Shown piece by piece: positions 1-41,411 of a stretch of DNA of 41,411 bases (positions are counted from its first letter, which is position 1; each line of letters begins with the position of its first letter). Below the pieces are notes generated by a model that had not been told where the DNA came from, made no database searches, and saw only the letters and a list, made by a program, of their open reading frames with translations. The stretch lies in the NCBI GenBank assembly GCA_012838945.1, contig DUOG01000033.1, positions 1-41,411 on the forward strand. The letters run 5' to 3'. The translations under genes were made by a program, and so were the position numbers. Origin of the DNA: Acholeplasmataceae bacterium (lineage in GTDB: Bacteria; Bacillota_I; Bacilli_A; ML615J-28; CAG-313).

Positions 1-33
1 ACTTTTGCAATCAAAAATTGCCTAAAAATACCT

Positions 34-61
34 AAAAAGACGCGATTTTCGCGTCTTTTAG
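34..61 (-). terminator. Intrinsic terminator-like hairpin downstream of the 63..929 ORF
   Basis: AAAAGACGCG-ATTTT-CGCGTCTTTT, a 10-bp inverted repeat flanked by A/T runs. Confidence 0.75.
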
Positions 62-62
62 C

Positions 63-929
63 TTATTCTTGATAAAATGCATTAGGCAAATCGAGAATCT
101 TTGGTCTCTTAGTTACTGAAAAATTTGATGAATTTATCCGATAGGTATTTGACTTATTTCCTTCTATTTGTTCTGGATTAGAGAAATATAACTCGCTATT
201 ACCTTTTATTTCGACTCCTAGCAAACTAATGACTCTAATTTTAATCTCAACCTTTGAAAAGTCATTTACAATATTAGGATTAAAGAAATCATCTTTTTTA
301 ACTATCAAATTAACAATAGTGTTTTTTCGTTTGGTATGTTCGTTATATAAGATGTAAGTTTTAGTTTCTTCCAAAGATGGAGGAGTAATAAATTCAAATC
401 TGTTATCTTGACGATAAAATCGAAGTCGATCAAAAGCAATACTAGCTACTGTTTTCCCTTCGACAACTCTAAAGGGAATCTTTATTGAGATAAACTGATA
501 CTTCTCAGGATTTTGAAGGATATCTTCTTCATCAAGAGACTTTTCAATCATGTGAAATTCCATTTTTCCCTTTAGAATATAATTTTCCACATAACGAGTT
601 GACTCTGGATACATCAACATTCGATCCATAAATTCAATGATAGAGTAATTTGCTGAAGCAAATTGAAGTTCGCGAAATAATTCAGCGCGTCGATCCATAT
701 CTTCATTAATCTTACTAACAGTTTTATTATGATTAAAAACCAAAAAACTAAAAATGCTTGTAGAAACAAATGATGCAAATGCAACTAGCAAAGTTGCAAT
801 ACGAATCCCAATAACATCAAACCGAGCAGCTAACTCTTCACCAAAAAACAATGATATTATGGCTAAGGTAAATACAGTTGTTCCCACAATAATCATAGCC
901 ATTAAAATTCTATTTCTATACTTCTTCAT
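63..929 (-). CDS. Hypothetical protein with two N-terminal TM segments
   Basis: 288-aa ORF; hydrophobic N-terminus (ILMAMIIVGTTVFTLAIISLFF, IATLLVAFASFVSTSIFSFLVF); starts 22 nt after the subtilase stop. Confidence 0.7.
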   Translation of the reverse strand: MKKYRNRILMAMIIVGTTVFTLAIISLFFGEELAARFDVIGIRIATLLVAFASFVSTSIFSFLVFNHNKTVSKINEDMDRRAELFRELQFASANYSIIEFMDRMLMYPESTRYVENYILKGKMEFHMIEKSLDEEDILQNPEKYQFISIKIPFRVVEGKTVASIAFDRLRFYRQDNRFEFITPPSLEETKTYILYNEHTKRKNTIVNLIVKKDDFFNPNIVNDFSKVEIKIRVISLLGVEIKGNSELYFSNPEQIEGNKSNTYRINSSNFSVTKRPKILDLPNAFYQE

Positions 930-950
930 TTTTTCCTCTCATTCTACTTC

Positions 951-2066
951 TTATCTTCTCATTGTAATCGCATTAATTGTCGCGAGCCAACTTATAATTC
1001 GATATCCTTTTTTATTAGAAACGGCATTTTCTTTGCAGATTTCGATAAATAATTCATAACTCAATTGGGGATTTAACTGTAATGCTAAAGCATATAGACC
1101 TGATAGTTGAGGGATACTGTAACTAGCACTCCCCACTGGATCATATAGATAATCTTTTTCAGTTAAATATGAAGCTACTACCTTCCCACCAGTTACAAAG
1201 TTTAACCTCTTCTTTGAGTCAACTCCAAAGAATGGTGGCAAGTAATAATTGTCTATATTTTCAAAATCATCAGTCGGTTTACAATCTAAATAGCGGAAGT
1301 CCTCGAAAAACTTAGGTAAATCAATCACCGTGCATCCAAGTCTTCCTAACTCAACTCGTAATTGAGCTGCTTCTGCTTGCAATTCCAATGGTCCGTAAAA
1401 TAGCCACGAATTAGACATATTGACTATTCTAATTGGATAGCCATTTTTAATTTTATCTTTAATGTCCGTTAAACATTTAATCGCAAAACTAACAATACAT
1501 TGGTGTTTTTCGGGCTTGGTATCACCAAAGTATGGTTGACCGCCATAGAATAGTACTTCAACCCCTGGCGCAATCCCCAAGGTCTCCCCACAAAGATGAG
1601 ACAAAACCGCCAAGCCATGAAAATGAGAAACATTGAATCGCTCATCTAATATTATATATTTCTTTATCTTGTCCTTAATCTCAATGTGATTTATGCTAGT
1701 GGGATGATCAATCACGGCTACCAAAATCCCTTTTCCGGTAATACCTAATTGATGAACCTCTTTAAACTGATATCCCAACTGTCTGTTTTTTAAAATTGTA
1801 TTGGGATTAAAACCTTTAGGTAATAATTTAGGCCACTTTGTGCTGGAATCAAAGGGCACCTTCAATAATAAATCAAGATCAATATTACTTAAATCATGTT
1901 TTCTTAAGTCCTGATAACAAAATCCCCAAAGTGGAAAAATATTAGTCCCTTGGCCTAGTTGTTCAGTATCTTTTAGTTGTTCTTTAAGCCATTCATTAGT
2001 TATTGATTTGGGAATTAGTATATTGGAAGTAATGCCAGCTTTCCATTCTATTAAGCTACTACTCAT
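951..2066 (-). CDS. S8 (subtilisin-like) peptidase, probably intracellular
   Basis: D-motif GILVAVIDHP, H-motif HFHGLAVLSHLCG, S-motif SASYSIPQLSG; no signal peptide seen; start at the internal ATG (2066) preceded by GGAGGG is better than 2093. Confidence 0.75.
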   Translation of the reverse strand: MSSSLIEWKAGITSNILIPKSITNEWLKEQLKDTEQLGQGTNIFPLWGFCYQDLRKHDLSNIDLDLLLKVPFDSSTKWPKLLPKGFNPNTILKNRQLGYQFKEVHQLGITGKGILVAVIDHPTSINHIEIKDKIKKYIILDERFNVSHFHGLAVLSHLCGETLGIAPGVEVLFYGGQPYFGDTKPEKHQCIVSFAIKCLTDIKDKIKNGYPIRIVNMSNSWLFYGPLELQAEAAQLRVELGRLGCTVIDLPKFFEDFRYLDCKPTDDFENIDNYYLPPFFGVDSKKRLNFVTGGKVVASYLTEKDYLYDPVGSASYSIPQLSGLYALALQLNPQLSYELFIEICKENAVSNKKGYRIISWLATINAITMRR

Positions 2067-2262
2067 AGAACCCTCCTTAACTAATTTATTCAAACCTTTT
2101 TCAACTATTTAGAAATGCTAAGGATTCCTTTTATAACTACAATAATCCCTGTTCATAAGTCTCCCTTTACATTCTATTATTATTTTAACACATAATAGAA
2201 TATAATTCAAAAAATTTTTCTCGGCGAACAAAAATGATTTTTAAGTTAGTTAGATAAAGAAA

Positions 2263-2288
2263 GACCATCAATTTTTTCTTGATGGTCA
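2263..2288 (-). terminator. Intrinsic terminator hairpin after the methyltransferase
   Basis: GACCATCAA-TTTTTTC-TTGATGGTC inverted repeat followed by T-rich sequence on the minus strand. Confidence 0.6.
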
Positions 2289-3263
2289 TTTAATAAATAT
2301 AGTAACTATTAAATTGTCTTCTATACCTTTGAAGGTAACCTTACCAAAATCCACGCCAAATTTTTCTTTTGCTTGATTAAGAACCTTTTCAACCGATTCT
2401 TGATGAATATCATTAGGAATACTAACTTGATCTGAAAAACCTTTTCCCATTAAGCGTGGTAAGAAACCTTCATCCAGAGATATTTCATATGGTTGATTGC
2501 GTTCAATTATTTTTTCGGTTTTACTTTGAAATATTTGATCACAAGTTACATTACGATCAAACTTCCAACTATATTTTTGGGGTGTAATTCCTTTTTGATT
2601 AATTATTTTCCAATATTCCTGGTAAAGATAATTAACAATTTCGAAATAATGTGAATTATCGAAAGGCGTGGTAACATTTTGACCAGGTCGGTCATCTAAG
2701 CAAAGGTAAGCACCGCCTCTTTTTAGAACTCTCCATATTTCTTTTATAACCTTTTCAGGATTAGATATAAGATGTAAGACACCATTTGCGACGACGGTAT
2801 CAACACTTTCATCAGCAAGGGGAATCGCTAAAGCATTCATCCGGGCCAATGTTACCTTTTTTAATGATACATCATTATAGGATGCTCTTTCTTGAAGAAG
2901 TCTCATCATTTTATTTGAAATATCCCCAGCAATTATCTTTATCCCTAGTGATGCTGCTGGGACAGTGAAACAACCATCACCACAAGCTAAATCAAGGAAG
3001 ATTCCATCCTTGGTATATTCAGCAATTTCTTTGGCGAAAAGGTAATCTGGATCACTTATTAGAAATCTTCTTGCTCCTGAATAACTCTCGCCAATATGTT
3101 AATATCCAATATATTTTCCTTGGTCACCATCAATGACGAAATCAGGCATATCAGTTAATTGCCAAATGTCATTATTATTTGCTACCTGATGTTTACATTT
3201 ATGACATCGAGGTAAATTAATCACCGCATTACATTTAGGACATAGAATCATATTTACTTCCAT
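2286..3263 (-). pseudogene. Zn-ribbon plus SAM-dependent methyltransferase gene interrupted by an in-frame TAA at codon 55
   Basis: Reading frame from ATG 3263 gives MEVNMILCPKCNAVINLPRCHKCKHQVANNNDIWQLTDMPDFVIDGDQGKYIGY*HIGESYSGARRFLISDPDYLFAKEIAEYTKDGIFLDLACGDGCFTVPAASLGIKIIAGDISNKMMRLL..., same frame on both sides of the TAA (3099-3101); SAM motif LDLACGDG. Confidence 0.75.
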
Positions 3264-3994
3264 ATTAATTTAAACAATTTCATAAATAAGTGTTGTTCGT
3301 ATAACCATTTAGCAATACCAAACTCACCTTCAGCTAGCTTCATATCCTTAATCAGCCATTCACTTGCTTCTGGCAAGAATGAGCCATTAATAACAAATGA
3401 TAGACCAAACAAGATGATAATAACTATTAAGGCTCCTTCAACAAACCCTAATATTGCACCTAGGAGACGATCAATTCCACCGATGATGCGGTTTTTTGCT
3501 AAAGCCTTAAATAATTTCTTCAATATTTGAATTATAATAATACTTACTATAAACAAGACAACAAAAGATATGATAATCATTATCAAAGAAGTTAATGGCT
3601 CACTAAATAAATTTCCAACGGTAGTTTCAGCTGTTACTTCTGGTAAGAGCTTAACAATTTTATCCTTTAATAGTGATGTCATAAAGTTTGGTAATTTGAG
3701 CGCTGTCAGAGCTTCCTCAACAACTTCAACTTGATTATCAGGTGAAATTGTCCGTGAGAAAAGTTCGTTTTTCTCGACTAACCAACTAACAATCTTACTT
3801 GAAATACTATCATCGATTGTACTATTTTTTGCTAGAAAAACTGATGCTGGTTTAGCGAGGAAAAATGAAATAATGAAAGCAGCAAACTTGCGGATTAATC
3901 GAAATAGTTTTTCAATGAACCCTAATTTAATGCCTATAATTGTACTTATCAAGATTATAGCTAAAACAATAATATCCATTATGCCAAAACTCAT
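3254..3994 (-). CDS. CvpA family membrane protein
   Basis: 246-aa ORF, MDIIVLAIILISTIIGIKLGFIEKLFRLI..., four hydrophobic segments, IIGGIDRLLGAILGFVEGALIV motif typical of CvpA. Confidence 0.85.
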   Translation of the reverse strand: MSFGIMDIIVLAIILISTIIGIKLGFIEKLFRLIRKFAAFIISFFLAKPASVFLAKNSTIDDSISSKIVSWLVEKNELFSRTISPDNQVEVVEEALTALKLPNFMTSLLKDKIVKLLPEVTAETTVGNLFSEPLTSLIMIIISFVVLFIVSIIIIQILKKLFKALAKNRIIGGIDRLLGAILGFVEGALIVIIILFGLSFVINGSFLPEASEWLIKDMKLAEGEFGIAKWLYEQHLFMKLFKLIWK

Positions 3995-4077
3995 AGTATC
4001 TCACCTATTCTTTCTTAAATTATTATATCATAATAAAATTTAAAATTCGATAAAAATGGCTAAGAAAGAACAAAAAG

Positions 4078-4100
4078 TCTAGGGAAAATTCCCTAGACCA
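4078..4100 (-). terminator. Intrinsic terminator after pdaA-like gene
   Basis: GTCTAGGGAA-AATTCCCTAGAC inverted repeat. Confidence 0.65.
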
Positions 4101-4105
4101 ATTTA

Positions 4106-4831
4106 TTATGCCAAGTGTTCTACCGTTTTAAATTCATAACCTTGGTCCTTAAGACTATCAATAATCTTTGATAGTGCATCAGCATTATCTTTGGAAACAG
4201 TATGTAGTAGGATAACTGCTCCAGGGTGGATATTTTTCATCACATATTCATGTGTAAACTCTGGACCACGTTTATCCCCTGTATTCCAATCACAATATGC
4301 CAGTGACCAAAAAATTGTTTTGTAGCCTAACTTTTGAACTGTCAAGAGCGATTCCCGATTAAATTCCCCTGATGGTGGTCTAAAGAAAGGATCTAATGGT
4401 TTATTAGTTAATTTAAAGTACTCTTCTTCTAAGCGGCAAAGATCTGCCTTTAATTCCTCTTCACTCATCTTTGTAATATTGCGATGAGAATAGGTATGAC
4501 TTCCCACTAGATGTCCTTCATCAACCATCCGCTTGGTCAAATCAGGGAACCTTTTAACCATATCTCCTAAAATAAAGAAGGTTGCTCTTACTTTCTTATC
4601 ACGTAAGGTGTCTAATATTTGAGGTAAAACGCCATTATCAAAGCCAGAGTCAAAAGTTAAGTATACTTCTTTCTTTAAGGTGTTACCAACATAATAGGTA
4701 GAAGTATTTTCAATCTCTTTGGCGAGGATACCAATGTCTGGTGGCAAGTGATCGTTATTTTTTCGAAAACCCCAACCATAACTCCTCGCACTAACGGTTA
4801 TCGGCATAATAAATGCAAATGTGAATACCAA
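4106..4831 (-). CDS. pdaA: Polysaccharide deacetylase, PdaA-like (delta-lactam-biosynthetic de-N-acetylase)
   Basis: NodB motifs TFDSGFDNG, GSHTYSHRN, FRPPSGEFN, ILLHTV; N-terminal YGWGFRKNNDHLPP typical of PdaA. Confidence 0.85.
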   Translation of the reverse strand: MVFTFAFIMPITVSARSYGWGFRKNNDHLPPDIGILAKEIENTSTYYVGNTLKKEVYLTFDSGFDNGVLPQILDTLRDKKVRATFFILGDMVKRFPDLTKRMVDEGHLVGSHTYSHRNITKMSEEELKADLCRLEEEYFKLTNKPLDPFFRPPSGEFNRESLLTVQKLGYKTIFWSLAYCDWNTGDKRGPEFTHEYVMKNIHPGAVILLHTVSKDNADALSKIIDSLKDQGYEFKTVEHLA

Positions 4832-4924
4832 TAAAAGTGTTTTTATCGGTTTTAATATTAATCGCTTTTCGATAAAAAAACCTCCTTTTTAGTATTCACA
4901 TATATTATATACTGCTAAATAAGT

Positions 4925-5785
4925 TTATGCCTTTCTTTTTTTACCATGTTCTAAATATTGATAATAATTATATACTAATCCTAAAATAAAAACGTAACTT
5001 AAAAAATATAACCAAATTAAAATTGCGAAAATACTAGAAAATGTTCCATATATTATCGAATTATTTTTATTGATTGAAAAATAATAACGTAAAATAATCG
5101 TTAGTAAATACCAAATAACCGTCACTAAAAAAGATGAAAACAACACTTTTCTAAATGTAATTTTGATGGGAATAATATATTTATATAATAATAAAACAAA
5201 AACAGCAATTCCAAATAAGTTAATTAAAAAGGGAATGACATCGGTAAAGAGAAAACGAAAGATAAATATAGGCGGAAGTGTTTCTTTATAAAAACTACCA
5301 ATTAAGTAATTTAATGATATCATTAACACTACATCAAAAAACAATAAAAATACCGCAAACAGCATCATAACAAATGATCTAATCCTTAGCTTTAAAGTGT
5401 TACGGTTTTTTACTTCAACATACACTAAATCGCTAATACGATTTAAGGCATTCATCAGTTTAGATGAAATCCAAATCATATTAAATAAAAACAATGCCCC
5501 CGCAAACCCCTTCATTTGCATTGGAGTCTTAGTTAAAAGAATCGTATTAATTATTGATGCTGCTGTTTCATTAAGATTTTCTTCAAAAAAGCCAATATTG
5601 AATTGATAAAGCATTCTGAATACTTCACTTAACAGCATCAATAATGGCACAAAAACACTCAAAATATAAAAAACGATTGCAGCAGAAAAGATGGAAATAT
5701 CATAATCTTTAGTTAACAATTTAAATCTCTTATACGATCTTTTAAGCCAAGAAAAAAGATTGTAAAAAACATTGTTCTTCTTCAT
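4925..5785 (-). CDS. YihY/UPF0761 (BrkB-like) family membrane protein
   Basis: 286-aa polytopic protein; FSAAIVFYILSVFVPLLMLL and GTFSSIFAILIWLYFLSYVFILG motifs. Confidence 0.85.
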   Translation of the reverse strand: MKKNNVFYNLFSWLKRSYKRFKLLTKDYDISIFSAAIVFYILSVFVPLLMLLSEVFRMLYQFNIGFFEENLNETAASIINTILLTKTPMQMKGFAGALFLFNMIWISSKLMNALNRISDLVYVEVKNRNTLKLRIRSFVMMLFAVFLLFFDVVLMISLNYLIGSFYKETLPPIFIFRFLFTDVIPFLINLFGIAVFVLLLYKYIIPIKITFRKVLFSSFLVTVIWYLLTIILRYYFSINKNNSIIYGTFSSIFAILIWLYFLSYVFILGLVYNYYQYLEHGKKRKA

Positions 5786-5820
5786 AACAATATTTTATTA
5801 CAATCCTTTTAAAATATACT

Positions 5821-6822
5821 TTAGAGAAGGTGGATGTTAAGACATTGAAGTCGTTCGATTTCTTCTTCAGGCCAAGCTGAAGCTTGAACTTCCCCAATAT
5901 GAACTTTTTTCAAGAAAAACATACATAAACGAGATTGGCCAATACCGCCACCAATCGTTTGAGGTAATTCATCATTTAATACTGCTTGAACATATGGAAG
6001 TTCCAATTTATTTTCTTCTTTTCGGTGCTTAAGTTGAGCAAGCAATGATTCCTTATTGACCCTTATTCCCATAGATGATAATTCAAGTGATATTTGAAGT
6101 GGCTCGTACCAAACTAAAATATCTCCATTGAGCATCCAATCATCATAGTCAGCTGCCCGTCCATCATGAGCTTTATTATTAGAAAGAGGCCAACCTATTT
6201 TATAAATAAAAACTGATCCAAATTCTTTACAAATTGCATGTTCTCTTTCTTTTGAGGATAGATTAGGATATCTTTGATATAGTTCTTCTGATGAGATAAA
6301 CTTGATATCTTTAGATAGGACAGGAGTTATTATTGGGTACTTTTTGTAAACCTTTTGTTCAATTGATTTAATGGTTTGATAGATTTTTCGAACAACTTTT
6401 TTCAAATAGTTTAAATTACGATCACTAGGATTGATAATCTTTTCCCAATCCCATTGGTCAACATATATTGAATGAATTGGATCAATATCCTCATCACAAC
6501 GAATCGCATTCATATCAGTGTATAAACCTTTTCCTGCTTCAAAGTTATATTTCTTTAAGGCCATCCGTTTCCACTTAGCAAGTGATTGAACAATTTCCAG
6601 CTCCGTTTTGTTTTTTAAAGTAAAACTAACGGTCCGTTCAACTCCATTTAGATAGTCATTGAGACCACTCTTGGGCTCAACAAAAAGTGGGGCTGATACT
6701 CTGATCAAATCTAAGTTTTTACTGAGTTCTTTTTCAAAGTTATCTTTGACAAACTTAATCGCAATCTCAGTTTCTATTACATCTAATAATGGCTGGTAGT
6801 TCTCCGGCAATATAAATTTCAT
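5821..6822 (-). CDS. asnA: Aspartate--ammonia ligase (AsnA-type asparagine synthetase)
   Basis: 333 aa; VSAPLFVEPKSGLNDYLNGVERTVSF, DGRAADYDDW, GGGIGQSRLCMFFL motifs. Confidence 0.95.
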   Translation of the reverse strand: MKFILPENYQPLLDVIETEIAIKFVKDNFEKELSKNLDLIRVSAPLFVEPKSGLNDYLNGVERTVSFTLKNKTELEIVQSLAKWKRMALKKYNFEAGKGLYTDMNAIRCDEDIDPIHSIYVDQWDWEKIINPSDRNLNYLKKVVRKIYQTIKSIEQKVYKKYPIITPVLSKDIKFISSEELYQRYPNLSSKEREHAICKEFGSVFIYKIGWPLSNNKAHDGRAADYDDWMLNGDILVWYEPLQISLELSSMGIRVNKESLLAQLKHRKEENKLELPYVQAVLNDELPQTIGGGIGQSRLCMFFLKKVHIGEVQASAWPEEEIERLQCLNIHLL

Positions 6823-6923
6823 AGTCTTCCTCCTATAATATCTAATTATATTATTTAATGAAGATTTTTAGGGAAAAATTAATAATAATATTAATTATGA
6901 GCCTATAAAAGACAAAAAGAAGC

Positions 6924-7088
6924 TTACGCTTCTCTTCGATTAAAATTCTTTGCTTTTTTTGCAGCTCTACAATCACGGCAGCGAACTGGTTCACTAGTTA
7001 AGCCTTTTTCTTTGTAGAATGCTTGTTCGCCTTCAGTAAATACAAATTCTGTACCACAATCTTTGCAAACAATTACTTTGTCAGCCAT
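6924..7088 (-). CDS. Small zinc-ribbon protein (zinc-ribbon containing, two CxxC)
   Basis: 54 aa, below the ORF track cut-off: MADKVIVCKDCGTEFVFTEGEQAFYKEKGLTSEPVRCRDCRAAKKAKNFNRREA; SD GGAGGAAAG upstream, hairpin GAAGCGTAAGCTTC-TTTTT at the stop. Confidence 0.85.
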   Translation of the reverse strand: MADKVIVCKDCGTEFVFTEGEQAFYKEKGLTSEPVRCRDCRAAKKAKNFNRREA

Positions 7089-7289
7089 TGATAACTTTCC
7101 TCCATTTAAAATATTTTTTGGTGATATTTTTAAATTTACATACTTTTAACCTTACATAACATTTCTTGATTTAATGTCGTTAAACATTTAGGAATACTTT
7201 AAATGTGGAAAGTATTGTTTTTAAAATTTATCACTATTAATAGTATATCACAAATACAATTTTTATGCAATCATTTATGAAATAATTTA

Positions 7290-8435
7290 TTAAATAAATA
7301 TATTTTTGTATATAAAAACGCCAATAACTACGGAAATAATCCAAAATACAATGAAAAGTCCTATTTTAATGTATCGCTTCAGACGATAATTCTTAACATA
7401 ACCAACTCCTGTATATTGAGAAATCATGTCGATCTTCTCTTCAAGATCCTGATTCTTCTTTATAAGTTCCTTAATTTGTTGATCTAATATATCTATTGCA
7501 AGATTGGTGTTTTTATTATAGTTAATCAAATTATTCATAAGTCTTGTTTCCTTTTCTGAAAATCTTTTAAACTCATTTGCATATCTTGTCTTTTCATCTT
7601 CAGCAATTCGTTCTTTAACTGCTTTTCCTAAAGGCAGGTAGTGTTTAACTACTTGTTCTATTTCTTCATCAGTTAAAATTGTGTCCAATGCTTTAGTTGG
7701 ATTTTCTATTGCATTAAGCAAAAACTCTCGGGCATAATTTATCTTTTGATCTTCGCTTAAATCAAGATTTAACTTCGTAGCTATTTCTTCTAAAGTAGTT
7801 AAATCTAAATTATTCATAACTGTTTTCTTAAGATCTAAATTTTCATCTCTTTCATCAATAGTCTTATTAATTTGATGGGCGAGAATCAAACTTTGTACAT
7901 TGTCTTCAGAAGCAAACCGATACTTTAGAATGAAATAAATTATTTGAAAATAATCAAATTCTTTTTTTATCCGATTAATGATTATAGGGTAAGGTTGTCC
8001 ATCAAGAAAACCAGAACTATCACAGACCACTTCATTTAGCGTATTGTAATAATCAATAAATCTTTCATCTTCATCGTTACTTGCCAGCAATGAAAGTTCA
8101 GGAAAGAATTTATCATTAACACCCATAATATATTGATTACTAATAACCTCTTCCCAAAACAATTCTTTGAATCGAGGTAATATATTCACTTTTTCTAAAC
8201 TAAATAAAATTGATTCCAATTCGAACTCACAAAATGATTCTAAATTTTCCAAATGATTTTTATTATAATAGTTCCATATTTCACTATCTTCATTTTTAAT
8301 TTCGTCTTCAATTAGAGTTTTAAGCACCTGATAGCGAATACTTCGCGGAATAAAGACTTCACGGTCTTTAAAAAATATTTGAATTAAATTAACTGGTACT
8401 TTGGAAATCTTTCTAGAAAGCTGATCAATTGCCAC
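7290..8435 (-). CDS. Hypothetical coiled-coil protein with a C-terminal TM anchor
   Basis: 381 aa; C-terminal KIGLFIVFWIISVVIGVFIYKNIFI; 8 nt downstream of the pilT-like gene. Confidence 0.7.
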   Translation of the reverse strand: MAIDQLSRKISKVPVNLIQIFFKDREVFIPRSIRYQVLKTLIEDEIKNEDSEIWNYYNKNHLENLESFCEFELESILFSLEKVNILPRFKELFWEEVISNQYIMGVNDKFFPELSLLASNDEDERFIDYYNTLNEVVCDSSGFLDGQPYPIIINRIKKEFDYFQIIYFILKYRFASEDNVQSLILAHQINKTIDERDENLDLKKTVMNNLDLTTLEEIATKLNLDLSEDQKINYAREFLLNAIENPTKALDTILTDEEIEQVVKHYLPLGKAVKERIAEDEKTRYANEFKRFSEKETRLMNNLINYNKNTNLAIDILDQQIKELIKKNQDLEEKIDMISQYTGVGYVKNYRLKRYIKIGLFIVFWIISVVIGVFIYKNIFI

Positions 8436-8443
8436 CTTATCAC

Positions 8444-9529
8444 CTACCTTTTATTTTGTGCAAGATTTTGAAGGTATGTTGGATTGTTTGCTCGAGAAAG
8501 AGCTTCATCAAAAGTAATATGACCCTGTTTAACTAGATTTAAAAGTGAATCTTCAATAGTAATCATACCAACGTTTTTGCTAATCTGAATGTTTGAGTCA
8601 ATTTGATGGTTTTTATTTTCCCGAATTAGGTTTTGAATAGCACTATTTACAATTAGTATTTCAGTTGCACAAACCCGTCCTTTGCCATCAAGTCTTGGAA
8701 TTAACTGTTGGGAAACAACCGCCTTCAATACAGTCGAAAGTTGAGCCGCCACACTTGCTTGTTGGGATGCTTCAAAAGAAGAAATAATTCGGTCGATTGT
8801 TTTAGAAGCTGATTTAGTATGAAGCGTGGAAAAAACTAAGTGTCCGGTTTCTGCTGCCGCAATAACCGTTGAGATAGTTTCCAAATCGCGCATTTCTCCA
8901 ACAAAAATGACATCTGGGTCTTCCCGAAGAGCAGCCCTCAAAGCCCCCGCAAAACTATCGCAGTCGCTTCCTAGTTCCCGTTGTGAGATGATACTCTTAT
9001 TATTTTCATATCGATATTCAATTGGATCTTCAATGGTAATGATATGATAATTATATTTCTTATTAATTTCATTAATTATACTAGCAAGGGTTGTTGATTT
9101 CCCACTACCAGTGGTTCCGGTTACTATTACTAAACCAGTCCTAAAATCAGCAAAATTTTTAACCACTTCAGGTAATCCTAAAGTTTCAAAAGAAGGAACC
9201 TTAATCGGTAAGAGCCGGGTTACAATCGCTCCTGTACCGCTTTGACGATAAATATTGATTCTAAAATATCCGAGTTTTTCAACAACAATACCCATATCAA
9301 CTGAACCAGTTTGAGAATAGGTTTCTCGGTGCAGATCAGTAGTAATTAAGTGATCAATGATTTCATTCATTAGATCATTACTGATGACATATTGATTGCT
9401 AATTTCGCGTAAAACCCCTGATACTCGTATATAAGGCTTGTAACCAACCTTAAGATGCAAGTCAGAAGCATTTTCTTGTAGCCCAATTGCTAGCCATTCG
9501 ACAAATAATTGATAACCGTTATTTTGCAT
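8444..9529 (-). CDS. pilT: PilT/PilU-type secretion ATPase
   Basis: 361 aa; Walker A GTTGSGKSTTLA, Asp box ITIEDPIEY, Walker B DVIFVGEMRD, His box TGHLVFSTLHT. Confidence 0.9.
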   Translation of the reverse strand: MQNNGYQLFVEWLAIGLQENASDLHLKVGYKPYIRVSGVLREISNQYVISNDLMNEIIDHLITTDLHRETYSQTGSVDMGIVVEKLGYFRINIYRQSGTGAIVTRLLPIKVPSFETLGLPEVVKNFADFRTGLVIVTGTTGSGKSTTLASIINEINKKYNYHIITIEDPIEYRYENNKSIISQRELGSDCDSFAGALRAALREDPDVIFVGEMRDLETISTVIAAAETGHLVFSTLHTKSASKTIDRIISSFEASQQASVAAQLSTVLKAVVSQQLIPRLDGKGRVCATEILIVNSAIQNLIRENKNHQIDSNIQISKNVGMITIEDSLLNLVKQGHITFDEALSRANNPTYLQNLAQNKR

Positions 9530-9549
9530 ACTATCACCCTATAATAAAA

Positions 9550-9583
9550 TAATACTCGATTCATTATAACATAAATCGAGTAT
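9550..9583 (-). terminator. Terminator-like hairpin downstream of gph-like gene
   Basis: ATACTCGATT...AATCGAGTAT inverted repeat followed by TATTTTATT on the minus strand. Confidence 0.5.
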
Positions 9584-9603
9584 CTTTCCTTTAATAAATA
9601 TAA

Positions 9604-10260
9604 TTAACCATTAATCAATTTTAATAGTTCTTGTGGTTCACTAATAATATGATTCGCTCCAGCACTCACTAATTCCTCTTTGTCTCTAAACCCCCATAAT
9701 ACTCCAACCGCAGTAACATCGGCTGAAGTTGCTGTTTCCATATCGATTTTAGTATCACCAACATATAAGGTCTCTTCTTTTTTTACCTTCACTTCCTGTA
9801 AGATATCAAATACTCCATCTGGTGCCGGTTTAATTTGACGATGAGGACGCGCCCCAAAAATACAAGCAAATTCATAATCTGGAAAATATTCTTTTACTAC
9901 TTGTAAAGTATCAGCATGTGGTTTATTTGATAATACCGCAACCTTGGTTCCTCTTTCTTTTAAGGAAAGCAGTAATTCTTGGATTCCTTGATAAGGTTTC
10001 GTTTTATTTTTTTGCCACATTCCATAGTAATGCATATAGTCAGCATATACTTTTTGCCACTCTTCTTGAGTGTGTTTTTGATTAGCTAGTACTTTATCAA
10101 CTAATATTTTTACTCCTTGTCCGACAAAATATCGATATGAATTCGTTGGGTAAGGATCAAATCCATTCTTAGTTAAAGCTTCATTCATTGAATTAGCAAT
10201 ATCATCAATTGTATTTAACAATGTACCATCTAAGTCAAATATCACTAGTTTATATTTCAT
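9604..10260 (-). CDS. HAD hydrolase, phosphoglycolate phosphatase-like
   Basis: DLDGTLLNT, VLSNKPH, YVGDTKIDMETA motifs. Confidence 0.85.
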   Translation of the reverse strand: MKYKLVIFDLDGTLLNTIDDIANSMNEALTKNGFDPYPTNSYRYFVGQGVKILVDKVLANQKHTQEEWQKVYADYMHYYGMWQKNKTKPYQGIQELLLSLKERGTKVAVLSNKPHADTLQVVKEYFPDYEFACIFGARPHRQIKPAPDGVFDILQEVKVKKEETLYVGDTKIDMETATSADVTAVGVLWGFRDKEELVSAGANHIISEPQELLKLING

Positions 10261-10263
10261 AAA

Positions 10264-12435
10264 TTATTTCTCCTTATCTTGTAATTCTTTTAGTTTCTCT
10301 AAGAAGACTAGGTTTGCTGGGATTTCTTTGTTCTGTTTAGCCATGTATTTAGAGATATCACGTTTAGTCATTTGTCCGCGAGCATTCTTTTGTTTTTCAT
10401 GATAAAAGCTTACCTTTTCTTTATATCCACACACACATACATAATAGTCATCAGTTGATGATGGTATCTTTTCCAAAAGCTTATGACAGGTTGGACATCT
10501 TAGATTAGTAAAAAACGCAAGTTGTTTTCGGTAACGACATGAGCGGTTGGAACACACCAACATTTTACCTCTTTTATTTTTTACTTCAAGCAGATTTTGA
10601 TCACACTCTGGACATTTCTTTCTTGTCAAGTTATCATGTCGGTAACTCTCGTTACTATTTTTTATTGAATCAACCAGTCTTTTAGTATACTCTTCCATCT
10701 CCTTGATAAAGGCTTCACTTTTTCTTTTCCCTTGACTAATTAAAGTCAATTCCTTTTCCCATTTTGCTGTTAGCTCAGGGCTTTTTAGATGCTTTGGAAC
10801 TAGGTTTATCAATTGAATTCCTTTGGAAGTAGGATAGATTGTTTTACCTTTTAACTCAGCATAACCGGCTGAAAAGATTCTTTCAATAATTTCTGCTCTA
10901 GTTGCTGGGGTTCCAATTCCACAGGCCTCTTCTAGAATTACTTTCATTTCTTCATTATCGATAAACTTACCTGGATGTTCCATAGCGCTTAAAAGTGTTG
11001 CTTCAGTATAACGAGCAGGAGGAGTTGTCAATCCACTTTTTAAATTTGCCTTTTCTATGGTTAAACTTTCATTTAAAGTAAACCTTGGTAGGTATGCCTT
11101 TTCTTCATTTTCTTCTTGATATGCTTTAAAGACTGAATAAAAGCCACTATCGATAACTATTTTCCCTTTGGTGCGATAGTCATATGAGCCAATATTCAAA
11201 AGAATTTGGGTTTCTTCATATTGATAATCATCCATAAAAGCAGCTAAAAATCGTTTCAAAACCAGTTCATATATTTTCTTTTGATCGCTGCTTAAGTAAT
11301 TAATATTCACCTTTTCACCAGTTGGGATAATTGCATGGTGATCAGTAACCTTGCTGTTATTAAAGATTCGTTTATTATTCTTTAGTGGTCTTTTTAATAG
11401 ATCTTCCCCAACCTTTACATACTCGCCAAATAGACCATTCTTAATTCTTTCAAAAATAGTTTGAAAAATATCCGTACTCAAATATTTAGAATCAGTCCGA
11501 GGATATGTTAAATATTTGTGTTTTTCATAAAGGTCTTGCACTAGGTCTAAAGTCTTTTTTGCAGAGAAAGAGAAAAAGCGATTGGCATCACGTTGTAGTT
11601 CAGTAAGATCATAAAGAAGAGGCGGTTGTTCTTTCTTTAATGTCTTCTTGATATCTTTAACATTAGCCTTTTTATTTCTACTGTTATTTAGTATTTCTTC
11701 GGCTTCTTCTTTACTAAATATTCTAGTTTCCTTATTTTTATTAATATACGTAAAAGGTACTCCTTTTACCGTAAGCACTATTTCATAAAATGATTGGGGA
11801 ACAAAGGAATTAATTTCTTCTTCTCTTTGAACAATCATCGCCAAGGTTGGTGTTTGAACCCGCCCAGCGGAAAGTGAATCATTATATTTACAAGTTAGTG
11901 CCCTGGTAACATTTAACCCCACCAACCAATCAGCAATCGATCTAGCTTGGGCTGAAGCATGTAGATTTAAAAACTCATTCCCAGGACGGATCTTTTTAAA
12001 ACCTTCTTTAATGGCTTGATCAGTCAAAGAACTAATCCAAAGCCTTTTTATTGGTTTTCTAAAACGACATTTTTCAATGATCCATCTTGCGACAAGCTCT
12101 CCTTCTCGCCCAGCATCAGTAGCAATTATCAATTCATCAACATCAGGACGATTTAATAACCTATTTACCACGTTGTATTGTTTTGATGTTTCTTTTATAA
12201 CTACCAATTTAGTACGCTCAGGAATCATTGGTAAAGTCTCAAGTTTCCATTCTTTCCATTTATCAGTGTATTGTTCGGGCACAGCAAGCGTAACCAAGTG
12301 TCCTAAAGCCCAAGTAACAATATATTTATGATTATATAAATAGCCATTATCTTTATTATGGCACCCTAATACCCTAGCAATTTCTCGTCCCACTGATGGC
12401 TTTTCAGCTAATACGACTGTTCTACTCATAGTCAT
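10264..12435 (-). CDS. topB: DNA topoisomerase III (type IA)
   Basis: 723 aa; VLAEKPSVGREIARVLG toprim start, IIATDAGREGELVARWI, SAGRVQTPTLAMIV, LTYPRTDS, C-terminal Cys4 zinc fingers. Confidence 0.95.
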   Translation of the reverse strand: MTMSRTVVLAEKPSVGREIARVLGCHNKDNGYLYNHKYIVTWALGHLVTLAVPEQYTDKWKEWKLETLPMIPERTKLVVIKETSKQYNVVNRLLNRPDVDELIIATDAGREGELVARWIIEKCRFRKPIKRLWISSLTDQAIKEGFKKIRPGNEFLNLHASAQARSIADWLVGLNVTRALTCKYNDSLSAGRVQTPTLAMIVQREEEINSFVPQSFYEIVLTVKGVPFTYINKNKETRIFSKEEAEEILNNSRNKKANVKDIKKTLKKEQPPLLYDLTELQRDANRFFSFSAKKTLDLVQDLYEKHKYLTYPRTDSKYLSTDIFQTIFERIKNGLFGEYVKVGEDLLKRPLKNNKRIFNNSKVTDHHAIIPTGEKVNINYLSSDQKKIYELVLKRFLAAFMDDYQYEETQILLNIGSYDYRTKGKIVIDSGFYSVFKAYQEENEEKAYLPRFTLNESLTIEKANLKSGLTTPPARYTEATLLSAMEHPGKFIDNEEMKVILEEACGIGTPATRAEIIERIFSAGYAELKGKTIYPTSKGIQLINLVPKHLKSPELTAKWEKELTLISQGKRKSEAFIKEMEEYTKRLVDSIKNSNESYRHDNLTRKKCPECDQNLLEVKNKRGKMLVCSNRSCRYRKQLAFFTNLRCPTCHKLLEKIPSSTDDYYVCVCGYKEKVSFYHEKQKNARGQMTKRDISKYMAKQNKEIPANLVFLEKLKELQDKEK

Positions 12436-12510
12436 TCCTCATTTCTACATAACAATGTTAATTATATCATTTATCATAGGATCATGCAAATAAGTGCCTT
12501 CCATAAAATA

Positions 12511-12535
12511 AAAGCTGTGCAATAATCGCACAGCT
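12511..12535 (-). terminator. Intrinsic terminator after the CDF gene
   Basis: AGCTGTGC-GATTATT-GCACAGCT-TTTATTTT on the minus strand. Confidence 0.8.
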
Positions 12536-13730
12536 ATATTTTTGGTCTTCTTGTACTGATAGTATAAACATAATTTTGATCAATATTGATTACTGTATAT
12601 AATTTTGGATCATATTCGCTCACTTTTTTCTGAATGAGGTCTTGTACTTCTTTTGGTGTTTTATCATATTGAGGAGGTAGTTCAACGTCAAAGATTAAAT
12701 TAGTATGGGTTACCCCTTTGACCACTCGAAAATCATGAAATGTTAGTTCTGGATCAATCTCATGGAGTAACTCTTCAACCTTTTCTCTCAAGGAAATGGT
12801 AACCGGGTCATTAGTGTTAACTGGGTCCATATGAACTACTAATTCAATATTTAAGTCTTTCTTAAAGTCATATTCGATATTATCAATCATATCATGACTT
12901 TCATTAATATCTATTTCACTATCAACTTCAACATGAACAGTAACAAAAGTACGATGAGGACCATAACTGTGAACAATTAAATCATGAATCCCTAAGACTC
13001 CATCATATGAGTGAAGCTTATCACTTATTTTTTTCACAAATTCTTCATCGGGAGCAACACCAATTAGTAAATTACTAGTATCTTTGATAAGTTTTATACC
13101 TGAATAGATGATAAACAATGATACAACTAATCCCATATAACCATCAAGATTAAAACCGGCTAACTTACTAACAATTAGTGAAACAATCACGGCTGTAGTT
13201 GAAATACAATCATTTAAACTATCGGTTGCGGTGGCAATGAGGGTTTGGGAATCAATCAGTTTGCCGATGCTACGATAAACGTAAACTTGGAGAAGTTTGA
13301 CAAGTATAGAAACAATCAATAATGCAATTACTAAATAACTAAAGATAGTTGTTGTTGGATTGATAATCTTTTGGATCGAATTAATGGTAAGGTTTACACC
13401 AATGATCATTATTATGATTGAGATAATCAATCCCGCAACATATTCAATTCGTTCATGACCATAAGGGTGTTCTGCATCAGCTGGAGCCTTTGATAATTTA
13501 AAACCAATTAAGGTAATAATTGATGACCCTGCATCGGATAAATTGTTAATACCTTCAGCAATTATCGCAATACTACTAGTCACCAAACCACTTATTATTT
13601 TTACCACACATAAAATAACATTAGTGACTAAACCAAAGATTCCGCCTAATTTTCCATAGTTAGCTCGTACTTTAGGTTTATTGTAATTTTCATAATCTTT
13701 AATAAATATTTTTGCTAGAAATTTTACCAA
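12534..13730 (-). CDS. Cation diffusion facilitator family transporter
   Basis: 398 aa; IIAEGINNLSDAGSSIITLIGF and HPYGHERIEYVAGL, two further metal-site motifs in the C-terminal domain. Confidence 0.9.
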   Translation of the reverse strand: MVKFLAKIFIKDYENYNKPKVRANYGKLGGIFGLVTNVILCVVKIISGLVTSSIAIIAEGINNLSDAGSSIITLIGFKLSKAPADAEHPYGHERIEYVAGLIISIIIMIIGVNLTINSIQKIINPTTTIFSYLVIALLIVSILVKLLQVYVYRSIGKLIDSQTLIATATDSLNDCISTTAVIVSLIVSKLAGFNLDGYMGLVVSLFIIYSGIKLIKDTSNLLIGVAPDEEFVKKISDKLHSYDGVLGIHDLIVHSYGPHRTFVTVHVEVDSEIDINESHDMIDNIEYDFKKDLNIELVVHMDPVNTNDPVTISLREKVEELLHEIDPELTFHDFRVVKGVTHTNLIFDVELPPQYDKTPKEVQDLIQKKVSEYDPKLYTVINIDQNYVYTISTRRPKI

Positions 13731-13745
13731 TAGATTTCTCCCCTT

Positions 13746-15254
13746 TTATAAATTGTTGAATGACTTCACTCCTTGAGTCATCAATAACTTCCAACATATT
13801 AAATTTAATGTAGTATATACTAATGCAATAATTGCGCCATAAACTTCAAACCTGATTAGTGTTTCAGATAAGATTATCGGAACAAAAATGATAGTAGGGA
13901 CAATCATTGCTGGCAGAATGCTTAAAAGGACACTCACACTTTGTTTTACTACCGCAACATCATTTTGCCATTCCATTTTCGGAAACCATAAGTTAATAAG
14001 CAAGCCACTTAAGCCAGTAAAAATACTAACAAGGACACAAATTATCATAATGATAAGAGTGCGAAGAATTCTAAGTTCCATTGTAAACTTTAGAATAACG
14101 CAAGCAATGAGCGATACTGGCGCAATCAATAAAATATTAAAGCCTGCCTTAGCTAAGAAAATAGACCTTGGTGATATTGGATGAACCTTTAATATCCAAA
14201 TATTCTTCCCTTCCATTGATATTGAGGAGGCACTGACAGTGGTCATACCTATCATGAAAATGAATCCCGCCACAATTATATAAGGCTTATACAAAACAGC
14301 AAGCGGAACTGTTTCTATCATATCTTTTATAAAGAAAGAGTACACTGATATTCCAATAATAAACAATGGACCAATGATTGTATTAATAACATAAATTGGA
14401 CTACTTAAGTATCGCTTGCCTTCTTTTACTAAAAGTGATGTAAACACAGAACGCTTTTTGAATTTGAGTTCTTTATTACTTGAGACATACTTAGCTTTAG
14501 GAATTCCAAAACTCTTTGAGAAAAGGTACACCCCAATAATAAACGGAATGATTATTAACAATAAGAAATAGACCAATGAGGAGATATCAAAACTAATAAT
14601 AATATCCTTCATCCAAACAGCTGGATATATAAAACTCATCATCTCATTATTAGTACCACTTGATGAGAATAGAAACATAAAGACAAACACAATTAATAAA
14701 GTAGAAATAATTTTGATTATATTGGCAGCTTTAAATCTGCCACCAATTAAGTTAATTATCGTAGCTAAAATATTTGAAAGCCCCACTGATAATAATGGCA
14801 ATAAAAAGATAACCAGTATCGAACCGATAAAACTTGTAAGGGTAAATTTTACTAGGATAAAATACATAATTACATAGGGACTAAAAAAGAGTAATCCAGG
14901 AAACAATTCAAAAATATATTTTGAAATACTATTGCTAATAACAATTTCACTCTTTTTGATTGGCATGGATAACAACAGATCAGTATCCGTACTCTTGCTA
15001 GGAGTCAAACCTCGAGTTATGGTTGACAGTACTGCTAGCATAAAGATTAACGTAGTACCGCTCATCAATCCATCTTCTACACTTGCGAATTTATATAAAG
15101 CATAGGCTTGATAAAACATCATAGCCATTATGCCGATTGCAGCAAAGGCAATAAATGATCCAGCAGCAACCACTTTACCCTTTCTTTTTCGCCATTTAAT
15201 TGAGCCTATAAAAACATTGAGGTAGTTTTTAGTTAAAATCTTAATCTTACTCAT
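13746..15254 (-). CDS. ABC-2-type exporter permease
   Basis: 502-aa polytopic protein, overlaps the ATPase gene by 8 nt. Confidence 0.75.
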   Translation of the reverse strand: MSKIKILTKNYLNVFIGSIKWRKRKGKVVAAGSFIAFAAIGIMAMMFYQAYALYKFASVEDGLMSGTTLIFMLAVLSTITRGLTPSKSTDTDLLLSMPIKKSEIVISNSISKYIFELFPGLLFFSPYVIMYFILVKFTLTSFIGSILVIFLLPLLSVGLSNILATIINLIGGRFKAANIIKIISTLLIVFVFMFLFSSSGTNNEMMSFIYPAVWMKDIIISFDISSLVYFLLLIIIPFIIGVYLFSKSFGIPKAKYVSSNKELKFKKRSVFTSLLVKEGKRYLSSPIYVINTIIGPLFIIGISVYSFFIKDMIETVPLAVLYKPYIIVAGFIFMIGMTTVSASSISMEGKNIWILKVHPISPRSIFLAKAGFNILLIAPVSLIACVILKFTMELRILRTLIIMIICVLVSIFTGLSGLLINLWFPKMEWQNDVAVVKQSVSVLLSILPAMIVPTIIFVPIILSETLIRFEVYGAIIALVYTTLNLICWKLLMTQGVKSFNNL

Positions 15255-15957
15255 TATCAGTCAACTCCAAGAAAACATCTTCTAGTGAGCTATTTTCTGT
15301 AATTTGATCCATCTCACCAAAGGCAATTAATTCACCTTTACGAATAATTCCTACCTTATTACAGATTTTTTGGGCTACTTCTAAAATATGAGTCGAGAAA
15401 AATACCGCGCCACCTTCTTCACAAAACTCTTTCATAATCATTTTGAATGTGTGAGTTGCCTTAGGGTCAAGGCCAACAAAAGGCTCATCGAGAACTAATA
15501 ATTTCGGTTTGTGAATTAAGGCAGATATTACGGCCAACTTTTGTTTCATCCCATGAGAATATGAAGATATCGGATCATTTAGTTCCTTAGTTAATCCTAA
15601 AGCATTAGAATACTTGCTTACCAGACGTTCTCTTTCAGCAACACTTATCTCATAAATATCAGCTACAAAATTCAAATATTGAATACCAGTGATATGTTCA
15701 TAAAGAGTTGGATTATCAGGAATATAAGCAATTAGTCGTTTGCACATCATTGGCTCATCCTTAATTGAATGACCATCGATATAAATCTCTCCTTGATCAA
15801 ATGGTAAGATTCCTACCATAGCTTTTATCGTAGTAGTTTTACCGGCACCATTGTGGCCAATGAAACCAAACATATCGCCAGCTTCTACTTCTAAACTCAA
15901 ATCTTTTACAGCTACCTTATCTCCATAAGTTTTAGTAAAGTTTTTAATTAGTAACAT
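15247..15957 (-). CDS. ABC transporter ATP-binding protein
   Basis: Walker A GHNGAGKTT, signature YSHGMKQKL, Walker B LLVLDEPFVGLD. Confidence 0.95.
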   Translation of the reverse strand: MLLIKNFTKTYGDKVAVKDLSLEVEAGDMFGFIGHNGAGKTTTIKAMVGILPFDQGEIYIDGHSIKDEPMMCKRLIAYIPDNPTLYEHITGIQYLNFVADIYEISVAERERLVSKYSNALGLTKELNDPISSYSHGMKQKLAVISALIHKPKLLVLDEPFVGLDPKATHTFKMIMKEFCEEGGAVFFSTHILEVAQKICNKVGIIRKGELIAFGEMDQITENSSLEDVFLELTDNE

Positions 15958-17386
15958 ATTCTTTCTCCTTTCGATACCATTGAGGTATTATATCTTGATA
16001 AAAATTATAGTCTTTCAAAAGCATCTCGTTATTTTCTAATAAGATATTTATTTCTTCATCGCCAAACTTTTGAGCCCATATGATACCATATGCCATATCT
16101 ATTGTTACATAGAACAATATTTTCCTCCAAAAAGTATCAGGAACTACTTGTCCATTAAAATAACCATCTATTTGTCCCTTGACAAATTCCGTACTTAATT
16201 TCCTTGACCACACCAACATTCGATTAAAATCGTTGTCGGGGTCTTCATATGCTGCACGATTGAAATCAATTATTTTTAATTCACTTTCAGGTGAAATAAT
16301 CATATTCCCTAAATGATAATCTCCATGACAAAATGATGTTTCAAATTCATTATTTTCTTTTAGATAACTTTTGATATAGCCTAACATCAACTCATAATAA
16401 GGAAGTTTATAACCAGCATATTGATAATCTTCTTCTTTTCTGGCTAATTTTGTTTTTATCTTAGTATATGAGTTAATCTTTTTAGTAGGTTTTAACTGAT
16501 GCATTAATCTTAATAACTCACCAGCTCGATAACCCAATTGATATTGCCTTTCAGGTGAAAAGCTTTTGATATAATCAGAAGCTAAGACACCTTCTTCATA
16601 ACTAAAAATCTCATAACAAAATCTTTTATCATTGGTAATTCCAATGTGAAGGGCTTTTTGAAAATGGGGGCTTAATTTATTCAATCTTTGAATTTGTAAA
16701 AAGGTCTCTTCCTTTTGAGAATAATCACTTGCATTTGATAGTCTTAATAAATACCTTTCCTTATTTATTACTACCTCATATTTTAAATCATTCGACCATC
16801 CACTAGTAATGGGAGTGAATTTTCCCCCTTGAAGCAAAGGTATTTGAAAGGGTAGTTCTTTGATGTAATTCATCTTGAATTGATTTTCCAACAAATCTTC
16901 AAGTATCAAAGTATCACGTTTAGTGGCGGTTGCTGCAGGGGATAATTGTTCTTTTGTCAAGTACACTTTATTCGCTTCAATAGCTTCTTTAATACTTACA
17001 AACTGAGCTTCATACTTCTCTTCTTTTTCATAAAGTTCTAAATTAACCGTCCCCTTTTTGGCTATATGACAAATAAAGTAATATGACTTTTGAATAAAAT
17101 TATCATATTCTTTTTTAAAATCTTTTTTATATTCAGCAATATATCCATACTCTTGATAATGGTCATCAATGATGTAGCCTGTCTCTTCTTCTATTTCACG
17201 CTTTAATGCTTGTCCCATACTTTCATCGGATTCGATTCCCCCACCAGGAATATGATAGACATTATATTTTTTCACCTTTATTAGTAGAATCTTATCATCT
17301 TCTAAAATCAGCCCCCGAACTGCTTCTCGATATAAGTTACTACCATTAAGGTCAATCTCCTGACGTATTACTGCTATTTGTTTCAT
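15944..17386 (-). CDS. Fusion: N-terminal Nudix hydrolase and C-terminal APH/choline kinase-like phosphotransferase
   Basis: Nudix box GGIESDESMGQALKREIEEETGY (GX5EX7REUXEEXGU); kinase motifs FCHGDYHLGNMI and LKIIDFNRAAYEDP. Confidence 0.85.
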   Translation of the reverse strand: MKQIAVIRQEIDLNGSNLYREAVRGLILEDDKILLIKVKKYNVYHIPGGGIESDESMGQALKREIEEETGYIIDDHYQEYGYIAEYKKDFKKEYDNFIQKSYYFICHIAKKGTVNLELYEKEEKYEAQFVSIKEAIEANKVYLTKEQLSPAATATKRDTLILEDLLENQFKMNYIKELPFQIPLLQGGKFTPITSGWSNDLKYEVVINKERYLLRLSNASDYSQKEETFLQIQRLNKLSPHFQKALHIGITNDKRFCYEIFSYEEGVLASDYIKSFSPERQYQLGYRAGELLRLMHQLKPTKKINSYTKIKTKLARKEEDYQYAGYKLPYYELMLGYIKSYLKENNEFETSFCHGDYHLGNMIISPESELKIIDFNRAAYEDPDNDFNRMLVWSRKLSTEFVKGQIDGYFNGQVVPDTFWRKILFYVTIDMAYGIIWAQKFGDEEINILLENNEMLLKDYNFYQDIIPQWYRKEKEYVTN

Positions 17387-17843
17387 GGTTTATGGTACTC
17401 CTTAATCGTTTTTGCTTAATTTGATAAATCAGTAAGTAAATTAATATTCCAATAATGCATCCGCCAGCATCTATAAGGACATCAGTAAAGTTTCCATAAC
17501 GGCCCGGAATAAAAGTTTGATGCCATTCATCACTAATTGCATAAAGGACACAAAACAAGAAAGTAAAAGGTATCTGATATTTAAGCTGAAGTGAAGATGT
17601 GCTTACTAATAACATCACCAAAAAAGCCAGAAGCGTGTATTCAAAAAGATGGGCTCCTTTTCGAATAAATATTCCCCAATCTCGCCCACCGCCAATATTT
17701 TCATTAATTGGACCCGATATAATATCACTGGTTTCTTTGGTCTTTTCACCAGGCTGATGAGAAAATATAAATATTGTAAAACACCAAATAATTACTAGTC
17801 CCAAATAGACAAACCGTTTTTGATTACCCATAGCATCACTCAA
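17352..17843 (-). CDS. VanZ-like family protein
   Basis: IFSHQPGEKT, GAHLFEYTLLAFL, AISDEWHQTFIPGRYGNFTDVLIDAGGCIIG. Confidence 0.9.
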   Translation of the reverse strand: MSDAMGNQKRFVYLGLVIIWCFTIFIFSHQPGEKTKETSDIISGPINENIGGGRDWGIFIRKGAHLFEYTLLAFLVMLLVSTSSLQLKYQIPFTFLFCVLYAISDEWHQTFIPGRYGNFTDVLIDAGGCIIGILIYLLIYQIKQKRLRSTINHETNSSNTSGD

Positions 17844-17985
17844 TAATAGATATAACCTTCACCTTTTTTATATGTCAACTTTTTACATTACATATATGTA
17901 TATTATACCATAAAATTACTTGAATAAATGTAAATAAGTTGAAAAAATTTGTTCTAACTGTTAGTATAAATGTATATAATAAAAA

Positions 17986-18699
17986 GTGAGGTTGATCGCA
18001 ATCAAAGAATGTAATCATAAACACAGTTGTGGTTGTATTGTAGCCGGGTCTTGTATTGACCATGTGCCTATTTTTGGTGACTTAACCGAAGCAGAAAGAG
18101 AAAGTATTCTCCAAACTTCTCTACACAAACTATATAATAAGGGTGATTTCATCTTCATGCCCGGAGATCATTTCTCTAATTTGTTTGTCGTTGTTGAAGG
18201 GCTTGTCAAAATAGTCAAATACTCAACTACTGGAAAAGAACAAATATTATCGCTCTTACATCCGGGTGATTTTATCGGTGAACTTTATTTGTTTTCAAAT
18301 AAAGAAACTAATAATGCTGCTTATGCGGTGGTTGATACAACGGTATGCATTATTGAAGGAGAAGCAATCAAAAAATACATTTTAAATAATCCTGAAGTAG
18401 CTTTAAAGTTTTTAGAGAAATATACTGAAAGAATGCTTGAAACTGAAAACCTGGTTGAACAAATCAGTCTGCGTGATGTTAGTGCTCGCCTGGCTCACTT
18501 TTTAGTAAATGAGGCAAATAATAAAGAGGTAATTACCTTATCCACCACTAAAAGAGATCTTGCTGCTATGCTGGGAACAACCCCAGAAACTCTAAGTCGC
18601 AAACTCAATGAGTTTCAATCCAATGGTTGGATAAGGATGTCTGGACAACGAAAAATTGAAATTTTAAATAAATATGAACTTGAAAATCTTTACTATTAA
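17986..18699 (+). CDS. Crp/Fnr family transcriptional regulator with an N-terminal Cys cluster
   Basis: cNMP-like fold (GDFIFMPGDHFSNLFVVVEGLVKI), HTH (TKRDLAAMLGTTPETLSRKLNEF); N-terminal C-x5-C-x-C-x5-C; start codon uncertain (GTG as given). Confidence 0.85.
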   Translation: MRLIAIKECNHKHSCGCIVAGSCIDHVPIFGDLTEAERESILQTSLHKLYNKGDFIFMPGDHFSNLFVVVEGLVKIVKYSTTGKEQILSLLHPGDFIGELYLFSNKETNNAAYAVVDTTVCIIEGEAIKKYILNNPEVALKFLEKYTERMLETENLVEQISLRDVSARLAHFLVNEANNKEVITLSTTKRDLAAMLGTTPETLSRKLNEFQSNGWIRMSGQRKIEILNKYELENLYY

Positions 18700-18727
18700 A
18701 TCCCTTAAAAGGGATTTTTTATTTTTT
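18700..18727 (+). terminator. Intrinsic terminator
   Basis: ATCCCTT-AAA-AGGGAT-TTTTTATTTTTTT. Confidence 0.75.
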
Positions 18728-18783
18728 TGTGATGTTTAAGTTAATTAAAATGAATAATACTAATAGAGAAACAAGGTGATAAT

Positions 18784-20385
18784 ATGAGCATTTTTAAAAA
18801 GAATAAAAGTGTTGAAAATAACCAATCAGGAATAAAGAAAAATAATAATACCAGTCCTGAGGATGAACAACTCATTGATCAACAAGAAATTGTTGAAGCT
18901 ATCGGTAATTACCAAAATAAAAAACTATATAATACCGTTAGTGAAAATATTGAGTTTATAAAGAGACTAATCGGTGAAAGTTGGGATTTATCAACTCGAG
19001 AAGTTGTCTTAGTTAATGAACAACAAAAGATTAAAATTGGGATTGTCTTTTTCGCTGGACTTGCTGACCAAACTTTTGTCAGTGAAACTATTTTAGAAAC
19101 TTTATCTAACAATTTCAAGAAAACAAACGAAAAGATTAAACCAGAAAACAGTCTAATTCACTTCAAAAATAATCTCTTAACAATGGCTGGCGTTGAAGAA
19201 GCTGATGACTTTGGCAAACTATTGAATCTTTTATTAAATGGAGACACCATTCTTCTCATCGATGATATTCAAAGCTGCCTTGTTATTGGCAGCCGTAAAA
19301 TGTTTGAGCGTGCTGTATCAGCTCCAGAAACCAATGTCACCGTCAAAGGTAGCAAAGACTCTTTCAATGAAAATCTTTTAACTAATATTTCTTTAATTAG
19401 AAGACGGGTTCGAAATCCTAATCTATGGGCTATCAGTTATATTATTGGTAAAAACTCTAACACCAATGTTGTAATGATGTATATTAAGGGACTTGCTGAG
19501 GACAAGTTAGTAAAGGAAGTAGAGAGTCGCATTAAAAAGATTGAAACCGACTCAATTGTAACAATAAATTATATGAAGTATTTTCTCAGGGAAAAACAAT
19601 TTTCTATCTTCCCATTAATTTATGATACCGAAAGACCTGATGATGCTTCAGCTTGTTTATTTGAGGGAAAAGTATTGGTACTAATAGATGGTTCTCCTTA
19701 TATCTTAGTCGCACCAAACTTTTTTATTAATAGTATGGTGTCAATGGATGATTTCCATAATCCATCCTATGCAGCAACCTTTTTTAGAACGATCCGACTA
19801 ATAGCCTTCTATTTATCAATTCTTTTGCCGGGGATATATCTGGCCATAATTATGTATCACTCCGAGCTCTTCCCCATCTTTTTCTTATTTAGTGTGGCGG
19901 GTCAAAGAGTTGATGTTCCTTTCCCGGCTTTTGTGGAAGTACTGATAATGTCACTTGCTTTTGACTTTTTACGGGAGTCAGGTGCTCGAATGCCTAGTGC
20001 CTTAGGTTCAACCTTGTCTTTTGTTGGAGCAATCATTATCGGGCAAGCTGCCGTTCAAGCAGGTTTGATATCAGCCATCATCGTAATTGTGATTTCAATC
20101 ACTGGTGTGGCTGGATTGATTATTGCTGATTATGATTTGAATATTGCGGTGACGGTCTTAAGATATGTTTTCATTATCCTTGGAGGACTTTTTGGTCTTT
20201 TTGGAATGGTCTTAGGAATCATTGTATTACTTACTCATCTAGTAAGTCTTCGTAGCTTTGGTGTTGCCTATTTTGCTCCTTTTGCACCATTTAAGGCTGC
20301 TGGCTTGAAGGATACATTCTTCCGAGCCCCTATCGGGAAACTATTTAAAACTAAAAAGTCCATAACCGAAAAATACCCAGAATAG
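18784..20385 (+). CDS. gerKA: GerA family spore germination protein (GerKA-like)
   Basis: 533 aa; GDTILLIDDIQSCLVIGSR, SLIRRRVRNPNL, GLAEDKLVKEVESRI, LLPGIYLAII, GARMPSALGSTLSFVGAIIIGQAAVQAGL. Confidence 0.95.
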   Translation: MSIFKKNKSVENNQSGIKKNNNTSPEDEQLIDQQEIVEAIGNYQNKKLYNTVSENIEFIKRLIGESWDLSTREVVLVNEQQKIKIGIVFFAGLADQTFVSETILETLSNNFKKTNEKIKPENSLIHFKNNLLTMAGVEEADDFGKLLNLLLNGDTILLIDDIQSCLVIGSRKMFERAVSAPETNVTVKGSKDSFNENLLTNISLIRRRVRNPNLWAISYIIGKNSNTNVVMMYIKGLAEDKLVKEVESRIKKIETDSIVTINYMKYFLREKQFSIFPLIYDTERPDDASACLFEGKVLVLIDGSPYILVAPNFFINSMVSMDDFHNPSYAATFFRTIRLIAFYLSILLPGIYLAIIMYHSELFPIFFLFSVAGQRVDVPFPAFVEVLIMSLAFDFLRESGARMPSALGSTLSFVGAIIIGQAAVQAGLISAIIVIVISITGVAGLIIADYDLNIAVTVLRYVFIILGGLFGLFGMVLGIIVLLTHLVSLRSFGVAYFAPFAPFKAAGLKDTFFRAPIGKLFKTKKSITEKYPE

Positions 20386-20396
20386 GAAGTGGAAAT

Positions 20397-21551
20397 ATGA
20401 AAAAGATTTCAACCTTATTGTTTTTTCTAATAATTGTCTTTTCCTTATTTGGTTGTGCTAGAGGTGAAACTGAAAAGATAGCCATTGCGACCGCATTTGG
20501 ACTTGACAAATCAGAAAATGGAGTCAAAGTATCATGTCAAGTACTAAATCCTCATGTTTTGGGACGGTTCCCGCGGGAAATCGCGGCAGTAACGGTTTAT
20601 CAAGAAGAAGGAGAAACAGTCTTTGATGCCATTTCCAAACTGTCTAAATATTTTCAAAGTGATATCTTTTTATCACACTTTCAAGTAATTCTGATTAGTG
20701 AAGAACTTGCTAGAGAAGGAATTGAACCTTACCTGAACTTCTTCTTTAGTAATATCAGTTCGCGTCATAAATTTTTAACGATTGTTACTAAAGGGATAAC
20801 TGCTTTAGAGGTCATCAATATTCAAACGACTTTAAATTTAATTCCTGGTATTTCAATCGAACAAAAGTTATTATCATCATTCAAGTATCATGGTACTTCT
20901 AGAGAAGTATATATTGATGAAATAATTAATGATATAAGGACCGATAAAGCCAATTTAACCTTATCCTCCCTCGAAGTACATGGCGATCCCAAAAAAGGAG
21001 AGGGGGAGGATAACCTCAAAAAACCAACTCCTGAGGCAATGATTAGCCTCTGTGGCTTAGCCGTCTTTAAGGAAGACAAGTTAATCGGTTGGCTAAATGA
21101 TATCGAATCAATAGCTTATAATATGATAATGGGAGAAATTAAAACGACCGTAATCCCAGTTAAATTTGATGAGGAGTCGACCGTATCAATAAAAATAAAT
21201 AAGTTTAAAAGTAAAATCGAATATCACAAAGATAAAAAACCTCCAGCCTTTACGATAAAGGTAAATGTCGAAGGAATATATTCCGAAGATACTTCAGGGA
21301 AAATCGAAAGAACACCTGAACATATCAATAAGGTTCAAAATAAGACCCAGGAAGAGATTAAACGTATTATCCAAAGTTGTATTCAAAAATCGCAAAATGT
21401 TTACAATACTGATTTCTTTAATTTCAGCAAAAAGATCCATCAAAGAAATCCAAAATATTGGAAAGAAATAAAGGATAACTACGATCAAATCTACAAAAAT
21501 ATTAACATTAATGTCGAAGTAAAAGTAAACATTATTAGAAATAGATATTAG
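20397..21551 (+). CDS. gerKC: Ger(x)C family spore germination lipoprotein (GerKC-like)
   Basis: Lipobox LFGC; 384 aa; position between GerKA and GerKB. Confidence 0.9.
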   Translation: MKKISTLLFFLIIVFSLFGCARGETEKIAIATAFGLDKSENGVKVSCQVLNPHVLGRFPREIAAVTVYQEEGETVFDAISKLSKYFQSDIFLSHFQVILISEELAREGIEPYLNFFFSNISSRHKFLTIVTKGITALEVINIQTTLNLIPGISIEQKLLSSFKYHGTSREVYIDEIINDIRTDKANLTLSSLEVHGDPKKGEGEDNLKKPTPEAMISLCGLAVFKEDKLIGWLNDIESIAYNMIMGEIKTTVIPVKFDEESTVSIKINKFKSKIEYHKDKKPPAFTIKVNVEGIYSEDTSGKIERTPEHINKVQNKTQEEIKRIIQSCIQKSQNVYNTDFFNFSKKIHQRNPKYWKEIKDNYDQIYKNININVEVKVNIIRNRY

Positions 21552-21560
21552 GGTGATTCT

Positions 21561-22694
21561 ATGACAGAAAGAATTGATGCTAAAGAATTTTTTGCTATTA
21601 CCTTTATTTATATTGTGGCCAATGACCTAATCAGAGGAATATTTGCTATTGAATTAAAACACAATGTATGGATTCCAGTTTTCTTAGGTATTATTGGTTC
21701 ACTGCTAATCTTTTCAGCATACCTAATAATATATAAAAATCAAAACTACCCAAATTTTACTGAAATGATTGAGCATCTTATGGGCAAGTTTTTAAGCAAA
21801 ATCTTCTTTATTATATATGCAGTATATTTTATGTTAGTAGCTTTCTTGAATAGCTATGTATACTTTGAATTAGTTAATGGATATCTACTTGATCAATCTC
21901 CTAACTTCATCATTGTTCTTGCCTGCTTATATGTAAGTTTCTATTCAGCAAGACATGGTATAGAAGTACTGGGTAGAGTATTACTAAGCTTCTTTTTTGG
22001 CCTTATTTTCTTTTATATAACATCTATTTCACTGTTGCTCATTGTAAATCAATTTAAATTTGATAACTTCCTGCCCATTTTAGAAGATGGTATAATTCCA
22101 ATAATAAAGCCTGCCTTTCAAATGTCTTACTCTATCCCTTTTGGTGAATCATTTGTTTTACTTATCCTTTTTCAATATGTTAAAAACAAAAAGAAAAAAA
22201 CTAAGGCTCCTTTATTAGGTATTCTTATGAGCGGCCTTGCTTTATTATCGCTTACCATTTTAAATATAGGTCTCTTGGGTAGCGAGGTAATGTCTTCAGA
22301 ATTAAGTCCTTCAGTTGGCCTTTCACACTTAATTAACTTTGGTAACATTATTCAAAGGTATGATATCATTGTTATCGGGTTGTTGGCGATCTATGCTTTT
22401 GGGAAAGCAACTCTATTAATTTATGTTGCTAAAAGCCTTATCAATGCAACATTCCCCAGAAAGAATGAAAAAATTCCTCGAAAGAGAGATGCAATTGTAC
22501 TTGGCATTGTTTGTTTAATTATCGCATTAGTAACAATTTTTACTAATGTTAACTACTTGAAATTTATTCTCTTTCGCGTTGAATATATTGTTCCATATGT
22601 TAACCTTACCTTTGAACTAATAATACCTTTTATACTCATTATCTTATCATTCATTAGAAAACCGAAAGAACAATTATCAAACTTTTCAATTTAA
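21561..22694 (+). CDS. gerKB: GerAB/ArcD/ProY family germination permease (GerKB-like)
   Basis: 377-aa polytopic protein directly after GerKC; 10-TM pattern. Confidence 0.9.
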   Translation: MTERIDAKEFFAITFIYIVANDLIRGIFAIELKHNVWIPVFLGIIGSLLIFSAYLIIYKNQNYPNFTEMIEHLMGKFLSKIFFIIYAVYFMLVAFLNSYVYFELVNGYLLDQSPNFIIVLACLYVSFYSARHGIEVLGRVLLSFFFGLIFFYITSISLLLIVNQFKFDNFLPILEDGIIPIIKPAFQMSYSIPFGESFVLLILFQYVKNKKKKTKAPLLGILMSGLALLSLTILNIGLLGSEVMSSELSPSVGLSHLINFGNIIQRYDIIVIGLLAIYAFGKATLLIYVAKSLINATFPRKNEKIPRKRDAIVLGIVCLIIALVTIFTNVNYLKFILFRVEYIVPYVNLTFELIIPFILIILSFIRKPKEQLSNFSI

Positions 22695-22695
22695 A

Positions 22696-22721
22696 AACTC
22701 CAGTCTAAACTGGAGTTTTTT
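22696..22721 (+). terminator. Intrinsic terminator after ger operon
   Basis: AAAAACTCCAG-TCTAAA-CTGGAGTTTTTT. Confidence 0.85.
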
Positions 22722-22749
22722 ATGAATAAGGAGAATGATTTATGAATTT

Positions 22750-23022
22750 CTAAAACTTAACATCATCAAGTTCTTTATCACGTTCAAATACTGCCCGTAC
22801 ATAAGAACATTGGGGTATTATTTTTAATTGATTTTTTCTAGCAAAAGACACCAAAGCATCTACTAATTGCTTTGCTAGACCTTGTCCCCGAAATTCTTTT
22901 TGAACAAAAGTATGATGTGCAACAATTACTTTTTCATCTCGATAATCAAATTCAATCTCTGCAAACGCATTATTTTCACTTTCACCAATATAAAATTTAT
23001 TTTTTCCCGCTTTTATTTCCAT
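22750..23022 (-). CDS. GNAT family acetyltransferase (YjdJ-like, Gcn5-related)
   Basis: 90 aa; HHTFVQKEFRGQGLAKQLVDALVSFARKNQLKIIPQCSYVRAVFER. Confidence 0.85.
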   Translation of the reverse strand: MEIKAGKNKFYIGESENNAFAEIEFDYRDEKVIVAHHTFVQKEFRGQGLAKQLVDALVSFARKNQLKIIPQCSYVRAVFERDKELDDVKF

Positions 23023-23031
23023 ATTTTCACC

Positions 23032-23832
23032 CTACTTCGATAATAACATTTTATCGGATAATTCAATATTTTCATCCATTTCAAATTTTGTTAACAATTG
23101 TTCGATTGTTAACTTCTTTTTCTCTTCCCCTTTAACGTCAAGGACAATCTTTCCGTTGTTCAACATCAAGAGACGATTACCGTATTTAAGAGCATCACGC
23201 ATATTATGCGTTATCATAATCGTAGTAATTTCATGGTTTGACACGATATCATTAGTTAATGTTAACACAGTTAAGGCCGTTTTGGGATCAAGTGCGGCAG
23301 TATGTTCATCGAGTAACAATAACTTGGGCTCTTTAAGAGTTGCCATAATTAAAGTTACCGCTTGGCGTTGCCCACCTGATAAAAGGCCTACCTTTTGATT
23401 CAAACGGTCTTCTAAACCTAGATTTAATTCACTTAACTTATTTATGAAATACTTTCGATCTGACTTTACAAAGCCCCACTTAAGAGTTTTCTTTTGATCT
23501 CTTCGCATCGCAAGAGCCATGTTTTCTTCAATTGACATATTACCGGCTGTCCCTTGACTTGGGTCTTGACATACCCTTCCTAAGAACTTAGAACGTTTGT
23601 GTTCTGGTAGATTGGTAATGTTTGTTCCTTCAATTATTACTTCACCTTCATCAGGAAGTACTACTCCCGCAATTACATTAAGTAAAGTACTTTTTCCAGA
23701 ACCATTACCACCAATAATGGTAACAAACTCGCCCTTATTAATTTTAAGATTAATATTGTCAAGCGCCACCCTTAAATCCAGAGGGTTTCCGGTAGTATTA
23801 AAGGTTTTGGTAATGTTTTTTAACTCTAGCAT
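23032..23832 (-). CDS. ABC transporter ATP-binding protein (TrpXYZ-type amino acid importer)
   Basis: Walker A GGNGSGKST, LLSGGQRQAV, LLLLDEHTAALDP; overlaps permease gene. Confidence 0.9.
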   Translation of the reverse strand: MLELKNITKTFNTTGNPLDLRVALDNINLKINKGEFVTIIGGNGSGKSTLLNVIAGVVLPDEGEVIIEGTNITNLPEHKRSKFLGRVCQDPSQGTAGNMSIEENMALAMRRDQKKTLKWGFVKSDRKYFINKLSELNLGLEDRLNQKVGLLSGGQRQAVTLIMATLKEPKLLLLDEHTAALDPKTALTVLTLTNDIVSNHEITTIMITHNMRDALKYGNRLLMLNNGKIVLDVKGEEKKKLTIEQLLTKFEMDENIELSDKMLLSK

Positions 23833-24745
23833 TGTTACCCTCCTTTTTATTAAGCGCTTTTTTGATTAAAGGAATTATTAAGACAACGGTGATTAAAACA
23901 GCATATAATAATCGTTTCAAGTAATTAGGTAAACCTAATTGAATAGCACTATTGATAATTACATAATAGATAATTGTTCCTAAGACAACAGAAATTAACC
24001 AATTTTTAAAAGTTCGCTTGCCAAAGACAGCTTCTCCAATGATGATAGAAGATAGACCGACAACTAGCGTACCGACCCCAAGATTAATATCCGCTGTACG
24101 GTTAATTTGAGCGGTTAGTGAACCTCCCATCGCAATCAACATATTAGCAATGGCTAACCCTAAAATTATCATAAAGGTTGAATTAATTCCTTGGGCCCGA
24201 GCCATCTTAGAATTCATCCCAGTTGCTCTAATTGACATTCCAAGTTCAGTCCCAAAAAACCAGTAGATAATAATGACTATAATTATTACAATTAATAGTG
24301 AGATTAGAATAATATTATAATTTGGTTTACTGAAAAACTGTATAAAACTTTGAAATAAAGATTTGTTTTCACCAAGACGGGCTACGGTATCATATCCACT
24401 GGTGTTTCCCTTTTGAAACCCCATAATAAACATATTAATAGAATACAAACCAGTCATGGTGATGATACTTGAAAGTAATCCTGGGATTTTACATTTAGTA
24501 TATAAAATCCCCGTAATCATTCCGGCAATCGCTCCTGACAATGCTGCTAAAAGTGTCGCTACCCATGGATTTACTCCAGCAAGAATCAAAACGATGCCAA
24601 CCGCACCTCCGAGGGTAAAACTACCCTCTGCTGTTAGGTCCGGAAAGTCAAGGACTCGGTAGGTTATAAAGATACCAAGTGCCAGTAAACTATACGGAAA
24701 ACCAAAACGAAGCGCGTCAATAAGAATATAACTTATCGTTTCCAT
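23798..24745 (-). CDS. ABC transporter permease (TrpXYZ-type)
   Basis: 315-aa BPD_transp_2-like permease; VLDFPDLTAEGSFTLGGAVG motif. Confidence 0.9.
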   Translation of the reverse strand: METISYILIDALRFGFPYSLLALGIFITYRVLDFPDLTAEGSFTLGGAVGIVLILAGVNPWVATLLAALSGAIAGMITGILYTKCKIPGLLSSIITMTGLYSINMFIMGFQKGNTSGYDTVARLGENKSLFQSFIQFFSKPNYNIILISLLIVIIIVIIIYWFFGTELGMSIRATGMNSKMARAQGINSTFMIILGLAIANMLIAMGGSLTAQINRTADINLGVGTLVVGLSSIIIGEAVFGKRTFKNWLISVVLGTIIYYVIINSAIQLGLPNYLKRLLYAVLITVVLIIPLIKKALNKKEGNNARVKKHYQNL

Positions 24746-24750
24746 GACTA

Positions 24751-25737
24751 CTATTTATTACCTAATCGATCTTTAATTGATTGTGGTAGCTCCAATCCAA
24801 TAATCGCTAATACTTCTTCATTAACTACGACAGACCAATCTTCTTCACCTTGAACTTGAACTGACATAGTGGCTGGAGAGGCACCTTCTAGTAAGATTTT
24901 TGCTGCCATAGCTCCAGTTTGGACACCGAGTTTACGGTAGTTAATACTTAAAGTAATAGTTCCACCATTTAATACTTGTCCTTCTTCAGCATTGATAACT
25001 GGTATTCCAGCTTCATTTGTTATTTGCGTTACAATACTAAGGTTTTTTGCTAAATTGTTATCTGTCGGAATATATAATGCTTCAATTCCATCGCTGATTA
25101 GTTTATTCACAACTTGAGATATATCATTAATTTCTTCAACGGTTCTGACAAGTGCAGTTAGACCTGCTTCTTCAGCTGCCCCTTGAGCAATAGTAGCTTG
25201 AACTTGTGAATTCTTTTCTTTCACAGTGTAGATAATTCCAACTTTTTTAATCTCAGGAAGCAATTCTTTTACTAACTCTACTTGTTCTTTAACTGGATTA
25301 ATATCACTTGTTCCAGTAATATTTCCACCTGGGTTTTCCAAACTAGCTACTAGTTCCGCTGCTACTGGATCAGTTACTGCGGTAAAGAGGATTGGAATGT
25401 CTTTACCTTCAGTTTTTGCTGCTGCTTGTACGGCTACTGCAGCATCTGTCGCAATAGCTAAAACCAAATCACATTCACGAACGATATTAACACTCATTAC
25501 ATTTAAATCTTCTGCTCTTCCTTCGGGATTATAGTATACGATTTTAACATTATCATCTTTTACTAAACCATGTCTAGCTAATTCTTCAATAAAACCTTCT
25601 CTTGCTGAATCTAAAGCATTATGGGTTGCTAATTGAAGAATACCAATGGTATATTCATAATCTTTTTTACAACCAGCTAATCCAATACCCAATAATAAAA
25701 CTAACACTCCTAAACAAAGACTTCTAATTTTTTTCAT
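24751..25737 (-). CDS. ABC transporter substrate-binding lipoprotein (ABC_sub_bind/TrpX-like)
   Basis: Lipobox LAGC; LVLAIATDAAVAVQAAAKTEGKDIPILFTAVTDPVAAELV...NPGGNITGTSD; SD AGGAGGAAAG. Confidence 0.92.
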   Translation of the reverse strand: MKKIRSLCLGVLVLLLGIGLAGCKKDYEYTIGILQLATHNALDSAREGFIEELARHGLVKDDNVKIVYYNPEGRAEDLNVMSVNIVRECDLVLAIATDAAVAVQAAAKTEGKDIPILFTAVTDPVAAELVASLENPGGNITGTSDINPVKEQVELVKELLPEIKKVGIIYTVKEKNSQVQATIAQGAAEEAGLTALVRTVEEINDISQVVNKLISDGIEALYIPTDNNLAKNLSIVTQITNEAGIPVINAEEGQVLNGGTITLSINYRKLGVQTGAMAAKILLEGASPATMSVQVQGEEDWSVVVNEEVLAIIGLELPQSIKDRLGNK

Positions 25738-25768
25738 TTTCTTTCCTCCTATTATCTAATAAAAATAT

Positions 25769-25805
25769 AAAAAGTGTTATTACCTTTGTATAAGTAATAA
25801 CACTT
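25769..25805 (-). terminator. Leader intrinsic terminator (attenuator)
   Basis: Minus strand AAGTGTTATTAC-TTATACAAAG-GTAATAACACTT-TTT, perfect 12-bp stem plus U-run, 32 nt upstream of the transporter ATG. Confidence 0.9.
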
Positions 25806-25840
25806 GAATTTCCATTAGATATTCCGGTTATTACTTATAC
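25788..25840 (-). promoter_or_regulatory. Predicted antiterminator: 14-bp perfect helix mutually exclusive with the terminator
   Basis: GTATAAGTAATAAC (25840-25827) is the exact reverse complement of GTTATTACTTATAC (25801-25788); the latter is the left arm of the terminator. Confidence 0.85.
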
Positions 25841-25868
25841 AACATTACTGTTGTGTACCGTAATAACC
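25827..25868 (-). promoter_or_regulatory. Predicted anti-antiterminator hairpin
   Basis: GGTTATTAC (25868-25860) pairs with GTAATAACC, sequestering the antiterminator arm; nested ACAAC-AGTAAT-GTTGT. Confidence 0.75.
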
Positions 25869-25926
25869 TTCTCTTTAATTACTTTCCTGCTTCTCTTAAG
25901 TAAGCCAAAAAGCCAAGAGATTATCG

Positions 25927-26004
25927 TTACTCACGATACACGCTTGGAAAGTAATAATAATAATAAAATTGTGCGTTAGCTATTTTAAATATTGACTTTT
26001 TCAT
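25927..26004 (-). CDS. Tyrosine-rich leader peptide MKKSIFKIANAQFYYYYYFPSVYRE
   Basis: 25 codons plus TAA; SD GAAAGGAGC; codons TTT TAT TAT TAT TAT TAC TTT; lies between a consensus promoter and an attenuator. Confidence 0.88.
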   Translation of the reverse strand: MKKSIFKIANAQFYYYYYFPSVYRE

Positions 26005-26034
26005 AACATAGCTCCTTTCAACTTTATTGCTAGT

Positions 26035-26063
26035 ATTATAGCACCAAAATTTTAGCAATGCAA
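26035..26063 (-). promoter_or_regulatory. Sigma-A-type promoter of the leader/ABC transporter operon
   Basis: TTGCAT-17 nt-TATAAT on the minus strand. Confidence 0.85.
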
Positions 26064-26203
26064 GATATTAATATAAAAAATGTTGTGTAAAACGCTTACA
26101 TTGCGTTTTTTAAAAAAAGTATTATTTATAATTAAAGCATTTCACTGTAATATAACGAAAAATATTGGTATAATAATTAAAAACAGAGAAAGGAATTGAT
26201 ATT

Positions 26204-26383
26204 ATGGATAACTATCAAGTAGTATTAGAATTCTTTAAAAATGCAGAAAAGCCTGTAAGTGCAGGCGAAGTTGCAACAGCAACTGGTATCGATCGTAAAG
26301 AGGTCGATAAAATAATGGCAAAATTAAAAAAGGAAGAAGCAATCGTTTCTCCAAAAAGATGCTATTGGGAAATTAAGAAATAA
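26204..26383 (+). CDS. Small winged-helix-like DNA-binding protein
   Basis: 59 aa, below ORF-track cut-off: [76 protein letters not shown] at 26169-26174. Confidence 0.8.
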
Positions 26384-26387
26384 AACA

Positions 26388-26418
26388 AAAAGGTAAGTAT
26401 TTGCACTTACCTTTTTTT
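26388..26418. terminator. Bidirectional terminator
   Basis: AAAAAGGTAAGT-ATTTGC-ACTTACCTTTTTTT between convergent genes. Confidence 0.85.
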
Positions 26419-26419
26419 A

Positions 26420-27174
26420 TTAACTAGACTTTTTGAATTTATAATATAGTTCGTATATTTTCTTAAATAAAAACAAGACAACTATTCCTAGCAAGGCTGA
26501 TAAGGCAATATAAATGATGTTAATTTCCATTCCTAAAAGGGTTGTCTCTTTTCCCCAATTAAAAAACCATTCAAGTGGTGTGCCCCCTTCTGGCCGATAA
26601 GAATAGAAATAATTAGCTGTAAAGTCTGGCATTAACTTGTTAAAGATATTGTTAATCGGAACCGAAAGAACAAATAAAGATACAACCATTATAATACTAT
26701 TACGATAACTCTTTTTATCCACTTCGATTTGATCTGTCATTAATCCCCAAAGGGTTATTGCGACAATAAGCATATGACCAAAAATATAAGCCATCCCACG
26801 CCAATTAAGAATCGTTTGATAATTTTCTAAACTATCAGCAAATATTATACTCAACATTGCAAAAGGTAAATTGAAGCAAAATGCAACAGTTTGTAATGTC
26901 TTATTTTTCAAAGCAAAAGCAAACAGTAACACAAAGTTAGCAAAGTGACAGATTTGAAATGGTACTATTTCTGGTTGAAATTGATATCCACTTTTTACAT
27001 AGATTTCAACATTTCTTGCGATTAGCACACTACTGCTATCACCGATAAGATAATTCCAATTAACCGATTAGTTTTTTTATTATTTTTCTTGGTTAAATAA
27101 TATAAGATTACCGTTAAAATAAAAGAACTAAATATAAATAGGATGTGTCCTAAACTCCACATTTTGAATGTCAT
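26420..27174 (-). pseudogene. YwaF/TIGR02206-type integral membrane protein gene split by a frameshift
   Basis: 27174..27022 encodes MTFKMWSLGHILFIFSSFILTVILYYLTKKNNKKTNRLIGIILSVIAVVC*, and 27028..26420 continues in another frame (LIARNVEIYVKSGYQFQPEIVPFQICHFANF...). Confidence 0.65.
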
Positions 27175-27344
27175 ATATAAAAAACCTTTCTAATTTATTA
27201 TTACTACTATCCATTATACTCCTAACTTTCTAAGTTGTCAAATTCAGTCAATAAGCACCCATAACTGACTTTTATTTATATCATAGACTGAGAACATGAG
27301 CAATCATTTTTCTATTACATACACTATTAAAAAGGAGGTATTTT

Positions 27345-27737
27345 ATGTTTGACTGTTTTAACTTTTGTAATCCTTGTTGTCCCGATCATCACAAGCGTCA
27401 TGACCCATGTCGAAAAGATAAACACCGCATCGATAATCATGTCCATGAATATTTAGGAAGTACTGGTTTTTCTGAATTTGGTTCTGCTTGTCATAACCAC
27501 CGGTTTGCTGGAGTAACAGGACCTGCCATTCTCTCAGGAAGATCACATGTTCATGAGTTTTTTAATCGCACTGATACTACTGATGCACACCATCATAATA
27601 TGAGACAATTCACCGGCCCAGCTATTTTTCTCGAGAACGGTAGACACATTCATTTTGCTGAAGGGTCTACTACTTTCGATGATGGTCATCTTCATCGTTA
27701 TAATTTTACGACCTTAATTGATGATCCAACAAGATAA
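27345..27737 (+). CDS. YmaF-like His-rich protein
   Basis: 130 aa with repeated HxH modules: DNHVHEYLGSTGFSE, CHNHRFAGVTGPAI, SHVHEFFNRTD, HHHNMRQFTGPAI, RHIHFAEG, GHLHRYNF. Confidence 0.8.
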   Translation: MFDCFNFCNPCCPDHHKRHDPCRKDKHRIDNHVHEYLGSTGFSEFGSACHNHRFAGVTGPAILSGRSHVHEFFNRTDTTDAHHHNMRQFTGPAIFLENGRHIHFAEGSTTFDDGHLHRYNFTTLIDDPTR

Positions 27738-27755
27738 TCTTAGATGAATAATAAT

Positions 27756-27791
27756 AAAAAGTAGCCAAAGTATTTTGCTTTGGCTACTTTA
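27756..27791. terminator. Bidirectional terminator
   Basis: AAAGTAGCCAAAG-TATTTTG-CTTTGGCTACTTT. Confidence 0.85.
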
Positions 27792-27800
27792 AGTTATCGA

Positions 27801-29879
27801 TTAAAATAATGAATAAAGAGTAAACAATGCCGCAAAAATACTTGCAACTAAGCTTACAACAGTAATTTGAGTGTTAATACTTGGGCCTGCTGTATCCTTA
27901 AATGGATCTCCTACGGTATCACCAACTACAGCACTCTTGTGAGCCACACTTCCCTTACCACCGTGATGGCCACTTTCAACATATTTTTTACTGTTATCCC
28001 ATAGACCGCCACTGTTACTCATAAATAAGGCTAGGAATAATCCACTAACAATATTACCTACTAAGAATCCACCAATAGCTTGAACTCCACCAACAAAGCC
28101 GACAACTAAAGTCATAAAGATTGCGAATAGACCGGCTGGGATAAGTTCTTTGATTGAACCTTCAGTAGCGATTTCAATACATTTATCATATTCTGGATCG
28201 ACACCTTCAATGCCTTCTTTTAAGCCTTCAATTTCATCAAATTGACGATGAATTTCTGCTACCATACGCTGAGCATTTCGGTTTACACCAAGCATTAGTA
28301 AAGCACTAAATACGGCTGGTATAGCTGCTCCAACTAAAAGACCAAAGAAAACGATTGGATTAGTAACATCAAAACCAGAAATTAATTCTTTTCCATGTTC
28401 TTCAGCAATAATATTAACCTCAGAAATAAAGGCTCCAAGAAGTGCAATAACGGTTAAACCAGCTGCTCCAATTGAAAAACCTTTAGTTATTGCTTTAACT
28501 GTATTACCAGCAGAGTCTAAAGAATCGGTGATATCAAGTACTTCTTCTCCTAATTCACCCATTTCAGCTAATCCACGCGCATTATCAACAATTGGGCCAT
28601 AAGCATCATTACTGATAATCATACCAACAATTGATAACATACCAACAGCCGCAATAGAAATACCAAACATGCCATAACCAGCACCAAGTGGTTCACATAG
28701 TTTATAAGCTGCTAAAGCAGAAACAGCAATTCCAACCATCGCTGGAAGTACACTTAAGAATCCATAACTAACACCAGACAAGATGGTAAAGGCCGGACCC
28801 TTTTCACTAGATTCAGCCGCATTTTGTACTGGTTTTTTATTATCATTAGTGAAATAATCGGTTACAATACCAATGATTACACCAACTAATAAACCAACAA
28901 TTGCTGCACCCCAAATGCGCCAATTAAACTCAAACAAATAAGTTGCTAAGGCAGTTAGGGCAGCATAAATACCAGTGGTTACATAAGTACTCATATTTAA
29001 TGCCGCAGTAGGGTCATCTTTTTTACCCATTCTGGCACCAGCTACTCCGATAATTGATGCCAACAATCCAATAGCCGCAAAGCAGAAAACAGTACCAATG
29101 TGTTTACCACCACCAAGGGTAGATGCAATAACTAAGGCAGCCGCCATTGATGCAACGTTAGAGTCAAACAAGTCAGCCCCCATACCCGCAACGTCACCAA
29201 CGTTGTCACCAACATTATCAGCAATTACCGCTGGGTTTCGAGGGTCATCTTCTGGAATACCAAGTTCTACTTTTCCAACTAAGTCGGCACTAATATCAGC
29301 TGTTTTAGTGAAAATACCACCGCCAGCTTTTGCGAAAAGCGCTAAACTTGAAGCCCCAAAACTAAAGCCAAGTAATGCTGAGGTTTGATCTGTAATTATA
29401 AAAATTAAAGAAACACCTAAAAGGCTGGCACCTACAACTGCCATTCCCATAACTGCTCCACCACGGAATCCACTAAGAAAACTTGGTCTAATTCCTTTTT
29501 GAGCTGCTTCAGCAGTTTTAACATTAGCGATAGTTGCAATTTGGATTCCTATTTTACCAGCAAAGGCACTAAATATAGTACCAAAAATGTAAGCAAGAGC
29601 CATAATAATGTTCTCTAGTACATCGCCTTTCCAAATAGGAGTAGGCAAAAAGACCACTATCAATACTGCAACTACAAGGGTAAATTTCGCTAAAACAACA
29701 TATTCTTTTCTTAGGAAGGTATTAGCTCCTCTTCGAATTAACTCACCAACACGTGCAATCTTTTCATTGCTGGAAGGTTGTTTTTTTACCCATAAATATA
29801 GCCATCCCGCAAAAAGAAATGCCATTAGCGCTACCACAATACTAATAATGATAAAATAAATGTTGTCCACTTTTTTCAC
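27801..29879 (-). CDS. hppA: Membrane-bound pyrophosphatase, proton-type, K+-independent signature
   Basis: 692 aa; GIPEDDPRNPAVIADNVGDNVGD catalytic motif; GNTVKAITKG carries Lys at the K+-dependence site. Confidence 0.93.
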   Translation of the reverse strand: MKKVDNIYFIIISIVVALMAFLFAGWLYLWVKKQPSSNEKIARVGELIRRGANTFLRKEYVVLAKFTLVVAVLIVVFLPTPIWKGDVLENIIMALAYIFGTIFSAFAGKIGIQIATIANVKTAEAAQKGIRPSFLSGFRGGAVMGMAVVGASLLGVSLIFIITDQTSALLGFSFGASSLALFAKAGGGIFTKTADISADLVGKVELGIPEDDPRNPAVIADNVGDNVGDVAGMGADLFDSNVASMAAALVIASTLGGGKHIGTVFCFAAIGLLASIIGVAGARMGKKDDPTAALNMSTYVTTGIYAALTALATYLFEFNWRIWGAAIVGLLVGVIIGIVTDYFTNDNKKPVQNAAESSEKGPAFTILSGVSYGFLSVLPAMVGIAVSALAAYKLCEPLGAGYGMFGISIAAVGMLSIVGMIISNDAYGPIVDNARGLAEMGELGEEVLDITDSLDSAGNTVKAITKGFSIGAAGLTVIALLGAFISEVNIIAEEHGKELISGFDVTNPIVFFGLLVGAAIPAVFSALLMLGVNRNAQRMVAEIHRQFDEIEGLKEGIEGVDPEYDKCIEIATEGSIKELIPAGLFAIFMTLVVGFVGGVQAIGGFLVGNIVSGLFLALFMSNSGGLWDNSKKYVESGHHGGKGSVAHKSAVVGDTVGDPFKDTAGPSINTQITVVSLVASIFAALFTLYSLF

Positions 29880-29963
29880 TCCATTCTTGAATTATATTAT
29901 GTGGAAATTTATGTCTTTATTCTATCACGAAAATTAGGATTTTTCAATTAAATCATAATTAAT

Positions 29964-30524
29964 TTAAAAAATCTCTAAATGTTCACACAAAATTTTAACA
30001 CCAATTAGTATTAATATAATACCACCAAATAGTTCGGCCTTATGTTTATATTGACATCCAAATTTATTTCCAAGTAAAACACCAAGGAAGGATAAAGCAA
30101 AAGTTACAAGTCCAATAATTATTGATGAGACAACAATATCGATTTTTAAAATAGCAAAGGTCACGCCCACTGCTAATGCATCAACACTTGTTGCAATTGA
30201 TAAGATTATAAGTTCTTTAAAACTCCGTTTATTTTGGGGCTCCTCACATTCTTCCTTTCTTGATTCCCAAATCATCTTTCCTCCGATGATTGCCAACAAG
30301 ATAAAAGCTATCCAATGATCAAAATCGTGAATATAATTATGGAATTGCCCACCTAAAAACCACCCCAAGATTGGCATAAACGCTTGAAATGCGCCAAAGA
30401 AAAGGGCCACAATCAAGGACCACTTAATATCTATTTTATTCATGTCTAGTCCTTTTCCGATTGCTGCAGCAAAAGCATCCATTGCTACTCCTAATGCTAT
30501 GATAAAAATCGATAGTATATCCAT
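29964..30524 (-). CDS. mntP: Manganese efflux pump MntP family
   Basis: MDILSIFIIALGVAMDAFAAAIGKGL... ATSVDALAVGVTFA; start set at 30524 because of SD GGACGGAGGA. Confidence 0.9.
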   Translation of the reverse strand: MDILSIFIIALGVAMDAFAAAIGKGLDMNKIDIKWSLIVALFFGAFQAFMPILGWFLGGQFHNYIHDFDHWIAFILLAIIGGKMIWESRKEECEEPQNKRSFKELIILSIATSVDALAVGVTFAILKIDIVVSSIIIGLVTFALSFLGVLLGNKFGCQYKHKAELFGGIILILIGVKILCEHLEIF

Positions 30525-30549
30525 AATGTCCTCCGTCCAATAATAAATG

Positions 30550-30582
30550 AAAAAGACCACGTATATAATTAATACGTAAGTC
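30550..30582 (-). promoter_or_regulatory. Terminator-like hairpin in the mntP 5' leader (possible attenuator)
   Basis: GAC-TT-ACGTAT-TAATTAT-ATACGT-G-GTC-TTTTT on the minus strand, downstream of a consensus promoter. Confidence 0.4.
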
Positions 30583-30627
30583 CCCAAATATAATACCATC
30601 CAATGCTTTGGATTTAACTACTATTGT

Positions 30628-30656
30628 ATTTTACTACTACTGAAACTATTTGTCAA
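30628..30656 (-). promoter_or_regulatory. Sigma-A-type promoter for mntP
   Basis: TTGACA-17 nt-TAAAAT on the minus strand. Confidence 0.75.
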
Positions 30657-30753
30657 ATCTTTAGTAATATTGATATTCAACATCAAAAATATTTATTTTG
30701 GTATTGATAATTACCTCTCTTCATATATTGATATAGGGGGAGGTGACAATAAA

Positions 30754-31674
30754 ATGTTATCTAGCATTAACTATGTTCGGGAGTCTTTAGAGTTGCATTT
30801 GTTCTTTGCTCGCATTATGAAGGAGCACTCATTTTTTTTGGAAGTAGGGTTCACTCCAAGAGATAGCCAGTTCTCACAAAGCGCTGACTTGTTTAGAACG
30901 GAATTCGATCGATTATTAAAGGATGTCATCTATTTATCAAGAGGAATCGTAAGAGGTGAAGTGCTACATTCGGGAGAAGTTGTAACTGAATATACCTTAG
31001 ATGCTGAAAAGGCTTCTTCATATTTAACTGGTGTCAATCTAGCAACTGATTTGACCATTGCCGAACAAAGCCTAATCAGTGGAGATTTTGTAAGAGTTAC
31101 AACTAATCAAGAACAAGCTGTCCTTACCTTAAACCAAAGAGCTATTGAATTAACTAATTCATTGATTGATTTTAAAACTTCAATTATTGATAATGTATCT
31201 ACTTGTAAAATGTTTACCGTTAACTATCCTTTATTAATTGATCATATTAGAAGAGAAGCAATACTATATGTTCAATTGCTAGAAAGATTACAGCGAAAAG
31301 AAATAATTAACTATGAACAAGAAGTATTGGAACAAGAAAGTTTTTGGAACCGTATCATGGCTGAACACTCTAAATTTATTCGTGGACTACTAGATCCTAC
31401 CGAAGAAGAGTTATTCACCATCGCTAATAACTTCGGAAACACCTTTGATCAACTTACTGAAGAAGCCATCAAAGCTATGAACAAAACAATACCTCTAGAC
31501 AAACTCACTAATGACAGTTTTGAAGAAACTCTTAAAATCAGAGACTTTAAAAAACAAGGAACCATTGGTCTCTTAGAATGTAAGATAAAATCAATAATTA
31601 TTCCACTACTGGGTGACCATGTCTTAAGAGAAGCAAATCATTTCTTACGTCTACTAAATACCTACAAATCATAA
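30754..31674 (+). CDS. DUF2935 domain protein
   Basis: MLSSINYVRESLELHLFFARIMKEHSFFLEVGF... tandem repeats (FWNRIMAEHSKFIRGLLDPTEEELF); SD GGGGGAGGTGA. Confidence 0.85.
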   Translation: MLSSINYVRESLELHLFFARIMKEHSFFLEVGFTPRDSQFSQSADLFRTEFDRLLKDVIYLSRGIVRGEVLHSGEVVTEYTLDAEKASSYLTGVNLATDLTIAEQSLISGDFVRVTTNQEQAVLTLNQRAIELTNSLIDFKTSIIDNVSTCKMFTVNYPLLIDHIRREAILYVQLLERLQRKEIINYEQEVLEQESFWNRIMAEHSKFIRGLLDPTEEELFTIANNFGNTFDQLTEEAIKAMNKTIPLDKLTNDSFEETLKIRDFKKQGTIGLLECKIKSIIIPLLGDHVLREANHFLRLLNTYKS

Positions 31675-31678
31675 ACAT

Positions 31679-31711
31679 AAAAAAGACCCACCAAATTAAC
31701 GGTGGGATTTC
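31679..31711. terminator. Terminator between convergent genes
   Basis: GACCCACC...GGTGGGATTTC. Confidence 0.6.
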
Positions 31712-32968
31712 TTATACATTTAAGAATTTTTTATACTCGATAGCTGCTTTTTGTTGGGCATCTTCACGAAGTTCATTTATTTCATCGTAATTGTTTATTA
31801 ATATTTCTACTACTTTTCCATCAATAGAATTATTAGCTACCATGTCTTGAAGAACTTGTTTTGCTGCTTCAGGTTCCATACCTTTTCGATATGGACGATG
31901 TTCTGTTATGGCAGTAAATATATCAGCAACCGCCATAATTCTTGATCCTAGGGTCAGGCTATCCCCGGAGAGTTTAAATGGATATCCGGTACCATTAAGT
32001 TTTTCGTGGTGAAACGAAGCCCAGGCATTAATTACTTTTAAATCTTCAATCGGCTCAAGCAAGCGATAGGTATAATAGGTATGAGCCCGCATTTCATTAA
32101 ACTCATATTCGGTAAGTTTAATCGGCTTTTCTAGAACCTCATCACTAATCGCAATTTTACCCAAATCATGAAGGTAACCTGCTATTAACATCATTTTGCA
32201 CTCGTGGGGTGAAAAATTCATCAGTCTTGCTAGTTTCTCGGCTGTTGTTGCTACCCCTGCAGAATGAACAGAAGTGAAACGACTTCTAAAGTCAATAATT
32301 CGCGAGAATATATAAGATAAATCAATTAGTTCGTCAATATCAAGTTTTAAAATATCAAATTTAACATTATGTGAAACAAAGTTGGCCGGAGTTTGAGACA
32401 CTAAATCGAGCCACATATACTCTTCTTTACTTAGACTAACTAAAGCATCAACATATTCTGGTTTAAAAGCTAATCCAGATAGTGATTGAACCTTATCAAT
32501 AATGTGTGGAACTTGATTCAAAATATTAGTCTCATAAGTTATCATTGTACTTAATCGGTCAGCCAAGTTCACAATGTGACTAGCAAGTGGTACATCCTCA
32601 TCCATATATTTTGTTCCCTTTCCATGATCCCAAGGGATATGATGGAACTTAATTATCTTTGCTGCATTTTTTAATGGTTCAAAGCCTTCTAATAGCTTAG
32701 CTCCTCGAAAAGCATGTTCATTAATATGAATTGGTGCTGACTCAATTAATTCAAAACGTTCTTTTATGGAAAGAGCACCAATGTCATGAATCAATGATGC
32801 TAGAAAAATATCGTATTGTTCATTTGAAGGTAAATCTAAATACTCTGCCAAACGATAAGCTAAATAAGCAACTTGTTGATGATGACTGGCAATTTTCATC
32901 GATACAAGTCCTTGAGCATTAGAAAGTGATGTCAATAAGTCATATAAATTTATATGTATTCTATCCAT
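31712..32968 (-). CDS. Tandem HD / HD-GYP domain protein
   Basis: First HD LIHDIGALS; second HD-GYP YLHDLGKIAI and HHEKLNGTGYPF. Confidence 0.9.
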   Translation of the reverse strand: MDRIHINLYDLLTSLSNAQGLVSMKIASHHQQVAYLAYRLAEYLDLPSNEQYDIFLASLIHDIGALSIKERFELIESAPIHINEHAFRGAKLLEGFEPLKNAAKIIKFHHIPWDHGKGTKYMDEDVPLASHIVNLADRLSTMITYETNILNQVPHIIDKVQSLSGLAFKPEYVDALVSLSKEEYMWLDLVSQTPANFVSHNVKFDILKLDIDELIDLSYIFSRIIDFRSRFTSVHSAGVATTAEKLARLMNFSPHECKMMLIAGYLHDLGKIAISDEVLEKPIKLTEYEFNEMRAHTYYTYRLLEPIEDLKVINAWASFHHEKLNGTGYPFKLSGDSLTLGSRIMAVADIFTAITEHRPYRKGMEPEAAKQVLQDMVANNSIDGKVVEILINNYDEINELREDAQQKAAIEYKKFLNV

Positions 32969-33044
32969 GTTTATTTCCTCTCTGTACCATACTACTTTAA
33001 ATTATATAGAATTACTTTAACTATGTCAAATTAACCGCATAGTA

Positions 33045-33066
33045 AATGCCACCGCTAGGTGGCATC
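33045..33066 (-). terminator. Intrinsic terminator
   Basis: ATGCCACC-GCTA-GGTGGCAT. Confidence 0.65.
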
Positions 33067-33074
33067 TATCTTGT

Positions 33075-33632
33075 TTATTTATTTTTTATAAAATCTAGAA
33101 AAGCGTCGGTTTGAGCTTTTAAGAATTGATAACTATTAGTAAGTTTTAGTTTGCCATTACTATCAAGTTGATCCATCGCATTAGGAACAGACAAGCGTGG
33201 AAAGTTCATTACTTTCATATTTAAGTAACTAATTAAACTTACTAGATGGTCTTGAGCTACTAAGGTCCCACTCATTCCAGGAGTAATACCACTAACAGCT
33301 GCTGGTTTACCAATCAATACTGGTGCTTCATTTTTACCTACAGGACGTGATAGCCAATCTAGTAAATTTTTAAGAACCCCAGAAAAGTAGTGATTATATT
33401 CTGGTGAGAAAAACCAAATGCCATCGGCTTCTTTTACTAATTCACGAACTCGGCTAACAGCCTCTGGTGCCGGGAATTCCACATCTTGATTATAAAATGG
33501 AACATCTTGATAATCAAGGATCTCAAAGTCAGCTCGTTCGCCAACTTCTGCTTCTACTAATTTTGCTAATTGATGATTGAAGGAATCTTTTCTAAGCGAT
33601 CCGACAATTGCTAGAATCTTTGCTTTTTTCAT
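33075..33632 (-). CDS. NADPH-dependent FMN reductase family protein
   Basis: ILAIVGSLRKDSFNHQLA, FFSPEYNHYFSGVLKNLLDWLSRP. Confidence 0.92.
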   Translation of the reverse strand: MKKAKILAIVGSLRKDSFNHQLAKLVEAEVGERADFEILDYQDVPFYNQDVEFPAPEAVSRVRELVKEADGIWFFSPEYNHYFSGVLKNLLDWLSRPVGKNEAPVLIGKPAAVSGITPGMSGTLVAQDHLVSLISYLNMKVMNFPRLSVPNAMDQLDSNGKLKLTNSYQFLKAQTDAFLDFIKNK

Positions 33633-33686
33633 TTATCTTATCCTTTCTATTTTTTTTATATTTATTCATTATAATAAATAATGCTT

Positions 33687-34319
33687 TTACCTTTTAATAA
33701 TTGGGTGTCTAATAACAGTCTTTAATTTTTCTGGAGCAGTTTTTCGTGGGTCACCAATATAGATCTCATGATGCTGACGCATTCCTTCCATTTTAGTTTG
33801 ATAACCTTCGGAATTTATAAACTCCTCTAATACTTGAACGGTTGGAGCTTCTTCATCATAGGAACCAATGTGCATAATTTGACCACATAATCCCTCAGTG
33901 AAGTTCTCAAATCGAGCTTTTGATACGTCTAGTTTGGGCTTTTTTCTAGAAAGAATCTGTTTGGCCATTTCAAATACATCAGGTGTTACAAAGTCTGGTT
34001 GGCGAATCATCATGATCCAACTAAACTCATGTTTTCTGCCTATGACAGTTCCATCGAAAAAGTTATTTTCAAACCACCATAGTCCTTCTAGTGGGGGTAC
34101 TACATATTCAAAATAACCTTCAGGTCTATTCTTATTCATTTTAATTGTGTACGATAAACCATACAAAATTTCAACTGCTTCTTTATATAGCGGTGATACA
34201 TTAGGGTCACCTTTCCCATTAATCATTATAAATTGCATTGAAGGTACATTGATAATCATTGGCTTAGTTTTAGGTAAATACAATTCTTTATATTCTTTTT
34301 TAAAATCAAAGGTGGCCAT
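33687..34319 (-). CDS. GyrI-like small-molecule-binding domain protein
   Basis: KKEYKELYLPKTKPMIINVPSMQFIMINGKGDPN...YKEAVEILYGLSYTIK, GKWIMMIRQP-like. Confidence 0.85.
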   Translation of the reverse strand: MATFDFKKEYKELYLPKTKPMIINVPSMQFIMINGKGDPNVSPLYKEAVEILYGLSYTIKMNKNRPEGYFEYVVPPLEGLWWFENNFFDGTVIGRKHEFSWIMMIRQPDFVTPDVFEMAKQILSRKKPKLDVSKARFENFTEGLCGQIMHIGSYDEEAPTVQVLEEFINSEGYQTKMEGMRQHHEIYIGDPRKTAPEKLKTVIRHPIIKR

Positions 34320-34555
34320 AATAATCTCCTTCTTATATTTCCTCCAAAAATAAAAATAAATACAACTGAATAGAAAACATTCGAATCTTTGATAATATTA
34401 TATCATCAATTTAATTTACTATTATATGAAACACTTTTATTTTTGATTTTAATTCAAAAATTAAAGTAATATAATAAATATGAACTCAACACTAATGTTA
34501 AGTCGAAAAACTAAAGCCATACGAATACGAATTATAAAATCTCTAAGTAAAATAA

Positions 34556-34586
34556 CAAATCAGCTGTAATTCACAGCTGATTTCTT
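34556..34586 (-). terminator. Intrinsic terminator-like hairpin
   Basis: AAATCAGCTGT-GAATT-ACAGCTGATTT. Confidence 0.6.
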
Positions 34587-34589
34587 ACT

Positions 34590-34982
34590 TTATTGCGTTA
34601 GATTGTTTTTACCAATAGGTAAACCTAAATTAAACACTATTGATAATATCCTTATAATGAACACAATTCCGGCACAAATATATAAAGAGGCTAATTCAGG
34701 TAATCCCTTGCTTATATAAAAGTAACAAATACCTCCAATTATTGATGCAATTGCATATATTTCTTTTTTCAAAACATAAGGAATATCATTAACAAAAACA
34801 TCCCTTAATATCCCGCCACCAACTCCAGCACTAAGTCCCATGACTACAGCCACAAAGAGATTGTTAGAGCCATGAACAATAACAGCTCGGCAACCAATGG
34901 CAGTAAAAACACTTAAGCCTATAGCATCGCAAATTAAGATAAACCTATTATACTTTAATATTTTTCTATTAGTGTAAAACAA
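34590..34982 (-). pseudogene. C-terminal half of a TRIC/UPF0126 channel family gene
   Basis: Only one repeat: CDAIGLSVFTAIGCRAVIVHG...GGGILRDVFVNDIPYVLKKEIYAIAS; starts at a TTG with no SD inside the M20 reading frame. Confidence 0.75.
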
Positions 34983-35521
34983 CCAGCCATCCGATACCCT
35001 GGTTCGATATTAATATAGCAGGTTTCTAATTCAGGCATCCCATGCATTCCAAAGCAAGCGTCTCCCCCCTTCATTCCTCCTGATTCAATTATCCTTTTAG
35101 CACCTTCAAATGTTTCCTCAGCTTCTTGGAAAAAGAATCTTATCTCTCCTGAGATCTCATCTTTCATTTTACTTAACACTTTTGCAGCACCAAGAAGCAT
35201 CGCGGTATGAGCATCATGACCACAGGCATGCATAATTCCTTTATTTTTTGATTTAAAAGAAACATCAGTTTCTTCCTCAATTGGAAGTGCATCAATATCA
35301 GCACGAAGGGCTATCACTTTTCCAACTTTCTTTCCCTTTAAGATTGCTATTAGGGAGGTTGTACCAACCTTTTCATATGGTATTCCTAACTTATCAAGTT
35401 CTTCTATTATCTTTTGTTGAGTCTTATATTCCCGTCCACTAAGTTCAGGATGTTGATGAAGTTCTCTTCTTATATTAATAATATAATCTTCTATTGTTTT
35501 AACCCTATTTAAGATGTTCAT
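34955..35521 (-). pseudogene. N-terminal half of an M20 family amidohydrolase
   Basis: RRELHQHPELSGREYKT, RADIDALPIEEE, HACGHDAHTAMLLGAA, QEAEETFEGA; stops after EPGYRMAGCFTLIEKY. Confidence 0.8.
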
Positions 35522-35674
35522 TTATTTTCTCCTTTTAATTTAATTCATTATTTATTTTTTGATTATATAATGGTAACATACATTTAAGTTAATGTTTAAA
35601 TATAAAATCCTTATAAAGAGACATATATCAAACACTAAGGAGATTAATAGAAGAGATCAATGACTAAATACCCA

Positions 35675-38182
35675 TTATTGATTAAGTAATTTAAATATTA
35701 AATTACTATCATATTTTTCTAAAAACGAAATAGCATCTTCTTCAGAAAGTGGCTTGCTGATAAGATAGCCTTGAATTTTATCACATTTATGTTCTTTTAG
35801 ATATTGTAATTGCGTATGGTGTTCAACCCCTTCAGCAATCGTACAATGGCCTAACTTATGTGACATTGAAATAATATCAAAAGTTATTTGTTTTCTAAGA
35901 TCAGGATCTAATAGTTTGTCTACAAAATATTTATCAATTTTCATACAGTCAACATGTATGCGTTGTTCTCTTGCAAGTGATGAATAACCAGTACCAAAGT
36001 CATCAATTGCAATATAGACACCGTTTGATCTTAAAACTTCAACAATACGGTTAATCGATTCACTATCCTCAGCAAACAATGTTTCAGTTATTTCAATACC
36101 AATATTTTTCGGATTAATCTTCATACTTTTGATCAATTTCATTAACTTGGAAGTGAAGTCTGGTTTTAATAGTTGAATTACTGATATATTAATTGACACC
36201 GAAACATCTTTATATCCAAGTTGATTCAATTTGTTTAAAAAAGCGAAAGCTTGAATGATTATCTTATCTCCTAAAGGTAGAATAAGTTTTGACATTTCTG
36301 CAATTGGAATAAACTCCATAGGAGATACCATCCCATACTTTTCAGTGTATAGACGGGCTAAGGCTTCAAAACCAAATACCGCACCTGTTTCTAAATCAAT
36401 GATTGGCTGATAGTGTAAGAAGAGTTTATCATTTGTCTCTTCACCAGCAGCAATCGACTTCAATATATCAACAATATCTCGTTCTCGATTAACTACGGCT
36501 TCTAGGTTTTCATCATAAAAGATAATCTCATAATCTTTACCAATCAAATTTATTGAACGCTCTGATGCAATTAAGAGTTTTCTTAAGAGCATGTCAATAT
36601 CAGTATTATCCTTGCTATCATCGATTTCCAAGACACCCATACCAAAGCCAATTCTTTCTGTAATAAGGAAAGATTCTAAAGTCTTTACAATTTCATTACA
36701 AAAGTTTACTAGCTCACATTTTTCCTGATAATCCCATAAATAGAAAACAAATCTATTTTCACGAGAATGGAATAAAATACACTTATCTTGATAATGTTTT
36801 TTTAGCTTTTCAGCTGCCCTTTTCATTAGGCTTTGAACGTAATGGTAGCCATAGTTTACCGCCAATAGTTGTATCATGGACAAATTTATTCCAATCAAAG
36901 CTTTTTTAGTATCTTTCTTTTGTTTTAAATCTTTTTCTAATACATCAACTAAATACTTTCTATTATAAAGATCTGTTAAAGGTTCATGTTCAGTATTATA
37001 TTTCAAAGTATCTTCTACTGCTTTTCTTTCTGAAATATCAAGAACTAATCCTTCTAAAGCAATTACTTCACCTTGTTCATTATATACTCCTTGTCCCATC
37101 TCAAGAACCCATTTTCGCTCACCGGTTGCGGTGATTATTTCATATTCGTATTTAAATGGGGCTCTTTTAGGGAGGATTCGTTCCCATTCTTGAGTCAATA
37201 AATCACGATACTCTGGGGCGATTATTTCATTGAATGATATTTCACTATTATACAATAAACTTTCCGGTTTATAACCTGTTAGATTATAACATCCTTGAGA
37301 TACATATTGCATCGTCCAATCTGAATCATTGTTACAGCGATAGGCTAGACCAGGAAGGTGTGATAGAAAAACAGATTTGCTGCGTTCACTTTCAGACAAG
37401 AGTTTTTCCATTTCCTTTTTTTCTGTTATGTCTTGAACTAAACAAATATAACTCATAGGTTGACCGCACTCACTCTTCAGTGGCGCAATAATCATATGAA
37501 CCCAAACTAACGAACCATCAGGTCTAATATAACGTTTGTCCATTGTATACATATTGATTTCACCAGCTCGCAATTGAGCAAGTTTGTGTAAATCTTCAGC
37601 AATATCGTCAGGATGAGTTATCTTTTCCCAACCTAGTGAAATAATATCTTCTTTGGAATAACCAACAATCTCTTGAAATCTTTTGTTGATTTTCATGATT
37701 TTTCTTTCAGTTCCTTCAACATCACAACTATAGTTAACTGAAATACCAATTGGTGCTTCATCAAAGATCCTTTCAAATGTAACCACAAGTTCATCTGTTT
37801 GATTAGATAATTGATTTTCTGCTTCTAATAGGGCATAATACAACTTAATTCTAGCTTGTAACGCACCAGCATGTAACGGTTTCCGAATATAATCAATCGC
37901 TCCCATAGTTAAAGCCTTGGATTTACTTTCAAAATCATTATCGGTAACAATAATTACTTTAAGATTCTTGAAATTTTCATCAAACATCAAAGAATCAAGA
38001 AAAAGAGAATAATCCATACAGTTAACGTCATAGATTACTAAGTTAATTCCTTGATGCTTCTTAAGATTACTCCAAGCTTCAGAACTATTTGAAGCTGTAA
38101 ATACACAGTAGTCACTTAGAGTATTTTTTATTAAGTTTTTGTCTGATACTGAGTCACTAACAACCAATATCTTAAAAACCAT
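35675..38182 (-). CDS. REC-PAS-PAS-GGDEF(degenerate)-EAL c-di-GMP signalling protein
   Basis: Receiver VVSDSVSDKN..LVIYDVN; two PAS/PAC blocks; GGDEF site replaced (SRENRF); EAL motifs FEALARL, IEITETLF, DDFGTGYSSL, IAEGVEH. Confidence 0.92.
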   Translation of the reverse strand: MVFKILVVSDSVSDKNLIKNTLSDYCVFTASNSSEAWSNLKKHQGINLVIYDVNCMDYSLFLDSLMFDENFKNLKVIIVTDNDFESKSKALTMGAIDYIRKPLHAGALQARIKLYYALLEAENQLSNQTDELVVTFERIFDEAPIGISVNYSCDVEGTERKIMKINKRFQEIVGYSKEDIISLGWEKITHPDDIAEDLHKLAQLRAGEINMYTMDKRYIRPDGSLVWVHMIIAPLKSECGQPMSYICLVQDITEKKEMEKLLSESERSKSVFLSHLPGLAYRCNNDSDWTMQYVSQGCYNLTGYKPESLLYNSEISFNEIIAPEYRDLLTQEWERILPKRAPFKYEYEIITATGERKWVLEMGQGVYNEQGEVIALEGLVLDISERKAVEDTLKYNTEHEPLTDLYNRKYLVDVLEKDLKQKKDTKKALIGINLSMIQLLAVNYGYHYVQSLMKRAAEKLKKHYQDKCILFHSRENRFVFYLWDYQEKCELVNFCNEIVKTLESFLITERIGFGMGVLEIDDSKDNTDIDMLLRKLLIASERSINLIGKDYEIIFYDENLEAVVNRERDIVDILKSIAAGEETNDKLFLHYQPIIDLETGAVFGFEALARLYTEKYGMVSPMEFIPIAEMSKLILPLGDKIIIQAFAFLNKLNQLGYKDVSVSINISVIQLLKPDFTSKLMKLIKSMKINPKNIGIEITETLFAEDSESINRIVEVLRSNGVYIAIDDFGTGYSSLAREQRIHVDCMKIDKYFVDKLLDPDLRKQITFDIISMSHKLGHCTIAEGVEHHTQLQYLKEHKCDKIQGYLISKPLSEEDAISFLEKYDSNLIFKLLNQ

Positions 38183-38324
38183 AGTTCCTCCTTACCACTT
38201 TGTGGATTTATTGATTTAAATATGTCATTAAACCTCACTTATTCTGTTCTTTTTTACCAAATTATATGTAAATATAACATTTTTTACCTCTCTTTTATTT
38301 TAACAGATTATTGCCTTTGTGTAA

Positions 38325-38352
38325 AATAAAAAGGCCACTTTTCTGTGACCAC
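38325..38352 (-). terminator. Weak intrinsic terminator
   Basis: GGTCAC-AGAAAA-GTGGCC-TTTTTATTTTA on the minus strand. Confidence 0.5.
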
Positions 38353-38379
38353 CTGTTTTTGGTAATTATTATAAACATA

Positions 38380-38808
38380 TTAAATGAAATCTTTAATTCT
38401 AACTTTATATTTACTACATTCCTTTACCCAATTATCCATATTATTATCAATCGTATCACATAGACACTGATATTCTTCTAAGGAAACGAAACCGTGTTTA
38501 AACATACATTTATAAAACTTCTTGATACTGATTGCGGTAATTTTAATATTAGTTGGATTAGACCAAATACATTTGTAAATATAGAAGTATCCTAAGAAAT
38601 CATCAATACTTTTACATCCTTCATTCATCGGTAAAGGTTCAAACCTGAGCAAATAATTGTTGATATAAAAGTCAACATTGGTGAGATGATTAGCAATCGA
38701 TCGCTTCGCTGTTTTTGCCTTCTCTAATTCTTTTTTAAAGATCTTTAAATACTCTTCATTTTTTTCTTGTTGAAACGCACATTGTTTTTCGTATTCTAAA
38801 AAATTCAT
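38380..38808 (-). CDS. Stand-alone integrase N-terminal (SAM-like, core-binding) domain protein
   Basis: NHLTNVDFYINNYLLRFEPLPMNEGCKSIDDFLGYFYIYKCIWSNPTNIKITAISIKKFYKCMFKHGFV; no catalytic tyrosine-recombinase domain follows. Confidence 0.55.
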   Translation of the reverse strand: MNFLEYEKQCAFQQEKNEEYLKIFKKELEKAKTAKRSIANHLTNVDFYINNYLLRFEPLPMNEGCKSIDDFLGYFYIYKCIWSNPTNIKITAISIKKFYKCMFKHGFVSLEEYQCLCDTIDNNMDNWVKECSKYKVRIKDFI

Positions 38809-38818
38809 AGCCGACCTC

Positions 38819-39001
38819 TTAGACTCTACTTTCTAATTCTCTTTTAATCAAATCTACAGCAATTTCAAAGGCTCTTATTCTTCTAATCAAAAGCGTGTGT
38901 GATGATGTACCTTCTTTTAGTTTGGGAAGAACCTTTTCACACTTCTTTATTGTTAATTCAATGGCTCGGATAGCTTCCTTCAGGTCATACACATTATACA
39001 T
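38819..39001 (-). CDS. Hypothetical 60-aa helical protein
   Basis: MYNVYDLKEAIRAIELTIKKCEKVLPKLKEGTSSHTLLIRRIRAFEIAVDLIKRELESRV; SD GGAGGAGAC; 10 nt before the next gene. Confidence 0.7.
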   Translation of the reverse strand: MYNVYDLKEAIRAIELTIKKCEKVLPKLKEGTSSHTLLIRRIRAFEIAVDLIKRELESRV

Positions 39002-39103
39002 TTTGTCTCCTCCATCATTTTCGATTTAATCCACACGATAAGTATTATAAAAGATCTAAACAAGTTATTAATATTCTTCTAATCAACTCTTCCTATTATA
39101 TTT

Positions 39104-39454
39104 TTAGCTTCGCAATATCTTCTGCATCTTCTTTCCCCTAGCAAGTTCATCAATTAATTTATCAAGCCATCTAACTTTTTGCATTAGGGGATCTTCAATC
39201 TCTTCTACTCGATAACCACAAATCACACCTTTTATCAATGCAGCATTGGGATTGATTTGTGGAGCTTCTTTAAAGAAAGTTTCATAATCAACATTTTTTT
39301 GTATTTGTTCTGCCAGCTTTTCTTCAGTGTATCCCGTTAGCCAACAAATAATGGTATCAACTTCAGCTTTAGTTCGTCCTTTACGTTCAGCTTTATTGAC
39401 CAGCAAAGGATAAACCTTAGAAAAAAGCATTTTATATACTCGATTATTATCCAT
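39104..39454 (-). CDS. DUF2200 family protein
   Basis: [35 protein letters not shown]...[38 protein letters not shown]. Confidence 0.88.
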
Positions 39455-39598
39455 AAAATCACAACCTCACAAATAATATTATACAACCAATAAGAGTTAT
39501 TCAATTTTTGACCAAATACGTTCTTATTATAACATAATAACAAATAAAAATACAATAATACTATTAATCATTCCAAATAACTTTTTTAAAAATTAAAG

Positions 39599-39626
39599 AA
39601 CTCTCGGGTAATAACGAGAGTTCTAA
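39599..39626 (-). terminator. Intrinsic terminator
   Basis: AACTCTCG-TTATTACC-CGAGAGTT-CTTTAATTTTT on the minus strand. Confidence 0.7.
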
Positions 39627-39661
39627 ATTATAATATCTAAAATAATTTTTATGTTAAAACT

Positions 39662-40849
39662 TTATTTTGCTATAATTTCATTACTGATATTTTTAAATAA
39701 TACATTGTTTTTATAATAGTTATAGTATGATTCAGGAACATAAATTTTTACCTTACTCGCAAAACTATCACCATTTATCAGCGGTGGCCTAGTTGAATTA
39801 AATTCAATTGATTCTAAAGCTTCACAATTGATAAAAGCATTTTTTCCTATTGAAGTGATTGATTCTGGTAACACTATTAATCTAATGTTTGAACTACTAA
39901 AACTATTATGCCCAATTTGGATAATTCCTTCAGGAACAATTACTTCTGAGTCTTCTCCTAAATATTTGATTAGAACAGAACCTAAAATAACAAATTCATT
40001 AGTTTGGTTAGCAAGCCACGGAGTATTAAGTAAAGCATCCATATCAATATCTTTCACATTTTCACCAGTAATAGATGATACCGAACTATCAGCAAATACC
40101 CCTACCCCAAGATATTCAACTTGATTTAAATCAATTGAATCTATGTTTTGATTATTCTCAAAAAGGTATGCTGCTAGAACCTTTACACTAGACGGTACAA
40201 CAACATCTCTAGTTTCAGGATAGGCATATATTGCGATAGAACTATTCTCATCTGTAACATTGGTATTGATTAAGAAATTATCTTCCCATTGATAATAAGG
40301 ATTATCAAGAATGGTGAATTTTGTAATGCCACTTCCTCTAAAAGCACCTTCTCTAATATCCATTACTTTAGAAGGAATGGTGAATTCCGTTAAGTTTTTA
40401 GTGTTGCTGAAAGCTAGTTCTTCGATAGTTTCTAAATCTGAACCAGACCTAAAAGTTACTCTGGTAATATGCAGATTGTTATAAAAAGCTTTCTTTCCGA
40501 TTAATCTTACACTTTTAGGTATGATAATTGATGCAATTTCATATTCGGCTCCCGCAAAAATATTATCACCAAGAGCAACTACATTTTTGCCATCAATCAC
40601 CTCAGGAATAATTAATTCATCCTTGGAACCACCGGTATAAGATGCAAGTCCAATTTCGGTGTCACTAATATTATAAGTTTCATAATCAATGACTATATTC
40701 GGTTCATCATTATCATTATTGTTATTATTGCTATCACCTTTTTTACTGGCCGATAAGCCCCAAATAAGCAAGACAGCAAAAAGAACCGAAAAACGGATAA
40801 TTAATAGGATTTTTTCCTTTTTACTTAAATCTTTGAAATTTAACTTCAT
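39662..40849 (-). CDS. Leucine-rich repeat (LRR_5/BspA-like) membrane-anchored protein
   Basis: N-terminal TM (KILLIIRFSVLFAVLLIWGL), repeats VVALGDNIFAGA, VRLIGKKAFYNN, IEELAFSNTKNLTEFTIPSKVMDIREGAFRGS, ITSIGKNAFINCEALESIEF; start at 40849 with SD AAAGGGATG. Confidence 0.8.
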   Translation of the reverse strand: MKLNFKDLSKKEKILLIIRFSVLFAVLLIWGLSASKKGDSNNNNNDNDEPNIVIDYETYNISDTEIGLASYTGGSKDELIIPEVIDGKNVVALGDNIFAGAEYEIASIIIPKSVRLIGKKAFYNNLHITRVTFRSGSDLETIEELAFSNTKNLTEFTIPSKVMDIREGAFRGSGITKFTILDNPYYQWEDNFLINTNVTDENSSIAIYAYPETRDVVVPSSVKVLAAYLFENNQNIDSIDLNQVEYLGVGVFADSSVSSITGENVKDIDMDALLNTPWLANQTNEFVILGSVLIKYLGEDSEVIVPEGIIQIGHNSFSSSNIRLIVLPESITSIGKNAFINCEALESIEFNSTRPPLINGDSFASKVKIYVPESYYNYYKNNVLFKNISNEIIAK

Positions 40850-40996
40850 TGTCATCCCTTTCTTTTCAAATATTTTTCCAATATTATACCATATTACCAA
40901 TATAAATTATCAAAATATATTAATAATGAATTCTGATCACATTATTGTGTTTTCTCATACCCTAAGAAACTTTCTTGTACAGTGAAGCAAATAAAA

Positions 40997-41032
40997 AAGT
41001 TTGCATACACCTTAGAAGTATATGCAAACTTG
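40997..41032 (-). terminator. Intrinsic terminator
   Basis: AAGTTTGCATATAC...GTATGCAAACTTTTTT long inverted repeat. Confidence 0.8.
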
Positions 41033-41063
41033 AATTATTTATTATAATTAGTCAGATGAATAT

Positions 41064-41411
41064 TTAAAGCCTTGAATATATTTCATTAACCGCTTCAATA
41101 TAACAAACAAATGATGGGTGATCATAATCCATTCTTTTTAAATACATATTCTTTTTATCTAGATACCTCTCTCTGACTTCTTCCCACATCCCTGGAACTT
41201 TTTTTATTTCCTTAGCTTTATTATTATAGTCATTAGAGTTTGGTGCTTGATTCCAAAAATACCTATTTGGTAATGATCTTTTATCATGGATTAACCTTTC
41301 CCAGATTTCATCATAGTTCTTAGTTACTATTGCTAAATCAATAGAGAAATCAATATCAGGATCATCTTTAAAATATATTGGTTTCGTTGTTAAAGATGAT
41401 GTTGAATCATC
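41064..41411 (-). CDS. Partial hypothetical protein, truncated by the window edge
   Basis: Open frame to stop 41064: DDSTSSLTTKPIYFKDDPDIDFSIDLAIVTKNYDEIWERLIHDKRSLPNRYFWNQAPNSNDYNNKAKEIKKVPGMWEEVRERYLDKKNMYLKRMDYDHPSFVCYIEAVNEIYSRL. Confidence 0.65.
   Translation of the reverse strand, partial: DDSTSSLTTKPIYFKDDPDIDFSIDLAIVTKNYDEIWERLIHDKRSLPNRYFWNQAPNSNDYNNKAKEIKKVPGMWEEVRERYLDKKNMYLKRMDYDHPSFVCYIEAVNEIYSRL

Follow-up and report, generated by a model that had tools for sequence, protein, structure and literature searches.

A leader ORF upstream of an ABC importer operon

The window, i.e., the whole stretch of 41,411 nucleotides that was analyzed (contig DUOG01000033.1 of an Acholeplasmataceae bacterium), carries on its minus strand an ABC importer operon preceded by a promoter, a short leader ORF, and a series of pairing segments:

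26035..26063, minus strand: sigma-A promoter TTGCAT-17-TATAAT (TTGCAT box, 26063-26058; TATAAT box, 26040-26035; spacer, 17 nt), from sequence, with a putative transcription start
26012..26018, minus strand: Shine-Dalgarno (SD) sequence AAAGGAG of the leader ORF, from sequence
25927..26004, minus strand: leader ORF MKKSIFKIANAQFYYYYYFPSVYRE (ATG at 26004; stop codon TAA, 25929-25927)
25951..25965, minus strand: Tyr codon run TAT TAT TAT TAT TAC (putative sensor), from sequence
25946..25955, minus strand: segment 1, ATTACTTTCC, partner of segment 1'
25943..25947, minus strand: left arm CCAAG of P0, a candidate pause hairpin
25926..25941, minus strand: segment A, GTGTATCGTGAGTAAC, the ORF end with its stop codon, partner of segment 2
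25907..25917, minus strand: right arm CTTGG of P0 (25917-25913) plus U-run
25878..25887, minus strand: segment 1', GGAAAGTAAT
25853..25868, minus strand: segment 2, GGTTATTACGGTACAC, partner of A (antitermination) or 3 (termination)
25826..25840, minus strand: segment 3, GTATAAGTAATAACC, partner of 2 or 4
25788..25805, minus strand: segment 4, AAGTGTTATTACTTATAC, partner of 3 (14 bp) or 5 (12 bp)
25769..25783, minus strand: segment 5 plus U-run, the 3' half of the intrinsic terminator
24751..25737, minus strand: substrate-binding lipoprotein (PF04392), predicted to be tyrosine specific
23798..24745, minus strand: ABC permease (PF02653)
23032..23832, minus strand: ABC ATPase (PF00005)
22750..23022, minus strand: small GNAT-like protein (PF14542), possibly the last gene of the operon, as suggested by a 9-bp spacing

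A spore germination operon (GerA, GerAC, and spore-permease genes; 18784-22694, plus strand) adjoins the importer operon, and a TMEM164-family membrane protein (PF14808), from a family better known in eukaryotes, is encoded at 26420-27028.

When the 295 bases of the leader region were read again, the promoter, SD, ORF, Tyr codons, and segments described in the earlier note were all found where it had placed them on the minus strand, and its stem lengths were borne out (10 bp for 1:1', 9 bp for 2:3, 14 perfect bp for 3:4, and 12 bp followed by U5 for 4:5). Folding was far better for the leader than for its dinucleotide shuffles (z = -6.6; 0/200 as good). Two features expected of a leader-peptide attenuator are present: a short, translated-looking ORF with an SD lies between the promoter and the first gene, and it carries a codon run for an amino acid linked to the downstream genes. 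The ORF has 25 codons and contains TTT-TAT-TAT-TAT-TAT-TAC-TTT; at the 4.1% Tyr usage of the window, the chance of five consecutive Tyr codons in an ORF of 25 amino acids is approximately 2.5e-6.

The transporter had been described as TrpXYZ type, and the Tyr run had been taken to point to a tyrosine or aromatic importer. The first description holds at the level of the family only, as the binding protein scored 267.7 against TrpX (NF041285), below the equivalog cutoff of 390, no Trp codon occurs in any of the leaders, and the substrate pocket is a Tyr pocket of the CD0873 type and unlike that of the Trp-binding protein SP1069. CD0873 of C. difficile, the best solved relative of the window's binding protein, binds tyrosine (PDB 6HNI) and has been described as a binding protein and adhesin; its Glu263 contacts the tyrosine hydroxyl and its Tyr279 excludes tryptophan, and SP1069 has Ala and Gln at these positions (PMC6816091). 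The window protein has the same Glu263 and Tyr279, and equivalents of both are retained in 22 of 22 aligned binding proteins encoded behind a leader, in agreement with the importer expected from the Tyr run. On these residues, the binding protein is predicted to be tyrosine specific, which would provide a substrate for importers whose nearest named family is one for tryptophan.

Very probably, the element attenuates transcription of a tyrosine ABC importer operon, with a translating ribosome as the sensor of charged tRNA-Tyr. At the sequence level, this is supported by the anatomy of the element and its conservation, by covariation of A:2, 2:3, and 4:5, by the match between codons and target genes, and by the residues of the tyrosine pocket.

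Distribution, target genes, and recoded leaders

A search of 100 related genomes and the GTDB contigs with the binding protein returned 35 loci, some of which are the same place found twice. The earlier note had proposed that upstream regions be aligned for a conserved Tyr-rich ORF, and the same leader was recovered in 22 of these loci, including the window's own. The 22 leader ORFs are 18 to 33 codons long, with a run such as FYYYYYFPR. After the run come CCAAG...CTTGG with its U-run, then a segment resembling GGAAAGTAA, and finally two hairpins based on GTTATTAC/GTAATAAC. A covariance model (R1) built from 19 loci carrying the leader matched in 24 of 43 genomes of the order and in 31 of 398 sampled Bacilli genomes, belonging to five families (E<=0.01); no element was found outside class Bacilli in a separate 398-genome phylum sample. 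Close importer homologues of the order that have their upstream region on the contig all carry the Tyr element, except in genus g10 (G018 and G034), where the element is found at aroB instead. With a model lacking the codon run (R2), no additional target genes could be assigned with certainty in either the order or the class; its weak matches L090, L092, and L093 did not stand up, L092 being the g10 importer, whose leader region is of another, non-Tyr kind. The leader region of the g10 importer operon (L002 and L004) differs in lacking a Tyr run, although its terminator is similar, and the L002 binding protein has Lys at the Glu263 position.

The usual position of the element is directly upstream of PF04392 ABC importers, with the permease gene coming first in L062. 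In two genomes, a Tyr/Phe leader (MFYYYYFNPRKSRV and MFYFYDYFNPRKGRV) precedes aroB-aroC, and in one genome (L058:1474-1714), cysK lies behind the leader MININKSFNFYCAYCICFPRKLVS, in which three codons specify Cys (FYCAYCICFPR); a short membrane-like ORF separates the two. The L058 leader retains two Tyr codons; every other listed locus has a Tyr-rich leader. Codon identity therefore tracks the controlled gene, with Tyr/Phe for aroB-aroC and three Cys for cysK. At L057 and L059 (genus g10), it is the Tyr/Phe version of the leader that lies before aroB-aroC. On balance, it seems likely that uncultured Bacilli possess an attenuator chassis that is portable and conserved in structure, in effect a T-box equivalent read by a ribosome. 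Its amino-acid specificity would be set anew when the leader ORF is recoded, with the pairing partners coevolving. If so, the chassis reads Tyr for importers, Tyr/Phe for aroB-aroC, and Cys for cysK, and the aroB and cysK cases constitute a natural codon-swap experiment.

As Phe codons are about as numerous as Tyr codons in some leaders (L011, L020, L059, and L060), the starvation signal read may be Tyr plus Phe. That the attenuator responds to Phe and Tyr jointly, as a sensor of general aromatic starvation, and that the importer carries both is a tentative reading to which we give appreciably less weight than to tyrosine sensing. It would account for the leader composition (Tyr, 23.7% of residues; Phe, 10.6%), for the alternation of F and Y in several leaders, and for the presence of the module at aroB-aroC, which act ahead of every aromatic amino acid in biosynthesis. 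However, the window's run consists of five Tyr codons flanked by two Phe codons, the binder of the tyrosine hydroxyl in CD0873, Glu263, is retained in all 22 aligned leader-bearing proteins, and some of the Phe codons may be there for the sake of RNA pairing (1' with TTT of ATTACTTTCC).

Nascent peptides can themselves stall the ribosome, as TnaC does in response to tryptophan, and the residues P-R, which follow the codon run in most leaders, could suggest that nascent FYYYYYFPR arrests the ribosome on free tyrosine or another small molecule. This is very improbable, as the codons of the run differ where the target gene differs (cysK) and stalling on free tyrosine would induce the importer when tyrosine is plentiful. 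Moreover, in L019, L020, L062, and L063, a shift of reading frame over the CCAAG-type motif replaces P-R with Q-E or Q-G but leaves the RNA motif intact; its persistence across the frame change indicates that CCAAG acts as RNA and that selection is on the RNA.

Pairing partners and ribosome position

For the proposed attenuator, the earlier note had envisaged a multistate switch in which masking of segment 1 frees segment 1' to pair with segment 2 as the antiterminator. The analysis supports Tyr-dependent attenuation through a ribosome at an aromatic (tyrosine) importer, and it supports 2:3 and 4:5 alternating with 3:4, but the partner assigned to segment 2 was wrong. In the window, 1':2 is a 5-bp match with a bulge, and across loci its own pairs were weaker than swapped pairs (-3.4 versus -4.3 kcal/mol; 19,956/20,000 permutations as good). 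The pairings 2:3 and 4:5 covary, as does A:2, strongly; 1':2 is not conserved. Segment 2 has as its conserved partner the 3' end of the leader ORF, stop codon included (A:2; 25941-25926 with 25867-25853), and the stop codon lies inside the A loop in 22 of 25 loci. The A:2 duplex of the window is far stronger, at -23.2 kcal/mol, with 15 bp formed with segment 2 and 6 bp just upstream of it, leaving very little likelihood that 1':2 is the antiterminator.

Own A:2 pairs reached -16.3 kcal/mol compared with -8.9 kcal/mol for swapped pairs, with 0/20,000 permutations as good, in tests that leave shared ancestry among the loci in place. This preference persisted when most of the shared GTTATTAC core of segment 2 was removed, and A:2 also holds in the family with an unrelated terminator sequence (L064-L067). 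Examples are GATGTCATG with CATGACATC in L007, GATATCATAA with TTATGATATC in L015, and, from the family with the unrelated terminator, GTAATCAA with TTGATTAC in L067. The 1:1' pairing was also stronger than that of shuffles (-11.2 versus -5.1 kcal/mol; 0/200 as good), an advantage present in only 13 of 25 loci.

In an alignment of 25 distinct loci covering the leader, P0, 2:3, and 4:5, 96.4% of cells were paired, and two-sided changes were present in 13 of 24 pairs (0/500 shuffles as good). The terminator 4:5, with its U-run, had 93.8% of cells paired and two-sided changes in seven pairs. The P0 hairpin (CCAAG/CTTGG) was paired in 99% of cells across the 25 loci and has a U-run (U5) attached; it is a likely candidate for an RNA-polymerase pause site.

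It is very unlikely that the leader is a riboswitch binding tRNA or a ligand, whether a T-box or some other kind, in which the ORF is incidental. T-boxes abound in these genomes (the window's own has 12, as well as a DHQ synthase domain match), but the T-box model that finds these 12 (RF00230) gave no match at the locus, and no Rfam family reached threshold in the window or 13 related loci (the best matches at E<=10 look like chance). Moreover, the ORF is preceded by an SD, carries a conserved codon run, and contributes its end to the switch.

The dependence of the tRNA-Tyr attenuator on ribosome position was simulated in 25 loci with partition functions computed with the ribosome footprint masked, before segment 5 is made. 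With the ribosome mid-run on the Tyr codons, the median probability of 3:4 was 0.85 (>0.5 in 19/25 loci), and with the ribosome at the stop codon it was 0.00 (>0.5 in 1/25 loci); the values for the window were 0.99 and 0.00, respectively. Without a ribosome, 3:4 was low in the window (0.13), in line with formation of 1:1'. In some loci (L012, L015, L023, and L024), A:2 was lost before segment 4 in the masked folding. Computation thus points to an antiterminator, A:2 and 3:4, that is mutually exclusive with the terminator and dependent on ribosome position. At equilibrium, the complete RNA favored the terminator in every ribosome state; therefore, the switch must be kinetic, with timing deciding the outcome.

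Stalling, pausing, termination, and read-through would then proceed as follows. Polymerase would start from the promoter at 26035-26063 and pause at P0, while a ribosome catches up on the leader ORF. When Tyr-tRNA is ample, the ribosome would reach the stop codon inside segment A and cover A, so that 2 would pair with 3 and the terminator 4:5 would form. When Tyr-tRNA is scarce, the ribosome would stall within the run of five Tyr codons, where it would block 1:1' and open P0; A, being free, would pair with 2, and 3 would capture 4 before 5 is made, allowing polymerase to enter the importer genes.

Relation to known attenuators

Ribosome-mediated attenuation is a textbook system of Proteobacteria, and to our knowledge only scattered cases have been published from the Firmicutes. 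The earlier note's statement that Firmicutes rely mostly on T-boxes holds for these genomes; the lineage employs both tRNA-sensing strategies, the T-box and the ribosome-read leader, with a conserved Bacilli attenuator family coexisting with T-boxes in the same genomes. The his and trp leaders of E. coli and Salmonella comprise a codon run, a stop codon in the switching segment, a pause hairpin, alternating helices, and an intrinsic terminator. The window has the same layout of leader ORF, codon run, stop codon, alternating helices, and terminator, its chain of three hairpins resembles that of his, and its candidate pause hairpin P0 occupies the position of the pause hairpin in the his and trp leaders (the latter from general knowledge). 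In contrast to these, the window family has Tyr (once Cys) codons, Bacilli hosts, and importer, aroB-aroC, or cysK targets, and the Rfam scan, the sole check of sequence likeness, revealed none to the his and trp leaders. We know of no described precedent for a tyrosine codon run in a leader, and no description of a tyrosine leader peptide was found in the openly accessible literature that was searched. The mechanism class is therefore known, while the attenuator family, its Tyr specificity, and the lineage appear to be new.

Leader-peptide attenuators have been reported in Firmicutes for hisS*/hisZ of bacilli (PMC2965389) and for ilv-leu of S. aureus (PMC5794164). Like the window, these have a codon run in a short 5' ORF in Gram-positive hosts in which T-boxes are usual; the window family differs from both in amino acid, genes, and RNA and in having one module at three kinds of target. 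The streptococcal trpXYZ T-box (PMC9382623) resembles the window in subjecting a PF04392-family aromatic importer to attenuation by tRNA charging, but it binds tRNA directly and senses Trp, whereas here a ribosome would read Tyr codons and no T-box is present at the locus.

Two further arrangements were observed. In genome G021, two importer binding-protein genes lie in tandem (L012 and L060), each behind a separate leader copy. At L022, which comes from a family distant within the class, the importer is preceded by a different short ORF, containing FYFSYF, and by a terminator of another kind, approximately 300 to 90 bases ahead of the binding-protein gene; this may be a Phe/Tyr leader of independent origin.
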